Assembly: GCA_002841975.1 (NCBI GenBank)
Contig: PHBQ01000002.1
Span: forward strand, 1-64,000
Direction: 5' to 3'
Length of the DNA stretch: 64,000 bases
From: Candidatus Cloacimonetes bacterium HGW-Cloacimonetes-1
GTDB lineage: Bacteria; Cloacimonadota; Cloacimonadia; Cloacimonadales; Cloacimonadaceae
Part shown: piece by piece, positions 1 to 64,000 of the stretch
Numbering within the stretch: position 1 is the stretch's first letter
Layout: each line of letters begins with the position of its first letter
Translations under genes and position numbers: made by a program
The notes under the pieces: generated by a model
What the model was told of the DNA's origin: nothing
The model's database searches: none
Seen by the model: the letters and a program-made list of their open reading frames with translations, nothing else

Positions 1-523
1 CATCGCCTCCGGTAATTGTCGAAGCCCCATAGGGACTGCCGCCATTCATTTCGTCGATCTTTGATTGCCCGGCAAAGGCATAGGGCAATCCGGCAATCAG
101 CATTCCATGATGCAAGAGCACCGTATGAAAGCTGAGTATTGTGGATTCCTGGCCGCCATGCTGAGTGGCAGAACTGGTAAAGACACCGCCAACTTTGCCC
201 ACCAAGGCCCCTTTTGCCCACAAGCCACCCGTAGCATCCAAAAATGCCTTCATCTGTGCAGCCATATTTCCAAATCTGGTAGGTGTTCCAAAGATGATCC
301 CATCGGCTGTTGCCAGATCATCAATTGTTGCGATCGGAACCGCTGCAAACGCTTTCTGAGCATCTAAGGCACCCATCTTTTCCAGTATATCGTCGGATAA
401 GGTTTCCGGGACGCGTTTAATCTCTATATCTATGCCTGCCACACTACTTGCTCCCTCTGCCATGGCTTTGGCGAGCTGATAGATGTGGCCGTATGTCGAA
501 TAAAATAGTACGAGTATTTTCAT
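1..523 (-). CDS. wrbA: WrbA-like NAD(P)H:quinone oxidoreductase, partial (C-terminus beyond window)
   Basis: Translation of the minus strand from the ATG at 521-523 starts [18 protein letters not shown] and stays open to the window edge, giving 174 residues. The N-terminus is a flavodoxin fold with the FMN phosphate-binding loop ([10 protein letters not shown]). Further on are [29 protein letters not shown] and [11 protein letters not shown], all typical of the type IV NAD(P)H:quinone oxidoreductase (WrbA) family, which performs two-electron reduction of quinones in the cytoplasm. WrbA proteins are about 200 residues, so roughly 25 are missing here. A Shine-Dalgarno-like GTGGAGAC lies about 8 nt upstream of the ATG. 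The gene follows the secreted-protein gene at 864-3653 on the same strand, but a hairpin terminator separates them, so it is probably transcribed alone. Assignment is from motifs only; a plain flavodoxin is less likely because of the TQHGGQE loop. Confidence 0.88.
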
Positions 524-676
524 TTATAGTCTCCACTTATTATTTATATGATCCTTACAAAATAAGCACAATTTCATGTTAGGCAACTAATTCCTTTCAA
601 TCAAGCTGATTGTAACTACACTCCAGAGTATTCCAGATTCAGAATTGCTTTATCAGGGAGAGACCATTGAATTATT

Positions 677-700
677 GGGTTGTAGGGCGAAGCCCTACCC
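677..700. repeat. Short palindromic repeat, copy 1 of 2
   Basis: GTAGGGC (682-688) and GCCCTAC (692-698) form a 7-bp stem with a GAA loop. The 19-mer at 678-696 recurs exactly, in inverted orientation, at 41250-41268 just after the ABC-F gene. This makes it a dispersed REP-like hairpin rather than a chance terminator. Confidence 0.65.
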
Positions 701-815
701 AAAAGAGGGGTGATGGCCAAGAATAGATCATTAAAATTACCGTTTTAGAGGCTTTTATCTACCAAACTGATAGATTGAACTTATGTGCAACGGTCTCGTG
801 GAATAGTAACGAAAG

Positions 816-840
816 AGGCTCCCGAGTAAACTGGGAGCCT
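816..840 (-). terminator. Terminator of the 929-residue secreted-protein gene
   Basis: AGGCTCCC (816-823) and GGGAGCCT (833-840) form a perfect 8-bp stem with a 9-nt loop. It sits 24 bp beyond the stop codon. Read on the minus strand, a partly T-rich run (CTTTCGTT) follows the stem. Confidence 0.65.
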
Positions 841-863
841 GCTATTATCTGATGATACAGTTC

Positions 864-3653
864 TTAATTCAGGATCAAGGTCACGCGGTAGAAAGCTGCA
901 TCTCTTTTAACAGTATTCCAGCGCACTCTGCCGCCTAGTGTAATGTAGCCGCTTCCGGTAGATTTGAGTGTCCACGGACCATTCGGAGTGAGAGATTCAT
1001 ACACATAGTACCCTGTAGCACCGGGATAAACGTCCCATGAAACTTGGGCAGCGCTTGAATTTATGCTGACCGAGATATTATCGGCAGTGTGGCCGCTTTG
1101 CACGGTGATAGACACGTCATCCAAACCCAGGGGTAAGCCACCGACTTCGGAATTATAGACATAGGCAAAGCGAACTGTTTGTCCGGCATATAAGCCTAGG
1201 TCTATGGTTTGCTGACTGGCATAGCTATTGTTGTCTGCCACGCCTGTATAGGACTTGAGCAAATGCCAACTGCCTTGACTATATACCATTACATACATTG
1301 CTGTAGGGTTGTCGATAGTCCATTCATAATTGATCCAATAGCGCAATTCCGCAGCAGCGGGAACACTGAACAAGGGAGAAGTCATCCAGTAAAATGCCGG
1401 CATCTGCCAGCTATTGACACTCATGGCTTTTTCGCCGTTATGAATCAATGCGGAGTCCCAAGCTTGCATCCAACCGCCACCCATTGTGGCTTGGAGGTTG
1501 TTACCGCTGATTCCGCCGTCGGAGGAGCTATTGTACAGATTCTGCCAAGCTGCAGGTGGTAATTGCATACCTTCAAAGTCTTCGTTATAGGGATATGTAC
1601 TGATCAGAGCTTCGGTGGTGAACGACCAGACATCACCGATTGTGGAGCCGGCAGCATTGGAAGCAATCACTCTCCAGTAATAGGTTTGATTGTAGGCCAG
1701 GTTAGAGGGGGCAGTGTAATATTCATATAAAGTGGAGCCATTTCCCAGCACTTTGGCAGAGACAAGCATGTCTTGTACAGCCGTTTGGCTGGTGGAAAAA
1801 TAGAGCGTTGAGTATTCTACAGGGTGGGTAGCATCCCATCCAAAGCTCCATGTGAGAGATGGCACATTATCCACGCGAACACCTCCTGAAGCATCCCAAG
1901 GATTGACGCTGTAGGGAGCAAAGGGAGGATACATCAGAACTCCGATATTGACAATCCAGTCGTAACTCAAAGTGCCTGTTCCATCGGTGACAGTGAGATT
2001 GATGCGGCGAGAATCACCGGCATCTCCACTGTAGGTAGTGAATGTATATGCATCCGCATTGGAGTAAACGACTCCATTCTCTGCGTAATAAACAGTCCAA
2101 GCATAAGTAAGATCTGCACTATCGGGATCGTATCCGACAAAGGAAAAGTCCTGCGACAGGGTTTCCATGACATTGATGGTGGACGTCCCCTGTGTATTAG
2201 GAGTAAAGGGCAGTAGAGCAGTGACCACGATCGGACGATCTATGACATTGATCTGCCATGTGTAATTGAGGTTGTTTCGGGTTTCGTCCGAGACGTTCAG
2301 ATTGAGATTAAAGGAGTGACCTACCTGTCCTAGCAGAGCGGTAAAGTCGTAAGCAGAAGTAGTCGAGACGATTTGATTAGCTTCACCTGTCATCAGAGTC
2401 CAGGTATAGCTGAGGGTGTGACTGTCCGGATCATAACCGCTGAACGAAAAGTGAGTAGTTTGTCCCACGCTCAAGTTTACATTATTATCACCTTCCCCCT
2501 CTGGTGTGAAAGGTAAGACTTCGGTCACGACTATATCATTATCGATGTAGCCGGTGTAGCCGGTAATGATCCAATCCGAGCCCATGGTTCCGGTATGAGT
2601 ATTCTTTCTGCCTATGGCAGTGAAATTGTGACCTCCGGTCGGGATTACGCAGTTATATGTTCCGTAACGAGCGCTGTAACTATCCGAGTATAAATACTCA
2701 CCGCCCGCAGTGAGGCGATATACTTGCGGGTGCCATTCGTAATTTGCTGCATAAGTGTTTCCAGCAGCCACAAATGAACCATCCGGCATTTCATTTATAA
2801 AGTTGAAGGGTCTGCTGGTGGCATTAATAGACCATTGGGAGACTCCGCTCGCATTGGTTTTAAAGACAAAGCCGTTGTTGCCTTCAGTTCCACAGCCCAC
2901 ATAGTCGCCATTGGATGTTTGAAAGGCATGATTGATGACCTGAGTGGCAGTATTACCATTATCAATTTGCCGTGTCCATAGGTGATTCAGTTCACTGTCG
3001 AAACGGATCAGGAGACCATCGTTGTTCTGTGTTGTAGCTCCGACGGCGAGGTAGCCCCCGTCAGGAGTTTGCATTATCGAGTATGGCGTATCCATGCGGC
3101 TTGCAATACCAGCAGTTACAGTATCCATCAGTGTTCCGGCAGTGGTATATTTGCGAATGTAAAAATCTTGGGTGGCAGCGGAGCCAGAGTAAGATAGTGT
3201 TACCACACGTCCATCGCTGTCCATAATCATATCTACTGCATGAGATGTGACAACCGTACTGCTGATTGCTGTTCCTGCGGTATCAATGGTCAGAAAATAG
3301 AGCGGAGTATTGGATTGAGAGCATCCTACAAAGATGTTTCCATCAGGAGTAAGACCTACAAATACAGGCTGGGTATCGGCACCTAGGATATCGGTTCTGG
3401 CATAAGTGTATTGCCAAATAATGCTTCCAGAGGCGGACGCGCAGACTACACGAGGGTAAGTACCTGCAACGGGAGTGGCAGCATAAATCGAGCCGGCATA
3501 TATAATATTCCCATTTGGCAGTTGGGTAGCATAAAACCCATAATCAGTTCCAGTTGAGCCTTGCTCAATTGACCAAGTGGGTGTGATTACTTCAGTACTA
3601 AAGAGCGTGAAGGTAATAATAAAAAACAACGTCATGACAGCGATTCTTTTCAT
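864..3653 (-). CDS. Secreted multidomain protein (PDG repeats, PKD-like, FN3, adhesin-like domains)
   Basis: This 929-residue protein begins with a signal peptide (about 1-20, MKRIAVMTLFFIITFTLFST). Residues about 45-350 hold six or seven motifs of the form PDGxxxxxG, resembling the degenerate blades of delta-60-type propeller proteins. Two related PKD/Ig-like domains follow (about 370-570), each with a GYDPDS core. Next come an FN3 domain ending WSFTT, a cleaved-adhesin/MAM-like jelly roll containing YNEDFEG and LGLDDVSI, and a last FN3 domain. It is therefore probably exported and surface-attached or released, perhaps as an adhesin or glycan-binding protein; the ligand is unknown. Unlike the two other large secreted proteins in this window, it has no YPNPFNP sorting domain at its C-terminus, ending FYRVTLILN. 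A sigma70-like promoter (3678-3706) and a terminator (816-840) suggest a single-gene transcript. Confidence 0.8.
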   Translation of the reverse strand: MKRIAVMTLFFIITFTLFSTEVITPTWSIEQGSTGTDYGFYATQLPNGNIIYAGSIYAATPVAGTYPRVVCASASGSIIWQYTYARTDILGADTQPVFVGLTPDGNIFVGCSQSNTPLYFLTIDTAGTAISSTVVTSHAVDMIMDSDGRVVTLSYSGSAATQDFYIRKYTTAGTLMDTVTAGIASRMDTPYSIMQTPDGGYLAVGATTQNNDGLLIRFDSELNHLWTRQIDNGNTATQVINHAFQTSNGDYVGCGTEGNNGFVFKTNASGVSQWSINATSRPFNFINEMPDGSFVAAGNTYAANYEWHPQVYRLTAGGEYLYSDSYSARYGTYNCVIPTGGHNFTAIGRKNTHTGTMGSDWIITGYTGYIDNDIVVTEVLPFTPEGEGDNNVNLSVGQTTHFSFSGYDPDSHTLSYTWTLMTGEANQIVSTTSAYDFTALLGQVGHSFNLNLNVSDETRNNLNYTWQINVIDRPIVVTALLPFTPNTQGTSTINVMETLSQDFSFVGYDPDSADLTYAWTVYYAENGVVYSNADAYTFTTYSGDAGDSRRINLTVTDGTGTLSYDWIVNIGVLMYPPFAPYSVNPWDASGGVRVDNVPSLTWSFGWDATHPVEYSTLYFSTSQTAVQDMLVSAKVLGNGSTLYEYYTAPSNLAYNQTYYWRVIASNAAGSTIGDVWSFTTEALISTYPYNEDFEGMQLPPAAWQNLYNSSSDGGISGNNLQATMGGGWMQAWDSALIHNGEKAMSVNSWQMPAFYWMTSPLFSVPAAAELRYWINYEWTIDNPTAMYVMVYSQGSWHLLKSYTGVADNNSYASQQTIDLGLYAGQTVRFAYVYNSEVGGLPLGLDDVSITVQSGHTADNISVSINSSAAQVSWDVYPGATGYYVYESLTPNGPWTLKSTGSGYITLGGRVRWNTVKRDAAFYRVTLILN

Positions 3654-3677
3654 CTGGTACTCCTTTTGAGTTTGGGC

Positions 3678-3706
3678 ATTAATTTTACATATTAGTTATA
3701 TGTCAA
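3678..3706 (-). promoter_or_regulatory. Putative sigma70-type promoter
   Basis: On the minus strand TTGACA (3701-3706) is followed after 17 bp by ATTAAT (3678-3683). It lies 25 bp upstream of the start codon of the 929-residue secreted protein. The -35 is perfect; the -10 matches 4 of 6. Confidence 0.5.
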
Positions 3707-3730
3707 GGATATATCTCTTATAAACCACAA

Positions 3731-3762
3731 AAAAAACGGCCGGGTCATAATCTCCGGCCGTT
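3731..3762 (-). terminator. Rho-independent terminator
   Basis: AACGGCCGG (3735-3743) pairs perfectly with CCGGCCGTT (3754-3762) across a 10-nt loop. On the minus strand it is followed by a run of T. It ends the transcript of the 452-residue secreted protein. Confidence 0.85.
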
Positions 3763-3781
3763 AATATCAGGGTAACAAGAG

Positions 3782-5140
3782 TTACTTGAATAGTATAATC
3801 TTTGTGGACTTGCTGTTCCCCGCAGATTTCAGAATCACAATATACAATCCTGAACCTACATCCCGCCCTGCATCATCCTTGCCATCCCATTTCACCGTGT
3901 GATCACCTTTGGCAGCATAACCACGCAGCAAGGAATGAACCTTCTGGCCTTTGAGATTATAAATATCAATGGAGACATCACCGGCTTTGGTGAGTTCATA
4001 GGATATTGTTGTGGACGGATTAAAAGGATTGGGATATGCGCCTATAGATAGGATAGAACTGGGGATTAAGGGGTCATGATTGGCGGAAGGCGTCACCCAG
4101 TGATAGACTTTCCGCTCCTCCGGATACAGCTGCCCGGCATCATAATAGCTATAGGTCCAGGTATCGAGCACGGTCGGAGACTCGTAGTAGGTAAAATCAT
4201 TCCTGCTATCCAGTGTCCAGAGCCCATTATTGAAGCTATAGCCGATATCATTGAGTGGCAGCATATCTTCGTTGTAGGCATATTGGGTCTTGTAGGACTG
4301 AGTCCAGACAGGGTAGTCGTAGTAGTATCCCACTTCTTCATCCAAATAGAATACCGAACTTGTAGGAAATGTCTCACCTTCACTAAAGCTGAATTGATTT
4401 ATGAGTTGATTGTAAAAATCCGTATAAGTGCTACTGTCCTGCGGGTGATATGCTATGGTATTTCTATCCTCCGGAACCCATTGTTCCGCATCATCCATTG
4501 AATAGGAGGTGGTGGTAATGACTCTACCCTGGATATCGTATTCAAAGCTGGCTTTCAAGAAAAGCCCGATTCTGGATAAATCTAGCATTAGCATAATTGT
4601 GTAAAAGTCCAAACGTCCACTGACCGCATCGTAGAAATAGTTGAGGTGGAGAAATTCTTCTGCTTGCTCGCCCTCGATGGTAGAGGCGATAATGCTGTTC
4701 AGCCTATCGTTCTCGTAGATGTATTCCATCTGAGCCACGGTGATCCAGTCCGTACCGTCCCACGAATCCAGATCGATCTGATCTGTAAAGCCTGTGTTTG
4801 TATATGAATAGATATATCTTTGGCTATTTACCCAGTTAAGCTCTTCTGCGTCCCGGATTTCTACCCGGAGTGATGTGATTCTCCAAGATTCATCATAAGA
4901 AAAGAATAGCCTCTCCTGGTCTTGCCAGGTGGAGGACATAAAATCTTGAATTTCCATAGTGTCCAGAAATGGCACATTCCGCCCCCAGTGGGGTCCGGAC
5001 ATAGCAGAGGGCAGATTGTGGACCGCGTTTAGCATAGCGTTCTGATGCCTTAATACGACGTCGCTGGTCGAAAGTCCAGACGCTGAAACCGTAATGATCA
5101 TGAGAACTGTAAAAAACGCGATAAAAGCAAGCCTATTCAT
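3782..5140 (-). CDS. Secreted protein with C-terminal sorting domain (FlgD-Ig-like)
   Basis: A 452-residue protein with an N-terminal signal peptide (MNRLAFIAFFTVLMIITVSAS). The middle (about 60-360) is rich in Tyr/Asp strand repeats such as WNDxT-like and FEYDIQGRV, loosely like YD-type or MORN-like beta repeats. The last 85 residues hold the hallmark ILSIGAYPNPFNPSTTISYE followed by NLKGQKV, DGKDDAGRDVGSG and STKIILFK. This is the FlgD-like Ig fold used as a secretion/sorting tag in Bacteroidetes-Chlorobi-Cloacimonadota type secretion. The protein is therefore predicted to be exported across the outer membrane. The function of the repeat region is unknown. A strong terminator follows directly downstream. 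The stretch to the next gene is non-coding and contains a dispersed repeat. Confidence 0.82.
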   Translation of the reverse strand: MNRLAFIAFFTVLMIITVSASGLSTSDVVLRHQNAMLNAVHNLPSAMSGPHWGRNVPFLDTMEIQDFMSSTWQDQERLFFSYDESWRITSLRVEIRDAEELNWVNSQRYIYSYTNTGFTDQIDLDSWDGTDWITVAQMEYIYENDRLNSIIASTIEGEQAEEFLHLNYFYDAVSGRLDFYTIMLMLDLSRIGLFLKASFEYDIQGRVITTTSYSMDDAEQWVPEDRNTIAYHPQDSSTYTDFYNQLINQFSFSEGETFPTSSVFYLDEEVGYYYDYPVWTQSYKTQYAYNEDMLPLNDIGYSFNNGLWTLDSRNDFTYYESPTVLDTWTYSYYDAGQLYPEERKVYHWVTPSANHDPLIPSSILSIGAYPNPFNPSTTISYELTKAGDVSIDIYNLKGQKVHSLLRGYAAKGDHTVKWDGKDDAGRDVGSGLYIVILKSAGNSKSTKIILFK

Positions 5141-5753
5141 GGTTTATCTCCTCACACACTGTGATTTATTCCTTGTACATGGCCTATATTAATCAAATGC
5201 GGAGTTTTGACAAGGATTATTACGGAAAAAACCATTATTTTGCAAGAAAGTGTCAAAGTTATTTTCTATCAAATACTTAGACTCTTAGGGGATAATCCTG
5301 AGATGGAGTGAATTTTCTGCTAAAACCCAAGAGGATGGGGCTTTGGCACTAACTGCACTGGATTCACGAACAACACAAGTCTAACCCTGTGCGCCAGTGC
5401 CGAATGGCAGCGTTTTGACATTTCGCTACAGATGTGAAAGGCTACTCCTGACCGAGCTTTCGTGTAAAGGCCAGATACAATGATCTTCCATCCGGGATCG
5501 GCGTCCTGCTCCACTGGTGCAATCTCAGATCTTGCGGAGCTGCTTCTCTGGCGATTCCCAGGTCCCACGAGAGCTTCACAAGGGGTTCACGAGGGGATCA
5601 CCTCGGATTGGATCAGGTACTACTGCTAGATAGATAACAAATCGGAATGGAATGAAATTGGCATCATAGCCTGAGATATGAAATGATTTGACGGAATCCG
5701 ATTGCATGGATTAGTGTCACTATAGATAAAAATTAATAATAAAAGGATACATC
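5141..5753. other. Intergenic region, 613 bp, with repeat copy A
   Basis: Non-coding space between divergent genes. It contains copy A of the CCCTCGTGA repeat family (5545-5619). An 82-codon frame at 5320-5568 overlaps this repeat and has no recognisable features. Nothing else was identified. Confidence 0.6.
5545..5619 (-). repeat. CCCTCGTGA-family intergenic repeat, copy A (degenerate)
   Basis: Contains TTCTCTGGCGATTCCCAGG, AGAGCTTCACAAGGGG, TTCACGAGGGGATCAC and CGGATTGGA in the same order as the inverse of the copies at 39299 and 62241. It is degenerate: one unit reads ACGAGAG and another ACAAGGG. It lacks the terminal GGGCGA hairpin. Confidence 0.75.
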
Positions 5754-7841
5754 ATGGTTACGAACAACAATCCTCTCCTAGAGCTAGTTAACAATCACCG
5801 GCTCAAAGCCATACCCTTTGACAAGATTAAGACCGAGCACTTTTTGCCGGCAATCGAAGCAGCACTTGCAAGTGCCAAAGCACATGTGGAAGAGCTGAAA
5901 AAAGACAAGACTGCCCCCACTTTTGAAAACACTATCCTGGCAATGGATGTCGAGGGTGAAGCCCTGGACTATGCCACCGGGATATTCTACAATCTGTATT
6001 CTGCAGAGTCGGACAGTGAATTTAAAGCACTCGCCCAGAAGATTTCCCCCATGCTCGCAGAATTTGGCAATTCCATCATGACAGATCCGGCGATCTTTGC
6101 ACGGGTCAAGGCTATCTACGACCTCGAAGTGACAAATGTACCTGCGCCTTCATTTCCCATTGATTTGGCTGATAGAGATGCGTTGAAAGCCGCAGAGCGT
6201 TATCGCCTGATCAAAAGGACTTATACTTCGTTTATCCGCAACGGTGCCTTGCTCAATGATATAGACAAAAATCTGCTCAAGGATATCGATATGGAGCTCT
6301 CCAAACTGAGCCCCAAGTTTACAGATAACCTGTTGGGTGCTACCAACGCTTTTGAACTGCATCTCACAGATCCTGCAGATGTAGAGGGAATTCCTGCCGG
6401 AGCATTGGCTTCAGCAGCATTTATGGCAAAGCAAAAAGGCAAGGATGGCGGTTGGCTGTTTACCCTGCAACCTTCCAGTATGTCTCCCCTCGTGACCTAT
6501 TGCAAAAAGCGTGCAAACCGGGAGATCATGCAGAGAGCCTACGCTTCTCGTGCATTTAACACCGAATTTGACAATCAGGACAATATCAAACGCATCGTCG
6601 AACTGCGCAACACCCGTGCCAAGCTTTTAGGATTTAGTACTCATGCCGAATACGTGATCAAAGAAAGAATGGCAGAGACTCCGGAAACAGCCATCAACTT
6701 TTTGAATAGAATATATGACATCGCCTATCCCGTTGCCATACAAGAAGTGAAAGAAACCGTCGATTTTGCGAATAAAACAGATGGCATCACAGACTTCAAG
6801 CCCTGGGACTTTGGCTATTATGCAAATAAACTCAAAGAAAAAATGTATAGTTACGATCCCGAACAACTGCGCCCTTGGTTCAAGGTCGAGAACGTGTTGG
6901 AAGGATTGTTCGAAATCGCCAAAACTATCTACGGAGTCAGTCTCAAACAAGTATACGACATTCCTGTCTATCACAAGGATGTTACTACTTGGGAAGTATA
7001 TGACAACGATTCCAGTTTCTTGGGTCTGCTCTATCTGGATCTTTTCCCCCGCGATACCAAGCGTGGCGGTGCCTGGATGACCGGTTTCCAGAGCCAAGGT
7101 CTCTATTCCGATGGGATGCGTCCGCCCCACATTGCGATAGTGGGTTCACTCACTCCCTCTACTGATGAACAGCCTTCCCTCTTGCGTCTGGATGAAGCTC
7201 GCACCATTTTCCACGAGTTTGGTCACGCCTTGCACGGACTGATGTCCGACTGCACATATCGCAGCCTTGCCAGCCCCAGTGTGATGTGGGACTTTGTAGA
7301 ATTACCATCTCAGATCATGGAAAACTGGCTGTTGGAAGAAGAGGCTCTGGCCTATTTTGCTAAACATTATCAAACTGGCGAACCCTTACCAAAGGAGTAC
7401 CTGGATAAAGTAATCGCTGCCAAAAACTTCCATGCCGGAATTGCAAATATATCTCAGCTCCGCCTTGGCATGCTCGATTTTGCCTGGCACACCACAGATC
7501 CCAAAGAGATCAGTGATGTTGACGCCTTTGAAAACGCCGCAGTCGAGCGTTTCCGCCTCTTTGAACCGATAGGTGGTGCCAATATCTCCTGTGCCTTTGC
7601 ACATATCTTTGCAGGCGGATACTCTGCCGGTTATTATTCATACAAATGGGCAGAAGCTTTGGAAGCAGATGCATGGTCGATGTTTAAAGAACAGGGAATC
7701 CTCAATCCAGAGGTTGCCCAATCGTTCCGTGAAAACATCTTAGCCCGAGGTAACTCGTTCCATCCCATGGAATTGTTTGTGGCCTTCCGTGGCAGAAAGC
7801 CGGATCCGGATGCAATGCTGAAGCGTGACGGATTGATCTAA
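5754..7841 (+). CDS. M3 family zinc oligopeptidase (Dcp / oligopeptidase A type)
   Basis: This 695-residue protein is a peptidase family M3A metalloprotease cleaving short peptides in the cytoplasm. Zinc ligands are visible in H487EFGH491 and in E516 within DFVELPSQIMENW, 29 residues after the first histidine as in thimet oligopeptidase. The tyrosine-rich loop AGGYSAGYYSYKWAE, which closes over substrate, is near residue 625. Its length matches Dcp/PrlC (about 680). No signal peptide is present. In E. coli these enzymes are peptidyl-dipeptidase Dcp and oligopeptidase A; sequence alone does not separate the two. The gene stands alone, with a terminator at 7859-7903. It fits a lifestyle based on peptide degradation. 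SD-like AAAAGGA precedes the ATG. Confidence 0.93.
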   Translation: MVTNNNPLLELVNNHRLKAIPFDKIKTEHFLPAIEAALASAKAHVEELKKDKTAPTFENTILAMDVEGEALDYATGIFYNLYSAESDSEFKALAQKISPMLAEFGNSIMTDPAIFARVKAIYDLEVTNVPAPSFPIDLADRDALKAAERYRLIKRTYTSFIRNGALLNDIDKNLLKDIDMELSKLSPKFTDNLLGATNAFELHLTDPADVEGIPAGALASAAFMAKQKGKDGGWLFTLQPSSMSPLVTYCKKRANREIMQRAYASRAFNTEFDNQDNIKRIVELRNTRAKLLGFSTHAEYVIKERMAETPETAINFLNRIYDIAYPVAIQEVKETVDFANKTDGITDFKPWDFGYYANKLKEKMYSYDPEQLRPWFKVENVLEGLFEIAKTIYGVSLKQVYDIPVYHKDVTTWEVYDNDSSFLGLLYLDLFPRDTKRGGAWMTGFQSQGLYSDGMRPPHIAIVGSLTPSTDEQPSLLRLDEARTIFHEFGHALHGLMSDCTYRSLASPSVMWDFVELPSQIMENWLLEEEALAYFAKHYQTGEPLPKEYLDKVIAAKNFHAGIANISQLRLGMLDFAWHTTDPKEISDVDAFENAAVERFRLFEPIGGANISCAFAHIFAGGYSAGYYSYKWAEALEADAWSMFKEQGILNPEVAQSFRENILARGNSFHPMELFVAFRGRKPDPDAMLKRDGLI

Positions 7842-7858
7842 AACTAGATAGCATATTC

Positions 7859-7903
7859 AGGGATTGTGCTCTTCATGAATTTGATGGGTGCAATCCCTTT
7901 TTT
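7859..7903 (+). terminator. Rho-independent terminator after the M3 peptidase gene
   Basis: AGGGATTG (7859-7866) pairs with CAATCCCT (7891-7898), followed by a T6 run. The loop is 24 nt. It lies between convergent genes, ending immediately before the stop codon of the Ppx/GppA gene. Confidence 0.75.
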
Positions 7904-7907
7904 CTAT

Positions 7908-8828
7908 CTAAAGGAGACCGTTGCAATACTCTTGCAAAATTCCGTGCCGCACGCCTCGTGTACTGATTGTGAACCGGGGAACTCCGCAAAGCTCCAGAAT
8001 CACGTTCACGATCGTAGCTCCTGCCAGGATCACATCGGAGCGCTCCAGTGGCATACCGGGGACTTGTTTGCGAGCGGTGTTGTCTTGCGATCGATAGAGC
8101 TCGATCTGACGCTCCAGTGCAGCGAAGCTGAGGATTGTGCCATGCACCAGATCTGCATCAAATACCGGTAATTGCTGTTCAACAGAACCCAGGGCACAGA
8201 CCGTACCACCAATGCCAATCACTTGCCGGTCCGGCGTAGATACAATATACTGCTTCAGAGTATTGTAAAGAATGCTGTACATGCGCTCATAATCGGCTTT
8301 AGAGATAGGATCTGTTTTACAATACTCATCACGTACTCTCAGTATCCCGATGTCGATGCTGAAACTGCGGGAGATTGTACCGTCTGTGGTAAAGATAAAT
8401 TCGCTACTTCCGCCCCCGAGATCGAACATCAGCGTGTTCCCCACTTGTTCAGGGAAAGTGGATAACGTTCCCAGGCATGAGTATTCTGCCTCTTCGATGC
8501 CGCTTAAAACCCGGATATGACATTTTGTTTCGCGATAGACGGCATGGATAAATTCCGCAGCATTGGTGGCTGTACGCAAACCCATCGTTCCTACATAGAG
8601 CACTCTCGAGCAGGATGCGTCCAGGCACAAAGCATGAAGCTCACGGATTGCATCCAGATTACGGGCAAAGGCAAGTGGAGATATGATCCCGCTGTGGCGG
8701 AGCGCTTCTCCCAGGCGTGTGGTGCGGGACAATTCCTGATCTACAAGGAAAGCACCGGCATCAATGTCGGCAATACAACACTTGATAGTATTGGTGCCGA
8801 TATCGATGACTCCGATTCGTTCTATCAT
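7908..8828 (-). CDS. Ppx/GppA family phosphatase
   Basis: The chosen start is the ATG at 8826-8828, giving MIERIGVIDIGTNTIKC; the open frame extends 25 codons further, but that part is low-complexity and covers a GC hairpin (8852-8868). SD-like AGGGAT precedes this ATG. The 306-residue product is an ASKHA-fold phosphatase with the first phosphate loop DIGTNT (about 8-13) and the second, MFDLGGGSSEFIF (about 140). Family members hydrolyse inorganic polyphosphate (Ppx) or pppGpp (GppA). At this length it is the short two-domain form without the HD-like domain of E. coli Ppx. It is the last gene of a minus-strand series. Which substrate it uses cannot be read from sequence. Confidence 0.88.
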   Translation of the reverse strand: MIERIGVIDIGTNTIKCCIADIDAGAFLVDQELSRTTRLGEALRHSGIISPLAFARNLDAIRELHALCLDASCSRVLYVGTMGLRTATNAAEFIHAVYRETKCHIRVLSGIEEAEYSCLGTLSTFPEQVGNTLMFDLGGGSSEFIFTTDGTISRSFSIDIGILRVRDEYCKTDPISKADYERMYSILYNTLKQYIVSTPDRQVIGIGGTVCALGSVEQQLPVFDADLVHGTILSFAALERQIELYRSQDNTARKQVPGMPLERSDVILAGATIVNVILELCGVPRFTISTRGVRHGILQEYCNGLL

Positions 8829-8969
8829 TTTGATCCCTGCACCATGGGGGCATGGGGCACCGCCCCATACAAATGAGGGTGGTGGGCGGGATTCGATAAA
8901 CACATTCTATTCATAGACGCAGTATCTCAGAGCCATTTCAAGCATTATGAGAAGTGCAACGTTCTAACA

Positions 8970-10001
8970 TTATGCAATATAGCTTGCCAGCAAAGTCAGA
9001 GTGTTTTCGATGCCTGTGATATGAGTACGTTCATAACTGTGTGAAGCAAATACGCCGGGGCCGATCAAGCCATGCCGGAGGTCATAACCGGCACGTAGGG
9101 AAGCCTCGACATCAGAGCCATAATAGGGATAAATATCTACGGCATAGTTCAGCTTTTCCCGCTCTGCAACTTCGATTAGGGCAGAAACGAGGTTATAATC
9201 ATAGGGTCCGCCACTATCTTTGGCACAGATTGATACTTTGTATTCATCAGTTTTGAGGTCGTCACCTACTGCTCCCATATCAACGGATATCATCTCGACG
9301 ACATCCCGGGGGATACCGGAGGATGCGCCGTGCCCCACTTCTTCATAAGGAGTAAACATGATATAGACTTTGCGGTTGAGTGCGATTTTTTGTTCCATAA
9401 CATACTTTGCAAGTGCTATTTGAATCCCGGCACTGGCTTTATCATCCAGAAAGCGGCTCTTGATAAATCCACTGGGAGTATAGATCGTACGAGGATCAAA
9501 TGCGACGATATCTCCGGGACGGATACCCAAGTGAAGCACATCTGCTTCGGTTTTAACCACTTCATCGATGATCACTTCCAGGTTTACATCGTTGCGGCTC
9601 ATGGAGTCTGTTTCTCTGTATGTATGAGCTGCAGCATTGATCAGATGAATGGTCCCAGTATATTCCTTGCCGTTACGGGTGATGATTGTAACGTTTTCAT
9701 TCTCGACAAAGTTGCCGGCAAAACCACCAATCCAAGTAAGGCGGATCCTGCCATTGCCTTTGATACTGCGCACCATGGCACCCAGAGTGTCCACATGTGC
9801 TGCCAAAAGCAGCGGTTCACCCTCTCCACCCAGATCACAGATCAGAGCATTTTTGTTGGTGGTATAAGGGTTAAAACCCATGCTCTCCAAGTTTTCCTGA
9901 AGATATTGGATGGCTTTTACCGTAAATCCTGAAGGGCTGTTTATCTTACATAGTGCCAAAATGCTTTCTACTGCATATTCTGTATATTCTGTGGATATCA
10001 T
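8970..10001 (-). CDS. M42 family metallopeptidase (glutamyl/deblocking aminopeptidase type)
   Basis: The 343-residue protein has the co-catalytic metallopeptidase motifs of family M42: AAHVDTLGAMV (first His ligand and Asp), DDKASAGIQ (bridging Asp), EEVGHG (general base Glu and next ligand), VDMGAVG and a late SHSYERTH histidine. M42 enzymes are cytoplasmic, often dodecameric aminopeptidases that trim oligopeptides; several were once annotated as endoglucanases. The start ATG has AGAGGAG upstream at good spacing. The gene lies 47 bp downstream of the GT4 gene, so co-transcription with the glycosyltransferases is possible but functionally unrelated. With two M3 peptidases in the window it supports a peptide-degrading metabolism. 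Confidence 0.9.
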   Translation of the reverse strand: MISTEYTEYAVESILALCKINSPSGFTVKAIQYLQENLESMGFNPYTTNKNALICDLGGEGEPLLLAAHVDTLGAMVRSIKGNGRIRLTWIGGFAGNFVENENVTIITRNGKEYTGTIHLINAAAHTYRETDSMSRNDVNLEVIIDEVVKTEADVLHLGIRPGDIVAFDPRTIYTPSGFIKSRFLDDKASAGIQIALAKYVMEQKIALNRKVYIMFTPYEEVGHGASSGIPRDVVEMISVDMGAVGDDLKTDEYKVSICAKDSGGPYDYNLVSALIEVAEREKLNYAVDIYPYYGSDVEASLRAGYDLRHGLIGPGVFASHSYERTHITGIENTLTLLASYIA

Positions 10002-10048
10002 AGAGTCTCCTCTGTATTTTAATATTTGTTCACGGACTCAGGAAGTTA

Positions 10049-11170
10049 TTACTCACTACCGGAGTGTACTGTTTCCAGCAGTATTTGGATGTGCCTTTCC
10101 CAACTGAAGAGGGATGCGCGTTGTAATCCCCGCTCGATCATGAGCGCTGCCAGATGGGGATCGATGAGAACTTTACTGATTTTGGCTGCAATATCTGCGG
10201 GGTAATCCGGATCAAAGCTCTGGATGGCATGACCTCCAATCTCCGGCAAAGAAGAGCGGTTGGAACAGATTACCGGGATCCCACAGGACATTGCCTCGAG
10301 CATTGGAATCCCAAATCCCTCGTAAAAGGAAGGGAAAACATAGAGTTTGGCATGACGGTAAAGTGCTGCTAAATCCTGATTGGGGACAAAGCCAAGTAAC
10401 TTGATACGCCCTGAAACTTTACTATTCTCTGCATAGGCGGTAACAACCTCGCTACCATTCCATGCCCCACCTGCCAAAACAAGATCATAATTACCGCAGG
10501 AACCGTCCTGGAGTAGCTCGAAAGCCTTGATCAGGTTCAGGTGGTTCTTTCCTGGGTGTTCGATGCGAGCAATATATAGCATATAGGGGTGTTCAATGCC
10601 ATATTTGGTTCGAATCTCCGCTTCCGTAACTGATGTGATTAGCTTGCCGGGATCATAACCGTTATAATTGACTTTGATGCGGCTGGGATCCATGTGGTAG
10701 TGTCGCAGGATATCGTTCTTGGTATTCTCACTGATCGCCAGGATATGAGGTGCTTTTTTCAAATAATGCGGGATCACTTCTTTGATGTAGAACATTCGGA
10801 GCTTGTCATACTTTTCCGGGATGTGATATTGGGAAAGATCGTGAAACGTCACAACCGTCTGTCGAGGATAACGAGCAAAGAGCCGGCGATTTCCTGCCGG
10901 CAAAAATACAAGGCCGTAACTCTTGAATGAATACAATAGAGGGACGCAATAGAGGTGCCAAAGCATCGATAAAATGGGACGCTTGAGATAGTTTCGGACT
11001 CCCAAATAGCGCAGGTTATCATGCTTTACGGGGAAGATTTCGACGTCGCTTTTATAGATCAGGAGATCCACTTGATGTTCACGCAGAAGCAGCTTGACTA
11101 CCGAGATGATATAGTCCGAAATCCCGGATTTACCTTCATCAAAGGCGATGCAGCTAACAAATATCTTCAT
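10049..11170 (-). CDS. Glycosyltransferase family 4
   Basis: The 373-residue protein has the two Rossmann-like halves of a GT-B retaining glycosyltransferase. The N-terminal half contains VVTFHDLSQYHIPEKY; the C-terminal half contains LYIARIEHPGKNH and GFVPNQDLAALYRHAKLYVF. It ends with the EX7E nucleotide-sugar site EGFGIPMLEA, then CGIPVICSNRSSLPEIGG. Such enzymes transfer sugars from NDP-sugars to lipid-linked or polysaccharide acceptors at the cytoplasmic face of the membrane. It lies 12 bp downstream of a GT2 gene on the same strand, so the two probably act on one surface glycan. The donor and acceptor are unknown. Confidence 0.9.
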   Translation of the reverse strand: MKIFVSCIAFDEGKSGISDYIISVVKLLLREHQVDLLIYKSDVEIFPVKHDNLRYLGVRNYLKRPILSMLWHLYCVPLLYSFKSYGLVFLPAGNRRLFARYPRQTVVTFHDLSQYHIPEKYDKLRMFYIKEVIPHYLKKAPHILAISENTKNDILRHYHMDPSRIKVNYNGYDPGKLITSVTEAEIRTKYGIEHPYMLYIARIEHPGKNHLNLIKAFELLQDGSCGNYDLVLAGGAWNGSEVVTAYAENSKVSGRIKLLGFVPNQDLAALYRHAKLYVFPSFYEGFGIPMLEAMSCGIPVICSNRSSLPEIGGHAIQSFDPDYPADIAAKISKVLIDPHLAALMIERGLQRASLFSWERHIQILLETVHSGSE

Positions 11171-11182
11171 GGATTCGCCTTC

Positions 11183-12058
11183 TTACTTCTCTTCCGGAGT
11201 GCCGATCTTGCGCCCTTTGTAGCTAAAGAACTTTTGCATCCCGCGATAGCAGGGAGCGACGGGAATCCATTGCACCTGCCCTTTACGGATCAGATACAGA
11301 ATGTCTCGTACAGATTCCATCCCTGCTGGTAAGAGCACACTATGCAGAAAGCTAAAGTCTTTGCTCTTTGCTGCGCTATCATCTTGGTAAAGATCGTGAT
11401 AGATCACCGCTTCAGCTTTTCCCTCTCCCGAGAAACGTTTGGCAAGGCCTGATACATTGTAATTGTGGGAATGCTCTACGATCGCCTCGGGGACATACTT
11501 GATCTGGAGTCCCTGTTGCTTCATGCGCCAAGACCATTCGATATCCTCGGAATAACGGATATCTTCATTGAAAGGATGCTGTACAATGAGGTCACGTTTT
11601 ACGGCACTACTGGCCAGAGAAAAGAAATGGCGCCATGTCTTGTGAATACTGCCGTCTCCAAAAGCCCGTTCATAGTCTTTTTGCACCAGAGGATGGGCAT
11701 TGAGGCGCGGTATTTGCCGACAGAAAGTAGCAGCTGTATTGTCTGCCAGGAGTGGCCTCACCAAGTGCTTGAGCCAATCCCTACTCTGGGGGATACAATC
11801 GGCATTATTGAACACGATGATATTGCCTTTGGCGTGGCGGATTGCCTCGTTCAGCACTTTACCGGGAATATAATCTTCCGGAGCTATCTGATATAGTACT
11901 GCCGGATTGTATTCCTGTAAAAATTCCCACGAACCATCCGTAGAACCGGAATCCACTGCAATCACTTCAAAATTCTGTTTACTTTGTTTACTCAGCATCA
12001 AGAGAGTATATTTCAGCCACGGCATTTCGTTCTTGGAGCGAATAATAATGCTGATCAT
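11183..12058 (-). CDS. Glycosyltransferase family 2
   Basis: The 291-residue product starts MISIIIRSKNEMPWLKYTL and has the GT-A features of family 2: a VDSGSTDGSW nucleotide-binding motif, a FNNADCIP DxD-like metal site, and a later RYSEDIEWSWRM acceptor-site motif with the catalytic ED. It should transfer a sugar from an NDP donor to a membrane glycan acceptor. No membrane segment is apparent. Its ATG overlaps the TGA stop of the upstream response-regulator gene (ATGA), indicating translational coupling, and a GT4 gene follows after 12 bp. This unusual coupling places a signalling output protein and two glycan-building enzymes in one operon. Confidence 0.9.
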   Translation of the reverse strand: MISIIIRSKNEMPWLKYTLLMLSKQSKQNFEVIAVDSGSTDGSWEFLQEYNPAVLYQIAPEDYIPGKVLNEAIRHAKGNIIVFNNADCIPQSRDWLKHLVRPLLADNTAATFCRQIPRLNAHPLVQKDYERAFGDGSIHKTWRHFFSLASSAVKRDLIVQHPFNEDIRYSEDIEWSWRMKQQGLQIKYVPEAIVEHSHNYNVSGLAKRFSGEGKAEAVIYHDLYQDDSAAKSKDFSFLHSVLLPAGMESVRDILYLIRKGQVQWIPVAPCYRGMQKFFSYKGRKIGTPEEK

Positions 12059-13677
12059 ATCAAAATCTCCACCGTAGTTTCATTGAGCTGTTCATAACGT
12101 TTTCTGGTAAATTTATTTGTGATCGACATGATGATTTTGAGGCCTTTTCCGCGCTCATTCATCATTTCATCTTCAAATTCATAGGGCTGTTCAAAGCTGA
12201 ACTCCACGTCCGGTGGTTCCCATAGTATGCCTTTGTCCCAGAACCGAATAGACAGAGTACCATCGTGAATCACGAATTCCAACACAATGATAGAGTCTTC
12301 ACTATAGTTATAGCCATATTGGATAATGTTATTCAAAAATTCATCTACCACGAGTTCTACTTTGGCAGCGAGCCCACTGTCTTGAGTCCAGTCTATGATA
12401 ATCTGCTCACATTCTTTGGCGATAATACCCACTTCTTTGAGCGCTGCACGCAGCACAAAAGTGAAGTGTCTCGTTTCGTTGCCGGCGGTCAGTTCCTTTG
12501 TACCGAAGTGCTTCTTATCCGAATGTGTTTTAAAGGAGAAGAGGGTAAAATCATCCGTAGAAATCTCATATTGGTGTTGGAGTAAATGATGCTTGATTTT
12601 GTAAGAAAGATTGATGCAACTATCAATAGGGATGTGGTTGTTGAGAACATCAATCAAACCATCCAGCCCAAATTGTTCATCCTGCGGGTTGTTGCATTCA
12701 TAGATACCGTCTGTATAGAGCAAATAGATATTGTTTTCATTCAGAGGAATACTGTCCATATCATGCTCATAGTATATAGTACGCGGCATCCAGCCCAAGG
12801 GCACTGAACCTTTTTTATCGTGAACAACAGCAGTATTGGTGGTGGAGTCAATGATGATTAAAGGTGGATGGCCGGCATTGAGAAAACGGAATTCATTGAT
12901 CTCTAGATCGAGTACACCCATCAGCATGGTCATATAATTATTGTGCGTAAACAGCTCTGAATAAAGCTTTTCATTCAGTTTTGTAAAGAGTTGTGCCAGC
13001 GTGGCAGTATCTTTCTCGGTCTCGACCATGATCTTGATAATGGATTTGATCGCTGTCATCAAGAGAGCTGCTTGCACTCCATGGCCGGAGATATCCCCGA
13101 TATATACTACATACCGATTATCATCAATCTTGATGCGGTCAAAGAGGTCACCACCGACCAGATCCGAAGCTTGATAATTGGAAGAGAATACAATATTTTT
13201 GTCGATATAAATCCATTTGGGCAAAATCGCCTCCTGGATGTTGGCGGCGGTTCGAAGGTCTTTGCGCAGATCATCGAGGAGCTGTAGATTCTTTTTTTCC
13301 GTACGTTTTAGTGATATTGTTTTATTTACCCTAGCCAGAAGTTCCAGCTTGGACACCGGCTTTTTGATATAGTCACTGGAGCCGGATTCAAAGCCATTAT
13401 TGACCGAGACATCATCTTGATTTGCAGTTACGAGGATTACGGGGAGATCGGGATCTGCTATTTGCATCAAACGACATGTTTCATAACCGTCCATACCCTT
13501 TCCCATTTGAACATCCAGCAATACCAGATCAAAGACGCTTTGTTTTATCAACTCCAGCGCTTCTTCTCCACTGTGACAGGATTCTGTGGTATAGCCGTTC
13601 TTGTGAAGGATATTTGTGATTATCTTGATAATTACATCGTCATCATCTACAACCAGTATGCGAGCATCTTGATTCAC
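12055..13677 (-). CDS. Response regulator with PP2C (SpoIIE-type) phosphatase and RsbW-like ATPase domains
   Basis: This 540-residue protein has three modules. Residues 1-120 are a receiver domain (acidic pair D11/D12, phosphoacceptor D55 in LLDVQM, VTAN and KKP motifs). After a helical linker, about 165-380 is a PP2C/SpoIIE phosphatase (YIGDISGHGVQAALLM and LYTDGIYECNN metal-binding motifs). About 405-540 is an HATPase_c_2 domain of the RsbW anti-sigma kinase type (VDEFLNNIIQYGY, then NERGKGLKII). Related proteins control partner-switching pathways via STAS anti-sigma antagonists; none is encoded nearby. Translation begins at GTG 13677, preceded by a strong GAGGTGGT. The sensor kinase upstream is the likely phosphodonor. 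The stop overlaps the start of the GT2 gene. Confidence 0.9.
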   Translation of the reverse strand: MNQDARILVVDDDDVIIKIITNILHKNGYTTESCHSGEEALELIKQSVFDLVLLDVQMGKGMDGYETCRLMQIADPDLPVILVTANQDDVSVNNGFESGSSDYIKKPVSKLELLARVNKTISLKRTEKKNLQLLDDLRKDLRTAANIQEAILPKWIYIDKNIVFSSNYQASDLVGGDLFDRIKIDDNRYVVYIGDISGHGVQAALLMTAIKSIIKIMVETEKDTATLAQLFTKLNEKLYSELFTHNNYMTMLMGVLDLEINEFRFLNAGHPPLIIIDSTTNTAVVHDKKGSVPLGWMPRTIYYEHDMDSIPLNENNIYLLYTDGIYECNNPQDEQFGLDGLIDVLNNHIPIDSCINLSYKIKHHLLQHQYEISTDDFTLFSFKTHSDKKHFGTKELTAGNETRHFTFVLRAALKEVGIIAKECEQIIIDWTQDSGLAAKVELVVDEFLNNIIQYGYNYSEDSIIVLEFVIHDGTLSIRFWDKGILWEPPDVEFSFEQPYEFEDEMMNERGKGLKIIMSITNKFTRKRYEQLNETTVEILI

Positions 13678-13771
13678 GAAACCACCTCAATTATTACTGT
13701 GTAGCACAGATACCTGTAAATCATATCTGGTCAAGTACAATTTTGCTGCTTCCTTAGTACTACCTTATAGG

Positions 13772-13840
13772 GTTGTGGCTATGATGTGGCTATGCCGCCC
13801 TATGAATGATAGGGCGGCATAGCCACATCATAGCCACAAC
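13772..13840. repeat. Perfect 32-bp inverted repeat
   Basis: Arms at 13772-13803 and 13809-13840 are perfect reverse complements with a 5-nt loop (GAATG). The left arm contains TGTGGCTATG twice in tandem. It lies between the sensor kinase stop and the response regulator start. No T run follows on the minus strand, so it is not a classic terminator. Confidence 0.9.
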
Positions 13841-13864
13841 TAAGCAAGGAAGATCAAAGGGAGC

Positions 13865-16441
13865 TTATACCGGTTTTGCTGCCGGGAGAGTGAGAGTAAA
13901 GGTGCTGCCTTGATTGGGAATTGATTGGATCTCGATCGTGCCGGCATTGATTTCCACGAATTCTTTGCACAGTATCAGCCCCAAGCCGGCACTGGTTTCA
14001 CCTTCTGTACCCGGACGATTGGTATTGATATCAATTTTAAAGAGATTGTCAATCATGATCTTAGTCATCCCAATGCCGGTATCGGTGATGCGGATTTGAA
14101 CATTATTGTCCGTTGTCTTGTTTCCATCCAGAACGATTTTCCCATCTTTGGGAGTATATTTGATGGCGTTTGAGATCAAATTACGTAGAATGGTTTCGAT
14201 CATTGGAGAGTCTGCATAAACCATCAGATCCTGTGGTATTTGGTTGTGAACGGATATATTTTTGGCCCTGATAGCCTCATGCAGCATCCAGAGGTTATTT
14301 TCAATGACACTTGCTACTTGATAGTTCTTTGGCATAGGTGTAGATAAACCACGTTTAATTTTGGCCCATTCGAGCAAGTTTTCCAGAAGCGTGAATAAAT
14401 TGTTAGCGGATTTGTTCATGCCAAGTGCTAAGTCACGAATTTCTTCTTGGGTCATTGTTTCGATGCTTTCAGATAAAATATTTGTTATACCCAAGAAGGC
14501 ATTGAACGGACTTCGTAGATCATGAGCTATAATAGAAAAGAACTTGTCTTTTTCGATATTCAAACGAGTGAGTTCTGCATTCTTTTCTTTTATCTCGTTT
14601 TCAATGGCTTTTTGCGCGGTCACATCACGAATAGAGCTCAACATATGGGGGACGCTCTGAATATGTATGAGCTTGGAAGATATCATGCCAGTCCTGGAAG
14701 TACCATCTTTTTTAAGAAAGGTAGCAGTCAGATTGTTGCAATAGCCATGATCCAGGAGTTCGATTTGCAGTCTATTCCGATCCTCAATATCCGCCCATAA
14801 ATGCATCTCAATGGTTGTTTTACCGAGGACATCCGCTTTTGTAAAATCTGTGAAATGCAGATAAGCATCATTGACGTCGAGGACTTTTCCATCGGAAAGC
14901 CGGGTCAGGATTGCAGGATCAGGATTGGTTTTAAAAATGAACTCAAAATGTTCTTTTGCTTCTCGCAGCTCTTTCTCGCGCCGTTTTCGATCCTGAATAT
15001 CACGAACGACAAAGACCAAACCGGTAGGTTCATCATTTGCATCTTTGATAAATTCTCCATTGATCTCTGCAAAAACAAAAGTGCCATCCAGTCTCATTAA
15101 ACGGAATTCTGAAGGACCTGTGAAAATGCCTTCAAACATGAGAGCGATATTATTTCTGGCTCTATCTCGATCCAGCGGGTGAATGAAGATGTCCACGCTT
15201 TGGCCTATTAATGGTTTCTCGTCCGTAGCACCTAACATCTTGAGGGCAGCGGGAGAAAGCATCCGGATATTACCCTTCAAATCGGTCACGGTAATGTCAT
15301 CCGGACTGGCTCGGAGTATCGAACTGTAAAGGGCTTCACTGGCAGCGAGTTTGGATTGAATTTTGATCCTTTGAGCTATTTCCAATTTCAGTTTTTTGCC
15401 TGTGAAATAGTAAAAAACAGAGAATGCCGAGACAATCAACAAAATCACCGAGAAAATCGCGATGAGTTTCCAGGGAATAACTACCTTTTGAGCTATATAA
15501 TCTTGGTAGAGCATTCCATCGATAGTCATGTCCCCGTCTATACGCCTCAGCTTTTTGTAGGATTCCAGTATCGATATCCACCTTCCGGGATTCGTGTAAC
15601 CTATTGTTACGACGTTTGGAAGGATAAGCTTTTCCGTCTCCGCAGCTTCAAAGCGTAGGTGATCGAGACTGTGACGTTTACTATATTTACTGTAGATGAG
15701 ATTTACCAGCTCTTCTTTGTTGTCGAGGGCGTATTGCCATCCTGCGAGTGAAGCTTTGGTAAATTTGTCCACCAACACCGGGTCTTTTTTGATCAAATCC
15801 TCACTAGTGAAGAGTAAATCTCCATAAAAGTCTATTCCGCTGCTTGTCGGCCACAAGATATTGATCTCATATCCGGCTTCGATGAGAGGGAAGATTTCAT
15901 CCGTCGAGTATGCCGTGATGGCATCGACTTTACCGCTGATGAACTTCTCCATACTATAGTTAAGCTCTTCGACGTTAAACCGATCTAGGGTTACCCCTTC
16001 CGAGAGTAGAAACGCATATAGATCTGCAGCTCCTGGCTCGGCTGCGATTTTCTTGCCCACCAGATTTTGGACGTAGCGGATGTTTGAATCCTTCAAAGAT
16101 ATGATGATATGAGGAGAATGTTGATAGATATTTGCCAAGACGACTGCTTTCATGCCCTGAGATCTGGCAATCAATACGTCCGTAGTGCATGTCCCAAATT
16201 CAGCTTTCCCGTTGAACACGGCATCGAAGGGTGTTTCATTTGCTGTTGCTTCCAAAAGTGTCACATCGATGCCCGCATCCCGATAAAATCCTTTCTCGAT
16301 AGCAGCATAGTATCCGGCAAACTGGAATTGGTGTTTCCACTTGAGCTGTAAGCGCACTTTCTGTATATCTGTAGCGGCTAATAAACAAACTCCAAGCAGT
16401 AACCATAGAGCGATGAGCAGGAACTTACGGTATTTTCTCAT
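13865..16441 (-). CDS. Hybrid sensor: THI5/NMT1-like binding domain, two PAS domains, histidine kinase
   Basis: The 858-residue protein begins with a signal anchor (about 7-24). Residues about 26-320 resemble an ABC-transporter solute-binding protein of the NMT1/THI5 family: VRLQLKWKHQFQFAGYYAAI, then VGKKIAAEPG and a KVDAITAYSTDE segment. A second membrane helix follows (about 327-350, IPWKLIAIFSVILLIV). Then come two PAS domains (about 365-480 and 490-605), a HisKA domain with phosphoacceptor H640 in SIIAHDLRSPFNAF, and an HATPase domain (NLISNAIKYTPK, DTGIGM, AGLGLILCKEF). The topology places the binding domain in the periplasm, so it likely senses a small molecule; family members bind pyrimidine- or amine-like ligands, but the ligand here is unknown. 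The downstream receiver-PP2C protein is the likely partner. Confidence 0.9.
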   Translation of the reverse strand: MRKYRKFLLIALWLLLGVCLLAATDIQKVRLQLKWKHQFQFAGYYAAIEKGFYRDAGIDVTLLEATANETPFDAVFNGKAEFGTCTTDVLIARSQGMKAVVLANIYQHSPHIIISLKDSNIRYVQNLVGKKIAAEPGAADLYAFLLSEGVTLDRFNVEELNYSMEKFISGKVDAITAYSTDEIFPLIEAGYEINILWPTSSGIDFYGDLLFTSEDLIKKDPVLVDKFTKASLAGWQYALDNKEELVNLIYSKYSKRHSLDHLRFEAAETEKLILPNVVTIGYTNPGRWISILESYKKLRRIDGDMTIDGMLYQDYIAQKVVIPWKLIAIFSVILLIVSAFSVFYYFTGKKLKLEIAQRIKIQSKLAASEALYSSILRASPDDITVTDLKGNIRMLSPAALKMLGATDEKPLIGQSVDIFIHPLDRDRARNNIALMFEGIFTGPSEFRLMRLDGTFVFAEINGEFIKDANDEPTGLVFVVRDIQDRKRREKELREAKEHFEFIFKTNPDPAILTRLSDGKVLDVNDAYLHFTDFTKADVLGKTTIEMHLWADIEDRNRLQIELLDHGYCNNLTATFLKKDGTSRTGMISSKLIHIQSVPHMLSSIRDVTAQKAIENEIKEKNAELTRLNIEKDKFFSIIAHDLRSPFNAFLGITNILSESIETMTQEEIRDLALGMNKSANNLFTLLENLLEWAKIKRGLSTPMPKNYQVASVIENNLWMLHEAIRAKNISVHNQIPQDLMVYADSPMIETILRNLISNAIKYTPKDGKIVLDGNKTTDNNVQIRITDTGIGMTKIMIDNLFKIDINTNRPGTEGETSAGLGLILCKEFVEINAGTIEIQSIPNQGSTFTLTLPAAKPV

Positions 16442-16803
16442 GAGTGGTCTCCCGAAGACTATACTGACCTTTTACAAAGAATAAGCCGAAATGCTTTGAC
16501 GTCAAGAAATATTACCGGATACAGCCCAAAGCCTCTACATCTGTCATACAGAATGAAATTTGATGGCTACAAGATGGGGAAAGCAATAAATTTCCGCCAC
16601 CGCACAATTTCTGTATGTTAGGAATAGAAATTGTATAATATATAGCTGTGATGATACCGATTAGACAGACAACCAAAAGCTTAACTGTAGCGTTATCTGT
16701 TTGTAACAATAGATGAGCGGATTTTAGACTCTAAGAGTGTATCCGGATGAGTTCATCAAAGTGATTTAATTATATACCAAAATGATATTATCAAGGAGTG
16801 ATT
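16442..16803. other. Intergenic region, 362 bp
   Basis: Divergent spacer between the sensor kinase and TldD genes. A TATAAT sequence occurs at 16634-16639 but lacks a convincing -35. A 65-codon minus-strand frame (16512-16709) has no family features and no good ribosome-binding site. I saw no riboswitch or repeat. Confidence 0.5.
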
Positions 16804-18246
16804 ATGCAGTATCTTGATCTTGCTTTGAATACAGCAGAACAACTGGGAGCTGCTTACGCAGATATCCGGATCCAGAAAACAACCAAACAGCAAATCTACT
16901 TACAGAATCTGAGTTTGAAACACACTTCAAACCAGATCTTGGAAGGCTATGGAATCCGCGTCTTTCATGACGGAGCATGGGGATTTGCCCACTCCAGTGT
17001 ATTTTCCAATGATGCCATCGTCTCGACGGTGCAAAGAGCAGTGCAGATAGCCAAGCTTTCGGCCACTGCCAAGCGTGGTAACGGCATGAGCCTGGCTCCA
17101 GAGCGGAGCTATATCGCAGATTATAGCACGCCCATGCAGATAGATCCCTTTGCTATCCCACTCTCCGAAAAGATCGATCTTATGATGGAAGTCAACCGCA
17201 CTATGCTGGCCTTCGACGGGATCAAACAAGCTCTATTTTATCTGATCATGAACAAGGACGAAAAGCTATTTGCTTCGACCTTGGGCACCAGGTTGAATAT
17301 CACTACAGCGTTTATAGACCCCATGATCACAGCCGTTGCGGTATGTGATGGAGACAGCCAGAGCCGCACCTTTGATGAAGGTGGCAGGGCTGTGGGCTGG
17401 GAATGGATCGAATCCTTGAATCTCCTGGATAAGGCCAAACAGATTGCCGAAGAAGCGTTGATCAAAGTCAAGGCGGACAATCTGGGCGCAGAGCAGCGCC
17501 GCAGCCTGATCCTGGATCCCAATCATCTGGGACTCACGATGCACGAATCCGTAGGACATCCCACGGAACTGGATAGAGTCCTGGGCTGGGAAGCGGATTT
17601 TGCAGGGATATCCTTTGCCACCCCCGAAAAGCTGAAGAACTATCAGTATGGATCTCAGATTGTCAATTTTATGGGTGACAACACCCTGGCAGAGGGTCTG
17701 GCTACAGCGGGTTTTGATGATGATGGAGTCCCCGGACAAAAATGGCATATCATCAAAGACGGAATCCTCAATGAATATGGTACAACCCGTGAAACCGCTC
17801 CGGAGATCGGACTGAACTATAGCCGCGGTTGCAATCGCGCTACAAATTACTTTGATCAGCCTATCAATAGAATCCCCAATCTGTATCTCTTGCCGGGAAC
17901 GAAAGCCCTCACTCCCGGAGAATTGATAGCAGACACCGAAGACGGTGTTTACATCCAAGGTCGCGGGAGCTTCTCGATAGATCAGCATCGTGTCAACTTC
18001 CAGTTTGGGGGTGACTTCTTTTGGGAGATCAAAAACGGGAAACTGATCCGCCCTCTCAAGAAAGTGCTCTACAAATCCAGTAATCCAGAGTTCTGGAATG
18101 CTTGTGATGCCATCTGTGACGAACGCTTCTGGAAACCATTTGGCGTGATCAATTGCGGAAAAGGACAGCCCGGGCAAACCGGCCGGATGACTCATGGTTC
18201 CGCTCCCGCACGCTTTCGCAATATCCGTGTAGGAGGTTCACAATGA
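16804..18246 (+). CDS. tldD: TldD metalloprotease
   Basis: The start is the ATG at 16804, with AAGGAG at 16793-16798; the GTG at 16798 overlaps that ribosome-binding site and is unlikely. The 480-residue product carries the TldD zinc motif H247ESVGH252 (HExxxH) in MHESVGHPTELDRV, and the C-terminal substrate-entry region with RGCNRATNYFDQP. TldD pairs with TldE to form a cytoplasmic heterodimer that degrades unfolded peptides; in E. coli it matures microcin B17 and degrades CcdA. The tldE gene overlaps by 4 nt (ATGA), so the pair is translationally coupled. No peptide-modification cluster is adjacent, so a general peptidase role is the safer reading. Confidence 0.92.
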   Translation: MQYLDLALNTAEQLGAAYADIRIQKTTKQQIYLQNLSLKHTSNQILEGYGIRVFHDGAWGFAHSSVFSNDAIVSTVQRAVQIAKLSATAKRGNGMSLAPERSYIADYSTPMQIDPFAIPLSEKIDLMMEVNRTMLAFDGIKQALFYLIMNKDEKLFASTLGTRLNITTAFIDPMITAVAVCDGDSQSRTFDEGGRAVGWEWIESLNLLDKAKQIAEEALIKVKADNLGAEQRRSLILDPNHLGLTMHESVGHPTELDRVLGWEADFAGISFATPEKLKNYQYGSQIVNFMGDNTLAEGLATAGFDDDGVPGQKWHIIKDGILNEYGTTRETAPEIGLNYSRGCNRATNYFDQPINRIPNLYLLPGTKALTPGELIADTEDGVYIQGRGSFSIDQHRVNFQFGGDFFWEIKNGKLIRPLKKVLYKSSNPEFWNACDAICDERFWKPFGVINCGKGQPGQTGRMTHGSAPARFRNIRVGGSQ

Positions 18247-19523
18247 ATCCGTTTTTCGGAAAAATAGCCGCTTACGTGAAAGCTAACTGCAGCGCTGATG
18301 ACTATACACTGCGTGTAGATCTCACAGACAGACACGATACCCGCTTTGGTCAAAATGCCATTACCCAGCACTTGGCAGGACTCAAGACAGATGTGATCCT
18401 GGAAGTAGCATTTGGCAATAAAACCGGATCCTGCCGGATCAACCAAAGCAGTGAAGAAAACTTGAAATACCTGGTAGAAACTGCAGAATCGATGGCAAAG
18501 CTAAATCAACCGGATCCCGAATATGTACCTTCTGCCAGTGCCAGTGACTACCAAGAGATTTCCAATGCCGCCGATGCCACCAGATTGCTCTCGCCGGAGC
18601 GCATGGTAAACATCGTGCAAGCATCGATTGCAAACGGAATAGCCAAAGATGCCAAGACCTCCGGTATGACCACCAAGGTCTATTCTGAGGCCATGTTGAC
18701 TACCAAGAACGGCTTTGTCGGCACATATGACATGAGTAGGTTCGAGCATTCCATGACACTCAAAAAAGGCGAGGTCGAGACGAAGGTATCATTCTCATCC
18801 AAGGATTTTGCCAGCTTCAAACTGATCGAGCAGATCAGCCGATTGAACGACCAATTTACCAGTCTTGGCACTCCCCAGGTCTTTGAAGCACAGAAGATTC
18901 CTGTGATCCTGAGACCTCCAGCCATTGCAGAACTGATGATGTTTATGCTGTGGCAAATGGATAGACGTGATGCCGATGAAGGGATGACTCCTTTTACAGG
19001 CCAATTGGGAAAGCAGTTCTTTGGAAAAGACTTTTCGATAGCCTCAAAGCTGAGTCATGATCTGCTGGCAGGTGCACCCTTTACGGGAAGCGGCATTGTC
19101 AACCGTGATACCTGGTGGATCAAAGACGGAATCCTCAATGAAATGCCCACGGAACGCTACTGGGCTCAAAAGCTGGGCGTACAACCCTCCGAGATGTTCA
19201 ATATCTATATTCCGGGTTCAGATGTGAGTGAAGAGCAAATGATGCAAATGGTTCCCAGAGGATTGATCGTCAACAGATTCTGGTATATCCGCTACATCGA
19301 CAGTAAATCCGGAGAACTCACAGGGATGACTCGTGACGGTGTTTTGTACTTTGAAGACGGGAAAATACAGCATGCCGTGAACAATTTACGCTTTAACGAG
19401 ATCCCATATTTGGCAACTCACAGAATATTGGCAAAAGGTGCTGAAAGTCTTGCAGATAGCCACACCGTACTACCTACTGTATTAATCGACGGATTCAATT
19501 TTGTCGATAAAACATCTTTTTGA
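18243..19523 (+). CDS. tldE: TldE/PmbA protease-partner protein
   Basis: The ATG at 18243 overlaps the TldD stop and has AGGAGG at 18231-18236, so the longer frame beginning at 18153 is rejected. The 426-residue protein is the TldE (PmbA) subunit: it shares the TldD fold but lacks HExxxH, as expected for the non-catalytic partner. Visible family segments include FTGSGIVNRDTWWIKDG, a C-terminal RGLIVNRFWYIRYID and a final LIDGFNFV strand. With TldD it forms the chamber in which unfolded peptides are cut. Its length is close to E. coli PmbA (450). Confidence 0.9.
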   Translation: MNPFFGKIAAYVKANCSADDYTLRVDLTDRHDTRFGQNAITQHLAGLKTDVILEVAFGNKTGSCRINQSSEENLKYLVETAESMAKLNQPDPEYVPSASASDYQEISNAADATRLLSPERMVNIVQASIANGIAKDAKTSGMTTKVYSEAMLTTKNGFVGTYDMSRFEHSMTLKKGEVETKVSFSSKDFASFKLIEQISRLNDQFTSLGTPQVFEAQKIPVILRPPAIAELMMFMLWQMDRRDADEGMTPFTGQLGKQFFGKDFSIASKLSHDLLAGAPFTGSGIVNRDTWWIKDGILNEMPTERYWAQKLGVQPSEMFNIYIPGSDVSEEQMMQMVPRGLIVNRFWYIRYIDSKSGELTGMTRDGVLYFEDGKIQHAVNNLRFNEIPYLATHRILAKGAESLADSHTVLPTVLIDGFNFVDKTSF

Positions 19524-19660
19524 AAGATTTATATTGACAGAATAGATCGAGCCTGAAATTGTAAACACATTACGATCTTACATTCCCTGAGTCTATTCCG
19601 GTTTCATTTGGAGAGCCTCATCCAGAATGTCAGAATCCAAATAAACCAAGGAGTACTCAG

Positions 19661-19834
19661 ATGCCAGACAAAAACTTAATTTGCAAAGACTGTCAAAAAG
19701 AATTCGTTTTCACAGAAGGCGAACAAGAATTCTACAAAGAAAAAGGTTTAGTGAATGAACCCCAACGTTGCCCAGATTGCCGTAAGGAAAGAAAGCAACA
19801 ACGCGATCGCAACAGATTCCAACGTCGTTACTAA
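19661..19834 (+). CDS. Small zinc-ribbon protein (57 residues)
   Basis: A short gene starting at the ATG 19661 with AAGGAG at 19648-19653 and ending TAA at 19832-19834. The 57-residue product reads MPDKNLICKDCQKEFVFTEG and continues to a very basic tail. Cysteines C8, C11, C37 and C40 form two CxxC knuckles (ICKDC and RCPDC), the signature of the probable zinc-ribbon family (zinc_ribbon_6-like). The C-terminus (RKERKQQRDRNRFQRR) is highly basic, suggesting nucleic-acid or ribosome binding. It has its own strong terminator, so it is a stand-alone and possibly abundant product. Such proteins are widespread but their function is not established. It is unrelated in theme to TldE upstream. Confidence 0.85.
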   Translation: MPDKNLICKDCQKEFVFTEGEQEFYKEKGLVNEPQRCPDCRKERKQQRDRNRFQRRY

Positions 19835-19858
19835 ATCAGTAAGACATAGAATTGAACA

Positions 19859-19890
19859 GAACCGCTAAGCAATTGGCGGTTCTTTTTTTT
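19859..19890 (+). terminator. Rho-independent terminator of the zinc-ribbon gene
   Basis: AGAACCGC (19859-19866) and GCGGTTCT (19876-19883) form a perfect 8-bp stem with a 9-nt loop, followed by an uninterrupted T run to 19890. Confidence 0.92.
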
Positions 19891-19920
19891 GTCCTGGAGG
19901 ATCCTGCTCAATAAGTAAGG

Positions 19921-19949
19921 TTGACAAGATAGGGCACTTGCGGTTTATG
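19921..19949 (+). promoter_or_regulatory. Possible sigma70-type promoter
   Basis: A perfect TTGACA (19921-19926) lies 49 bp before the ATG of the membrane protein gene. After 17 bp the -10 position reads TTTATG, only 3 of 6; an alternative TATGTT is 19 bp away. Assignment rests mainly on the -35 box. Confidence 0.35.
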
Positions 19950-19974
19950 TTTATCTACTCTATAGGGAGGAACC

Positions 19975-21645
19975 ATGAATCAACAACATACTACTATTAA
20001 AAGCACAGAGATCAAACTGAATGAGATACATTTCAAGCCGCTACCGGCGATTATTCTTTCCCTGCTCTTAGCTGCTTTCAATCTCTATTTCTATCTGCCT
20101 ACTTTATCACTCCGGTTTGTTGGATGGGTGTTTAACCTGGGTATTATTCTGCTGCCACTGCTCGCAGTCAGTAAATTCCGCAAGTACATAATCGGCATCT
20201 ATGCACTCCTGATAGCATTCTTTGTCATTGCACCGATTGTCTCGGCACCGATCTTTAATGCCGAAAACTACAGAAATCTGATCGGAGACGTCAAATCCAC
20301 TGAGTTTACAAGTTTAGTCTCACCGATCAAGCTGGATCAGGTACCGATTGTGGATCGGGTGTTTGCCTCTTCTCTCGCAGAGAAGAAACTGGGGGACGAT
20401 TTTGCCCTCGGGAGTCGTGTAACCCTGGGCAAGCCTACGCGTCAAATGGTCAAAGGGCGCCTTTACTGGGTGACACCTTTACTGCATAGCGGATTCTACA
20501 AATGGCTCACTAACATCGAAGCCGGTACTCCCGGATATATTATGGTATCTGCCACCAATCCCCAAAATATAGAATTTGTCCGAGAGATCAACGGAGCGCC
20601 CGTGAAACTAAAATACCAACCCAATGCTTACTTCAATCAAGATCTGCATCGGCATTTGTATCTGCATGGATTTATGACCAGAGGTGTAGGAGACTATACT
20701 TTTGAGATTGATGACAGCGGTGAACCATATTGGACAACTACTGTTTATACGCACAGAGTCGGCGTAGCGGGTTCCGATGCTATCGGCTTAGCCGTAGTAC
20801 ATGCTGGAACCGGTAAGATCAATTTTTATCCCCTCGAACGCACGGCAAAGGGTATGTCCGATGCTGCGATCCCACGGTGGATCGATCGTGTGCAACCCGT
20901 AGATTTTGTGATAGCTCAATTGGATTGGTGGGGGCAATATGTACATGGATTCTGGAACACCAAGTTCGGCAAACGTGACGTCCTGATGGTGACAGATGGC
21001 TACAATATTATCTATGGCAACGACGAAATCAGCTATTTTTATACGGGTCTATCCAGTGTAGGTTCGGACGAAGGAACCATCGGATTTGTGCTGACCAATA
21101 CCAGAACCAAAGAGACTCAGCTCTATCGCATGTCCGGTGCCACAGAGTACGCTGCAATGCAATCGGCACAGGGAAAGGTACAGAACTACAAATACATTGC
21201 CACTTTCCCGATCCTGGTAAATACCAATGGTATCCCCACCTACTTTATCACGCTGAAGGACAGTGCAGGCCTGGTCAAGATGTTTGCCTTTGTCTCTGTC
21301 AAAGACTTCAGTTTGGTAGGAGTCGGGGAATCCATCAAATTGGCCAGAGACAACTACCTGATGAGTCTCACAACCAGTCGAGTGGGCATCCTCCCGGAAG
21401 GATCTTCGGAAAAGATAGCGCTCGAAGGTACTGTTTCCAGAATTGGCAGCGATGCAAAAGAGAACCGCACTTATTACTTCATCAGTCTGGTCGAAACCCC
21501 GGATAAGATATTCATAGCATCTACAGATCTCAGCAGTTATCTGCCGCTGACTCAAAAAGGCGATAAACTCTCTCTGGTCTATTTGGAGACACAGGATAAA
21601 GAAATCAATCTTTCCGGATTTCGCAATCTCAGTATGAATGAATAA
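19975..21645 (+). CDS. Conserved membrane protein of unknown function
   Basis: The 556-residue protein has three hydrophobic helices near the N-terminus (about 20-42, 47-67 and 72-95). A hydrophilic domain of about 460 residues follows and is probably outside the cytoplasmic membrane. Recognisable segments are TPGYIMVSATNPQN, RHLYLHGFMTRGVGDYTFEI and DWWGQYVHGFWNTKFGKRDV. The last 90 residues look like a small beta barrel (ISLVETPDKIFIA then GDKLSLVYLE), possibly an OB fold. I cannot assign it to a named family. It sits 18 bp upstream of the xdhC-like gene and so is probably co-transcribed. SD-like GGGAGG precedes the ATG. Proline and aromatic content are normal, with no sign of foreign origin. 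Confidence 0.75.
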   Translation: MNQQHTTIKSTEIKLNEIHFKPLPAIILSLLLAAFNLYFYLPTLSLRFVGWVFNLGIILLPLLAVSKFRKYIIGIYALLIAFFVIAPIVSAPIFNAENYRNLIGDVKSTEFTSLVSPIKLDQVPIVDRVFASSLAEKKLGDDFALGSRVTLGKPTRQMVKGRLYWVTPLLHSGFYKWLTNIEAGTPGYIMVSATNPQNIEFVREINGAPVKLKYQPNAYFNQDLHRHLYLHGFMTRGVGDYTFEIDDSGEPYWTTTVYTHRVGVAGSDAIGLAVVHAGTGKINFYPLERTAKGMSDAAIPRWIDRVQPVDFVIAQLDWWGQYVHGFWNTKFGKRDVLMVTDGYNIIYGNDEISYFYTGLSSVGSDEGTIGFVLTNTRTKETQLYRMSGATEYAAMQSAQGKVQNYKYIATFPILVNTNGIPTYFITLKDSAGLVKMFAFVSVKDFSLVGVGESIKLARDNYLMSLTTSRVGILPEGSSEKIALEGTVSRIGSDAKENRTYYFISLVETPDKIFIASTDLSSYLPLTQKGDKLSLVYLETQDKEINLSGFRNLSMNE

Positions 21646-21663
21646 TATATAGAGGTCAACATA

Positions 21664-22527
21664 ATGGATTACACCAAATATTATGAGAAGCTAAAACAAT
21701 ACATGGCGTTGGACTTGCGTATGTGGCAGGTCACGATCGTCGCCACCGATGGCTCGACCCCCGCCAAACCCGGTATGAAAATGATAATCCCCCTGGATCA
21801 TCCCGAATATGGGAACTTAGGGGGCGGTGAGATGGAGCATGAACTGATCAAGCATGTTCGTGAATCTCAGCCTCAGGGCACTGAAATGCTGGCCTTCAAA
21901 CTGAATAACAAGGGCATATTCTCCGAAGTGAAGATAGACGAAAATGTAGATGTCTCGACCAACATGATTTGTGGGGGAAGCGTCGAAGTTTTTATCGAAG
22001 CTCTTTTTAAAAAGGATAGGCTCTTTATCATCGGTGCCGGACATTGCGGTAAAGCACTGAGCCACCTCGCCAAATTGTGTGGATTCTATGTAGCGTTAAT
22101 CGACAATAGAGAAAGCCAATTGACCAAAGAGACATCCCTCTATTCAGACAGAATGATGCTGAGCAATTATATGGATATCGGTGAAGTGGTGGAGTTTGAC
22201 GATTCCGCATACATAGTGATCATGACTCATGGCCACGTTCATGACAAACAAGTACTGGAACAGTGCCTGAAGCACAAATACAAATACCTGGGCATGATCG
22301 GCAGCAAAACCAAAGTGGCAGAGACCTTTGAACGCGTCATGGCAAATGGCTTTAGCCGGGAAGATATTGCCTCTGTCCATGCCCCGGTGGGGCTCGCTAT
22401 AGGGTCTCAAACACCCTATGAGATAGCTGTCAGTATCTGTGGAGAACTGATCCAAATCCGAAATGCAAAGAAACTGAGTGTTTCTACGGAATCTAAAGCT
22501 AACGGTTCGCCAGCTTGCCAGATATGA
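21664..22527 (+). CDS. XdhC/CoxI family protein
   Basis: The 287-residue protein has an N-terminal XdhC/CoxI domain (GSTPAKPGMKM, GNLGGGEMEHEL and the conserved MICGGSVEVFIE cysteine region). A C-terminal Rossmann domain follows, with IIGAGHCGKALSHLAKL, a predicted dinucleotide-type GxGxxG fold, and IVIMTHGHVHDKQVLE. XdhC proteins bind molybdenum cofactor, promote its sulfuration and insert it into xanthine-dehydrogenase-type hydroxylases. No molybdenum hydroxylase subunits are nearby; its only partner here is the membrane protein gene 18 bp upstream. Related standalone XdhC-like proteins also accompany selenium-dependent hydroxylases or unknown oxidoreductases. The function in this organism is therefore open. 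A 10-bp hairpin (22545-22581) follows the stop. Confidence 0.85.
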   Translation: MDYTKYYEKLKQYMALDLRMWQVTIVATDGSTPAKPGMKMIIPLDHPEYGNLGGGEMEHELIKHVRESQPQGTEMLAFKLNNKGIFSEVKIDENVDVSTNMICGGSVEVFIEALFKKDRLFIIGAGHCGKALSHLAKLCGFYVALIDNRESQLTKETSLYSDRMMLSNYMDIGEVVEFDDSAYIVIMTHGHVHDKQVLEQCLKHKYKYLGMIGSKTKVAETFERVMANGFSREDIASVHAPVGLAIGSQTPYEIAVSICGELIQIRNAKKLSVSTESKANGSPACQI

Positions 22528-22544
22528 TTTATCACCAATCTTGG

Positions 22545-22581
22545 GGCTGCGGTAGCTTGAATCAATCAGTTTACCGCAGCC
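22545..22581 (+). terminator. Possible terminator hairpin after xdhC-like gene
   Basis: GGCTGCGGTA (22545-22554) and TACCGCAGCC (22572-22581) form a perfect 10-bp stem with a 17-nt loop. No T run follows, so it may act with Rho or simply stabilise the 3' end. Confidence 0.5.
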
Positions 22582-22677
22582 TAAATCTATAAATCTGTGT
22601 GAGGAACTAAAATCTGCACAAATCAGCTCATGCAGGCAAGCAGTTCAGCGTAAAATGTAACGCGTTACTCAAAAACA

Positions 22678-23433
22678 TTAATTCCAATCTTTGAATCCTA
22701 AGTAAGCTTTCATGTTTACAAACACACCGCCAAAATCACAATTTCGGGAGTTCACTTTAACCGGTATGGAAGTAATGCCTGCTTCAATAACTAAATGACG
22801 ACTGCTACGATCTATGGCCTTGGCGTAGCCTGTTCGTTTCTTTGCACTGATGGGATTTCCAATTTCGTATCCGAAATATGCGCCCTTTTCGATGCCATCC
22901 GGCTCCACAGAAAAACCTTCCGGACCAGATCCCCAGTATGGCTTACTTACTGTACCATTGACAGAGAAGGAGTGCCTACCTTTATGGAATATGAAATACT
23001 TCAAAGCAAGCGTAGGCATATACATGAGATTGAGGTCAGTTTCATTTTGAGAGTATCCAATGTCTTCCCATACTGTAGTCTTTTCGACTGAGCTATATAA
23101 CATTTTGATGCCTGGAGTGAGATATAATCCACCTATTGTCTTGAATTGAAAACCCAGATCAAATCCTAACCAAGCAAGGGGAACATCGCTTCCACTCCAT
23201 CCGGTAGAGTGGTAATAATCCAGCAATTGCTTTTCGAGATCGCCATTGCTTTGAATAGCCATCCCCATGACAAATCCAACATCATTTTGAGGTTTTAGTT
23301 TCATAGGTGACAAGCTATCTGCCGCCAGGTGGTAGTTTGTAGCAAAGAACAGGATCAAAAAGATAAACCTGCTTCTCATTATTCGGCTTGCAATCGAAAG
23401 TTGATATTTATGTCTATTGTAGCCCATTTTCAA
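22678..23433 (-). CDS. Predicted outer-membrane or periplasmic beta-rich protein
   Basis: A 251-residue frame at most. A signal peptide starts either at the first ATG or, more plausibly, at M19 (ATG 23379), which gives MRSRFIFLILFFATNYHLAA. Neither start has a strong ribosome-binding site. The mature part alternates hydrophobic and polar residues (GGLYLTPGIKMLYSS, LVIEAGITSIPVKV) and ends with an aromatic-rich strand AYLGFKDWN, as in small outer-membrane barrels. It is not assigned to a named family. The longer form overlaps the upstream lipoprotein gene by 20 bp, so the two are co-transcribed and may act together in the envelope. Confidence 0.6.
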   Translation of the reverse strand: MKMGYNRHKYQLSIASRIMRSRFIFLILFFATNYHLAADSLSPMKLKPQNDVGFVMGMAIQSNGDLEKQLLDYYHSTGWSGSDVPLAWLGFDLGFQFKTIGGLYLTPGIKMLYSSVEKTTVWEDIGYSQNETDLNLMYMPTLALKYFIFHKGRHSFSVNGTVSKPYWGSGPEGFSVEPDGIEKGAYFGYEIGNPISAKKRTGYAKAIDRSSRHLVIEAGITSIPVKVNSRNCDFGGVFVNMKAYLGFKDWN

Positions 23434-24604
23434 TCGCTTGCCTGTCGTTTACTATATCTTGAAGGACGTTATCAATTGCGTTTATCAGTGCTTTAGAATG
23501 TGCGTCACGAAATACGGGCTGCCCAAAAATACCACCTGTTGGTGCCAAGGTGGGTTGTTTAAAGACATTATAGTGATATCCCCAATAATAGGCTGAATAA
23601 CCGGTTTTCTTCCCTACATTGTGGTATTCCTTTATCAGTTTGCCGGTAGAGTCATAAACAGATGCTTTAATCGGCATCTCTGCTGTGTAAGCCATGTATG
23701 GTATTCCGAATAAAGGACTTGTGCAAAAAGTAATTACTGCCGGCGCTAAAAGTAAGGCACCCCCAATAGAGGGACGATACTGGGTTGTTCCAGTGAAAGT
23801 AATTACTACTTTACCCTTAGGATTAGAATTGGATAAGACTTGGTTCTCCTGAACTTGTTTCTTCACTATTGTCAGCGCCGGATCATATATCTCATGTATA
23901 GGATAGGTGTAAAGCAGCACTGCAGATCCTTCTTTCTTTTTCTTAAATATCTTGGACTTTGCCTTAACATCTGCATAGGCAATGGGGCTCAAAAACAGAC
24001 TTAAGTTCATCGAATCTACATCTGCACTGCTTGTTCCACGCTTATAATAAAACCATGAATCTACATTTCTGATGCGATACTGTGTGAATTTCTCTACCGA
24101 AATAGGATTTCTCTTGTCTGCTTCAGGATAAAAGGATGATGGTTTCCCCTGAAAGACAATGTTCTTTGGTACTTCAGGATCTGCCACAATTGCCAACAAC
24201 GAGGATCTCTTTTCGCGGGGATTGCCGAGCGACATATCCTCTCCTGGAATCAGGTAGTCATTGGTGTGATAGGTTGTGCTTCCTTGATTGTAAAAGACCG
24301 TTGTACTTGACCAAGCTAATGCCTCTTTGTAGAATTCAATTTTATTGTCCCGAAGTGTAAATCCTGAAACATAAGTGGTGTCAATTCCGGGGTTTATTCT
24401 TGCCGTACCATGTTGATACGCACACACACTGAGTGAATTGAGGAGTGACAGTGTATCTACTTCCACTTGTAGATGCAAGTCTGCAAGAGTCTGAGTCTTC
24501 AGTTTGTAGTTATCCGGGTTGTAAGTTCTGCTAAAGCTAGCACATCCATAAAAGCTAATCATAAATAAGGGAAACAAAACGAATAGAAAAAGCTTGTTTT
24601 TCAT
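23414..24604 (-). CDS. Predicted lipoprotein of unknown function
   Basis: The 396-residue product starts MKNKLFLFVLFPLFMISFYG followed by a lipobox cysteine (FYGCAS), so it should be lipidated and anchored in the envelope. The mature protein has no recognised enzyme motif. A glycine/proline-rich hydrophobic stretch near residues 280-305 (IGGALLLAPAVITFCTSPLF) could be a membrane-inserting hairpin. Another notable segment is YNPDNYKLKTQTLADLHLQV directly after the lipobox. The next gene downstream on this strand encodes a small barrel-like protein, and together they form a two-gene envelope operon. Confidence 0.7.
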   Translation of the reverse strand: MKNKLFLFVLFPLFMISFYGCASFSRTYNPDNYKLKTQTLADLHLQVEVDTLSLLNSLSVCAYQHGTARINPGIDTTYVSGFTLRDNKIEFYKEALAWSSTTVFYNQGSTTYHTNDYLIPGEDMSLGNPREKRSSLLAIVADPEVPKNIVFQGKPSSFYPEADKRNPISVEKFTQYRIRNVDSWFYYKRGTSSADVDSMNLSLFLSPIAYADVKAKSKIFKKKKEGSAVLLYTYPIHEIYDPALTIVKKQVQENQVLSNSNPKGKVVITFTGTTQYRPSIGGALLLAPAVITFCTSPLFGIPYMAYTAEMPIKASVYDSTGKLIKEYHNVGKKTGYSAYYWGYHYNVFKQPTLAPTGGIFGQPVFRDAHSKALINAIDNVLQDIVNDRQAIENGLQ

Positions 24605-24754
24605 ATGATCTCCTGTAGTTTTATGCTATGCTATTATCATTAGTGAAGATCAATACATTCGCAGAATCTCTCCCAGCACAACAACAGCACCATTACAAAC
24701 GGAAAAATAAATATGTTGCTGTCAAGTCTTTTAATTGATAATCGTTATATGAGC

Positions 24755-25369
24755 TTAATCCATATACATCCAGTCGTGCATCTCCCGCAGCATCTTACGG
24801 TTGGTGCGAGTACGTTCCGGATCTTTGGGAGGTAGTTTGTTGAATTCTTTGCGGCGTTTATCAAAACGCGCGATGTTGAGTTTGAGGTGCTTTTTCCACC
24901 TCTCTGCACTCATGCAGATGTTTTCCTGATATTCCTTGAGAAAGATATCGCACTTTTTCTCAAAGATATCCTCCCGAAACTCTTCTGCCCAAAACAGCAT
25001 CAGATGCGTGATGTCGTGTTCGGTGTGATTACGGCAAGTATCCGAGAAATCCACCAGATAGTACTTTTTCCCGTCATAGAGGATGTTTCCGGGCTGATTG
25101 TCGTGATGGCAGATCACAGTATCGTAGTCCATGGTAAGGTAATGAAACTCGGAGATCGTCTCTGCCAATAGCTTGGTATTCCATTTAGATTTCAAATCCA
25201 GGTAAGGACGGCCCTGCACTTTTTCCAATACTATAGTGTCCGGCTCTTTGACGGCGATCAATTTTGGTGTGTATGGCATCTTGAGATTATAGATAAAGAG
25301 TTCGCGTTCAAAAGCTTCTCTGCTGCCACAACGTTTGACATAGTAGTGGTCTGAATATTCTTCACTCAT
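24755..25369 (-). CDS. Small protein-kinase-fold phosphotransferase
   Basis: This 204-residue protein shows the catalytic core of the eukaryotic-like/aminoglycoside kinase fold: CHHDNQPGNILYD (catalytic loop; Asp and Asn) followed by YYLVDFSDTCRNH, the DFG-equivalent metal-binding Asp. The N-terminal lobe is short, with AVKEPDTIVLEKVQGRPYLD forming the hinge. Its length and the HxDNxxxNIL loop are closest to Kdo-kinase, RIO or APH-type kinases rather than Ser/Thr receptor kinases. The substrate is unknown. Its first codons overlap the end of the SNF2 gene by 8 bp, so they are translationally coupled. That pairing is the main clue to function and suggests a cytoplasmic role. Confidence 0.78.
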   Translation of the reverse strand: MSEEYSDHYYVKRCGSREAFERELFIYNLKMPYTPKLIAVKEPDTIVLEKVQGRPYLDLKSKWNTKLLAETISEFHYLTMDYDTVICHHDNQPGNILYDGKKYYLVDFSDTCRNHTEHDITHLMLFWAEEFREDIFEKKCDIFLKEYQENICMSAERWKKHLKLNIARFDKRRKEFNKLPPKDPERTRTNRKMLREMHDWMYMD

Positions 25370-28300
25370 AATGAAATAAGCTCCTCATTTCGTCGATACT
25401 GATGGTTTTGATGATTTGCTGTCCGTCTTCGATTACGGATTTGAACAGATCCAGTTTTGTCTGCTGGAGTGCCAGGATCTTTTCTTCGACGGTGCCCTTG
25501 GTAATCAGGCGGATAACCTGGACTTTATTGGTTTGGCCTATGCGATGCGTACGATCTATGGCTTGGTTTTCGATCATGGGATTCCACCACGGATCAAAGA
25601 GGATCACAGTATCTGCCGCAGTAAGGTTGAGCCCTGTACCACCCGTCTTGAGACTGATCAAAAAGACCTTGATATTGGGATCTGCATTAAAGGACTGAAT
25701 AGGAGTGATGCGATCTTTGGTCTGCCCATCCAGATAACTATAAGTGATACCATTATCGTCAAATACTTTGCGAATGATCTTGAGCATCTGCACAAACTGA
25801 CTAAATACCAATATCTTGTGCCCACTCTCGATTGCTTCTGTGACCAGTTCGAGGAGCTGCTCCAGTTTCGATGATGCCTCGATTTCTGCCAGGATATCCG
25901 GATTGACCAGGCTGGGATGATTACACACTTGCCGCAGCTTGGTGAGCGCAGAGAGGATGTGGATATAGCTGGGATTCTCGGTATCGGAATGAAAGAGCGT
26001 TTTCCGCACCATCTCGATGATTTGCAAATATAGCTTTTCCTGCACGGATGTGAGGCGACACCAGGATATCTGCTCCTGCTTGTCCGGGAGTTCCAGCAGC
26101 ACTTCCTTTTTCTTACGACGCAGGATAAAGGGAGCTACGGCACGATGCAGCTTTTGTCCTGCCTCGGGGTTGATCCCATCCGTCTGATACTCTTTTTTAA
26201 ATCTCCCCAGTGTTCCCAGATAGCCGGGCATCAGGAAATCAAAGATCGACCACAGTTCGATCAAACTGTTTTCGATAGGTGTGCCGGACAATGCCATACG
26301 GTGATTTGCGTTCAGCTTTTTGATCGCTCCGGTGCGCTGAGCTGTGACGTTTTTGATGTTTTGAGCTTCATCGAGCAGTACCCATTCAAATTGTATCTTT
26401 TTCAGGTGATCCAGATCGTTTAAAACAATGCTATAGGATATGATAAAGAGCTTGATATTCTTGCTGTCCAGGATCATAGCCCTGGTCAAGCGATCACCCT
26501 CGACAATGGCAAAGGGAATATTGGTATGAAACTTTTCTATTTCGGCAGCCCAGTTGTATTGCAAAGTCTTGGGACATACTACTAGGGATACACTTTCATC
26601 CGGTGTATCTGCCAGGATCGCAAGTGCCTGAATAGTCTTGCCCAAGCCCATTTCATCTGCCAAGACACCATTCAAGCGATAGTGTTGCAGCATTTTGAGC
26701 CACGCGTATCCGGCTTTTTGATAACCGCGCAGGATAGCTTGCAGATAGATCGGCAGCGATTCTTTCTTCTCGGTATGCCGTTCCAACAAATCCCGGAACA
26801 TTTGGTTGATAAAACTGTCACCCAAGAGACTAAATGCCGGGTTTTCCTCTCTTAAGCGCATATAATAGGGCAGATTCAGGATGCGGGAGCGGTAAGTCTC
26901 GTCGTTTTTCTTTTCACTCTTGGCGATCAGCTTGTCCATTTCGTCGAAGACGTCACGGTTTGTGATAAAGACGATTCTGCCGTCCTGTGTATGCATAAAC
27001 TGTTGATTTGTCTTAAAGAACTTTGCCAATTCCTCGTGGCTAAAACTAAAATCCTTGTAGCGATAACGGATATCATAGCTAAACCAATCAATCTCTTCCC
27101 CGGCTCTGGTATTGATCTCCACTTTGAGTGGCACCTTGTACACAAATTCATTTTGCAAGGCGGGATCTATATCTATATCCCAATCTGTTTCGGTGAGTTC
27201 ATATATAGCTTTTTTGAGTTTTTCGATATTGGCATCACCCAAGATCACCAGTTCCGAATGCTCTTCCAGGCGATTGAGATCGGCAAAAGGTAGCGCATCC
27301 AAAAGGATTTTCATTTTCTGAAAGATGGCTGGCGGAATATAGAACCAAGGCTTGTTTTCCGGATCTTCGTTATTGCGAAAACTGCTTTTGATGAGAGGGG
27401 ATTTGAAGCGTACCACGGAGAGAGGCACATCAAATTGGCTTTCATAATTTAAAAACCCAGAGATCGTAACGGCATCATCCATCTTGCGAATGATAAGGTG
27501 AATCTTGGGAGCGCTATCGATGATCTGGGGCAGTGTGATTTGCTCGTCAAAATCCAAGTATATATCAGTATTCCGCAGTTGTTGATGCACTATAGTCCGA
27601 AAATAGACCAAATCGTTGATCTTGATCAGCAGTTCACGGTTAAAGAGAATATCTATCGTTTCCTTGCGGAAAGGCAAGTCGATGTGTCGTACCTGATTGC
27701 GGAAAAAGAGCCAGGTAGGATAGCCGGAATACCAGACAGAGAGCTCGTCTATCAGGATGGGGCGCACCAAATACACTTCGGCATTGATCTTCTCGATCCG
27801 GATGCTCATGCTGAGAGTGTGGTCGATAAATTCGAGGGGTTCCAGTGTCTCTTTGATCACAAACTTGTCTTTCATATTGCGCATTACAATCAAAAACGCA
27901 TGAAAGTCCTTTTTGTAGATGGAAAAGAACTTACTTTTGGAGCTATAAGCACTCCGTTTTTCCAGCAGCATCCAAAACAACTGCAATTCATAGTCCGTAA
28001 ATACAGCGGCAATCTCTTGATACTCTTCACGGGTTCTCTCTGTAAGTCCCTCTACGTCTTTGCCTTGCAAAACTTGCAGCATCTGCATGATGTCTATGGG
28101 GTCATAATCACCAAGATAAAAGCGGATTTTATCACTTTCGAGATTGTACACATTTTCGAGCTGGATCTTAGCTCCATGAACCAGGATTTGCCAGCGCTCT
28201 TCTCCGCTCAGGATGTTTCCATAGCATGTTTCGATAATCTCTTCCGAAAAGATATCGGTATTCAGGTAATGATAGGCATAATGCAAGATGCTCAGATAAT

Positions 28301-28559
28301 GCCGGCAGTTTTCATCATCGGCACATTCCGTGCATTCATGCTGCTCTATCTGCTCTTCCCGGGGATTGTAAACGATGTCTATAGATGGGTTAAAGTACTC
28401 ACGTTTGTCCGCATTGGCAAAGAAATGAAGATGGATATTGCCGGTTTCATCCAATGATTTCCAATACAGCAAATCTCCCCTTTCCAAGGGTATCACCGCG
28501 TGACTAAAGTACCATGTGTTTGACTTTGCATGATAGTCTTTGCTAAACAAGCGCGCCAT
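25362..28559 (-). CDS. SNF2-family ATPase/helicase with N-terminal SWIM-like zinc finger
   Basis: The 1065-residue protein has a SWIM-like zinc finger near residues 70-90 (HECTECADDENCRHYLSIL, CxC...CxH) and a long bacterial SNF2-associated region to about 580. The SNF2 ATPase core follows: LADEMGLGKTIQALAI (Walker A), LLDEAQNIKN (Walker B), ALSGTPIENSLIELWSIFDF (motif III). The C-terminal helicase lobe has LISLKTGGTGLNLTAADTV and DRTHRIGQTNKV (motif VI). Such proteins translocate on double-stranded DNA and remodel protein-DNA complexes, for example RapA on RNA polymerase. Whether this one acts in transcription recycling, repair or defence is not shown. The small kinase-like gene overlaps its end by 8 bp. 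Upstream lies a repeat-rich intergenic region. Confidence 0.92.
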   Translation of the reverse strand: MARLFSKDYHAKSNTWYFSHAVIPLERGDLLYWKSLDETGNIHLHFFANADKREYFNPSIDIVYNPREEQIEQHECTECADDENCRHYLSILHYAYHYLNTDIFSEEIIETCYGNILSGEERWQILVHGAKIQLENVYNLESDKIRFYLGDYDPIDIMQMLQVLQGKDVEGLTERTREEYQEIAAVFTDYELQLFWMLLEKRSAYSSKSKFFSIYKKDFHAFLIVMRNMKDKFVIKETLEPLEFIDHTLSMSIRIEKINAEVYLVRPILIDELSVWYSGYPTWLFFRNQVRHIDLPFRKETIDILFNRELLIKINDLVYFRTIVHQQLRNTDIYLDFDEQITLPQIIDSAPKIHLIIRKMDDAVTISGFLNYESQFDVPLSVVRFKSPLIKSSFRNNEDPENKPWFYIPPAIFQKMKILLDALPFADLNRLEEHSELVILGDANIEKLKKAIYELTETDWDIDIDPALQNEFVYKVPLKVEINTRAGEEIDWFSYDIRYRYKDFSFSHEELAKFFKTNQQFMHTQDGRIVFITNRDVFDEMDKLIAKSEKKNDETYRSRILNLPYYMRLREENPAFSLLGDSFINQMFRDLLERHTEKKESLPIYLQAILRGYQKAGYAWLKMLQHYRLNGVLADEMGLGKTIQALAILADTPDESVSLVVCPKTLQYNWAAEIEKFHTNIPFAIVEGDRLTRAMILDSKNIKLFIISYSIVLNDLDHLKKIQFEWVLLDEAQNIKNVTAQRTGAIKKLNANHRMALSGTPIENSLIELWSIFDFLMPGYLGTLGRFKKEYQTDGINPEAGQKLHRAVAPFILRRKKKEVLLELPDKQEQISWCRLTSVQEKLYLQIIEMVRKTLFHSDTENPSYIHILSALTKLRQVCNHPSLVNPDILAEIEASSKLEQLLELVTEAIESGHKILVFSQFVQMLKIIRKVFDDNGITYSYLDGQTKDRITPIQSFNADPNIKVFLISLKTGGTGLNLTAADTVILFDPWWNPMIENQAIDRTHRIGQTNKVQVIRLITKGTVEEKILALQQTKLDLFKSVIEDGQQIIKTISIDEMRSLFHYE

Positions 28560-28744
28560 TGTACCTCTTCCAATAATTTAATCCCTCATTGACGAATATA
28601 AAACAGTGATTTTGTCAATGTATTTCGCATCTTATTTTCAAATACCATCCTGAATCTGGAATAATCCGTGGTAGTGAGGGTGCATTATCGCGGAGTTTTG
28701 TGTTTAGTCCCCAGATATCCCATCTCTGCTTTGTGCAATCTCAG

Positions 28745-28832
28745 GAGTTGCCCTCGTGATTCCCTCGTGAATCCGAGGTGCGACGAGGGAATCACGAGGG
28801 GGTCACGAGGATAGCAGCTCGGATTGGAGTAT
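28745..28832 (-). repeat. CCCTCGTGA-family intergenic repeat, copy B (palindromic variant)
   Basis: Here the units are arranged as a hairpin: CCCTCGTGATTCCCTCG (28751-28767) pairs perfectly with CGAGGGAATCACGAGGG (28784-28800) over a 16-nt loop. The end CGGATTGGAGTA matches the boundary seen in other copies. Confidence 0.85.
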
Positions 28833-29134
28833 CGTCCTGCGGAGCATCGGCATGTGCCGGCTACGCTGGCACCGGGTCTTTCCGTACCGGAGCTTGCCGA
28901 AGCTCCGTTTTTGTCTTTTCTCTTTGTTTTTTCTTCTTGCGGAGGATCAGCATCCTCCGGCTACGGGTTCTGTCCTGCGGACTTAGGTGCAACCCCCGGA
29001 CTTTGTCAACTGCCTACAGCACTTGCGGGCGACACCATCAAATCTGGCGGGAGTCATCTATCAGCAGCAACGGCATGTTGCTCTACACTCGTAGCCGGAT
29101 GATACGAAGATCTGCGATCCGAAAGCCTTTGATC
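28833..29134. repeat. Cluster of short palindromic intergenic repeats (between SNF2 and malic enzyme genes)
   Basis: Part of the 629-bp gap 28560-29188. It contains a GGAGGAT/ATCCTCC hairpin (28941-28958), a CGGAGCTT/AAGCTCCG hairpin followed by T5 (28888-28912), and two direct copies of GCGGAGNATC ... CCGGCTACG. It also holds GGACTTTGTCAAC (28998-29010) and a degenerate GGGCGACACC unit (29018-29036), both shared with the cluster near 50.6-50.9 kb. No credible gene is seen; a 125-codon frame across it is probably spurious. Confidence 0.7.
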
Positions 29135-29163
29135 TTGACAAATAAACAGTCCTAATTTGTATT
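29135..29163 (+). promoter_or_regulatory. Putative sigma70-type promoter for malic enzyme
   Basis: TTGACA (29135-29140), 17-bp spacer, TGTATT (29158-29163). It lies 26 bp upstream of the malic enzyme ATG. The 13-mer around the -35 box recurs before the sensor-kinase gene at 50921-50933. Confidence 0.6.
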
Positions 29164-29188
29164 ACAAAAAAACATATCGGGAGTTAGG

Positions 29189-30643
29189 ATGCAAGAACTA
29201 AAGCTGGATCTGAGTAATCTGCAAGATGTATTTGCAGAACGTTTTAGCCCGGAAGACAAATCGAAGGCGCAGACATTGTTCCTCAAAAAACTATCGGAAC
29301 TGATGCACGGGTTTTATCATGGTAAAATGCAAACCATTCCCAAAGCCGGGATCTGGGGTTTCAATTGGTTCAATGTATGGTACACCCCGGGCGTATCTTC
29401 GGTATCGACCGCTATCCGGGACGACAATGAGCTGTCCTATCAGTACTCCAATCGTGGAAACATGGTGGCAGTAGTGAGTGATAGCACCCGGGTATTGGGT
29501 GATGGAGATTGCACTCCTGCCGGTGGTTTGGGCGTGATGGAAGGCAAAGCCATGCTGATGAAATATCTGGGTGGCGTCGATGCCACTGCGCTTTGTATCA
29601 ACAATCGTGATGAAAACGGGAAACCTGATCCCCAGAAGATTATAGATTTTGTCAAAATGCTAGAGCCGTCCTTTGGGGCAGTCAATCTGGAAGATATCTC
29701 GCAGCCCAATTGTTATAAAGTGTTGGATGAATTGCGCGATGCGTGCAATATCCCCGTCTGGCACGACGACGCTCAAGGTACCGCCTGCGTCACTCTGGCG
29801 GGCTTGATCAATGCACTCAAACTCACCAATAAAAAGATGGAATCGGTGCGGACCGTACTATTTGGGGCAGGTGCATCAAATAGCACTATTGCTCATTTTC
29901 TGTTGCAAAGCGGGATGCCGGGTGAAAACCTCGTGGTCTTCGATAGCAAAGGCGCACTCCACAAAGGCCGCAGTGATGTGGCAAATGATCCCGGTAAATA
30001 CAAACAGTGGCACCTAGCAGAGATCTCGAATCCACAGCGTTTGAATACGATGGAAGAGGCAATGCAGGGTGCAGATGTACTGATTGCGCTATCTACACCT
30101 GGCCCCGATACGATCAAACCGGAATGGATCCGTTTGATGAACGAAAAAGCCATAGTTTTTACTTGTGCCAATCCGGTGCCGGAAATCTATCCCTATGATG
30201 CCAAAGCGGCAGGTGCTTATATCGTGGCAACCGGCAGAGGTGACTTTCCCAATCAGATCAATAACTCTTGTGGTTTCCCTGGTATCCTGAAGGGTGCGCT
30301 CTTGGTGCGGGCACGTAAGATCACGGATAATATGGCAATTCGGGCAGCTCATTCTCTGGCAGATTTTGCCGAAGCCAGAGGTATTACTCCGGATAACATT
30401 GTCCCCACGATGGATGAAGCCGAAGTCTTCCCCCGCGAAGCAGCGGATGTGGCTATGCAAGCCATTGCCGACGGCGTGGCACGGGTAAATATGACATGGC
30501 AAGAAGCGTTTGACATTGCTTCCCAAGACATCATGGCCGCCAGACAGATGACAAAATCCTTGATGCAGCAGGGCTTCATCGCAGAGCCAAGCAGCGCTAT
30601 CATCGAACAAGCATTAAGCTATACTGTGGATGTGATCGGATAA
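29189..30643 (+). CDS. NAD(P)-dependent malic enzyme (oxaloacetate-decarboxylating)
   Basis: The 484-residue protein catalyses malate + NAD(P)+ to pyruvate + CO2 + NAD(P)H. It carries the malic N-terminal domain with NRGNMVAVVSDSTRVLGDG, YLGGVDATALCINNRD and the metal-binding NLEDISQPN region. The VWHDDAQGTACVTLAGLINA segment, a metal-binding Asp followed by the domain boundary, comes next. The NAD-binding domain begins TVLFGAGASNSTIAHF and contains NPVPEIYP, a hallmark of the family. Its length fits the short bacterial type without a phosphotransacetylase domain. SD GGGAG precedes the ATG. A radical SAM gene starts 3 bp after the stop, so the two are co-transcribed. Choice of NAD or NADP cannot be decided here. 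Confidence 0.93.
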   Translation: MQELKLDLSNLQDVFAERFSPEDKSKAQTLFLKKLSELMHGFYHGKMQTIPKAGIWGFNWFNVWYTPGVSSVSTAIRDDNELSYQYSNRGNMVAVVSDSTRVLGDGDCTPAGGLGVMEGKAMLMKYLGGVDATALCINNRDENGKPDPQKIIDFVKMLEPSFGAVNLEDISQPNCYKVLDELRDACNIPVWHDDAQGTACVTLAGLINALKLTNKKMESVRTVLFGAGASNSTIAHFLLQSGMPGENLVVFDSKGALHKGRSDVANDPGKYKQWHLAEISNPQRLNTMEEAMQGADVLIALSTPGPDTIKPEWIRLMNEKAIVFTCANPVPEIYPYDAKAAGAYIVATGRGDFPNQINNSCGFPGILKGALLVRARKITDNMAIRAAHSLADFAEARGITPDNIVPTMDEAEVFPREAADVAMQAIADGVARVNMTWQEAFDIASQDIMAARQMTKSLMQQGFIAEPSSAIIEQALSYTVDVIG

Positions 30644-30646
30644 ATA

Positions 30647-31672
30647 GTGAAGAGTCTATTTAAAACCGTTTTCCGTATGCATCAGGCAAAGCCGGCACTC
30701 TTGTACTGTTCCTTCAAGCTCACCGGCAAATGCACCCTGAACTGCCGTCAATGCGGGATTCCGGGACAAGATGTTTTGGGTGATATGAACCTCGAGAGTT
30801 TTGAACGGGTATTACACAAACTCCGCAGCTATGGGACACGTCGAATCATCCTCTCAGGTGGAGAACCGGTAATACACTCCCAGTTTCGGGATGTGGTAAA
30901 ACTGATTGATGACTATGGTTTTCGGCATACGCACCTGCTTACCAATTTGTACTATTCCGCAGAGCTACAGGAAGAGGTGACAGAGCTATTGTTCCGCTAT
31001 CAAATGAGCGTCAATACCTCTTATGACGGGATCGGGGTGGTGGCAGATTATCTGCGCGGGGGCTCTCAAGTCTCCGAGATTGTAGAACGCGGAATGCAGA
31101 TGATCTCGATAGCCAATAGGAAACATGGACGGCAGATCAAGCCTACGATGACCGTGATCCTCAATGCCAAAAACATCCATCAGCTGCCCCAGATTCTACA
31201 ACGCTCTCTGGAACTGGGGTGGTGGCTCAATGTAGATTTTTACCGTTGGAGTTCCTCCAGTCACAATGAGTGTGACGAACTGAAGCTGCTGGACTATGCA
31301 GTGGTGAAACATGCGATAGACATGCTGCGCAAAGCACCGAACCTGCGCACTCCGATGTGGCTTTATGATGGCTTCGAGGCATATTTCCGGGGTGAACAGC
31401 CCAAACGTTGTCCCTATTTGGACAATCCGTCTTTGGGCAGTAAATTCTTCATTCAGCAGGATGGCGAGTTGCAAATGTGTCTCAGTGGTTCAGCTGGGAA
31501 TATCCTGACAACTGAGATAGATGAGATCTTTGCCGGAAGTCAATGGCAAGAGCGCCTCTCCGAATTCAAATCCTGTCCCGGATGCTGGAATGCCTGTTAT
31601 ACCATCACGGCAGGATGGAAGCCATATTTGCACAAAGAGACGCTACAGCAGATGATTCGTAACTATATTTGA
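30647..31672 (+). CDS. Radical SAM protein with C-terminal SPASM-like cluster
   Basis: The start is a GTG 3 bp after the malic enzyme stop; the next ATG (MHQAKPALLYCSFKLTG) is an alternative. The radical SAM [4Fe-4S] motif is C29TLNCRQC36 (CxxxCxxC), followed by RRIILSGGEPVI for SAM binding. The C-terminal third has cysteines KRCPYLD, LQMCLSGS and KSCPGCWNACYT, consistent with a SPASM/twitch auxiliary Fe-S domain. Such enzymes modify peptides, proteins or small molecules by radical chemistry; the substrate is not evident. No precursor peptide gene is visible beside it. Co-transcription with malic enzyme is the only context, which does not suggest a clear pathway. Confidence 0.88.
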   Translation: MKSLFKTVFRMHQAKPALLYCSFKLTGKCTLNCRQCGIPGQDVLGDMNLESFERVLHKLRSYGTRRIILSGGEPVIHSQFRDVVKLIDDYGFRHTHLLTNLYYSAELQEEVTELLFRYQMSVNTSYDGIGVVADYLRGGSQVSEIVERGMQMISIANRKHGRQIKPTMTVILNAKNIHQLPQILQRSLELGWWLNVDFYRWSSSSHNECDELKLLDYAVVKHAIDMLRKAPNLRTPMWLYDGFEAYFRGEQPKRCPYLDNPSLGSKFFIQQDGELQMCLSGSAGNILTTEIDEIFAGSQWQERLSEFKSCPGCWNACYTITAGWKPYLHKETLQQMIRNYI

Positions 31673-31805
31673 AAATCTGATTGACAAACCACAGGAAGTC
31701 AAAATCATGATGTTTCATGGTCTTGTGACACTGCTTTCAATACATAAATGCAGCTTACAAGCCCGTGTTTCACACAAAATTGATAGTCCCAAACGAGGAT
31801 AATAA

Positions 31806-33059
31806 ATGGATAGATTCATTATTGAAAGTAACCGAGATATGAGCGGTTCCATTGAAGTCAGTGGAGCCAAAAACGCCATCTTGCCGATTATGGCAGCATG
31901 CCTGTTATCACCCGGAAAGTCCGTACTGCGGAACGTTCCAAACTTGATAGATCTGAAGACGATGTCTCACCTCCTGCGCATCATTGGTGCCAGAGTAGAG
32001 CACGTCGGCACGACGATGAGTATCGATGGCAGTGACGTCTGTTTCTGTGAAGCTCCCTACGAATTGGTGAGCAAGATGCGTGCTTCCATCTATGTCTTGG
32101 GACCACTCTTGGCACGGATCAAAGAGGCAAAAGTATCTTTTCCCGGTGGCTGTGCGATCGGAACACGACCGGTGGACCTCCATCTGAAGGCTCTGGAAGC
32201 CCTGGGTGCCGAGATCAATATCGAGCATGGCTATATCCATGCCAAAGCCGAGAAGCTGATCGGGGCTGATATCCATTTTGAAAAGTCCAGTGTAGGCGCT
32301 ACGATCAATACTTTGATGGCGGCAGTCTATGCGGAAGGCACGACCCGTCTGCACAATGCAGCAATGGAACCGGAAGTCGATAGCACTATCATGTTTTTGA
32401 ACAAGATGGGTGCCAAGATCAGCGGTATGGGCAGCACATCGCTCGTGATCGAGGGAGTGGAAAACCTCTTCCCCGTAGAAATGCAGATGATTCCGGATCG
32501 GATCGAAGCAGGAACTTTCCTCATTGCAGGTGCCCTCAGCCAAAATCCCATTACCGTGAAAAACTGTGAACCGGAGCATTTACGCGTCGTGATCGAGAAA
32601 CTGCGGGATGCGGGATGCAATTTTGACATAGAAACCAATAGTATTACCCTCTACCCTCCCAAAGAGATTAAACCGGTCAACGTGATCACCCTGCCCTATC
32701 CCGGATTCCCTACCGATTTACAGGCGCAGTTTATGGTCCTGATGACATTGTGTAAGGGCGTATGCTTTATCGAAGATACTGTCTTCCCGGACCGCTATAT
32801 GCATGTGGCAGAACTGAATAGGCTACAGGCAGACATCCGTCTGGATCGTGGTATCGCCACCATCAAGGGTGTGGAAGAACTCAGCGGTGCAGAAGTCATG
32901 GCGACGGATCTGCGTGCCAGTGCCGCTCTTGTCTTGGCGGGAATGGTGGCAGCGGACAAAACTACGGTGTCTCGTATCTATCACATCGATCGCGGATATG
33001 ACCGCATCGAAGAAAAGCTGAATGCCATTGGTGGCCGGATTACCCGAGAAAATGCTTAA
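31806..33059 (+). CDS. murA: UDP-N-acetylglucosamine 1-carboxyvinyltransferase
   Basis: This 417-residue enzyme transfers enolpyruvate from PEP to UDP-GlcNAc, the first committed step of peptidoglycan synthesis. Diagnostic features are the N-terminal SGSIEVSGAKNAILPIMAA motif and the active-site loop PGGCAIGTRPVDLHL, where C116 is the PEP-binding, fosfomycin-sensitive cysteine. The C-terminal half includes GFPTDLQAQFMVLM and ATDLRASAALVLAG. Length equals E. coli MurA (419). The presence of Cys rather than Asp predicts fosfomycin sensitivity of the enzyme. The epimerase gene overlaps its end by 8 nt and is translationally coupled. The ATG has CGAGGA upstream. Confidence 0.97.
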   Translation: MDRFIIESNRDMSGSIEVSGAKNAILPIMAACLLSPGKSVLRNVPNLIDLKTMSHLLRIIGARVEHVGTTMSIDGSDVCFCEAPYELVSKMRASIYVLGPLLARIKEAKVSFPGGCAIGTRPVDLHLKALEALGAEINIEHGYIHAKAEKLIGADIHFEKSSVGATINTLMAAVYAEGTTRLHNAAMEPEVDSTIMFLNKMGAKISGMGSTSLVIEGVENLFPVEMQMIPDRIEAGTFLIAGALSQNPITVKNCEPEHLRVVIEKLRDAGCNFDIETNSITLYPPKEIKPVNVITLPYPGFPTDLQAQFMVLMTLCKGVCFIEDTVFPDRYMHVAELNRLQADIRLDRGIATIKGVEELSGAEVMATDLRASAALVLAGMVAADKTTVSRIYHIDRGYDRIEEKLNAIGGRITRENA

Positions 33060-34020
33060 ATCCCAACGAATTTTAGTCACTGGGGGAGCTGGTTTTATCG
33101 GCTCCCACCTTTGTGACTATTTACTCAATCAAGGTATCCTGGTCTATTGCCTGGACAATTTCTGCGACTTTTACGATCCGGCAATCAAGCACCGTAATAT
33201 CGAAGCGGCAATGAAGAACAAGAACTTTCAGCTCATCAATGCAGATATCCGTGATGCGGAGAAACTGCACGAAGTCTTTGCGCAATATAGCTTTGATCTG
33301 GTGGTACATATGGCTGCGATGGCAGGGGTTCGACCCTCGATCGAGAATCCGGCACTCTATCTGGACGTCAATATTGCCGGCACTCTCCAGCTCTTGCAAG
33401 CCTGTACCGCTCATGGCATCAAACGCTTTGTCTTTGCTTCCTCGTCGTCGATCTATGGGAACAACACCAAACTCCCCTTCGCGGAAGACGATTGCGTGGA
33501 TCATCCCATCTCGCCCTATGCCATGTCCAAGAAAGCAGCGGAACTGCTCTGTCACAACTGGCATCACTTGTACAAGATGTCCATCATCTGCCTGCGTTTC
33601 TTTACGGTGTATGGCCCGCGGCAAAGACCGGATCTGGCAATCCACAAGTTTGCACGGATGATCATCAATGACCAGCCTATCCCGATGTTTGGAGACGGCT
33701 CTACAGCCCGTGATTATACCTATATCGACGACATCATCCAAGGCGTCAGCCAAGCCATCTCTTACGTCGAACATCATCATTGCTACGAGATCATAAACCT
33801 GGGTGAAGCAGGTAGCATCACACTGGAGAAGATGATAAAAACTATCGAGAATGCACTGGGCAAGCCTGCCCGGATCAATCTACTTCCCATGCAAAGCGGT
33901 GATGTAGAAAACACCTTTGCCGATATCACCAAAGCCAAAAGCCTCTTAAACTACAATCCTCAAACCTCATTTGAAGCAGGAATCCAAGTATTTATCGATT
34001 GGATTCGCAGTTCCTATTGA
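33052..34020 (+). CDS. NAD-dependent nucleotide-sugar epimerase (UDP-glucuronate 4-epimerase-like)
   Basis: The ATG at 33052 overlaps the end of murA by 8 nt (MLKSQRILVTGGAGFIGSHL); the earlier start at 33022 would add non-homologous residues. The 322-residue extended short-chain dehydrogenase has the GGAGFIGSH dinucleotide motif, the Asp of YCLDNF, the FASSSSIYG catalytic Ser/Thr region and the YAMSK active-site tyrosine and lysine. The FFTVYGPRQRPDLAIHKFAR segment is characteristic of UDP-glucuronate/galacturonate 4-epimerases used for capsule and lipopolysaccharide sugars. UDP-glucose 4-epimerase activity is an alternative. Coupling to murA links it to envelope synthesis. Confidence 0.9.
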   Translation: MLKSQRILVTGGAGFIGSHLCDYLLNQGILVYCLDNFCDFYDPAIKHRNIEAAMKNKNFQLINADIRDAEKLHEVFAQYSFDLVVHMAAMAGVRPSIENPALYLDVNIAGTLQLLQACTAHGIKRFVFASSSSIYGNNTKLPFAEDDCVDHPISPYAMSKKAAELLCHNWHHLYKMSIICLRFFTVYGPRQRPDLAIHKFARMIINDQPIPMFGDGSTARDYTYIDDIIQGVSQAISYVEHHHCYEIINLGEAGSITLEKMIKTIENALGKPARINLLPMQSGDVENTFADITKAKSLLNYNPQTSFEAGIQVFIDWIRSSY

Positions 34021-34060
34021 TATATTTCCACACTGCATTAGATCACTTTACACAATCTTC

Positions 34061-34088
34061 TTGACTACTATTCCGTTACCATCATAGT
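34061..34088 (+). promoter_or_regulatory. Possible promoter for the large surface-protein gene
   Basis: TTGACT (34061-34066), 16-bp spacer, CATAGT (34083-34088). If used, the transcript carries a 5' leader of about 200 nt before the 1634-residue protein. Each box has one or two mismatches. Confidence 0.35.
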
Positions 34089-34160
34089 TGCACACGAGTA
34101 GCGTTCTAGCTACCAGTTACAGAGTGTGTATATTAAACTTTTATTTTCCAAGGAGTTAAC

Positions 34161-34289
34161 TTGTTACAAAGCGTATTGTTTTCGATATTCAACCCACTCG
34201 AAAGAGTGAAAACAGTTTTTCTAACGTCCATTAATGCTTGGGCAGATGTCCAAGATATGTCTTTTTACAAACAAAAATCAAACAATTAG
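34161..34289 (+). CDS. Possible 42-codon upstream ORF (leader peptide candidate)
   Basis: An open frame starting TTG at 34161, 6 nt after AAGGAG, and ending TAG at 34287-34289. The stop lies inside the ribosome-binding site (TTAGGAG) of the large downstream gene, a layout suited to translational coupling. The predicted peptide begins with a hydrophobic stretch and contains NAWADV, which resembles the end of the downstream signal peptide (TAWADV); the shared DNA is a 15-mer. It could be a leader, a decayed duplicate of the signal region, or chance. TTG starts are uncommon here. Confidence 0.2.
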   Translation: MLQSVLFSIFNPLERVKTVFLTSINAWADVQDMSFYKQKSNN

Positions 34290-34297
34290 GAGTTGTT

Positions 34298-37200
34298 ATG
34301 AAACGTAATGTTATCATAATGCTAATCGCCATCATGATGATGGCTATGTTCACTACTGCTTGGGCAGATGTAACAATAGGTACGGGAACAACCACAAGTA
34401 CAAGTATCCCACTCGCTACTTATTATGGTTACAGTTATTCCCAGCAGATCTACACACAAGCCCAGATTGGAACCGCCGGTTCTATCCAGAAGATTCGCTT
34501 TTATAAAAACACTACAGGTGTTCCGGCAAACAGCCAAGCATGGGTTATTTATATGGGTCATACGACCAAAACTGCGTTTTCAACAACAACTGACTGGGTT
34601 CCATTAGCCTCTATGACAGAGGTTTTCAATGGTACTGTCACATATCCCTCCGCTGTTGGTTGGATGGAAATCACTCTCGCAACCCCGTTTAGCTATAACA
34701 ATACTGATAATCTCGTGATTGCTATCGACGAGAATACACCTGGTTATAGTTCCAGCAGCACTAGTTGGCGTACTACAACCAGTGGTACGAACGCTGCGAT
34801 TTACTATTATAGTGATAGTACGAATCCGAGTCCAAGTGCGCCACCAACATCCACAAGCAGACTTGCAACTGTTAATCAGTTACAGATAGTATTCCCCAGT
34901 GCGACAGCTCCAAACCCCGCAACTACACCAAATCCAGCTACATTAGCAACTGATATTAGTGCTAATCCTACTTTGAGTTGGGTTGATGGTGGCGGTGGAG
35001 CTACATCATATGATGTATATTTTGGCACCAATCCCTCCCCTGCAAGTATTGGTAACCAAGCTACTACTACTTATTCTCCAGTAGGACTTAGTTACTCTAC
35101 TCCATATTACTGGCAGATAGTGCCGCGTAATGCAAACGGTCCTGCCACAGGTTGCCCTGTGTGGTCATTTACCACAATGGCAGATCCTACAATCACCGAA
35201 TTCCCACATGTGCAGAGCTTTGAAGGTGCAACCTATCCTCCTGCAGGCTGGACACATACTGTCGTGACCGGTGCCACAGGCTTGCAACGTGTAACTGCTG
35301 CCACTACAAACCCTGCAGTAGCAACAGCCTTCGACGGATCAGCAATGCTCTTTTACAATGCATTCAGTTTGAGTACTGGCTATAATGCATGGCTTGCCAC
35401 TCCTCCCCTTAGTTGCACAGATACGAATAGTAACTACCGCGTACGTTTAGCTATGTGGCGTGATAGTTCTAATTACGCGACAAATGCCGACAGAGTAGAA
35501 GTTTACTCCAATACTACTCCGAATCTAAACGGCAGCCCTGTGTTACTCGGTACTGTAAACCGCTCCAAGACTTTGTTACCTGTCGAGACAGGTGCAGACG
35601 GATGGTATCAATATGCTTTCGACATAGGCATTGGCAGTGAAATTACTCAGTTCGTTATTATCAAAGCCGTATCCGGTTATGGCAATAACATGAATCTTGA
35701 TAATGTCGAGATCTTTGCAGAAAGTGCAGAAGCTCCTCCCAGTGCACCAATCAGCTTCAGCCCTGCTAACGCAGCCACGAATGTTGCAATCAATGCAAAT
35801 CTTTCCTGGGCAAATGGCGGTGGCGTACCAAACAATTACAAAGTATTTATGGGAACAGATCCTGAATCCCTGGAAATGGTTGCCAGTCAGCCTGAAACCA
35901 CTTATGATCCCATCGATAACTTACTGTTTGGTAAAACATACTATTGGTATGTCAGTGCTATGAATGATGCAGGAAGCAGTGACTCAGCAGTGATTAGTTT
36001 CACTACTGCACCAGGAACTCCTGTAATCACTACTCCTTCCAATAATTCTACCACTACCGCAATTAATGCCTTGCTTAACTGGGCAGATGTTGCAGGTGCT
36101 ACAGGATATAAAATCTCTGTTGGTACAGAATCTGGTTTAACAGACATTGCCAATGGCATCGCCTGTGCAACCAGTGAATGGACAAATCCTGTAAACTGGA
36201 ACTTTAACCGTTCATATTTCTGGACAGTGACCGTTCTGAATGGTGACCAGGATATAGTCGGTACAGAATGGAAATTCACGACTGTTGCTGGCGCACCAGT
36301 AATTACATCACCATTAAATAATGCTGTAGCTCAAGATCCATCTGTACGTATTTTGAACTGGGCAGATGTAACAGGTGCTACCGGCTACAAAGTAAAAGCC
36401 GGAACCACTACCGGAGCTTCAGATCTGGTAAACAACGAAACCGTTGCTATCAGCCAGTACACTCATACATCAAACTGGCCATACTCTGCTCAGATCTTCT
36501 GGACAGTGACTGTATTGAACGGAGCCCAAGAAGTTGTGGGTACAGAATGGAATTTCACCACCGGTGCAAATCCTACTCTTACACCTCCTTTCTTACAGGA
36601 CTTCGCTTCCTTCCCTCCAACCAATTGGACCAGATTCAGCGGCAACTTAGCTGCTCCTTCCGTCCTCACAACTACCACATCCGGTTGGGGTGCTGATGGC
36701 TATGCCAACAATGGAACTACCGGTGCAGCAAGAGTAAACATTTATGGTACTTCTTGCAAATATTGGTTAGTCACACCTCCGATTGATCTCGGTAGTGGCA
36801 AAATCAGCGGATTCAATCTGGAATTTGACCTTGCCTTAACGGCGTACGGCCTTACAACTGCAGCCGCTACAACCGGTGTTGATGACATATTTGCAGTCAT
36901 TATTTCTACCGATGGTGGCAGTACTTGGACCAGTGCCAATACCTTGATGAAGTGGGACAATGCTGGTTCAGCCAATGTGTATAACAATATCGCTACAGCT
37001 GGGCAGCATGTGACTATCGACCTTTCAGCATATACAGGTATGGTCAAAATCGCATTTTATGGTGAGTCTTTAACATCAAATGCCGATAACGATCTCTTTA
37101 TCGATAATGTGGCTGTAGCTTCAGCTGGCGCTCCGCCTTCTGCTCCTGTGAGCCCATCACCTGCAAACGCTGCTACCAACGTAGCAATCAATGCAAACCT

Positions 37201-39202
37201 GGCTTGGGGAGCATCCAGCGGATCTCCTACAGGTTACAAGGTTTACCTGAGTACAAACGGTGTTGATTTTGACATGGTTTCCAGCCAGGAATCCAATGTA
37301 TATGATCCTGCCGAAAACTTCGGTTTTGCCACCACCTACTCATGGAATGTGATGGCAGTCAACGACAATGGCGACGCAACCAGTGCTACATGGACCTTTA
37401 CCACCACAAATGGTAAAGCCATTACTCCTGCGCCTGCAAACAACGCTGTTGATTATGCCGCAACATCATTAATCTTGGATTGGGCTGATGTAGCTGGTGC
37501 TACCGGTTACAAAATCAAAGTCGGAACCACTGTTGGTGGATCTGAAGTAGCAAATATGGTAGATTGTGCTACAAGTGCTTATACCAAAACTGGTAACTGG
37601 GCATACGGCACAAAGTATTATTGGACTGTTTACACCGTTAATGGTGCTCAACAGGTTCAAGGTGACGAATGGAACTTCACCGTTGGTGCAGATCCTACCA
37701 TCACTTCTATACCATATCTGAACGACTTCCAGAGCAATATCAACGGCTGGACGATTCTCAACGTCAATAACGATTCCAAGCTTTGGAACCGTGCTATCGA
37801 TGGTTCACCGAACTATGCAATGTCGATTACATACAATTCCGCTCTTGCAATGGACGACTGGTTTATCACACCTCCGATTAACCTCGTGGGTGGAACTACC
37901 TACCAGATCAAATACAATTACAAAGTATCATCCTCATCCTACCCCGAAAACCTGAAAGTTGCCGTGGGAACAGCTCCTACAGCGCTCGCAATGACTACTG
38001 TGATAGCTGACCACCCTGGTATAATCAATCTTACTTATGCCCTGGGAACAGCCACATTTACTCCCGAGACATCAGGTTCATACTTCGTAGGATTCCATGG
38101 TTATAGCGCGATGGATATGTTCACGCTCTACGTCGATAACTTCAGAATTCTAACCTATACAAATACAGATATAGCCACTGGAACTGCTGCTGCAGGTTCT
38201 GTAACAGTTACCCTTCCCGCGATTACAAACACTGTTACCTCCGCTCCGCTTTCTAGCTCAGTGGCGATTTCAGGTCTTGCTAATCCTACTGCTCCTGTTA
38301 CTGTGACTGTTGGCTATGCTTCAGGTAATGTTAGTCAACCAAATGCCGGATTGAATTTCACATTTGGTGGTACCAGCTTTGCCGGAGCAACCATTACATT
38401 TACTCATAACCTTGGTTTTGTTCCTGTTCAGCTTGCCTTCCGTATCATCGGTGGCGCTGGTTGGATAGTTCGGAACAATCCTGGTTCATGGACTACTACC
38501 ACAGCAGTATTCAGCGTACCTGCTGGAAAAGCTGATGGTGATGTCGAAGTCGTCTTCCCTCAAGAAGATGGCCAGACACTTCCTGTCGAACTGTCCTCAT
38601 TCACAGCAATATTCAATGCTGAAATGTATGTACAGATCGCATGGCTTGCCGAATCCGAAACCAACCACTCCGGTTACAATGTCCTGCGTAGCGAAATTCG
38701 CGACCTGGAAACTGCCCTGAGAGTCAATTCCGAATTGATCGCAGATGGCACCGAGCTTGGTACTCAGATCAGCTATAGCTTCAAAGATAATGAAGTAGAT
38801 AACAATACGAACTACTATTATTGGTTAGAAAGTGTCGCTTTAGATGGTTCTACTCAGTATGCTGGTCCGTTGATGGTATCAGTTAACGCCAGTGGTGATA
38901 ACCCCGGCGTTCCTCAGATCCCTGTATCTACTGTATTGATGAGTGCATATCCGAACCCCTTCAATCCTCAAACCAATCTGCGTTATAGCTTGAAGGAAGC
39001 AGGAAATGTCACAATCGATGTATTCAACGTAAAAGGTCAGATCATCCGTAGCTTCACCAAAAACCATGCTACTCCAGGTTACTTCAGTGTTACTTGGGAT
39101 GGCAAGGACAATAGTGGCAGCTCTGTAAGTAGCGGCGTTTACTTCTACCGTATGGTAAGTGGTAAATACTCTGCAACTCGCAAAATGATGCTGATGAAAT
39201 AA
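34298..39202 (+). CDS. Giant secreted surface protein: FN3 and adhesin-like repeats with C-terminal sorting domain
   Basis: The start is ATG 34298 with TTAGGAG at 34287-34293; the longer frame from 34238 adds a non-hydrophobic extension. The 1634-residue protein has a signal peptide (1-23, ending TTAWA) and an anchor-type beta domain (24-200). Alternating FN3 domains and cleaved-adhesin/MAM-like jelly rolls follow. FN3 repeats with a common NWADVAGATGYK core occur at least five times; two FN3 repeats share PANAATNVAINANL. After a VSVxL-type domain comes the C-terminal tag SAYPNPFNPQTNLRYSLKEA, FNVKGQI and GVYFYRMV, ending ATRKMMLMK. It is predicted to be exported through the outer membrane and anchored or released, probably as an adhesin. 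A UUCG-type terminator follows. Confidence 0.85.
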   Translation: MKRNVIIMLIAIMMMAMFTTAWADVTIGTGTTTSTSIPLATYYGYSYSQQIYTQAQIGTAGSIQKIRFYKNTTGVPANSQAWVIYMGHTTKTAFSTTTDWVPLASMTEVFNGTVTYPSAVGWMEITLATPFSYNNTDNLVIAIDENTPGYSSSSTSWRTTTSGTNAAIYYYSDSTNPSPSAPPTSTSRLATVNQLQIVFPSATAPNPATTPNPATLATDISANPTLSWVDGGGGATSYDVYFGTNPSPASIGNQATTTYSPVGLSYSTPYYWQIVPRNANGPATGCPVWSFTTMADPTITEFPHVQSFEGATYPPAGWTHTVVTGATGLQRVTAATTNPAVATAFDGSAMLFYNAFSLSTGYNAWLATPPLSCTDTNSNYRVRLAMWRDSSNYATNADRVEVYSNTTPNLNGSPVLLGTVNRSKTLLPVETGADGWYQYAFDIGIGSEITQFVIIKAVSGYGNNMNLDNVEIFAESAEAPPSAPISFSPANAATNVAINANLSWANGGGVPNNYKVFMGTDPESLEMVASQPETTYDPIDNLLFGKTYYWYVSAMNDAGSSDSAVISFTTAPGTPVITTPSNNSTTTAINALLNWADVAGATGYKISVGTESGLTDIANGIACATSEWTNPVNWNFNRSYFWTVTVLNGDQDIVGTEWKFTTVAGAPVITSPLNNAVAQDPSVRILNWADVTGATGYKVKAGTTTGASDLVNNETVAISQYTHTSNWPYSAQIFWTVTVLNGAQEVVGTEWNFTTGANPTLTPPFLQDFASFPPTNWTRFSGNLAAPSVLTTTTSGWGADGYANNGTTGAARVNIYGTSCKYWLVTPPIDLGSGKISGFNLEFDLALTAYGLTTAAATTGVDDIFAVIISTDGGSTWTSANTLMKWDNAGSANVYNNIATAGQHVTIDLSAYTGMVKIAFYGESLTSNADNDLFIDNVAVASAGAPPSAPVSPSPANAATNVAINANLAWGASSGSPTGYKVYLSTNGVDFDMVSSQESNVYDPAENFGFATTYSWNVMAVNDNGDATSATWTFTTTNGKAITPAPANNAVDYAATSLILDWADVAGATGYKIKVGTTVGGSEVANMVDCATSAYTKTGNWAYGTKYYWTVYTVNGAQQVQGDEWNFTVGADPTITSIPYLNDFQSNINGWTILNVNNDSKLWNRAIDGSPNYAMSITYNSALAMDDWFITPPINLVGGTTYQIKYNYKVSSSSYPENLKVAVGTAPTALAMTTVIADHPGIINLTYALGTATFTPETSGSYFVGFHGYSAMDMFTLYVDNFRILTYTNTDIATGTAAAGSVTVTLPAITNTVTSAPLSSSVAISGLANPTAPVTVTVGYASGNVSQPNAGLNFTFGGTSFAGATITFTHNLGFVPVQLAFRIIGGAGWIVRNNPGSWTTTTAVFSVPAGKADGDVEVVFPQEDGQTLPVELSSFTAIFNAEMYVQIAWLAESETNHSGYNVLRSEIRDLETALRVNSELIADGTELGTQISYSFKDNEVDNNTNYYYWLESVALDGSTQYAGPLMVSVNASGDNPGVPQIPVSTVLMSAYPNPFNPQTNLRYSLKEAGNVTIDVFNVKGQIIRSFTKNHATPGYFSVTWDGKDNSGSSVSSGVYFYRMVSGKYSATRKMMLMK

Positions 39203-39233
39203 TCCTCTACCTTGGCACATTCGTGCTGAAACT

Positions 39234-39262
39234 AAGCCCTCACTTCGGTGGGGGCTTTTTTT
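39234..39262 (+). terminator. Rho-independent terminator with UUCG tetraloop
   Basis: AAGCCCTCAC (39234-39243) pairs with GTGGGGGCTT (39248-39257) around a C(TTCG)G tetraloop, followed by a T run. It ends the 1634-residue protein transcript. Confidence 0.95.
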
Positions 39263-39298
39263 ATGATTTCGACACCTTCGTGCGTCGATAAACAAAAA

Positions 39299-39405
39299 CG
39301 GGCGAACCACCTTTCGCCCCTACTCCAATCTGAGGTGATTCCCTCGTGATCCCCTCGTGAAGCCCTCGTCGCGACCCGGGAATCGCGAGGCAAGCACCTC
39401 ACCAA
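39299..39405 (+). repeat. CCCTCGTGA-family intergenic repeat, copy C (full length)
   Basis: Begins with a GGGCGAA/TTCGCCC hairpin (39300-39319). Then come a CCTACTCCAATC segment and three tandem CCCTCGTGA-like units, followed by a GGGAATCGCG end. It is almost the same as copy E at 62241-62345. It fills most of the 364-bp gap before the ABC-F gene. Confidence 0.9.
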
Positions 39406-39460
39406 TATCAGAGATTAATGCAGGCGGCACTTCTGAGGCATGCTTCCGGGGAAACAATTC

Positions 39461-39490
39461 TTGACACTTTGCCCCCTCGAAATTTACAAT
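39461..39490 (+). promoter_or_regulatory. Putative sigma70-type promoter for the ABC-F gene
   Basis: TTGACA (39461-39466), 18-bp spacer, TACAAT (39485-39490; 5 of 6). It lies 77 bp upstream of the chosen start codon. Confidence 0.7.
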
Positions 39491-39566
39491 CCTTCTTACA
39501 AACGAAAACTGAGAGCGCATGATAAGTGCAATAAACCACGAATATCCGCTCTCTCATGAGGAAGAA

Positions 39567-41246
39567 ATGGAAGAAAACAAAGTTATATATTCAATGTCCG
39601 GGATCGGCAAAGTAGTCGATGGCAAACGCCAAATCCTGAAAGACATCTACTTGGGATACTATTATGGTGCCAAGATCGGGGTGGTGGGTCTCAACGGCTC
39701 CGGGAAAAGTACTCTGCTCAAGATCATGGCAGGACTCGATACAGATTATTTGGGTGAAGTGGCAATGTCCAAAGGCTATACGATCGGATACCTGGAACAG
39801 GATCCCCAGCTCGACCCCACCAAGACGGTCCTTGATATCATTCAGGAAGCCGTGGCTGAACCCGTACGCTTACTAAAAAGATACGAAGAAATAAACAACC
39901 AGTTCATGGAACCCATGAGCGATGATGAAATGAACCAACTCTTGGAAGAACAAGGCAAAGTGCAAGACGGTCTGGAAGCATGCAATGCCTGGGACCTCGA
40001 TAGCAGGCTGGATCTTGCCATGGATGCCATGCGCTGCCCTCCCTCGGATATGAATGTGAGTTTGATTTCCGGTGGTGAAAAGCGTCGCGTGGCCTTGACT
40101 CGTCTGCTCTTGCAAGAGCCGGATATTTTGCTCTTGGACGAGCCTACAAACCATTTGGATGCGGAATCTATCCTGTGGTTAGAACATCATTTGCATCAAT
40201 ACAAAGGAACTGTGATCGCCATTACGCATGATCGCTATTTCCTGGATAATGTGGCAGGATGGATCTTGGAACTGGATCGCGGCGAAGGAATCCCTTACAA
40301 AGGAAATTACTCCAGTTGGCTGGAACAAAAACAAAACCGGCTTGCCAATGAAGCCAAAGGCGAAAGCAAACGTCAAAAGGCTTTGGCAGAGGAACTGGAA
40401 TGGATTCGGAGCAGTCCCAAAGCGCGCCAAGCCAAAAGCAAGGCCAGAATCGAAAACTATGAAAAGATGGCATCTCTGGAATTGAAACAAGAAAATACCA
40501 CCGATCAGCTATTTATCCCCAAAGGGCCCAAACTGGGCAATAATGTGATCAAAGCCACGGGTGTGTCTAAAGCTTTTGGTGAAAAACTATTATATGAAGA
40601 TCTCGAGTTTAACCTGCCTGCAGGTGGTATCATCGGTGTGATCGGTGCCAATGGTGCAGGTAAGACTACTCTCTTTAACATGATCACCGGCAAGCTGGCT
40701 CCTGATAGCGGCAGCTTTGTCATCGGTGACAGCGTTCAGCTCTCCTACGTGGATCAATCGCGCATGATGGATGAAAGCCGCACCCTGATCGATCTCATTG
40801 GCGAAGGTCGAGACATCATGAAGATTGGAGATCGTGAAATCAATGTGCGGGAATACCTCAGCAAATTTAACTTCTCTTCCAAAGAACACATCAAACCCGT
40901 CAATATCCTGAGCGGTGGTGAAAAAAGCAGAGCGTATCTGGCTCTCACACTCCAGGTAGGCGGAAATGTATTGCTGTTGGACGAACCAACGAACGACCTC
41001 GATGTCTATACCATCCATGCCCTAGAAGAAGCGATCTTGTCCTTTGCAGGATGCGCCGTGGTGATCAGTCATGATCGCTATTTCTTGGATCGCCTCTGTA
41101 CTCATATCCTAGCCTTTGAAGGCGATAGCAAAGTCAAATGGTTCGAAGGCAATTTCAGTGATTATGAAGACAACAAATATCAACGGATGGGTGAAAAAGC
41201 CTTGATTCCCAAGCGCATTACCTACCGTAAACTGAGTAGAGTATAA
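39567..41246 (+). CDS. ettA: ABC-F ATPase, energy-dependent translational throttle EttA
   Basis: The ATG at 39567 with GAGGAAGAA upstream gives MEENKVIYSMSGIGKVVDGK, which aligns with EttA; the 16-codon extension to 39519 is rejected. The 559-residue protein (E. coli EttA: 555) has two ATP-binding cassettes: Walker A GLNGSGKST and GANGAGKTT, signatures SGGEKRRV and SGGEKSRA, and Walker B LLLDEPTNHLD and LLLDEPTNDLD. The intervening P-site tRNA-interaction motif (WIRSSPKARQAKSKARIEN) and the arm are typical of EttA. There is no transmembrane domain. It binds the ribosomal E site and gates the first elongation step according to the ATP/ADP ratio. It is transcribed alone, from its own promoter to a terminator. 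Confidence 0.95.
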   Translation: MEENKVIYSMSGIGKVVDGKRQILKDIYLGYYYGAKIGVVGLNGSGKSTLLKIMAGLDTDYLGEVAMSKGYTIGYLEQDPQLDPTKTVLDIIQEAVAEPVRLLKRYEEINNQFMEPMSDDEMNQLLEEQGKVQDGLEACNAWDLDSRLDLAMDAMRCPPSDMNVSLISGGEKRRVALTRLLLQEPDILLLDEPTNHLDAESILWLEHHLHQYKGTVIAITHDRYFLDNVAGWILELDRGEGIPYKGNYSSWLEQKQNRLANEAKGESKRQKALAEELEWIRSSPKARQAKSKARIENYEKMASLELKQENTTDQLFIPKGPKLGNNVIKATGVSKAFGEKLLYEDLEFNLPAGGIIGVIGANGAGKTTLFNMITGKLAPDSGSFVIGDSVQLSYVDQSRMMDESRTLIDLIGEGRDIMKIGDREINVREYLSKFNFSSKEHIKPVNILSGGEKSRAYLALTLQVGGNVLLLDEPTNDLDVYTIHALEEAILSFAGCAVVISHDRYFLDRLCTHILAFEGDSKVKWFEGNFSDYEDNKYQRMGEKALIPKRITYRKLSRV

Positions 41247-41268
41247 AAAAGGGCTTCGCCCTACAACC
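41247..41268. repeat. Short palindromic repeat, copy 2 of 2
   Basis: AGGGCTTCGCCCT hairpin immediately after the ABC-F stop. Positions 41250-41268 are the exact inverse of 678-696. It could act as a transcript end for the ABC-F gene together with the next hairpin. Confidence 0.65.
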
Positions 41269-41288
41269 AGATATTAAACTACTTTAAC

Positions 41289-41312
41289 AAAGGCGCTACG
41301 GCGCCTTTTTTG
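41289..41312. terminator. Bidirectional terminator between convergent genes
   Basis: AAAGGCGC (41289-41296) and GCGCCTTT (41301-41308) form an 8-bp stem with a TACG loop and flanking T and A tracts on the two sides. It serves the ABC-F gene and the convergent DUF302 gene. Confidence 0.9.
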
Positions 41313-41696
41313 CTATCTGGCTGCTTCTTCCATGATCTTTAGCATTGTGACTTCCACATCTGCAGCCGTGGCGGAGAGCTCCGGGACATCAAACATGGAC
41401 AGCATCATGCTGGGTTTGAGCGTTGCCAGAAATGTTTTACCATTCTCCTCATAGATTGATATCCGGCACGGTAGTGCTGTGGATATCTCCATATTTGCCA
41501 TCAGTACTTTCTTTGCGGAGTGGGGGTTACACACTTCATAGATCAGGCATTCCCGCTCAAAAGATACTCCCTTTTCCTGCATCGTCTCCTGTAAATTATG
41601 TACCTGCATGACACCAAATTTGTGGTTCACTACGGCTGCTTGCAGAGCTTTCGCAGTGTCTGCAACACTCTTTTCGGTCGTTATTGTCAGTAGCAT
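41313..41696 (-). CDS. DUF302 domain protein
   Basis: The 127-residue protein matches the DUF302 fold in length and pattern: an N-terminal KSVADTAKALQAAVVNHKFGV, a central ECLIYEVCNPHSAKKVL, then LPCRISIYEENGKTFLATLKP. DUF302 proteins are small, often cytoplasmic, and occur with redox or metal-related genes; their activity is not established. No signal peptide is present. It is convergent with the ABC-F gene and divergent from rex, sharing a 201-bp intergenic region with the latter, so a common regulator is possible. Confidence 0.85.
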   Translation of the reverse strand: MLLTITTEKSVADTAKALQAAVVNHKFGVMQVHNLQETMQEKGVSFERECLIYEVCNPHSAKKVLMANMEISTALPCRISIYEENGKTFLATLKPSMMLSMFDVPELSATAADVEVTMLKIMEEAAR

Positions 41697-41826
41697 TATA
41701 TCCTCGCTGTTCTTTTAATTGAGTTCAATGTTTATCTTCTTACATGTAACTCTCTGTGTACAATTAAAATATACGCAGGTCGAGCAGCGGGACAATAACA
41801 AAATCCCAATTTTGGCAAGAAAGGTG

Positions 41827-41855
41827 TTGACAGGATAAGTCATTCTATTTATATC
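41827..41855 (+). promoter_or_regulatory. Promoter of rex
   Basis: TTGACA (41827-41832), 17-bp spacer, TATATC (41850-41855; 4 of 6). It lies 42 bp before the Rex ATG. A palindrome overlaps the end of the -10 box. Confidence 0.6.
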
Positions 41856-41871
41856 GATACATATTTATCGA
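41854..41871. promoter_or_regulatory. Palindromic operator candidate over the rex promoter
   Basis: TCGATA (41854-41859), 6-nt spacer, TATCGA (41866-41871): an 18-bp inverted repeat overlapping the -10 box and covering the transcription start. Position and size suit an autoregulatory Rex operator, but the sequence differs from the classical TTGTGAA/TTCACAA pattern. Confidence 0.4.
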
Positions 41872-41897
41872 ATACACTAAGACAAGAGGAGCTAAAG

Positions 41898-42563
41898 ATG
41901 GATGCAATACCGATTTTGACGCTAAAGAGACTGCCACAATACCTGGATGTATTGTATCAGTTCAAAAAGGCTGGACTCAAGGTAGTATCAGCTACCAAGA
42001 TCGCTGTGTTTACAGATATTCACATGACACAAGTGCGTAAAGACCTGGCTTATACAGGTGTGGTCGGTGTTCCCAAGGTCGGTCACAAGATAGATGAACT
42101 GATTACGGCGATCGAGCAGTGTCTCAATTGGAATGATACTTCATCATGCTTTCTGGCAGGGGTCGGGCATCTGGGCTCTGCACTCCTGGGTTATCAAGAG
42201 TTGCAAAACAAGGGACTGAAAGTGGTCGCTGCTTTTGATACCAATCCGGCTCTGATCGATACTACCATCCACGGTATTCCTGTCTATAGTATGGATAAAT
42301 TTGAGAACTTAGCATCCCGCCTCCACATCCATATCGGAATTCTGACGGTACCGGCAGATTACGCCCAAGCAGTGGCAGACCTTATGATCGCAAACGGCAT
42401 CGTGGCAATCTGGAATTTTACCGCCACAAGGTTACAAACTGACGCGGATATCATTGTAGAAAATGTCGATATGTCGACTTCACTGGCAGTATTGTCCCGG
42501 CGTTTGGCAGAAAAAATGCACAAACCTCTTTCCAAACTGCAAGACTCTCCAGAGGCGTTATAG
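41898..42563 (+). CDS. rex: Redox-sensing transcriptional repressor Rex
   Basis: The 221-residue protein has the N-terminal winged helix of Rex (YLDVLYQFKKAG, TDIHMTQVRKDLAY) and a Rossmann NAD(H)-binding domain (FLAGVGHLGSALLGY, ending AAFDTNPA). The C-terminal domain-swapped helix LAVLSRRLAEKM follows. Rex dimers bind DNA when NAD+ predominates and release it when NADH rises. Length and motifs match the family (about 210). It lies 105 bp upstream of the hydrogenase operon on the same strand, so NADH-responsive control of hydrogen production is expected. The promoter carries an inverted repeat (41854-41871) which could be its own operator. The ATG has AGAGGAG upstream. Confidence 0.95.
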   Translation: MDAIPILTLKRLPQYLDVLYQFKKAGLKVVSATKIAVFTDIHMTQVRKDLAYTGVVGVPKVGHKIDELITAIEQCLNWNDTSSCFLAGVGHLGSALLGYQELQNKGLKVVAAFDTNPALIDTTIHGIPVYSMDKFENLASRLHIHIGILTVPADYAQAVADLMIANGIVAIWNFTATRLQTDADIIVENVDMSTSLAVLSRRLAEKMHKPLSKLQDSPEAL

Positions 42564-42668
42564 AATAGTCAATTATCAGTATAACAATTAGTTATCTGTA
42601 TTTTCACAATCCCCTCATAGGGACAGGTGCGTAAAAAAACTAAATAAAAATAGAGAATAGGAGTTATC

Positions 42669-43169
42669 ATGGATTCCGCAAACAATGCAGCACGCAGCTT
42701 TAACAAAGTCATTGAAATACTGGATCGCTACGATCGCAATGCATCCAAGATTATCCCGATCTTGCAGTCAGTGCAAGAAGAGTATCGCTACCTCCCTCAG
42801 GAAGTACTCACTTTTGTAGCAACTTCCCTGAACGTCTCTCCTGCCAGATTGTATGGTGTGGCAACGTTCTACAGCCACTTTTCACTGGAGCCCAAGGGCA
42901 AGCATATCCTCAAAATGTGTGATGGTACAGCCTGCCACGTGCGAGGATCCAGTGCCGTTATCGATGCACTGCGGGACAAACTGGGACTCAGTGCCAAAAA
43001 GATTACGACAGATGATATGCTCTTTACTTTTGAAACCGTCTCTTGCCTGGGAGCTTGCGGTTTGGCACCCGTACTGGTCGTTGATGAAGCTATTCACGGG
43101 CAAGTGACCCCGGAAGTTGCCTTACAACTCTTAGACGAGATAGTTCAAAAGGAGCAGCAACATGCATAA
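42669..43169 (+). CDS. hydC: NAD-dependent hydrogenase subunit HydC (NuoE-like)
   Basis: The 166-residue protein is a NuoE-like thioredoxin-fold [2Fe-2S] subunit. Cysteines are visible in MCDGTACHVRG and in SCLGACGLAPVL, the four ligands of the cluster. In HydABC-type hydrogenases this subunit couples the FMN-containing HydB to the H-cluster subunit and is required for electron bifurcation. The helical N-terminal part (IIPILQSVQEEYRYLPQEVL) is typical. It is the first gene of a tightly spaced operon (hydC, hydB, hydA, ferredoxin, sensory hydrogenase, phosphatase). Its stop overlaps hydB by 8 bp. Regulation by the upstream Rex is inferred from position. Confidence 0.93.
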   Translation: MDSANNAARSFNKVIEILDRYDRNASKIIPILQSVQEEYRYLPQEVLTFVATSLNVSPARLYGVATFYSHFSLEPKGKHILKMCDGTACHVRGSSAVIDALRDKLGLSAKKITTDDMLFTFETVSCLGACGLAPVLVVDEAIHGQVTPEVALQLLDEIVQKEQQHA

Positions 43170-45045
43170 TCTGGATCAAATTCGCGAAAACTACAGTATC
43201 GCCCGTAATCATTGTGCCAAGCGCATCGTTGTCTGCGCCGGAACCGGATGCATCGCCAATGGTGCCCTCAAAGTATTTGATCAGCTTAAAAACACGATCG
43301 CCATGAAAGGTCTGGATGTCATCGTCGAACTGCATCACGAAGATCACGCGGATCACGATGTCTATATCTCCGGTAGCGGTTGCCAGGGCTTTTGCCAGGT
43401 GGGTCCACTCGTGACCATCGAACCTGCCGGAATCCTCTATACCCACGTCAAACCCACAGATGCGGAAGAGATTGTACTCCAATCCATCCTCGAGGATGAA
43501 GTGGTTGAGCGTTTGCTGTACCACGATCCCACAGATGGCACCATCTATCACGGTACTCACGATATCCCCTTTTATGCCCAGCAATCTCGAACCGCCCTCA
43601 AAGAATGCGGCTTGATCGATCCCGAGAATATTCACGAGTACATCGCTCAGGGTGGCTATTTTGCAGCTCGTGATGCTTTTACAAAGATGAATGATACGGA
43701 GCTCTGCCAATTGTTTATGGCTTCCGGCTTACGTGGTCGGGGTGGTGGAGGCTTTTCCACCGGCTTGAAATGGGACTTGACCCGCAAGCAAATTAACGAG
43801 AAGAAATATGTGGTCTGTAATGGTGATGAGGGCGATCCCGGTGCCTTTATGGATCGTAGTATCCTGGAAGGGAACCCCCATTCTGTAGTGGAAGGAATGC
43901 TGATTGCCGCCCGTGCAATCGGTGCCAATGAAGGCTATGTCTATGTGCGCATGGAATATCCTCTGGCCTGTGCCAGAATCCGTACCGCAATCAAGACCGC
44001 CACTGAATATGGCATCTTGGGCGATAACGTGTTCGGTAGCGGTTCCTCCTTCCACATCCAAGTCATGGAAGGTGCCGGAGCTTTTGTCTGTGGTGAGGAA
44101 ACAGCCCTGCTGGCCTCAATCGAAGGTAAACGCGGGATGCCCAATCCAAAGCCACCATTCCCTGCGGAATCCGGTCTGTTTGGAAAACCGACAGTGATCA
44201 ATAATGTAGAAACTCTTGCCATGGTCCCCATAGTACTCCGTAAGGGTGTAGAGGCTTTTCGTGCCGTAGGAACAGAGAAATCTCCGGGCACCAAGACTTT
44301 CGCCCTCACGGGGCACGTTGCCAATACCGGACTGATCGAAGTGCCGTTTGGCACCACTATTCGCAAGATCGTCTTTGATATTGGTGGTGGTGTGATCGAT
44401 AAGAACGGCAAGATCAATAATGATGCATTCAAGGCTGTCCAAATCGGTGGTCCATCCGGTGGATGTTTGACTCGCGAACATCTCGATATTCCTCTGGACT
44501 TTGATTCTCTTACCTCGATCGGTGCCATGGTTGGTTCCGGTGGTCTGGTCGTGATGAATGACAGTACTTGCATGGTCAAGATTGCCAAGTATTTCATGAC
44601 CTTTACGCAGCATGAATCCTGCGGGAAATGTGTACCCTGCCGCGAAGGAACCAGACAGATGCTGGAAATGCTGGAAGATATCACCATCGGTGAAGCTACC
44701 GAAGAGACCCTGAATCTGCTGGAAGAAACCGGACATGTGGTAAAGCTTACCTCCCTGTGTGGACTGGGCAAATCTGCACCCAGCCCGGTGCTTTCCACTC
44801 TGCGCTATTTCCGTGACGAGTATGAAGCCCACGTCAAATCCAAGTATTGCCCCACCCGTAGCTGTAAGGAACTGACTGCTATCACGATCAATCCGGATCT
44901 TTGCAAGGGTTGTACCCTCTGTAAACGTAGCTGTCCCGTCGGAGCCATCACCGGTGACGTGAAGCATCATCATACTATAGATCCTACCAAGTGCATCAAA
45001 TGCGGTGCCTGCATCGAAGTCTGCAAATTTAAGGCTATATTTTAG
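43162..45045 (+). CDS. hydB: NAD-dependent hydrogenase subunit HydB (NuoF-like, FMN)
   Basis: The 627-residue protein starts with a thioredoxin-like [2Fe-2S] domain (CAGTGCIANGAL; GCQGFCQVGP). The NuoF core follows: GLRGRGGGGFSTGLKW and CNGDEGDPGAFMDRSI bind NAD(H) and FMN, then an SLBB domain, and SCGKCVPCREGTRQM with a [4Fe-4S] cluster. The C-terminus carries two ferredoxin-type [4Fe-4S] motifs (CKGCTLCKRSCPVGAI, CIKCGACIEVC). This architecture equals HydB of Thermotoga-type electron-bifurcating hydrogenases, which oxidise NADH and reduced ferredoxin to make H2. It starts within hydC and is followed by hydA after 9 bp. Confidence 0.94.
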   Translation: MHNLDQIRENYSIARNHCAKRIVVCAGTGCIANGALKVFDQLKNTIAMKGLDVIVELHHEDHADHDVYISGSGCQGFCQVGPLVTIEPAGILYTHVKPTDAEEIVLQSILEDEVVERLLYHDPTDGTIYHGTHDIPFYAQQSRTALKECGLIDPENIHEYIAQGGYFAARDAFTKMNDTELCQLFMASGLRGRGGGGFSTGLKWDLTRKQINEKKYVVCNGDEGDPGAFMDRSILEGNPHSVVEGMLIAARAIGANEGYVYVRMEYPLACARIRTAIKTATEYGILGDNVFGSGSSFHIQVMEGAGAFVCGEETALLASIEGKRGMPNPKPPFPAESGLFGKPTVINNVETLAMVPIVLRKGVEAFRAVGTEKSPGTKTFALTGHVANTGLIEVPFGTTIRKIVFDIGGGVIDKNGKINNDAFKAVQIGGPSGGCLTREHLDIPLDFDSLTSIGAMVGSGGLVVMNDSTCMVKIAKYFMTFTQHESCGKCVPCREGTRQMLEMLEDITIGEATEETLNLLEETGHVVKLTSLCGLGKSAPSPVLSTLRYFRDEYEAHVKSKYCPTRSCKELTAITINPDLCKGCTLCKRSCPVGAITGDVKHHHTIDPTKCIKCGACIEVCKFKAIF

Positions 45046-45054
45046 GAGAATACC

Positions 45055-47067
45055 ATGAAAAGCGATAAAATCATATACATCAACGATCGCCCCATAGTAT
45101 GGGATGGGGAAACCAATGTCCTGTCTCTGGCACGTAAGGCACATATCGAAATACCTACCTTTTGTTATCACTCGGAGCTCAGTGTTTACGGTGCATGCCG
45201 TCTGTGCCTGGTCGAAATCGAAGGCAGAGGACTGGTCACATCCTGCTCCACAATTCCTTTTGAAGGCATGAAAGTCTATACCCATACCGAGCAAATCATC
45301 AAGATGCGGAAGACCATAGTCGAGATGCTGCTTGCCAATCATGATCAAGCCTGCCCTACCTGCTCCCGTTCCAACGATTGCAAACTGCGGGATCTTTCCA
45401 CCAAGCTCGGAATAGACAAAATCCGCTATCGCAAGACCAGACAGCCCAAAGCCATGGACATGATGTCCGATTGCCTAGTCCGTGATCCCAATAAATGTGT
45501 GTTGTGCGGTGACTGCGTCCGTTTCTGCTCCGAAGTCCAGGGCATTGGTGCCATCGACTTTGCGCATCGTGGTGAAGGCGTGATTGTGACTCCTGCGTAT
45601 GGCAAGAGCCTTGCTCATGTGGATTGCGTCAATTGCGGTCAATGCGCAGCAGTATGCCCCACCGGAGCCATCGTCGTGAAATCCCAGAGCGAGCAAGTAT
45701 GGCAGCAAGTACACAATAAAACCAAAACCGTGGTCGCTCAAGTAGCTCCGGCTGTGCGTGTGGCACTGGGTGAGATGTTTAACCTGCCTTCCGGCGAAAT
45801 TACCACCGGCAAAATGGTGGCGGCACTCCGCATGATCGGATTTAATAAAGTCTTTGATACCTCCTATGCAGCCGATCTCACGGTCATCGAAGAGGCAAAT
45901 GAACTCCTGAGTCGCAAAACCAAGGGTGAAAACCTGCCAATCTTCACATCTTGCTGCCCTGCCTGGGTCAAGTTTGCCGAACAGTCCTACCCCGGACTGT
46001 TGAACAATCTCTCCTCTTGCCGATCACCACAGCAGATGTTTGGCGCATTGGCCAAAGCCAGACTGCCACAAACTCTGGGCGTGACAAAGGAAGATCTCTG
46101 TGTAGTCGCAATCATGCCATGTACTGCCAAGAAATACGAAGCAAACCGCAAAGAATTTACTACCGATGGTATAGCGGATGTCGATTTCGTGCTCACTACT
46201 CAGGAACTCGGCAAGATGATCAAGGAAGCCGGGATAGATTTCAACTCTCTGGAACCGGAATCAATGGACTTACCGATGGGCTTTGCATCGGGAGCCGGTG
46301 TAATCTTTGGTAACAGTGGCGGAGTCAGTGAAGCCGTGCTACGTTACGCTGCTGATAAACTGCAAATCCCCATGCCGGAAAGCATCGTATTGCAAGAAGT
46401 GCGTGGCACTTCCGGCATCCGGGAAGCGGAAGTCGAGACCGCGGTAGGAACACTTCGCATGGCAGTCGTGCATGGTCTGAAGAACGCCGCAATACTGGCA
46501 GACCAAGTAGTAAACGGAACTGCCAATTACGATGTGATCGAAGTAATGGCATGCCCCGGGGGCTGTATCGGCGGAGCTGGTCAACCCATCGCTTGCGAGT
46601 CCAACACTCGTCAACAGCGTAACCAAGCCATTTATAATGCAGACAAGATCATGCCTCTGCATCGGGCACAGGACAATCCCTTTATCGACGAGATCTATCA
46701 GACTCTCTTACATGAACCAAACAGCCACAAGGCACATGAAATGCTGCACACCCAATACCGCAGCCGCAAACGCATCGAGGACGAGGAAACATCCTTTTCT
46801 GCTCCTTCCAAAGAAGAGCGTTGCAAGATCCGCGTCTGCATCGGGACCAGTTGTTTCCTGCGCGGAGCCCAGGAGATCCTGGCTGCTACTCTCAAAACTG
46901 TGGAAGACAATGCTTGGCACAACCGCTTTGACATTGCTGCCACTTTCTGCACCGAACTGTGCGACTTAGGGCCGACCATCGTGATCAATGGCGAAATAAT
47001 CCACCGTGCCCGGCTTGAAGACGTGAAATCCAGAATCCAATCCGAGGCTTCCCTGCGGGAGAAATAG
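45055..47067 (+). CDS. hydA: [FeFe]-hydrogenase catalytic subunit HydA (group A)
   Basis: The 670-residue enzyme begins with a plant-type [2Fe-2S] domain (CRLCLVEIEG and partners). A His-containing [4Fe-4S] motif (HDQACPTCSRSNDC) and two ferredoxin clusters (CVLCGDCVRFCSEVQG, CVNCGQCAAVCP) come next. The H-cluster motifs are complete and canonical: L1 FTSCCPAWVKF, L2 MPCTAKKYE, L3 EVMACPGGCIGGAGQP. A C-terminal thioredoxin-like [2Fe-2S] domain (VCIGTSCFLRGAQ; CTELCDLGP) is added, as in Thermotoga HydA. With HydB and HydC it should bifurcate electrons from NADH and ferredoxin to protons. SD AGGAG precedes the ATG. The next gene follows with no gap. Confidence 0.96.
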   Translation: MKSDKIIYINDRPIVWDGETNVLSLARKAHIEIPTFCYHSELSVYGACRLCLVEIEGRGLVTSCSTIPFEGMKVYTHTEQIIKMRKTIVEMLLANHDQACPTCSRSNDCKLRDLSTKLGIDKIRYRKTRQPKAMDMMSDCLVRDPNKCVLCGDCVRFCSEVQGIGAIDFAHRGEGVIVTPAYGKSLAHVDCVNCGQCAAVCPTGAIVVKSQSEQVWQQVHNKTKTVVAQVAPAVRVALGEMFNLPSGEITTGKMVAALRMIGFNKVFDTSYAADLTVIEEANELLSRKTKGENLPIFTSCCPAWVKFAEQSYPGLLNNLSSCRSPQQMFGALAKARLPQTLGVTKEDLCVVAIMPCTAKKYEANRKEFTTDGIADVDFVLTTQELGKMIKEAGIDFNSLEPESMDLPMGFASGAGVIFGNSGGVSEAVLRYAADKLQIPMPESIVLQEVRGTSGIREAEVETAVGTLRMAVVHGLKNAAILADQVVNGTANYDVIEVMACPGGCIGGAGQPIACESNTRQQRNQAIYNADKIMPLHRAQDNPFIDEIYQTLLHEPNSHKAHEMLHTQYRSRKRIEDEETSFSAPSKEERCKIRVCIGTSCFLRGAQEILAATLKTVEDNAWHNRFDIAATFCTELCDLGPTIVINGEIIHRARLEDVKSRIQSEASLREK

Positions 47068-47310
47068 ATGAAACGCATTCTGATCTGCATGGGTAGTTCC
47101 TGCTTTGCCAGGGAGAATAGAGAAAACTTGCGTATTATCGAGGATTATCTCAAATCTCACGGACTCACCGACAGTGTGCATATCGATGGATCGCTTTGCA
47201 TTGGTGAATGCAGCAAGGGACCGAACCTCGTGATCGACGGAACCATGTATCATGGTGTGGATCCCGAAAAACTCAATGAAATATTGGATAAAGAACTGAT
47301 AGCCATATGA
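47068..47310 (+). CDS. Small thioredoxin-like [2Fe-2S] ferredoxin
   Basis: The 80-residue protein has four cysteines, C7, C12, C44 and C48, in the spacing of NuoE-type thioredoxin-like [2Fe-2S] ferredoxins (CMGSSCFAR; LCIGECSKGP). It begins at the base after the hydA stop and its TGA overlaps the start of the sensory hydrogenase gene by 4 nt (ATGA). It probably shuttles electrons between the hydrogenase subunits or to the sensory enzyme. In Thermoanaerobacterium hfs-type operons a small subunit of this kind is also found near the sensory hydrogenase. Confidence 0.9.
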   Translation: MKRILICMGSSCFARENRENLRIIEDYLKSHGLTDSVHIDGSLCIGECSKGPNLVIDGTMYHGVDPEKLNEILDKELIAI

Positions 47311-48998
47311 ATAGACTCAAACCGATTTACACCGAAAAGACCGAATGCCAAGACTGCTACAAGTGTGTACGTGCTTGTCCGGTCAAGGCCATCCGCGTGG
47401 TGAGTGGCAGTGCGGAAGTAATCCCGGAAGCTTGCATCCTGTGTGGACATTGCACGGAAGTGTGTCCGGTGGGTGCCAAAAAGACCAGAGATGACCTCTA
47501 TTTGGCAAAAGAGCTATTGCAGAATAAGCCCCGGGTTTATGCTTCAATAGCCCCCTCCTATGTCACAGAATTTGGCGGGCTTATCTCCGGAAAGCTGATT
47601 GCTGCACTGAAGCAACTGGGTTTTGCCGGTGTGTCGGAAACAGCCTTGGGGGCGCAAGTGGTATCGGCTGCTTGTGCCCAATTGCTGAGCCGGAATGCCA
47701 ATAAGGTCATGATCTCCTCTGCCTGCCCCTCGGTGGTGCATTTGATCGAGCAATATTATCCGCATCTCACGGGATTTATCACTCCCCTGATGTCCCCCTT
47801 GCGAGCGCATGCCACCATGCTCAAGAAAGAGTATGGCGAGGATATTGGCATCGTCTTCTTTGGTCCTTGCATCGCCAAAAAGACCGAAACCGGAGACGAC
47901 TTTGACGTGGCTTTGACCTTTGCCGATCTCCGACGCTGGTTTACCATTGAGGGAGTGGACTGGAGCAACATCAACTCCAGGGAAACCTTTGTTCCCACAT
48001 CTGCGGAAGAGGGAGGGCTCTATCCCATCGATGGCGGCATGTGCGATGGCATCAAAGCCTGCCAACCTGCCACGGATATCCACTACATGTTTTTCAGCGG
48101 GATCGACGAGATCATGGAAGCATTTAGGGATATCGACAAAACTCCTTATTCCAAACCGATCTTTATCGAAGCCCTCGCCTGTCCGGGCGGATGTATCAAT
48201 GGTCCGGCAGTCAGTTCCCCCGGTGCCACTGCCAAGAAACGTTACAAAGTGCTAACCGATACTCCTCCAGCCAGCAGCATTCACGATGCTGTCACACTTT
48301 CCATCGGCAGTGACTATGCTGCCCGAACCATCATCAAGAAAGCTCACAGCAATGCCGAAATCGGTGCCGCATTACTGCGCATCAGCAAGAAAAGACGTGA
48401 AGACGAGCTCAATTGCGGTGGCTGTGGATACGATACTTGCCGGGATTTTGCCGCTGCACTTCTGGAAGAAAAAGCCGAACCCGCCATGTGCGTATCCTAC
48501 TTGAGAAAGCTGACTCAAAACAAGGCAGCAGCTTTGATCAAGGCAATGCCCTCCGGAGTGGTGATCGTGGATGAAAACCTCAAAATCATCGAATCAAATG
48601 CCCGCTTCATCGAGATCATCGGCGGCGATGCCTCGATCGTTTCCGAAGCTGATCCGGATCTGGAAGGTGCGTACCTGGAACGGCTGATCTCGTTTCACGA
48701 ACTCTTTGCCACAGCCCTAAAGGATGGCAGCGAAGTTCTGATCCGGGACATTCATCACATGGGCAAAATCCTACGCATCACGATCTTTTCGATCCAGCCC
48801 CACCAGGTAGTGGGAGGCATTTTGCAGGATATCACAGAACCGGTAATCCAGCGCGAGCAGATAATCCAAAAAGCCGCTGAAGTAATGAAGAAAAACCTCA
48901 CAACCGTGCAGCAAATAGCCTTTCTTCTGGGTGAAAATGCCGCCGATAGCGAAGTGCTGCTGAATAGCATCATCCAGTCCTTTTCCGGCAAGGAGTAA
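47307..48998 (+). CDS. HydS-like sensory [FeFe]-hydrogenase with PAS domain
   Basis: The 563-residue protein has two N-terminal [4Fe-4S] motifs (CQDCYKCVRACPVKAI, CILCGHCTEVCPVGA), an H-cluster domain, a further Fe-S motif (CGGCGYDTCRDF) and a C-terminal PAS domain (about 410-520). H-cluster ligands persist in L1 SSACPSV, L2 GPCIAKK and L3 EALACPGGCINGP. In L1 the proton-transfer cysteine (first C of TSCCP) is alanine, as in group C/HydS sensory hydrogenases. It should bind H2 and signal through PAS rather than turn over fast. The PP2C phosphatase gene begins 2 bp downstream and is the likely output. Overlap with the ferredoxin gene is 4 bp. Confidence 0.92.
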   Translation: MNRLKPIYTEKTECQDCYKCVRACPVKAIRVVSGSAEVIPEACILCGHCTEVCPVGAKKTRDDLYLAKELLQNKPRVYASIAPSYVTEFGGLISGKLIAALKQLGFAGVSETALGAQVVSAACAQLLSRNANKVMISSACPSVVHLIEQYYPHLTGFITPLMSPLRAHATMLKKEYGEDIGIVFFGPCIAKKTETGDDFDVALTFADLRRWFTIEGVDWSNINSRETFVPTSAEEGGLYPIDGGMCDGIKACQPATDIHYMFFSGIDEIMEAFRDIDKTPYSKPIFIEALACPGGCINGPAVSSPGATAKKRYKVLTDTPPASSIHDAVTLSIGSDYAARTIIKKAHSNAEIGAALLRISKKRREDELNCGGCGYDTCRDFAAALLEEKAEPAMCVSYLRKLTQNKAAALIKAMPSGVVIVDENLKIIESNARFIEIIGGDASIVSEADPDLEGAYLERLISFHELFATALKDGSEVLIRDIHHMGKILRITIFSIQPHQVVGGILQDITEPVIQREQIIQKAAEVMKKNLTTVQQIAFLLGENAADSEVLLNSIIQSFSGKE

Positions 48999-49000
48999 GG

Positions 49001-50176
49001 ATGGATCAGTATTTTCTGGAAGTCGATTACTATCAGCTCAATAAAAACAAGCAGATTGCCTGTGGTGACAGCTTCCTGAGCCGCAAGTTTGACGACCGCA
49101 TCGTGGTAGTCCTGGCGGATGGATTGGGGAGCGGGATCAAGGCCAGCGTGCTATCCACTCTCACGACCACCATGGCAGCCAGCTTCATTACCAGCCGCAT
49201 GGACATTCGCAGAGCCGCCGAAGTGATCCTGGATACTCTGCCCGTCTGCTCCTATCGCAAGATTGGCTATAGCACATTTACGATCATCGATGCCAAACTA
49301 AGCGGTGAAGTGTCAATCATCGAGCACGACAATCCTCCTTATGCCCTGATCCGCAAGGGTAAGATTATCCCGGTAGTCAAACAGGATATACCCCTCAAAA
49401 CCGAGCGTAAAAGCCATCTTTACTATTCGGAATTTACCATGCTGCCGGAAGATCGGATCGTGTTTTATTCCGATGGCGTCACCCAAGCCGGGATGGGCTT
49501 GCCCCATTTGCCACTGGGATGGCAGGAAAGCGGAGTGGAAGCATATCTGCGTGAACTGCTCCACAACTCTCCCCAGCTTTCTGCGGGACAGATCTCCAAA
49601 CGCACTGCCCTCAAAGCCAGAGAATATGATGGTGGTAAAGCCGCAGACGACATTAGCTGTGCCGCGCTCTATCTGCGCAACCCCCGCCGCACTCTCCTCA
49701 TGACGGGACCACCCTACAAAAAGGAACACGATGCCGTACTGGCGAGTATTGCCAATGGTTTTACCGGCACCAAGATCCTCTGTGGCGGAACTACTGCTGC
49801 AATCTTGTCTCGCGAACTGGGCATCCCCCTCAAAGTAAACTTATCTGAAGTCCGCCTCGATAGTGAAATCCCGCCTACTGCCATGATGGAGGGATTTGAT
49901 CTGGTCACGGAAGGCACCATCACGCTCAGCCGTGCCTTACGCATTTTGGAGCAAGATCCCGCGCTCGAAACGCTGTCCGACAATGCGGTAAACCGCCTCG
50001 TGAAACTGCTACTTGATAGCGACATCATCGAGTGCGTGGTAGGTACCAAGATCAACGATGCGCATCAGGATCCGGCACTACCCAAAGACCTGGAAATCCG
50101 CCGTAACCTCATGAAACACATCTGTAATGCCCTTGAAACCAAATATATGAAAAAGACCAATCTAGTGTTTGTGTAG
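49001..50176 (+). CDS. PP2C (SpoIIE-type) serine phosphatase of the hydrogenase operon
   Basis: The 391-residue protein has a PP2C/SpoIIE domain (about 20-220) with the metal-binding motifs VVLADGLGSGIKASVLSTL and VFYSDGVTQAGMG and the C-terminal GGKAADDISCAALYL. The remaining 170 residues hold no known domain; a CGGTTAAILSREL segment with strand-turn-helix pattern may be regulatory. No signal or membrane segment is present. SpoIIE-type enzymes dephosphorylate STAS-domain anti-sigma antagonists. Placed 2 bp after a sensory hydrogenase, it probably converts H2 status into a phosphorylation signal, as proposed for HydS-associated phosphatases. No STAS protein is encoded here. No clear terminator follows. 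Confidence 0.9.
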   Translation: MDQYFLEVDYYQLNKNKQIACGDSFLSRKFDDRIVVVLADGLGSGIKASVLSTLTTTMAASFITSRMDIRRAAEVILDTLPVCSYRKIGYSTFTIIDAKLSGEVSIIEHDNPPYALIRKGKIIPVVKQDIPLKTERKSHLYYSEFTMLPEDRIVFYSDGVTQAGMGLPHLPLGWQESGVEAYLRELLHNSPQLSAGQISKRTALKAREYDGGKAADDISCAALYLRNPRRTLLMTGPPYKKEHDAVLASIANGFTGTKILCGGTTAAILSRELGIPLKVNLSEVRLDSEIPPTAMMEGFDLVTEGTITLSRALRILEQDPALETLSDNAVNRLVKLLLDSDIIECVVGTKINDAHQDPALPKDLEIRRNLMKHICNALETKYMKKTNLVFV

Positions 50177-50267
50177 CGACTTGTTTGTCTTGGATGCCAC
50201 TCCCAATCCTCAATGCTGCTGATTGTTTGGATATCCCCCCTTGCTGATATGCCCTGTAAAACAGTGG

Positions 50268-50346
50268 TACTTCTCTGGCAATTCCCTCGTGGCGACAAGG
50301 GCTTCACGAGGGGATCACGAGGGAATCACCCCGCATTGAAGTAGGT
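50268..50346 (-). repeat. CCCTCGTGA-family intergenic repeat, copy D
   Basis: Reads TTCTCTGGCAATTCCCTCG, then GGCTTCACGAGGGG, ATCACGAGGGAATCACC and GCATTGAAGTAGG, the inverse order of copies C and E. It lies 90 bp after the phosphatase gene. Confidence 0.85.
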
Positions 50347-50584
50347 GGAGTCCCCGATATGGAGTTCAAAGCACCAATATAGAATGTACTATACTCCCAA
50401 GCTCTGCGGTGCTTCGGACTTCATGAGGTACGAACAGTTTTTTGAACTTAACTGAAACAAGTTTCACTACCATGTCTGAACGGCTGGATTGCTGAAGTCC
50501 AAGAGGCTAATGGTCTGTTAGTACGTGCATAACCTCGATAAGCCTCTTGAACTCCAGGCCTGCACAGTGTACATGTTGGGACTT

Positions 50585-50883
50585 GTGTCGCCCGCGAGGG
50601 GCTCTATCTGAATCTAATATGGAAACGAGGGGCTGCGCTGCGCTACGCACCCTTGCTAATACTACATCGCCCACAGGGGGCTTTTCCATCGGACTACGAT
50701 TCGAGAATATATATATTCAGAATCTGGTTTGTACCAAGTCGTATCATCCGGTTCTGTTAAAATGTTAGGACTTTGTCAACACCCTGAACCTCGGAAAGGT
50801 GATACTATTATAGCCTGTGGTGGAGCGCAGCGGAACCACAGGAACAGCCACCCCCACCCAACTAAGCCCTGGAGGGGCGACAC
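50585..50883. repeat. Cluster of GTGTCGCCC-type short repeats (in 792-bp gap)
   Basis: Three related 19-mers occur at 50585-50603, 50664-50682 and, inverted, 50865-50883, of the type GTGTCGCCC N3 RGGGGCT. A CCTGTGGT/ACCACAGG hairpin lies near 50816-50841. GGACTTTGTCAAC (50768-50780) and GATCTTGACAAAT (50921-50933, just beyond the cluster) are shared with the cluster before malic enzyme. I see no gene between 50177 and 50968. Confidence 0.7.
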
Positions 50884-50968
50884 CAAAGTATCTCGTTTGC
50901 AGTTTTTGCGTATGCAGAAAGATCTTGACAAATCATCAGAGCCATGACTGGTAATTCTGTGGAGTGAT

Positions 50969-52744
50969 ATGATGATTTCAAGCTTTTATTCGATTATTAT
51001 GATGTTGAGCACCGTGTTGTCGGTACTGATGCTAGAGAATATCAGGCATACTTCCAGTTTTTTGGGTAAACGCCCTTTGTCGCTATTGCTGGGAGTACTG
51101 GTGGGATGGTGCTTCTTTGCAGCGATGGAGATATCTGCATCTACGCTCGGGGTGTGTATATTCTGGGCAAAGATGATTTTTGTCAGCAATCTCTGCTTTG
51201 GAGTTTTGTACTTGTGGTTTGTACTGGAATTCAGTCGCTTAGATGCTGCTGTGGTACGCAAGTGGATAGTCTGGCTGAGCATATTCCCGCTATTTGCCCT
51301 GACAATAGCGTTTATAAATAGCATGCAATTCCCGGTTTGGGAAGGATTTCGGTTCGATGCAGTTCGCAATATGCTCGTGATAGACTACGGAGTGTGGTAT
51401 TGGATCACCATCGGTTATCAGTTGCTGCTGGTTTTGACAGGGATGATGATTTTGTACACCAAGTGCATCTTACGTAGTCCAAATTCCAAAAAAGCGATAT
51501 GGATACTACTCAGTGCCACGATTCTACCGCTTTTAGCATCTCTGGTGTACCTATATGGGATCACCTTACTCCGTGTCATACCCTTGAGTATATTTCTCTC
51601 GGTTTCGCTGGTCTTCTACGGAATTGTTCGATTGCGGATGTTCGATTTGATCCCTGTAGCCAGACACAAATTGATCGATAAAATGCACGGTGCGATGCTA
51701 GTATTGGACATGGATCTACGCCTCCGTGACATCAATAATTCTGCTATAAAGTTGCTGGGTGTGACCAAAAAAGATATTGGAATCCAGATTGTTTCTCGGA
51801 TTTCAGAATTCTCCTTCCTCAACGCTCAACCCGGATCACATGAGGATCTCAATCTCGACATGTATCTTGCCCAAACAGACAAATGGTTTGATATCACCAT
51901 TTCTGCCTTGGGAAAAGAAGAAAATCGAGGCTTACTGATCATCTTGCGTGATATCAGTGCGAAAAAGAGAGATGAGGCAAAATTGATACAGCTAAACTCT
52001 GAACTCACCGCACAAACTGAAAAACTGACTGTACTCAACGATCAAAAGAATAAACTCTTTTCGATTATAGCCCATGACTTGAAGAATCCCTTTCACCAAA
52101 TCATCGGATTTTCAGATGTTTTGGCAAAAAATGCCAAGAAATTGCCCTTGGATGAAATCGAAGATATAGCTATAACACTGCTAGAATCTGCCACTCATGG
52201 CAAGCATATCCTCGAAGATTTGCTCACTTGGTCACGATCTTTGATGCACAGTATTCCATTCAACCCGGAATTGCTGGATCCTGCAGAGTATTTCCACTCC
52301 GTGGTGGCTTCAATGAAACCCCTGGCAGCCAAAAAGAACATCTCCTTCGAAAGCGATATTGCCTCCGGACATACACTGTTTGCGGATAAAAACATGTTTG
52401 CCGTCGTGCTACGAAACTTCATCGGCAACGCCATTAAGTTTTCGCATCCGGGAGGGAAGATCACAGTGCAATGCTCCGAAACAGAGGAACTATGCCGGAT
52501 CTGCGTCATCGATCAAGGACTGGGGATGGATGCAGAGCATATGTCGAAACTATTTGGTTTGGGCCAAAAGAAGAGTACCACCGGCACTATGGGAGAAACC
52601 GGCACCGGACTGGGACTCGTGCTCTGTAAAGAGTTTGCCGAGCAAAGCGGTGGAGAAATCCTGGTTGAAAGCGAGCCCGGAAAGGGTAGCACCTTTTGCT
52701 TTACTGTACCCAAGACCGGCAATGATCAGGATATTAATCTGTAG
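50969..52744 (+). CDS. 7TM sensor histidine kinase with PAS domain
   Basis: The 591-residue protein has about seven membrane helices in residues 1-220 (for example MMISSFYSIIMMLSTVLSVL and VIPLSIFLSVSLVFYGIVRL), resembling the histidine-kinase N-terminal 7TM region. A PAS domain follows (about 235-350), then HisKA with phosphoacceptor H369 in SIIAHDLKNPFHQIIGFSD, and an HATPase domain (NFIGNAIKFSHPG, DQGLGMDAEHM, GTGLGLVLCKEFAEQ). It should autophosphorylate in response to a membrane or cytoplasmic signal. No response regulator lies next to it, so it is an orphan here; the receiver protein at 12055-13677 is a possible but unproven partner. A repeat cluster precedes it. It converges with the permease gene, with stops 4 bp apart. 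Confidence 0.88.
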   Translation: MMISSFYSIIMMLSTVLSVLMLENIRHTSSFLGKRPLSLLLGVLVGWCFFAAMEISASTLGVCIFWAKMIFVSNLCFGVLYLWFVLEFSRLDAAVVRKWIVWLSIFPLFALTIAFINSMQFPVWEGFRFDAVRNMLVIDYGVWYWITIGYQLLLVLTGMMILYTKCILRSPNSKKAIWILLSATILPLLASLVYLYGITLLRVIPLSIFLSVSLVFYGIVRLRMFDLIPVARHKLIDKMHGAMLVLDMDLRLRDINNSAIKLLGVTKKDIGIQIVSRISEFSFLNAQPGSHEDLNLDMYLAQTDKWFDITISALGKEENRGLLIILRDISAKKRDEAKLIQLNSELTAQTEKLTVLNDQKNKLFSIIAHDLKNPFHQIIGFSDVLAKNAKKLPLDEIEDIAITLLESATHGKHILEDLLTWSRSLMHSIPFNPELLDPAEYFHSVVASMKPLAAKKNISFESDIASGHTLFADKNMFAVVLRNFIGNAIKFSHPGGKITVQCSETEELCRICVIDQGLGMDAEHMSKLFGLGQKKSTTGTMGETGTGLGLVLCKEFAEQSGGEILVESEPGKGSTFCFTVPKTGNDQDINL

Positions 52745-52748
52745 ATAT

Positions 52749-53669
52749 CTATTTCCGCAGCAGCAACCACATAAAGAAGGGACAGCCGATAAACGCTGTC
52801 ACAACACCCACAGGCAGTTCCAGTGTAGTGAGATGCTGCGCCAGGAAATCGCAAAAGAGCAGAAACACTCCGCCCATGGCAGTACTATAGATGAAGATTT
52901 TCTTTTGCCCGGAAGGGATGAAAAAACGGACGATATGGGGAACGATCAAGCCCACGAAGCCGATGATCCCGGCATAGGCGACCACGATCCCCAATAACAG
53001 TGATGTGATCCAAAAGATCTGGCGGCGGGTACGTAGCACATTGATACCCACACTGCCGGCATAGATGTCTCCCCCACTCATAATGTCCAAGACTAAAGAT
53101 TTGCGATACAAGAATACCATCAGCAGCAGTGCAAAAACGCTTAAACCCAAAAAGACCCGCCATTCATTGACGCTGAAGATCCGCCCCAGATTTCCCATCA
53201 GAGTTCCCAGGATGATCAAGGAATCCTCTTGAAAGAGATACATCAGCAGTGAGATACCGGCAGCAAAAAACATCCCGGCAATAATCCCCGCTATCAGGAG
53301 ACGGGAACGATCGAACTGACCGCTTTTTTGCGCCAATGCCCAGACCAGGAGCATGGTACACACGGCTCCGGCAAAACCGCCCAGCGGCATCAGGATCACC
53401 AGCCCCAACACTCCCATCAGGATCGAACCCAAGGCTGCACCGGATGAGATGCCCAGGATATAGGGATCTGCCAGAGGATTTGCCAGCATCAATTGATACA
53501 CTGAGCCGATCCCGGCTAAGCTCATCCCCGTCAAGAGGGTTAAAACTAAACGTGGAATCCGGATATTGAGGATGATAAATCCATCGGGATGCCCCACCGT
53601 GAGATAGATCCCGATCATCGCAAGATACGACAATGCTATGATCAGTAATAGTGAATTGCGCTTACTCAT
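52749..53669 (-). CDS. FecCD/BtuC-type ABC transporter permease
   Basis: The 306-residue protein is hydrophobic throughout, with 8-10 membrane helices, and has FecCD family motifs: GIGSVYQLMLANPLADPYIL, ISSGAALGSILMG, AYAGIIGFVGLIVPHIVRF (the ATPase-contact loop) and LPVGVVTAFIGCPFF. It forms the channel for import of iron chelates, haem or cobalamin. The substrate-binding lipoprotein gene overlaps its start by 8 bp, but no ATPase gene is adjacent, so the ATP-binding subunit must be elsewhere or shared. Substrate cannot be decided. Length is a little shorter than BtuC (326). Confidence 0.9.
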   Translation of the reverse strand: MSKRNSLLLIIALSYLAMIGIYLTVGHPDGFIILNIRIPRLVLTLLTGMSLAGIGSVYQLMLANPLADPYILGISSGAALGSILMGVLGLVILMPLGGFAGAVCTMLLVWALAQKSGQFDRSRLLIAGIIAGMFFAAGISLLMYLFQEDSLIILGTLMGNLGRIFSVNEWRVFLGLSVFALLLMVFLYRKSLVLDIMSGGDIYAGSVGINVLRTRRQIFWITSLLLGIVVAYAGIIGFVGLIVPHIVRFFIPSGQKKIFIYSTAMGGVFLLFCDFLAQHLTTLELPVGVVTAFIGCPFFMWLLLRK

Positions 53670-54639
53670 GAGTTGCTGTCCTCAGTTCAGCAAAGATCTG
53701 CTGCAGCTGTTTGATCCCCATAATACTACGGGGACCGGCTCTTTGGATCAGATCCGGATTGATATCTGCTTCAAAATAAACACGACGGTTCCGAATCGCC
53801 GGAATGCGTTGCCAACCCTTGCGAGAAAGCATATTGGGCAGCGTATCTTGGGAGTAACAGATGATGATGTCAGGGTTTGCTGCGACGACATCTTCCGGTT
53901 TTACCCGTGCATAGTCCCGCTCCAGAGTTCCAAAGATATTGTCTCCCCCTGCTGCCTCGATCAGTTCACCTACGAACGATTGATCGGAAACACTCATCAA
54001 GGGATCCCGATATATCTCGATATAGACCTTGGGACGGGCGTTGCCGGCGCTACTCTGCCTTGCCGTCTGAATAGCGGTTTGCATACTGTCTGCCAGTGCT
54101 TTTGCGCCTGCCTGCAATCCAGTGATATCGCCAACGTGGCGAATCTCGGAGATCATGCCTGCCAGGGATTTGGGATATATGGTCTCGACTTTGTAGCCCA
54201 GTTTGGCAAATTCGGAGGCAATGGCATCCTGCTCCAGACCTGTGCTAAAAATAACTGAGGGCTTGAGAGCATATATCTTTTCCTTGTTCAATGCACCAAA
54301 CTTACCTACTGATGGGATGGACTGCAGCTCCGCCGGATAGGTGCATTCATCTGTGATGCCCACGATGCGATCTGCGCCGCCAATGGCTGCCAGGATTTCC
54401 GCCACTTCCGGAGATAGCACCACGTAACGATCCTTCGAACTGCGATCAGCCGGTTTGCAAGACATCAGAATTGTTCCCAGCAGGAGGTATAACAATAAAA
54501 CTCTTGCAGGATTTAACAGAGCAGGAAAATGGTGTGCGAGTCGGCTGCTGAACCGGATTTTACTTTCCGGCAGGCTCTGAATACTTGTCACCCGGGTGCG
54601 GGGTTCTTGAGAAGTGTATTGTTGCATGTTCACATCCAC
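53662..54639 (-). CDS. ABC transporter substrate-binding lipoprotein (BtuF/FepB type)
   Basis: The 325-residue frame contains a lipoprotein signal (LLLYLLLGTILMSC, lipobox cysteine) preceded by about 40 unusual residues, so the true start may be an internal alternative codon. The mature domain matches class III binding proteins with a helical backbone: SPEVAEILAAIGGADRIVGI, TDECTYPAELQSIPSVGKFG and LKPSVIF, then PDIIICYSQDTLPNM. The pattern TDxCxYPxE resembles BtuF (cobalamin) as well as haem-binding proteins. It delivers its ligand to the permease encoded just downstream. It is divergent from an Omp85-like barrel gene with a palindrome between them (54676-54690). Confidence 0.85.
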   Translation of the reverse strand: MDVNMQQYTSQEPRTRVTSIQSLPESKIRFSSRLAHHFPALLNPARVLLLYLLLGTILMSCKPADRSSKDRYVVLSPEVAEILAAIGGADRIVGITDECTYPAELQSIPSVGKFGALNKEKIYALKPSVIFSTGLEQDAIASEFAKLGYKVETIYPKSLAGMISEIRHVGDITGLQAGAKALADSMQTAIQTARQSSAGNARPKVYIEIYRDPLMSVSDQSFVGELIEAAGGDNIFGTLERDYARVKPEDVVAANPDIIICYSQDTLPNMLSRKGWQRIPAIRNRRVYFEADINPDLIQRAGPRSIMGIKQLQQIFAELRTATHE

Positions 54640-54675
54640 AGTTTAAATGGGTAAAGTGACATAGGAAGGTCATCT

Positions 54676-54690
54676 ATTGTCAAGGACAAT
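54676..54690. promoter_or_regulatory. Short palindrome between divergent transporter and barrel genes
   Basis: ATTGTC (54676-54681), 3-nt spacer, GACAAT (54685-54690). It lies in the 126-bp divergent spacer and overlaps a TTGACA read on the minus strand. It could be an operator for both genes, but is short enough to be chance. Confidence 0.3.
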
Positions 54691-54765
54691 CTGAATTATG
54701 GTGTGTCTACACCGATAAACTGTTTATAATATCAGCAAAATGAATGAAGATTAGGATTAATATAG

Positions 54766-55839
54766 ATGAAAAAGATGATAATGATCTGGGGAATGTGGCT
54801 TGCAGTCTGGGGTTTCTTATGTGGAGATACAGTGCTTACGGGGTATCCATTTATTGCGTACTCCAGCGATACCGGGGTCATGGGTGGAGCCTTTGCCATC
54901 TGGCAAAAAGATCAGGGGACACCTGTAGCCAAGGTGTATCCGCGCAAAGTGTCTTTGCTCAGTAACGTGTTATACTCCCAAAAGCACCAATTTGCAGTGT
55001 TCCTGATTCCGGAATACTCCGCCACGAATGAAGATTGGAAATACAGTTCCGATCTCTATCTGGCAGATTGGCCGGATGATTATTATGGTACAGGTAACGA
55101 AACCAATAAAGACAATGTCGAGTCGTATACAGCCCGAGTGTTTAGAATCGAGAACAGCTATAGCCATCGGATATACCGAGATTTGACTGGGTCGATCACA
55201 TCGAACACCGGCTACCACCATCTGAAGAAAACAGTCCCCAATGGTTATCTGGAGGCAGATCCTCTCTTGGGCAAAGATCAATCTGTCTTTTCCGGCATCG
55301 GAGTGGGATTACTCCTGGATACCACCGATAGCAACAACTATCCTACGCGTGGCATCAAATACTCCGTAAACTATACAGCCTTTCGCAGCGAATTGGGTAG
55401 TGACTATGACTATGACATGTTTCGATACGATCTGCGGCACTATCTGCCGCTGACGAACAAGGTGGTATTTGCCACTCAGAGCGACCTCGTGATCAACGAG
55501 GGTGACGTCCCCTTTTACAATTATATGGAGCTGGGAAACCGTCTGCGGGCTTACAATTCCAAACGGTATGTCGAAAAGGTGCGTGTGGCACAGCGCTTTG
55601 AGCAAAGGGTAACTCCCTTTGAAGAGGGTTTCTTGGAACGAACGGGGTTTGTACTGTTTGGAGAGCTGGGGCAAGTGAGCCCCACTGTGGATAAAATCCG
55701 ATTGACAGATTGGCATTGGTCCACAGGATTTGGTTTTAGGTATGCGATTCTTACCGAAGACAGACTCAATCTGCGGATGGATTTTGGCTTTGGGGAAGGA
55801 GCTTTTAACTTTATCATAAATGCAAGGGAAGTGTTTTAG
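54766..55839 (+). CDS. Omp85/D15-like outer-membrane beta-barrel protein
   Basis: The 357-residue protein has a hydrophobic signal segment (MKKMIMIWGMWLAVWGFLCG) and then a barrel resembling the C-terminal D15/Omp85 domain: RGIKYSVNYTAFRSELGSDY, GNRLRAYNSKRYVEKV (compare the conserved LRGY), FGELGQVSP and a final GFGFRYAILTEDRLNLRMDF strand. No POTRA domains are present, so it is a stand-alone barrel rather than a BamA. It might assemble or transport outer-membrane cargo, or pass lipids. It is divergent from the BtuF-type gene, which could point to a joint role in uptake, but this is only positional. Confidence 0.7.
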   Translation: MKKMIMIWGMWLAVWGFLCGDTVLTGYPFIAYSSDTGVMGGAFAIWQKDQGTPVAKVYPRKVSLLSNVLYSQKHQFAVFLIPEYSATNEDWKYSSDLYLADWPDDYYGTGNETNKDNVESYTARVFRIENSYSHRIYRDLTGSITSNTGYHHLKKTVPNGYLEADPLLGKDQSVFSGIGVGLLLDTTDSNNYPTRGIKYSVNYTAFRSELGSDYDYDMFRYDLRHYLPLTNKVVFATQSDLVINEGDVPFYNYMELGNRLRAYNSKRYVEKVRVAQRFEQRVTPFEEGFLERTGFVLFGELGQVSPTVDKIRLTDWHWSTGFGFRYAILTEDRLNLRMDFGFGEGAFNFIINAREVF

Positions 55840-55914
55840 GAAGTAGCCACCCATTCTGCATGTAGTGTTCCGGGCTGTGGCTATTCTCTGTTCCTCCCCA
55901 TATTTGGAGTGGAT

Positions 55915-58809
55915 ATGCCTGTTATCAAAGCAATTGATCTGTCTGATGACATTATAGTTGCGTCTTTACAAGAAGTGTCTGATGGTGCTGTTTTAATCTA
56001 TCCAACCAAGAGTTCCGCCCAGCTTGCCATGCAAATGTATCAGCCCAGCTGGAACCTGGAACATGTTCACTTTTGGACAATGGAAGAATTCAAGTCCCGC
56101 GTGATCGTCCCCGATGCAGCCTACTTGCAGGATGAGAAACGCCTGCTCTGCCTGTATCAGGTGTTGAGCGAAGAAGATAAAGAGAGCTTTCACATCAACA
56201 ACTATGATGATGTAATCGAATGGGGCAGGCATTGGTTTGATTTCTTTACGGAACTCTGTGAAGAAGATCTGAGCCCTGAGACCCTCCAAAGCAAGGTCAG
56301 TCAAAACGAATTCTACCTCCAAATCTGGCAAGAGAACTATATTGGCCGTATCCTGGACATCCGGGACAGATATCAGAGCCTTGTGAATAGCAAGCAGTTC
56401 ACGGACAAGATCTTCTACTACGACCTCGCGCACTACCGGCCGATACCTGGCTTTGAAACATATATATTTGTAAACCAATACTACTACACGGCTTTGGAGC
56501 GTAAGATTATCGAGCGCTTGGAAAATGCCGGCAATAGAGTAACTATCCTCTTTCATGGTCAAGCCGATTGGATAGATCCCTCCACTCTAAAAAGCAAACC
56601 CTTCGATATCGAGGCAGTAATCCGCAGCAAAAAACACCGCATGCAGAATCTCACCGTTCACGAATTGCAAAATCAGGATCAGATGGTGCTGCACTTTTTA
56701 TCCAAACGAGACGCTTCCCAGCCCCGAAATGTGTTAGTCGATCGCAGATTTTCCACCGAAGCCTATCAGAGCTTGTTTGATCCCCGGGACTTCGCCTATC
56801 CCATGCCACACAGCATCGTGGAAACTCCCCTCTATCAGATGCTCGTTTGCATCGGGGAACATCTGGAGTCCTTGATCATCGAATCCGAGCTAATCTATAT
56901 CCCGATCAATCAGATCTTTACAGCCCTCAGTCAGGAGTGGTTTATCAAATACTATTGCCCGGATTGGACGCACATCGAGCAAAGCCTCTTACTACGGGAA
57001 TTGAGCGTATTGACCGAAGACGACTATTTGTATCTGGATCTGGACCTCGATGTTTTTGACCCCAAAGACCATCCGGAGCGTTCACACTATCTCCGTACCA
57101 TGCTCCGCCCCCATTTTGCCTTGCTTCGGCAGTTCCTGCAGATCCGATCCATAGTGGCACTGTCCGACCTTTTTGACAATCCCGATGGCATTGTGCTCCG
57201 CCAGATTATCCCATCAGATCTCTTTGACTTTACCGATATCTGTGGCCAGTTTTACGAGCGTCTGGCAAACTTCCGCGCCATCGAGCACTTGAAGATTGTG
57301 GAACAGTGGGATAGCATCTTTGCCGGAGACAGCAAGTCGGTGGCTGCCGGACTGATCCGCTTGTTCCTGCAATACCTCCGCACGGCACAGATCAAGCTTC
57401 CCAGCGATCTGGACAGAAGCCCGAGTTATACCATTAGCTCCTTGCTGGATACTCGCAACCAATCCTACGACAGCGCCGTGATCTTCCACGCCATTGAGGG
57501 AGAATTGCCGTCGAATCCGGCATCGGTATGGCTACTCAACGAAACACAACGGCGGTTTTTGGGGCTGAAGACCTGGGACGATGTGCGTGACTGGGAACGT
57601 TATTACTTCCTGCGCCTGGTCTTTTCCACCCCTACAGTGGATATCTATAGCTACAAAAACCAGGAGAACGATGTCGAAATCAGTTCCTTTGTGAGCGAAC
57701 TGATGCACTATACAGATACTCCTATCCACGATGACGGCGAGCCTGGCAAGGGCTCACTGAAGCTCCCTATTGCCTCGCTGTATCACAGTTTACTGGATTC
57801 CACTTCCCTGGAGCAACACACCACTGCAGATCAGGCTTTATCCTTACAAAGCCTGAGTGATAGCACGATTTGCGACCACAAGCTAGTGAACAAAGATGCA
57901 TTCTTTACCATTCCGGTGGATATCAGCACGGATTTTGGGAAGTCACATGAACTCCGCATGAGCTACTCCAGCTTGGATGCCTTCCTCAAAAACCCCTTTG
58001 CCTGGTACATCACGCGCTTCAAGCGCATCCGGGAGCGTAATACCGAAGTTATGGAGACCACTACTCGCAAGTTCTTTGGCACAGTATTGCACCGCTTTAT
58101 CGGGACAATCTTGCATGACTATATCGGTAAGCATCCCGGCGTATTCATCCCGGATCCTGCCTTCCTGCAGGAAGACTATTTGCAGACCAGCCTGCTGAAT
58201 ATTCTCAACGGCAAGGAATTCCGGTACAAGATCCCCAAAAACTACAATCGGGATTTCCTCTTTGAAATCATGGCCCCCAGTTTGATCACTTCCGCGATCT
58301 GGGTTTTTGAAGAATTCTTGTTCCGGATTCCGGGACTGGAGCATGCCAAAGTCGATGTCATCCCCGAAGACCTGGGAGACCATAACCAAGCACCGGTGTA
58401 TAAGCTCATGATCGCAGCCGATGCCAACTCGGTAAGCGTCAAAATCCACGGCAGGGCAGATCTGCTGATCGAGACCACTGACCGCAAATATATCATAGAT
58501 TTTAAGACCGGTAAAGGCTCCCTCGATCAATTGATCGTATATGAACTGTTTTATTATATCCTGGAGCAGAAAGACCCAGTCCTCTTTGAAATCGAATCCA
58601 TGATCTGTAACATCTTTGATATGACCAGAGAAAGCCAGCACTTTAGCGAAGACAAGAGGAGTGATCTGATCTGCAAAGTAGAGAAACAGTTATCCGGCAT
58701 CCTCAAATATGGATATCAACAGGCACGTAAAGTGTCGGAACGCAAAACCCTGATCAATATTAGTAGAGCCGATCTGTTTAGCGGCAGCATTGGAGCCGAA
58801 AATGAATAA
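55915..58809 (+). CDS. addB: AddB-like RecB-family nuclease subunit
   Basis: The ATG at 55915 has TTTGGAG upstream; the GTG at 55909 overlaps that site. The 964-residue protein has a degenerate UvrD-like N-terminal and middle part (PTKSSAQLAMQMYQP; VIFHAIEGELPSNPASVWLL near 525-545). A C-terminal PD-(D/E)xK nuclease follows, GRADLL with D849 and IIDFKTGKG with D862 and K864. No intact Walker A motif is visible. With AddA it should form a double-strand-break end-processing helicase-nuclease, equivalent to RecBCD. The stop overlaps the AddA start by 8 bp. Cysteines of the AddB iron-sulfur cluster are not evident. Confidence 0.82.
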   Translation: MPVIKAIDLSDDIIVASLQEVSDGAVLIYPTKSSAQLAMQMYQPSWNLEHVHFWTMEEFKSRVIVPDAAYLQDEKRLLCLYQVLSEEDKESFHINNYDDVIEWGRHWFDFFTELCEEDLSPETLQSKVSQNEFYLQIWQENYIGRILDIRDRYQSLVNSKQFTDKIFYYDLAHYRPIPGFETYIFVNQYYYTALERKIIERLENAGNRVTILFHGQADWIDPSTLKSKPFDIEAVIRSKKHRMQNLTVHELQNQDQMVLHFLSKRDASQPRNVLVDRRFSTEAYQSLFDPRDFAYPMPHSIVETPLYQMLVCIGEHLESLIIESELIYIPINQIFTALSQEWFIKYYCPDWTHIEQSLLLRELSVLTEDDYLYLDLDLDVFDPKDHPERSHYLRTMLRPHFALLRQFLQIRSIVALSDLFDNPDGIVLRQIIPSDLFDFTDICGQFYERLANFRAIEHLKIVEQWDSIFAGDSKSVAAGLIRLFLQYLRTAQIKLPSDLDRSPSYTISSLLDTRNQSYDSAVIFHAIEGELPSNPASVWLLNETQRRFLGLKTWDDVRDWERYYFLRLVFSTPTVDIYSYKNQENDVEISSFVSELMHYTDTPIHDDGEPGKGSLKLPIASLYHSLLDSTSLEQHTTADQALSLQSLSDSTICDHKLVNKDAFFTIPVDISTDFGKSHELRMSYSSLDAFLKNPFAWYITRFKRIRERNTEVMETTTRKFFGTVLHRFIGTILHDYIGKHPGVFIPDPAFLQEDYLQTSLLNILNGKEFRYKIPKNYNRDFLFEIMAPSLITSAIWVFEEFLFRIPGLEHAKVDVIPEDLGDHNQAPVYKLMIAADANSVSVKIHGRADLLIETTDRKYIIDFKTGKGSLDQLIVYELFYYILEQKDPVLFEIESMICNIFDMTRESQHFSEDKRSDLICKVEKQLSGILKYGYQQARKVSERKTLINISRADLFSGSIGAENE

Positions 58810-61800
58810 ACCTTTTATCCGCATCATTACTGCCAGTGCCGGCACCGGCAAGACCTATCGCCTCTCCCTGGAGTATATCGGGCTCGTAATCCAATACTAT
58901 GAACATCCCGAGTTTAAGATCGACAACATTCTGGTCCTCACTTTTACCAAAAAGGCAACTGCCGAGATCCGGGAACGCATCTTTAGCCAGATGCAAATAA
59001 TGCTGTCCAAAGACCCGAAAGATGAAAAAGATCGCAATGGATTGATCGAAAACTTGCGCACCATCGCTCCCGGTGACGCCAAACAACTCAGCCTCAGCGA
59101 GACCAATATCCTGATCTCCGCCTATAATGAACTATCCTTTAACAAGAATCTCTTGCAGGTGATGACGATCGACTCCTACATCAATTCCATCTTCCGTAAC
59201 TTGGTACGTCCCGTGCGCAGTATAGACAATTTTGAGATCGACGAACTGGCTATCGACAAGCGTATGCCATATCTCATGGACTTTGTGATGAAGCCCGTGT
59301 TCCGGCACCGCATCCAGGATCTGCTGCGCCGCAAAGTGAGCCCTTCCCTGGACGAATACAACAAGTTCTTTATCTCGATGATCAAAGAACGCTGGCTGCA
59401 CTACATGATCACCAAACGCAATGTGACCCAGGATGCCAGTTCCTTGTGCTCTCAATTTTTAGCACCAGATACTTGGGATAGCAAAGCCACCGAGAGCTTC
59501 ACCGCTTTCTTTGCAGCGATGAACAGCATCATCGCAATCATCAAGACCCGTGCCCTGGATCCGAAAAACCTCGCCAAACCCTTGGATGATTTCTTCAATA
59601 AAGGATTCCGGGAGTTATTTAGTCAATTCCCCGAGTCCTTCCCCGAACTTGATGCCGGACTTAAGTCCATTACATCCACCCCCTTGCTATGCTACAAGCT
59701 CCTCAAGACATTGGATAAAACGTTTTGGAACATGACAAAGTTCCCTGCAAAGACTTGCAGCACCGAAAGAGAGCAACTCACTATTCACTATGAAAACAGC
59801 GTCAAACATCTGGCCAACTACCTAGTCTATTGCCTCTTTTTACCGGAACAACATGAGATCCTCAAGATCTGGGAAGATATCCTCACGGAGTACGACAACC
59901 TGATATATCGCTATAAAAACATGACTTACGACGATGTGTCGTGGTTCACCTTTGAAGCTCTCTTCAGTTCTTATCCTCCTCTCTTTAATGCCGAGGATGA
60001 GGCCGTCGCCACGGAGTTTTACCACTTTCTGTCCCACCGTAGCCGTTTCATCCTGATCGACGAGTTTCAGGATACCTCACTGCTCCAATTTAACATCCTC
60101 TGCCCCATTATCGAGGAAGTGACTTCCGGCATCGGCAGCAAGCCTTTTGGCGGTGCAGTCGTGGTGGGTGATGAAAAACAATCGATCTTTAGCTGGCGAG
60201 GCGGAGAGCGGGATCTGCTATTGAACTTACCCAAGATGTTCGGCAGCTCCAAGACTATCGAGACCGCAGAGCTTGTGAGCTGCTGGCGCAGTAGCCCCAC
60301 GCTGATAAGATTTGTGAATAGCATCTTTAGCAACAAGGGTATCCACGAATACCTGAATACCAATGGTATGACCTGGAAGTATCCCCCCATTCAATACCAG
60401 AGAGATGATCTTGAAAGCCTCACCGAGATTCAGCTCTGCATCCAATCCTACCAGACCAAGGGTGCATCAGTTAAAACCACGAACGACGAGGTTTTCCGGA
60501 TGTTCATCAACGAGATGGTGAAACCCAACCTCACATCAGATTGCAAGAAGACCGCCATCCTCTGCCGCAAGGGTAAAGATCTCACCGAGATTCAGAACCT
60601 TTTGGATGAACTGGAGGTCAGCAGCATCTTCCAGCCTTCCGCTTCCCTGCTGGAACACGCCCTGGTACAGCCCCTGCTGTCCTGGCTGCGCTTTATAGCC
60701 TATCAGGATTGGCTGGAATTCTTTGCCTTCCTGCGCTCCGATTATGTGATGCTCAATGCCATTCAGCTCAAAGAGTGCATTGAAACCGTCAGTGCTTACG
60801 ACAAGGCTGTGCGGATCTGTCTGCAGGAAGATAGTCCAATTCCGGAAATTGACTTCTCGGCTCTGCCTTTGGTACAAACGCTGTTTGAGATTGCAATGGC
60901 TTCCGCCGCTGATAGTATCCACCAAAAGTGCCTGCGCATCATCGAACTATGCCAGATCCAGGATAAACTGAGCGAACGAGATTACCTCAATCTCCACAGC
61001 TTCCTCTCTGTCATTCAAGAATATGAACTGAACAACAGCGACAACGGCGCCTCCATCCCCAGTCTGATCCAATACCTGCAGGACAATAAAAAGCAGAGCT
61101 TTATGCAGCAACGCTCCATTGATCTGGACAAGAGTCTGGAACTGCAAACCATTCACAAATCCAAAGGTCTCGAATACGACCGTGTATTTGTGTTTTACAA
61201 TCTCAGTGGCAAAGCCTCGGATGCCAGCTTGAAGCTCCGTCCCTACATCGATTATGCCGGAGATGATTTTAAAAACCTGCGCGACTTTGCCCTCAGCCTT
61301 CATTACAAAGATATTTTGGCAAAATCCGGTTTTGGATCTATCATCACCACAGACGCAAAGCGCTCCCTGCTGGAAGAGATGAACACTCTCTATGTAGCCT
61401 TTACCCGTGCCAAAACCAAGCTCCATATCTTTTTTACCTACGACCACAGCAGCGAGTGGGACATCTATCTGGAAGCTAAATCGAGCTCTTCCCCCAGCCT
61501 CCCCCTACTCTTGGCAGATGCCTGCCGCAGCTATATGATAGATCATGCAGAGACGACAGATTACCATACCTGGTCTCTGCGCAAAACCCCTCCCCCGCCT
61601 GCAAAGATAGTTCAGGATGATTCCCATACTGCAGATCCAGAAAAGCCTGAAGCAAAGAAAGTGGCTGATATACCCAGGATATGTCTCCCGGATTGGCAGC
61701 CTCCGCGACCGGATTTTACCGATGCGGTTGCCACACTTATAAACCACAAGCAAGTCTGGCTGATAGATCGAGCCAATCTGACCGGTAATATTGTCCATTT

Positions 61801-62194
61801 CTACCTGTCTTGCCTGGCACACAATACCGACTCTGAAATTGCCGATGCCAAAGACCGCACGATTTTGCAATATTGCGGGATCCTCAGCGTCACCGAGATC
61901 AAAGACATCCTGAGCCGTGCCACCACAGCCTTGAAGCCTTATGCCAGAATCTTCGAGCCCAAATACGACCGCGTGTTCACCGAGTTCAGTGTCTGGAACC
62001 AGGGACGGGAGTATCGCATAGACCGCTTTATGGTGGATACTGCAGCCAAAGATGTGCAGGTCATAGATTTCAAAACCGGTGGCATCGAGGATCGGCAGCA
62101 ACTGGATCACTATGTATCCATGCTCTCGGGATTACCTGCTTTCCAGGGCAAAGGCTATAGCTTCCGCGCCGAGTACATTAGTCTCTCATTATAA
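58802..62194 (+). CDS. addA: AddA-like UvrD-family helicase-nuclease
   Basis: The ATG at 58802 (MNKPFIRIITASAGTGKTYR) has TTGGAG at a good distance; the TTG at 58790 is part of that site. The 1130-residue protein has Walker A (ASAGTGKT, K17), ILVLTFTKKATAEIRERI (motif Ia), LIDEFQDTSLLQF (motif II), VVVGDEKQSIFSWRGGERDL (motif III), TIHKSKGLEYDRVFVF (motif V) and NTLYVAFTRAKTKL (motif VI). The C-terminus has a PD-(D/E)xK nuclease, with IDRFMVDTAAK and VIDFKTGG. This is the AddA architecture: DNA-end resection for homologous recombination. It is encoded 8 bp into the end of addB and is probably co-transcribed. Confidence 0.9.
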   Translation: MNKPFIRIITASAGTGKTYRLSLEYIGLVIQYYEHPEFKIDNILVLTFTKKATAEIRERIFSQMQIMLSKDPKDEKDRNGLIENLRTIAPGDAKQLSLSETNILISAYNELSFNKNLLQVMTIDSYINSIFRNLVRPVRSIDNFEIDELAIDKRMPYLMDFVMKPVFRHRIQDLLRRKVSPSLDEYNKFFISMIKERWLHYMITKRNVTQDASSLCSQFLAPDTWDSKATESFTAFFAAMNSIIAIIKTRALDPKNLAKPLDDFFNKGFRELFSQFPESFPELDAGLKSITSTPLLCYKLLKTLDKTFWNMTKFPAKTCSTEREQLTIHYENSVKHLANYLVYCLFLPEQHEILKIWEDILTEYDNLIYRYKNMTYDDVSWFTFEALFSSYPPLFNAEDEAVATEFYHFLSHRSRFILIDEFQDTSLLQFNILCPIIEEVTSGIGSKPFGGAVVVGDEKQSIFSWRGGERDLLLNLPKMFGSSKTIETAELVSCWRSSPTLIRFVNSIFSNKGIHEYLNTNGMTWKYPPIQYQRDDLESLTEIQLCIQSYQTKGASVKTTNDEVFRMFINEMVKPNLTSDCKKTAILCRKGKDLTEIQNLLDELEVSSIFQPSASLLEHALVQPLLSWLRFIAYQDWLEFFAFLRSDYVMLNAIQLKECIETVSAYDKAVRICLQEDSPIPEIDFSALPLVQTLFEIAMASAADSIHQKCLRIIELCQIQDKLSERDYLNLHSFLSVIQEYELNNSDNGASIPSLIQYLQDNKKQSFMQQRSIDLDKSLELQTIHKSKGLEYDRVFVFYNLSGKASDASLKLRPYIDYAGDDFKNLRDFALSLHYKDILAKSGFGSIITTDAKRSLLEEMNTLYVAFTRAKTKLHIFFTYDHSSEWDIYLEAKSSSSPSLPLLLADACRSYMIDHAETTDYHTWSLRKTPPPPAKIVQDDSHTADPEKPEAKKVADIPRICLPDWQPPRPDFTDAVATLINHKQVWLIDRANLTGNIVHFYLSCLAHNTDSEIADAKDRTILQYCGILSVTEIKDILSRATTALKPYARIFEPKYDRVFTEFSVWNQGREYRIDRFMVDTAAKDVQVIDFKTGGIEDRQQLDHYVSMLSGLPAFQGKGYSFRAEYISLSL

Positions 62195-62240
62195 GATGTA
62201 GAGTAGCATTGGCAAAACTGGCGACCCCTATTCTGTGAAA

Positions 62241-62345
62241 CGGGCGAGCGCAACTCGCCCCTACTTCAATCCGGGGTGACTCCCTCGTGATCCCCTCGTG
62301 AAGCCCTTGTCGGCACCTGGGAATTGCCCCGTAAGTGCCACGTTG
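62241..62345 (+). repeat. CCCTCGTGA-family intergenic repeat, copy E (full length)
   Basis: Starts with a GGGCGAG/CTCGCCC hairpin (62242-62260), then CCTACTTCAATCC, and tandem CCCTCGTGA units, like copy C. It shares 417 bp of gene-free DNA with the 151-bp MITE-like element. Confidence 0.9.
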
Positions 62346-62404
62346 TGACAAGACATTATATTAAGACTGGCATTGTTTGTGTTACGAAAGTCCTGAAACG
62401 GCTC

Positions 62405-62555
62405 GTAACGCTGGCTTCAGCCGGCAGTTTCGCCGGATTTATCCGGCTTTTAGGATTAGCAATACCTAATGCTCTACATGGCTAAAACCATATCATTTTT
62501 TTGTAGTCCAAAACCATCTGAAGCTGGTGAAACTACCGGCTGAAGCCAGCGTTAC
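62405..62555. mobile_element. MITE-like element, 151 bp, with 27-bp terminal inverted repeats
   Basis: The ends (62405-62431 and 62529-62555) are inverse copies with one mismatch, starting GTAACGCTGGCTTCAGCCGG. The interior is AT-rich and non-coding. No transposase is present, and target-site duplications are not clear, so the mobile nature is inferred from structure. Confidence 0.55.
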
Positions 62556-62611
62556 AGTCTGTGAGGTTGTCACTTACATAGTTTGTGTCATGTTAAAGAG
62601 TTGTACTCGGG

Positions 62612-63451
62612 TCACTGCACTTTGTAGTTGCGGATTATGTAGATAAATCCCGCAAAGAGTATGACCAGCAAGACCAAAAACACAATGATATTGGAGAGTG
62701 TCACCAACGGATCATGATGCAGATACATCATCAGGCTCATACTATTCACCGCCAGGATCTGGGTCACGAAAAAGCCATAAAACAAAAATTGGATTGCATA
62801 AGATTGGTTGGGACGTGTCCATAGCAAGTAGATACTGATCAACCCCAAGGGGAGGCAAAAGCCCAGATCTATTGTACGCACCAGCCAAAAAGCAGTCGGA
62901 GCGATATCATATCCCCTGGTTGTACCTGTATTCATCACCTCAACGATTTCCTTGATCCACATACTGGCAAAGATCAATAAAAACAACACATAAAAGACAG
63001 AATAGAGTCGCAAACTGCCTTTTCGGAAGGTGTTTGTTACTTTTTTGGGGAATGCGGACAAGCAATATAGCATGATGATCAAGCCTCCCACGATGACAGC
63101 CAAGAAGTAAAAGAAATAGTTCTGACTGTTACCCACATAGTCCGGAGCCATCCATTCCCAACCTAAGGCATAGCTAATGGCATAATAAAACAGGTATAGA
63201 GGAGTCATGATCAGCAGATAGACTCCCATCCTCTTTTTTGCCAGCAACAAGATGCCACCGGCAATTAAGATCCCACTCAGGACAAACATATTGACAATGT
63301 CTTGCCCCAATAGCTGATTTACCACTGTCGCATGGGTTTTAAACTGTATCAGGTCCAGGAACAGGGGACCCAGATATCCCAGATAGATCAGGATAAAACC
63401 TATTATCATCGCAATCGCGGCTACAAATACTCGTTCAAATTTGTCAATCAT
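62612..63451 (-). CDS. Polytopic membrane protein of unknown function
   Basis: The 279-residue protein has eight predicted membrane helices: for example FVAAIAMIIGFILIYLGYLG (about 10-30), NMFVLSGILIAGGILLL, FFYFLAVIVGGLIIMLYCLS and LSNIIVFLVLLVILFAGFIY (last). Charged residues lie mostly between helices, with no recognisable catalytic or transport motif. It begins 6 bp after the stop of the upstream oligoendopeptidase gene on the same strand, so it is probably co-transcribed. It may be a transporter or an integral accessory protein; no family name can be given. Confidence 0.7.
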   Translation of the reverse strand: MIDKFERVFVAAIAMIIGFILIYLGYLGPLFLDLIQFKTHATVVNQLLGQDIVNMFVLSGILIAGGILLLAKKRMGVYLLIMTPLYLFYYAISYALGWEWMAPDYVGNSQNYFFYFLAVIVGGLIIMLYCLSAFPKKVTNTFRKGSLRLYSVFYVLFLLIFASMWIKEIVEVMNTGTTRGYDIAPTAFWLVRTIDLGFCLPLGLISIYLLWTRPNQSYAIQFLFYGFFVTQILAVNSMSLMMYLHHDPLVTLSNIIVFLVLLVILFAGFIYIIRNYKVQ

Positions 63452-63457
63452 GTAATC

Positions 63458-64000
63458 CTACTTAATCACACTCTTCACATAGTCAAAGATCTTCTTGATC
63501 GATGCTTCCGACAGATCAAACTTGATACCCAAAACCTCGTACAATTCCTTGATATTGAACTCCGAACTTTTACTCAAAAACTGTTGGAATCGGTAGATTG
63601 CGTCGTCATGATCCTTTTGATAGTGGCGATAGATCTGCCACACTCCCAAGAGCGACAAAGAAGTAAAGACATCATAAAATGGAAATTGATAAGTGGTAAA
63701 GTTCAAGAGCCACTGCCCGGAGATATATTCATCGTGGTCGTGATTTTTGAAACAGGGAAAATGCTCTTTGTAATAACTCAGGTAGCTTTCTTCCCGCTGT
63801 TGTGCTGTCCACTCTGGATGCGCATAGACATCCATCTCAAAACGATTGGAGCACAAGTTGCTATTAATGCGCAGGAGATCATCATCAAATTGGTAACGAA
63901 TGGCTGCTTTACGGTTCTTCTCATCAGGATAAAAATCCCCCCAGGAAGTTGTGGAGAGATAGACCATGGCCTGAGATGCTATTTCCCGCACATCCAAAGG
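63458..64000 (-). CDS. M3 family oligoendopeptidase (PepF-like), partial: C-terminal part
   Basis: The frame is open at the window edge, so the N-terminus and the HExxH site lie beyond it. About 180 residues are visible. They match the C-terminal helical region of M3B oligoendopeptidases by pattern: RFEMDVYAHPEWTAQQREES, a WLLNFTTYQFPFYDVFTSLS segment resembling the substrate-closing loop, HYQKDHDDAIYRFQQFLSK and a final ELYEVLGIKFDLSEASIKKI. This assignment is by resemblance alone. It would be the second M3 peptidase in the window and fits peptide catabolism. The downstream membrane protein is likely in the same operon. A start at TTG 63997 is unlikely to be real. Confidence 0.6.
   Translation of the reverse strand, partial: PLDVREIASQAMVYLSTTSWGDFYPDEKNRKAAIRYQFDDDLLRINSNLCSNRFEMDVYAHPEWTAQQREESYLSYYKEHFPCFKNHDHDEYISGQWLLNFTTYQFPFYDVFTSLSLLGVWQIYRHYQKDHDDAIYRFQQFLSKSSEFNIKELYEVLGIKFDLSEASIKKIFDYVKSVIK

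Follow-up and report, generated by a model that had tools for sequence, protein, structure and literature searches.

A phosphatase-linked, putatively H2-sensing [FeFe] hydrogenase at the end of a bifurcating hydrogenase cluster in Cloacimonadota

The last two genes of a bifurcating hydrogenase cluster in Candidatus Cloacimonetes bacterium HGW-Cloacimonetes-1, phylum Cloacimonadota, encode, judging from their sequences, a phosphatase-linked sensory [FeFe] hydrogenase (HydS) and its phosphatase (PP2C). The pair is of the HydDB [FeFe] group C3 type, a kind already published and named there 'phosphatase-linked (putative)' (PMC5037454). It is likely that an H2 or redox signal, transmitted by the PAS helix of HydS, sets the activity of the phosphatase and thereby adjusts hydrogenase and fermentation genes. 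The sensing of H2 by fermenting anaerobes is an open question, group C hydrogenases being 'putative' sensors without a known output; an earlier note on this DNA, which took group C/HydS proteins as known H2 sensors, overstated what the literature says. The data presented here narrow that output, in that a PAS partner accompanies the phosphatase almost without exception in more than 12 phyla, the docking element is probably the C-terminal helix of the PAS domain, and a STAS target is unlikely in general.

The stretch analysed, called the window hereafter, comprises 64,000 nucleotides (GCA_002841975.1, contig PHBQ01000002.1, 1-64,000 of the forward strand). From the ORF list, Pfam and NCBIfam the gene order is rex-hydC-hydB-hydA-trx80-hydS-pp2C, all on the + strand, and the same order is kept in relatives of the same family. 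The first gene, rex (41898..42563), encodes a redox-sensing transcriptional repressor (NCBIfam NF003994, 253 bits, cut-off 130). It is followed by hydC (42669..43169), for the NuoE-like [2Fe-2S] subunit of the bifurcating hydrogenase (PF01257, E 4.1e-50), by hydB (43162..45045), for the NuoF-like FMN/NADH subunit (PF01512, PF10589 and NuoF family models), and by hydA (45055..47067), for the catalytic subunit, a group A bifurcating-type [FeFe] hydrogenase (PF02906, E 9.5e-96; PF02256) that reaches 748 bits with NF040763 FeFe_hydrog_A6, slightly below the cut-off of 765. The small gene trx80 (47068..47310), coding for an 80-residue thioredoxin-like [2Fe-2S] protein (PF01257, E 5.7e-9), overlaps with its 3' end the start of hydS by 4 nt. 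The hydS gene (47307..48998, 563 residues) was recognised by Fe_hyd_lg_C (Pfam, E 1.6e-46), by FeS PF04060 at residues 368-396 and by its alignment residues, and pp2C (49001..50176, 391 residues; SpoIIE, Pfam E 8.6e-17) starts 2 bp after it. The coordinates and spacing that the earlier note had given for this pair were exact, and its location inside a bifurcating hydrogenase operon is borne out by the Pfam and NCBIfam assignments of the genes from rex to trx80. The trx80 gene and the C-terminal half of the phosphatase were both absent from that note. Scans for sigma-70 promoters and terminators gave no excess of matches over chance.

HydS consists of an N-terminus with two [4Fe-4S] motifs, the H-cluster domain (residues 76-300), a PAS domain (about 401-520) and a C-terminal helix (about 521-560). 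Its L1 motif reads S-S-A139-C140-P, where A139 occupies the position of CpI C299, the proton-transfer cysteine; the replacement of this cysteine by alanine, with the other H-cluster cysteines kept, had been correctly noticed before. The ligands C140, C188, C292 and C296 are present in 100 of 100 full-length HydS rows aligned. Alanine is the commonest residue at the C299 position (67 of the 100 rows, which include near-duplicates) and has been reported in about 43% of class sequences (PMC10055695), and on this comparison it is a common feature of the class and no sign of lost activity. At the three positions where sensory enzymes are reported to differ, C299, M353 and M497 (PMC10055695), HydS has A139, G186 and L290. 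Judged by these residues, HydS has an intact H-cluster site with a sensory-type second sphere. The protein scores below the curated models of groups A/B (TIGR02512, 104 bits against a cut-off of 406; TIGR04105, 195 against 450). A cluster motif CX2CX4CX16C (C370-C395) lies near the C-terminus and is found in all 100 rows aligned. No PAS model of Pfam matched HydS itself at E<=0.001, so that the PAS domain claimed in the earlier note stands by homology and not by a direct match: residues from about 401 to 557 are homologous to stand-alone PAS proteins located at the same gene position, one of which scores over the Pfam PAS cut-off.

These features were compared with those of known sensory hydrogenases. 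TmHydS of Thermotoga maritima shares with the Cloacimonadota protein the PAS domain, the change of C299 to Ala (A131) and the conserved H-cluster ligands (PMC10055695), and the two differ at the M497 equivalent, which is Ser in TmHydS and Leu in the Cloacimonadota HydS. TamHydS, of group D, carries the same CX2CX4CX16C motif (PMC8163306, PMC13104023) but, unlike the Cloacimonadota HydS, no PAS domain. The likeness to group C3 is that of a PAS-bearing sensory-type hydrogenase adjoining a Ser/Thr phosphatase gene. The four ligating cysteines, the altered second sphere, the C-terminal [4Fe-4S] motif followed by PAS, the adjoining phosphatase gene and the non-A/B character are all present, and nothing excludes membership, the placement being made from residues, domains, gene context and family models.

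Species genomes were searched for relatives of the phosphatase, and the loci analysed were the best 80 of at least 578, a sample that leans to similar ones. HydS is encoded directly upstream of PP2C and on the same strand in all 80 of these best relatives' loci, and the association is therefore far from chance; the lack of co-occurrence in related genomes, which the earlier note had named as refuting the coupling, was looked for and did not arise. The gap between hydS and pp2C has a median of about 6 nt across the relatives' loci. More than 12 phyla are spanned by the 80 best loci, the record names including Cloacimonadota, Acidobacteriota, Planctomycetota, Spirochaetota, Bacteroidota, Verrucomicrobia, Hydrogenedentes, Nitrospirae, Riflebacteria, Lentisphaerae, Synergistaceae, Alphaproteobacteria, Gastranaerophilales, Fibrobacter and others. 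Among 125 Cloacimonadota genomes, HydS orthologues on a contig that continues are followed by the phosphatase, PAS-only loci apart. One Cloacimonadota genome has an apparently broken hydS with an intact phosphatase gene behind it. When recurrent neighbours in the 80 loci were considered as candidates for the target, only hydrogenase subunits, maturase candidates and small local clusters were found. The HydF- and radical-SAM-like maturase candidates near the module were named from sequence.

The phosphatase is formed by two domains. The first, residues 1-223 (49001..49669), is a SpoIIE-type PP2C domain, as the earlier note had proposed, since it matches PF07228 and has all the metal ligands; at least 97% of 132 PP2C rows keep the aspartates D23, D40, D158, D216 and D217. 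Among solved sequences, SpoIIE phosphatase domains come closest, and the predicted model (AF2 pLDDT 87) matches 3pu9 in Foldseek with E 7e-14. The second domain, residues 224-391 (49670..50173), is assigned to no family and contains CGGTT, TEG and N-x-A-H-Q motifs. It is an alpha/beta domain of about 165 residues, predicted with high confidence (AF2 pLDDT 90) and conserved across 63 diverse members. It gave no match in Pfam, no significant match among PDB sequences and nothing at E<=0.001 among PDB folds with Foldseek; fold searches in the PDB and viral libraries returned generic Rossmann-like matches only. From the list of weak fold matches methylglyoxal synthase 1vmd was picked (Foldseek E 0.011, probability 0.97, TM about 0.4). 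The phosphate loop of this enzyme, GTGTT, can be aligned with CGGTT along just 26 columns (hhalign local P 9e-5), and the global alignment is poor; a kinship with methylglyoxal synthase is suggestive, a lead from the loop and no assignment. No report of this domain was found in the open-access literature searched. This strongly conserved domain is the obvious place to seek the target or a second ligand.

A path from signal to output can be drawn from these elements. Trx80 and HydS would form the sensing unit, in which the H-cluster reads H2, or a redox state set by H2. The signal would reach the PAS domain by way of the C-terminal cluster region, and the C-terminal helix of this domain may contact the switch helices of the phosphatase and so set phosphatase activity. 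Such a control would resemble that exerted by the linker helices of RsbU/RsbP-type phosphatases, here acting across two proteins; control of PPM phosphatases through linker helices by PAS and other sensors has been demonstrated for RsbU and suggested as a general principle (PMC12143880). The Cloacimonadota enzyme shares with RsbU, RsbP and SpoIIE the catalytic domain and the metal ligands, and presumably the sensor-helix-phosphatase logic, but its sensor is a separate protein, it has an extra C-terminal alpha/beta domain and a STAS target is unsupported as a rule. The C-terminal domain would bind the substrate or a phosphorylated small ligand, and the dephosphorylated target, as a rule probably no STAS anti-anti-sigma factor, would adjust the hydrogenase and fermentation genes. 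Against this path, no experiment is known to us in which the phosphatase of any group C3 pair responded to H2. Rex might report NADH in parallel, an input that is plausible because rex is the first gene of the cluster. The NADH input had been put forward in the earlier note and keeps this support from gene position, but a canonical Rex operator is absent: TTGTTAAN4TTAACAA, allowing up to 3 mismatches, had no match in the whole window (3.3 expected by chance), and a looser comparison of the regions upstream of rex and hydC gave nothing convincing.

The phosphatase could instead act in partner switching, like RsbU and SpoIIE, by dephosphorylating an RsbV/SpoIIAA-like STAS protein and so releasing a sigma factor. 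This reading, which we consider unlikely, draws on the catalytic domain, nearest to the SpoIIE and RsbX phosphatases, and on the STAS proteins of the own genome, located at C80:5966 (adjoining a receiver-HATPase protein), C90:29546 and C89:5443 (contig and position). The operon itself encodes no STAS partner, as previously stated, and these three proteins came from the search of the rest of the genome. A STAS substrate together with an RsbW-type kinase is found in the own genome but not as a general rule across 50 module-bearing genomes, which are metagenome-derived and may be incompletely assembled. Six of the 50 lack any match to the STAS model TIGR00377, and several others have only weak matches, some in long ORFs. 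A strong stand-alone STAS protein is lacking in five of five alphaproteobacterial module genomes tested, and in these five the HATPase_c_2 matches lie in ORFs of 450-480 residues or are absent, leaving no kinase of RsbW size. Since these alphaproteobacterial genomes lack both components, STAS/RsbW would be no general readout, unless the target differs by lineage or the assemblies are incomplete. Moreover, a STAS or RsbW gene is never a recurrent neighbour in the 80 loci, and three other SpoIIE-domain phosphatases of the own genome could serve its STAS proteins. On these sequence comparisons a STAS protein is unlikely as the general target; we found no report of evidence against a universal STAS target in the open-access literature searched. 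Of the earlier proposal, the core, in which a putative H2 sensor of HydS type is coupled to the phosphatase, is supported by gene adjacency and by the intact H-cluster and metal ligands, and the STAS/RsbW readout does not hold as a general rule.

Six genomes were found in which the gene before the phosphatase encodes a PAS protein of about 170 residues without hydrogenase, three from Cloacimonadota and three among 11 positive Bacteroidota genomes. The three Bacteroidota genomes carry trx80-PAS-pp2C; a search with Fe_hyd_lg_C found no match anywhere in them, and no recognisable hydrogenase gene lies around the module. The PAS-only proteins and HydS share the PAS domain and the C-terminal helix. 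Few parts of HydS are as conserved as this helix, in which Q535, G542 and E543 are invariant, at maximum information. The PAS domain with its helix is probably the docking part facing the phosphatase, because the stand-ins without hydrogenase retain the helix. A tree of 59 phosphatases requires at least 2 changes of partner type, and in every locus checked the phosphatase travels with a PAS-bearing partner. As the module occurs in three genomes in which no [FeFe] hydrogenase was found, it can serve in something other than H2 sensing. We found no report of this PAS-only variant without [FeFe] hydrogenase in the open-access literature searched, and the genomes that carry it are a natural control separating H2 sensing from redox sensing.

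The same three Bacteroidota genomes count against the H2-sensor reading and in favour of another, in which the main role of HydS is slow catalysis or electron delivery and the phosphatase responds to redox via Trx80 and PAS, not to H2. A trx80-type gene is usually present (it immediately precedes hydS in 63 of 74 testable loci). That HydS could be catalytic, since TmHydS turns over H2, also counts against the H2-sensor reading. However, nearly all members keep the hydrogenase domain with every H-cluster ligand, and another [FeFe] hydrogenase gene is found in the stretch at 63 of 77 testable loci; we regard this catalytic or electron-delivering role, with a redox-driven phosphatase, as unlikely. 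Sensing of H2, or of a redox state that H2 sets, is still the reading that we prefer. A broader scheme, speculative and rather unlikely, would treat the phosphatase as a two-input switch, in which H2 or redox state is signalled by the PAS partner and the C-terminal domain, through its CGGTT loop, binds a phosphorylated metabolite or the phospho-target. Trx80-PAS-PP2C would then serve generally for redox control of a Ser/Thr phosphatase with a non-STAS target, a system that an [FeFe] hydrogenase would have joined or left at least twice.

Genetic and expression studies have tied similar pairs to hydrogenase and ethanol metabolism. In the hfs operon of Thermoanaerobacterium, HfsB is a PAS hydrogenase and HfsC a serine-phosphatase homologue; deletion of hfsA or hfsB leads to higher ethanol yield and adhE transcript, whereas deletion of hfsC or hfsD does not (PMC5707799, PMC11837493). 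The different outcomes of sensor loss and phosphatase loss would fit a sensor that may restrain the output. In a T. thermosaccharolyticum hfsABCD deletion, however, overexpression of hfsD was enough to bring back the phenotype in the absence of the phosphatase (PMC11837493), a result that also counts against the H2-sensor reading. In R. albus, hydS shares a transcript with a phosphatase gene, the cluster responds to H2, and Greening et al. (2019) described HydS with a phosphatase subunit and advanced the same feedback idea (PMC6776011). Like the Cloacimonadota pair, both systems combine a PAS hydrogenase with a serine phosphatase, but they are paired with a ferredoxin-type hydrogenase (HfsD/HydA2), whereas the Cloacimonadota pair closes a rex-hydCBA bifurcating operon.

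It is unlikely that the phosphatase antagonises the RsbW-like kinases encoded with a group D HydS on contig C47 of the own genome, so that one target would be under a kinase arm and an opposing phosphatase arm, each driven by a sensory hydrogenase. The C47 cluster (DRTGG - HATPase - group D HydS - DRTGG - PHP - hydC - HATPase - [2Fe-2S] - hydB - hydC - hydB - hydA) recurs, partially or wholly, in other phosphatase-bearing Cloacimonadota, but the kinase was found in just 20 of 47 genomes searched, all 47 phosphatase-bearing, and group D type HydS also occurs in genomes without the phosphatase. As each occurs without the other, neither the group D set nor the phosphatase needs the other, and the group D kinase was rejected as an obligate partner on the count of 20 in 47. 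On C47 the group D type HydS is flanked on one side by a small gene for an RsbW-like ATPase and on the other by the DRTGG/PHP genes. A further hydA is located on contig C44 of the same genome.

In several relatives the position of HydS before the phosphatase is occupied by PAS-only proteins of about 170 aa, as seen at the Cloacimonadota loci L055, L056 and L057 and, in Bacteroidota, at L181-L183 and L191; the three PAS-only Bacteroidota genomes of L181-L183 gave no match to [FeFe] hydrogenase. Tandem HydS-phosphatase pairs, two per locus, are found in Riflebacteria and Marinifilum (L118, L128, L131). Other Cloacimonadota carry methyl-accepting chemotaxis signalling domains fused to [FeFe] hydrogenase domains (L083:6403-8178 and L084:4344-6638), and these fusions resemble the C2 class of HydDB. 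In the Cloacimonadota genome G035 hydS is broken up over several frames (L079:7638-9933), with trx80 and pp2C intact, and the split gene is possibly a pseudogene or an assembly error.

Contig C47 of the own genome holds another bifurcating hydrogenase cluster (L051:6278-16640), where a group D type HydS is accompanied by duplicated hydC and hydB-like genes, two HATPase proteins, and DRTGG and PHP domain proteins. Within the window, at 12073-13125 on the minus strand, a SpoIIE phosphatase domain and a HATPase_c_2 domain are combined in one protein of 543 aa.
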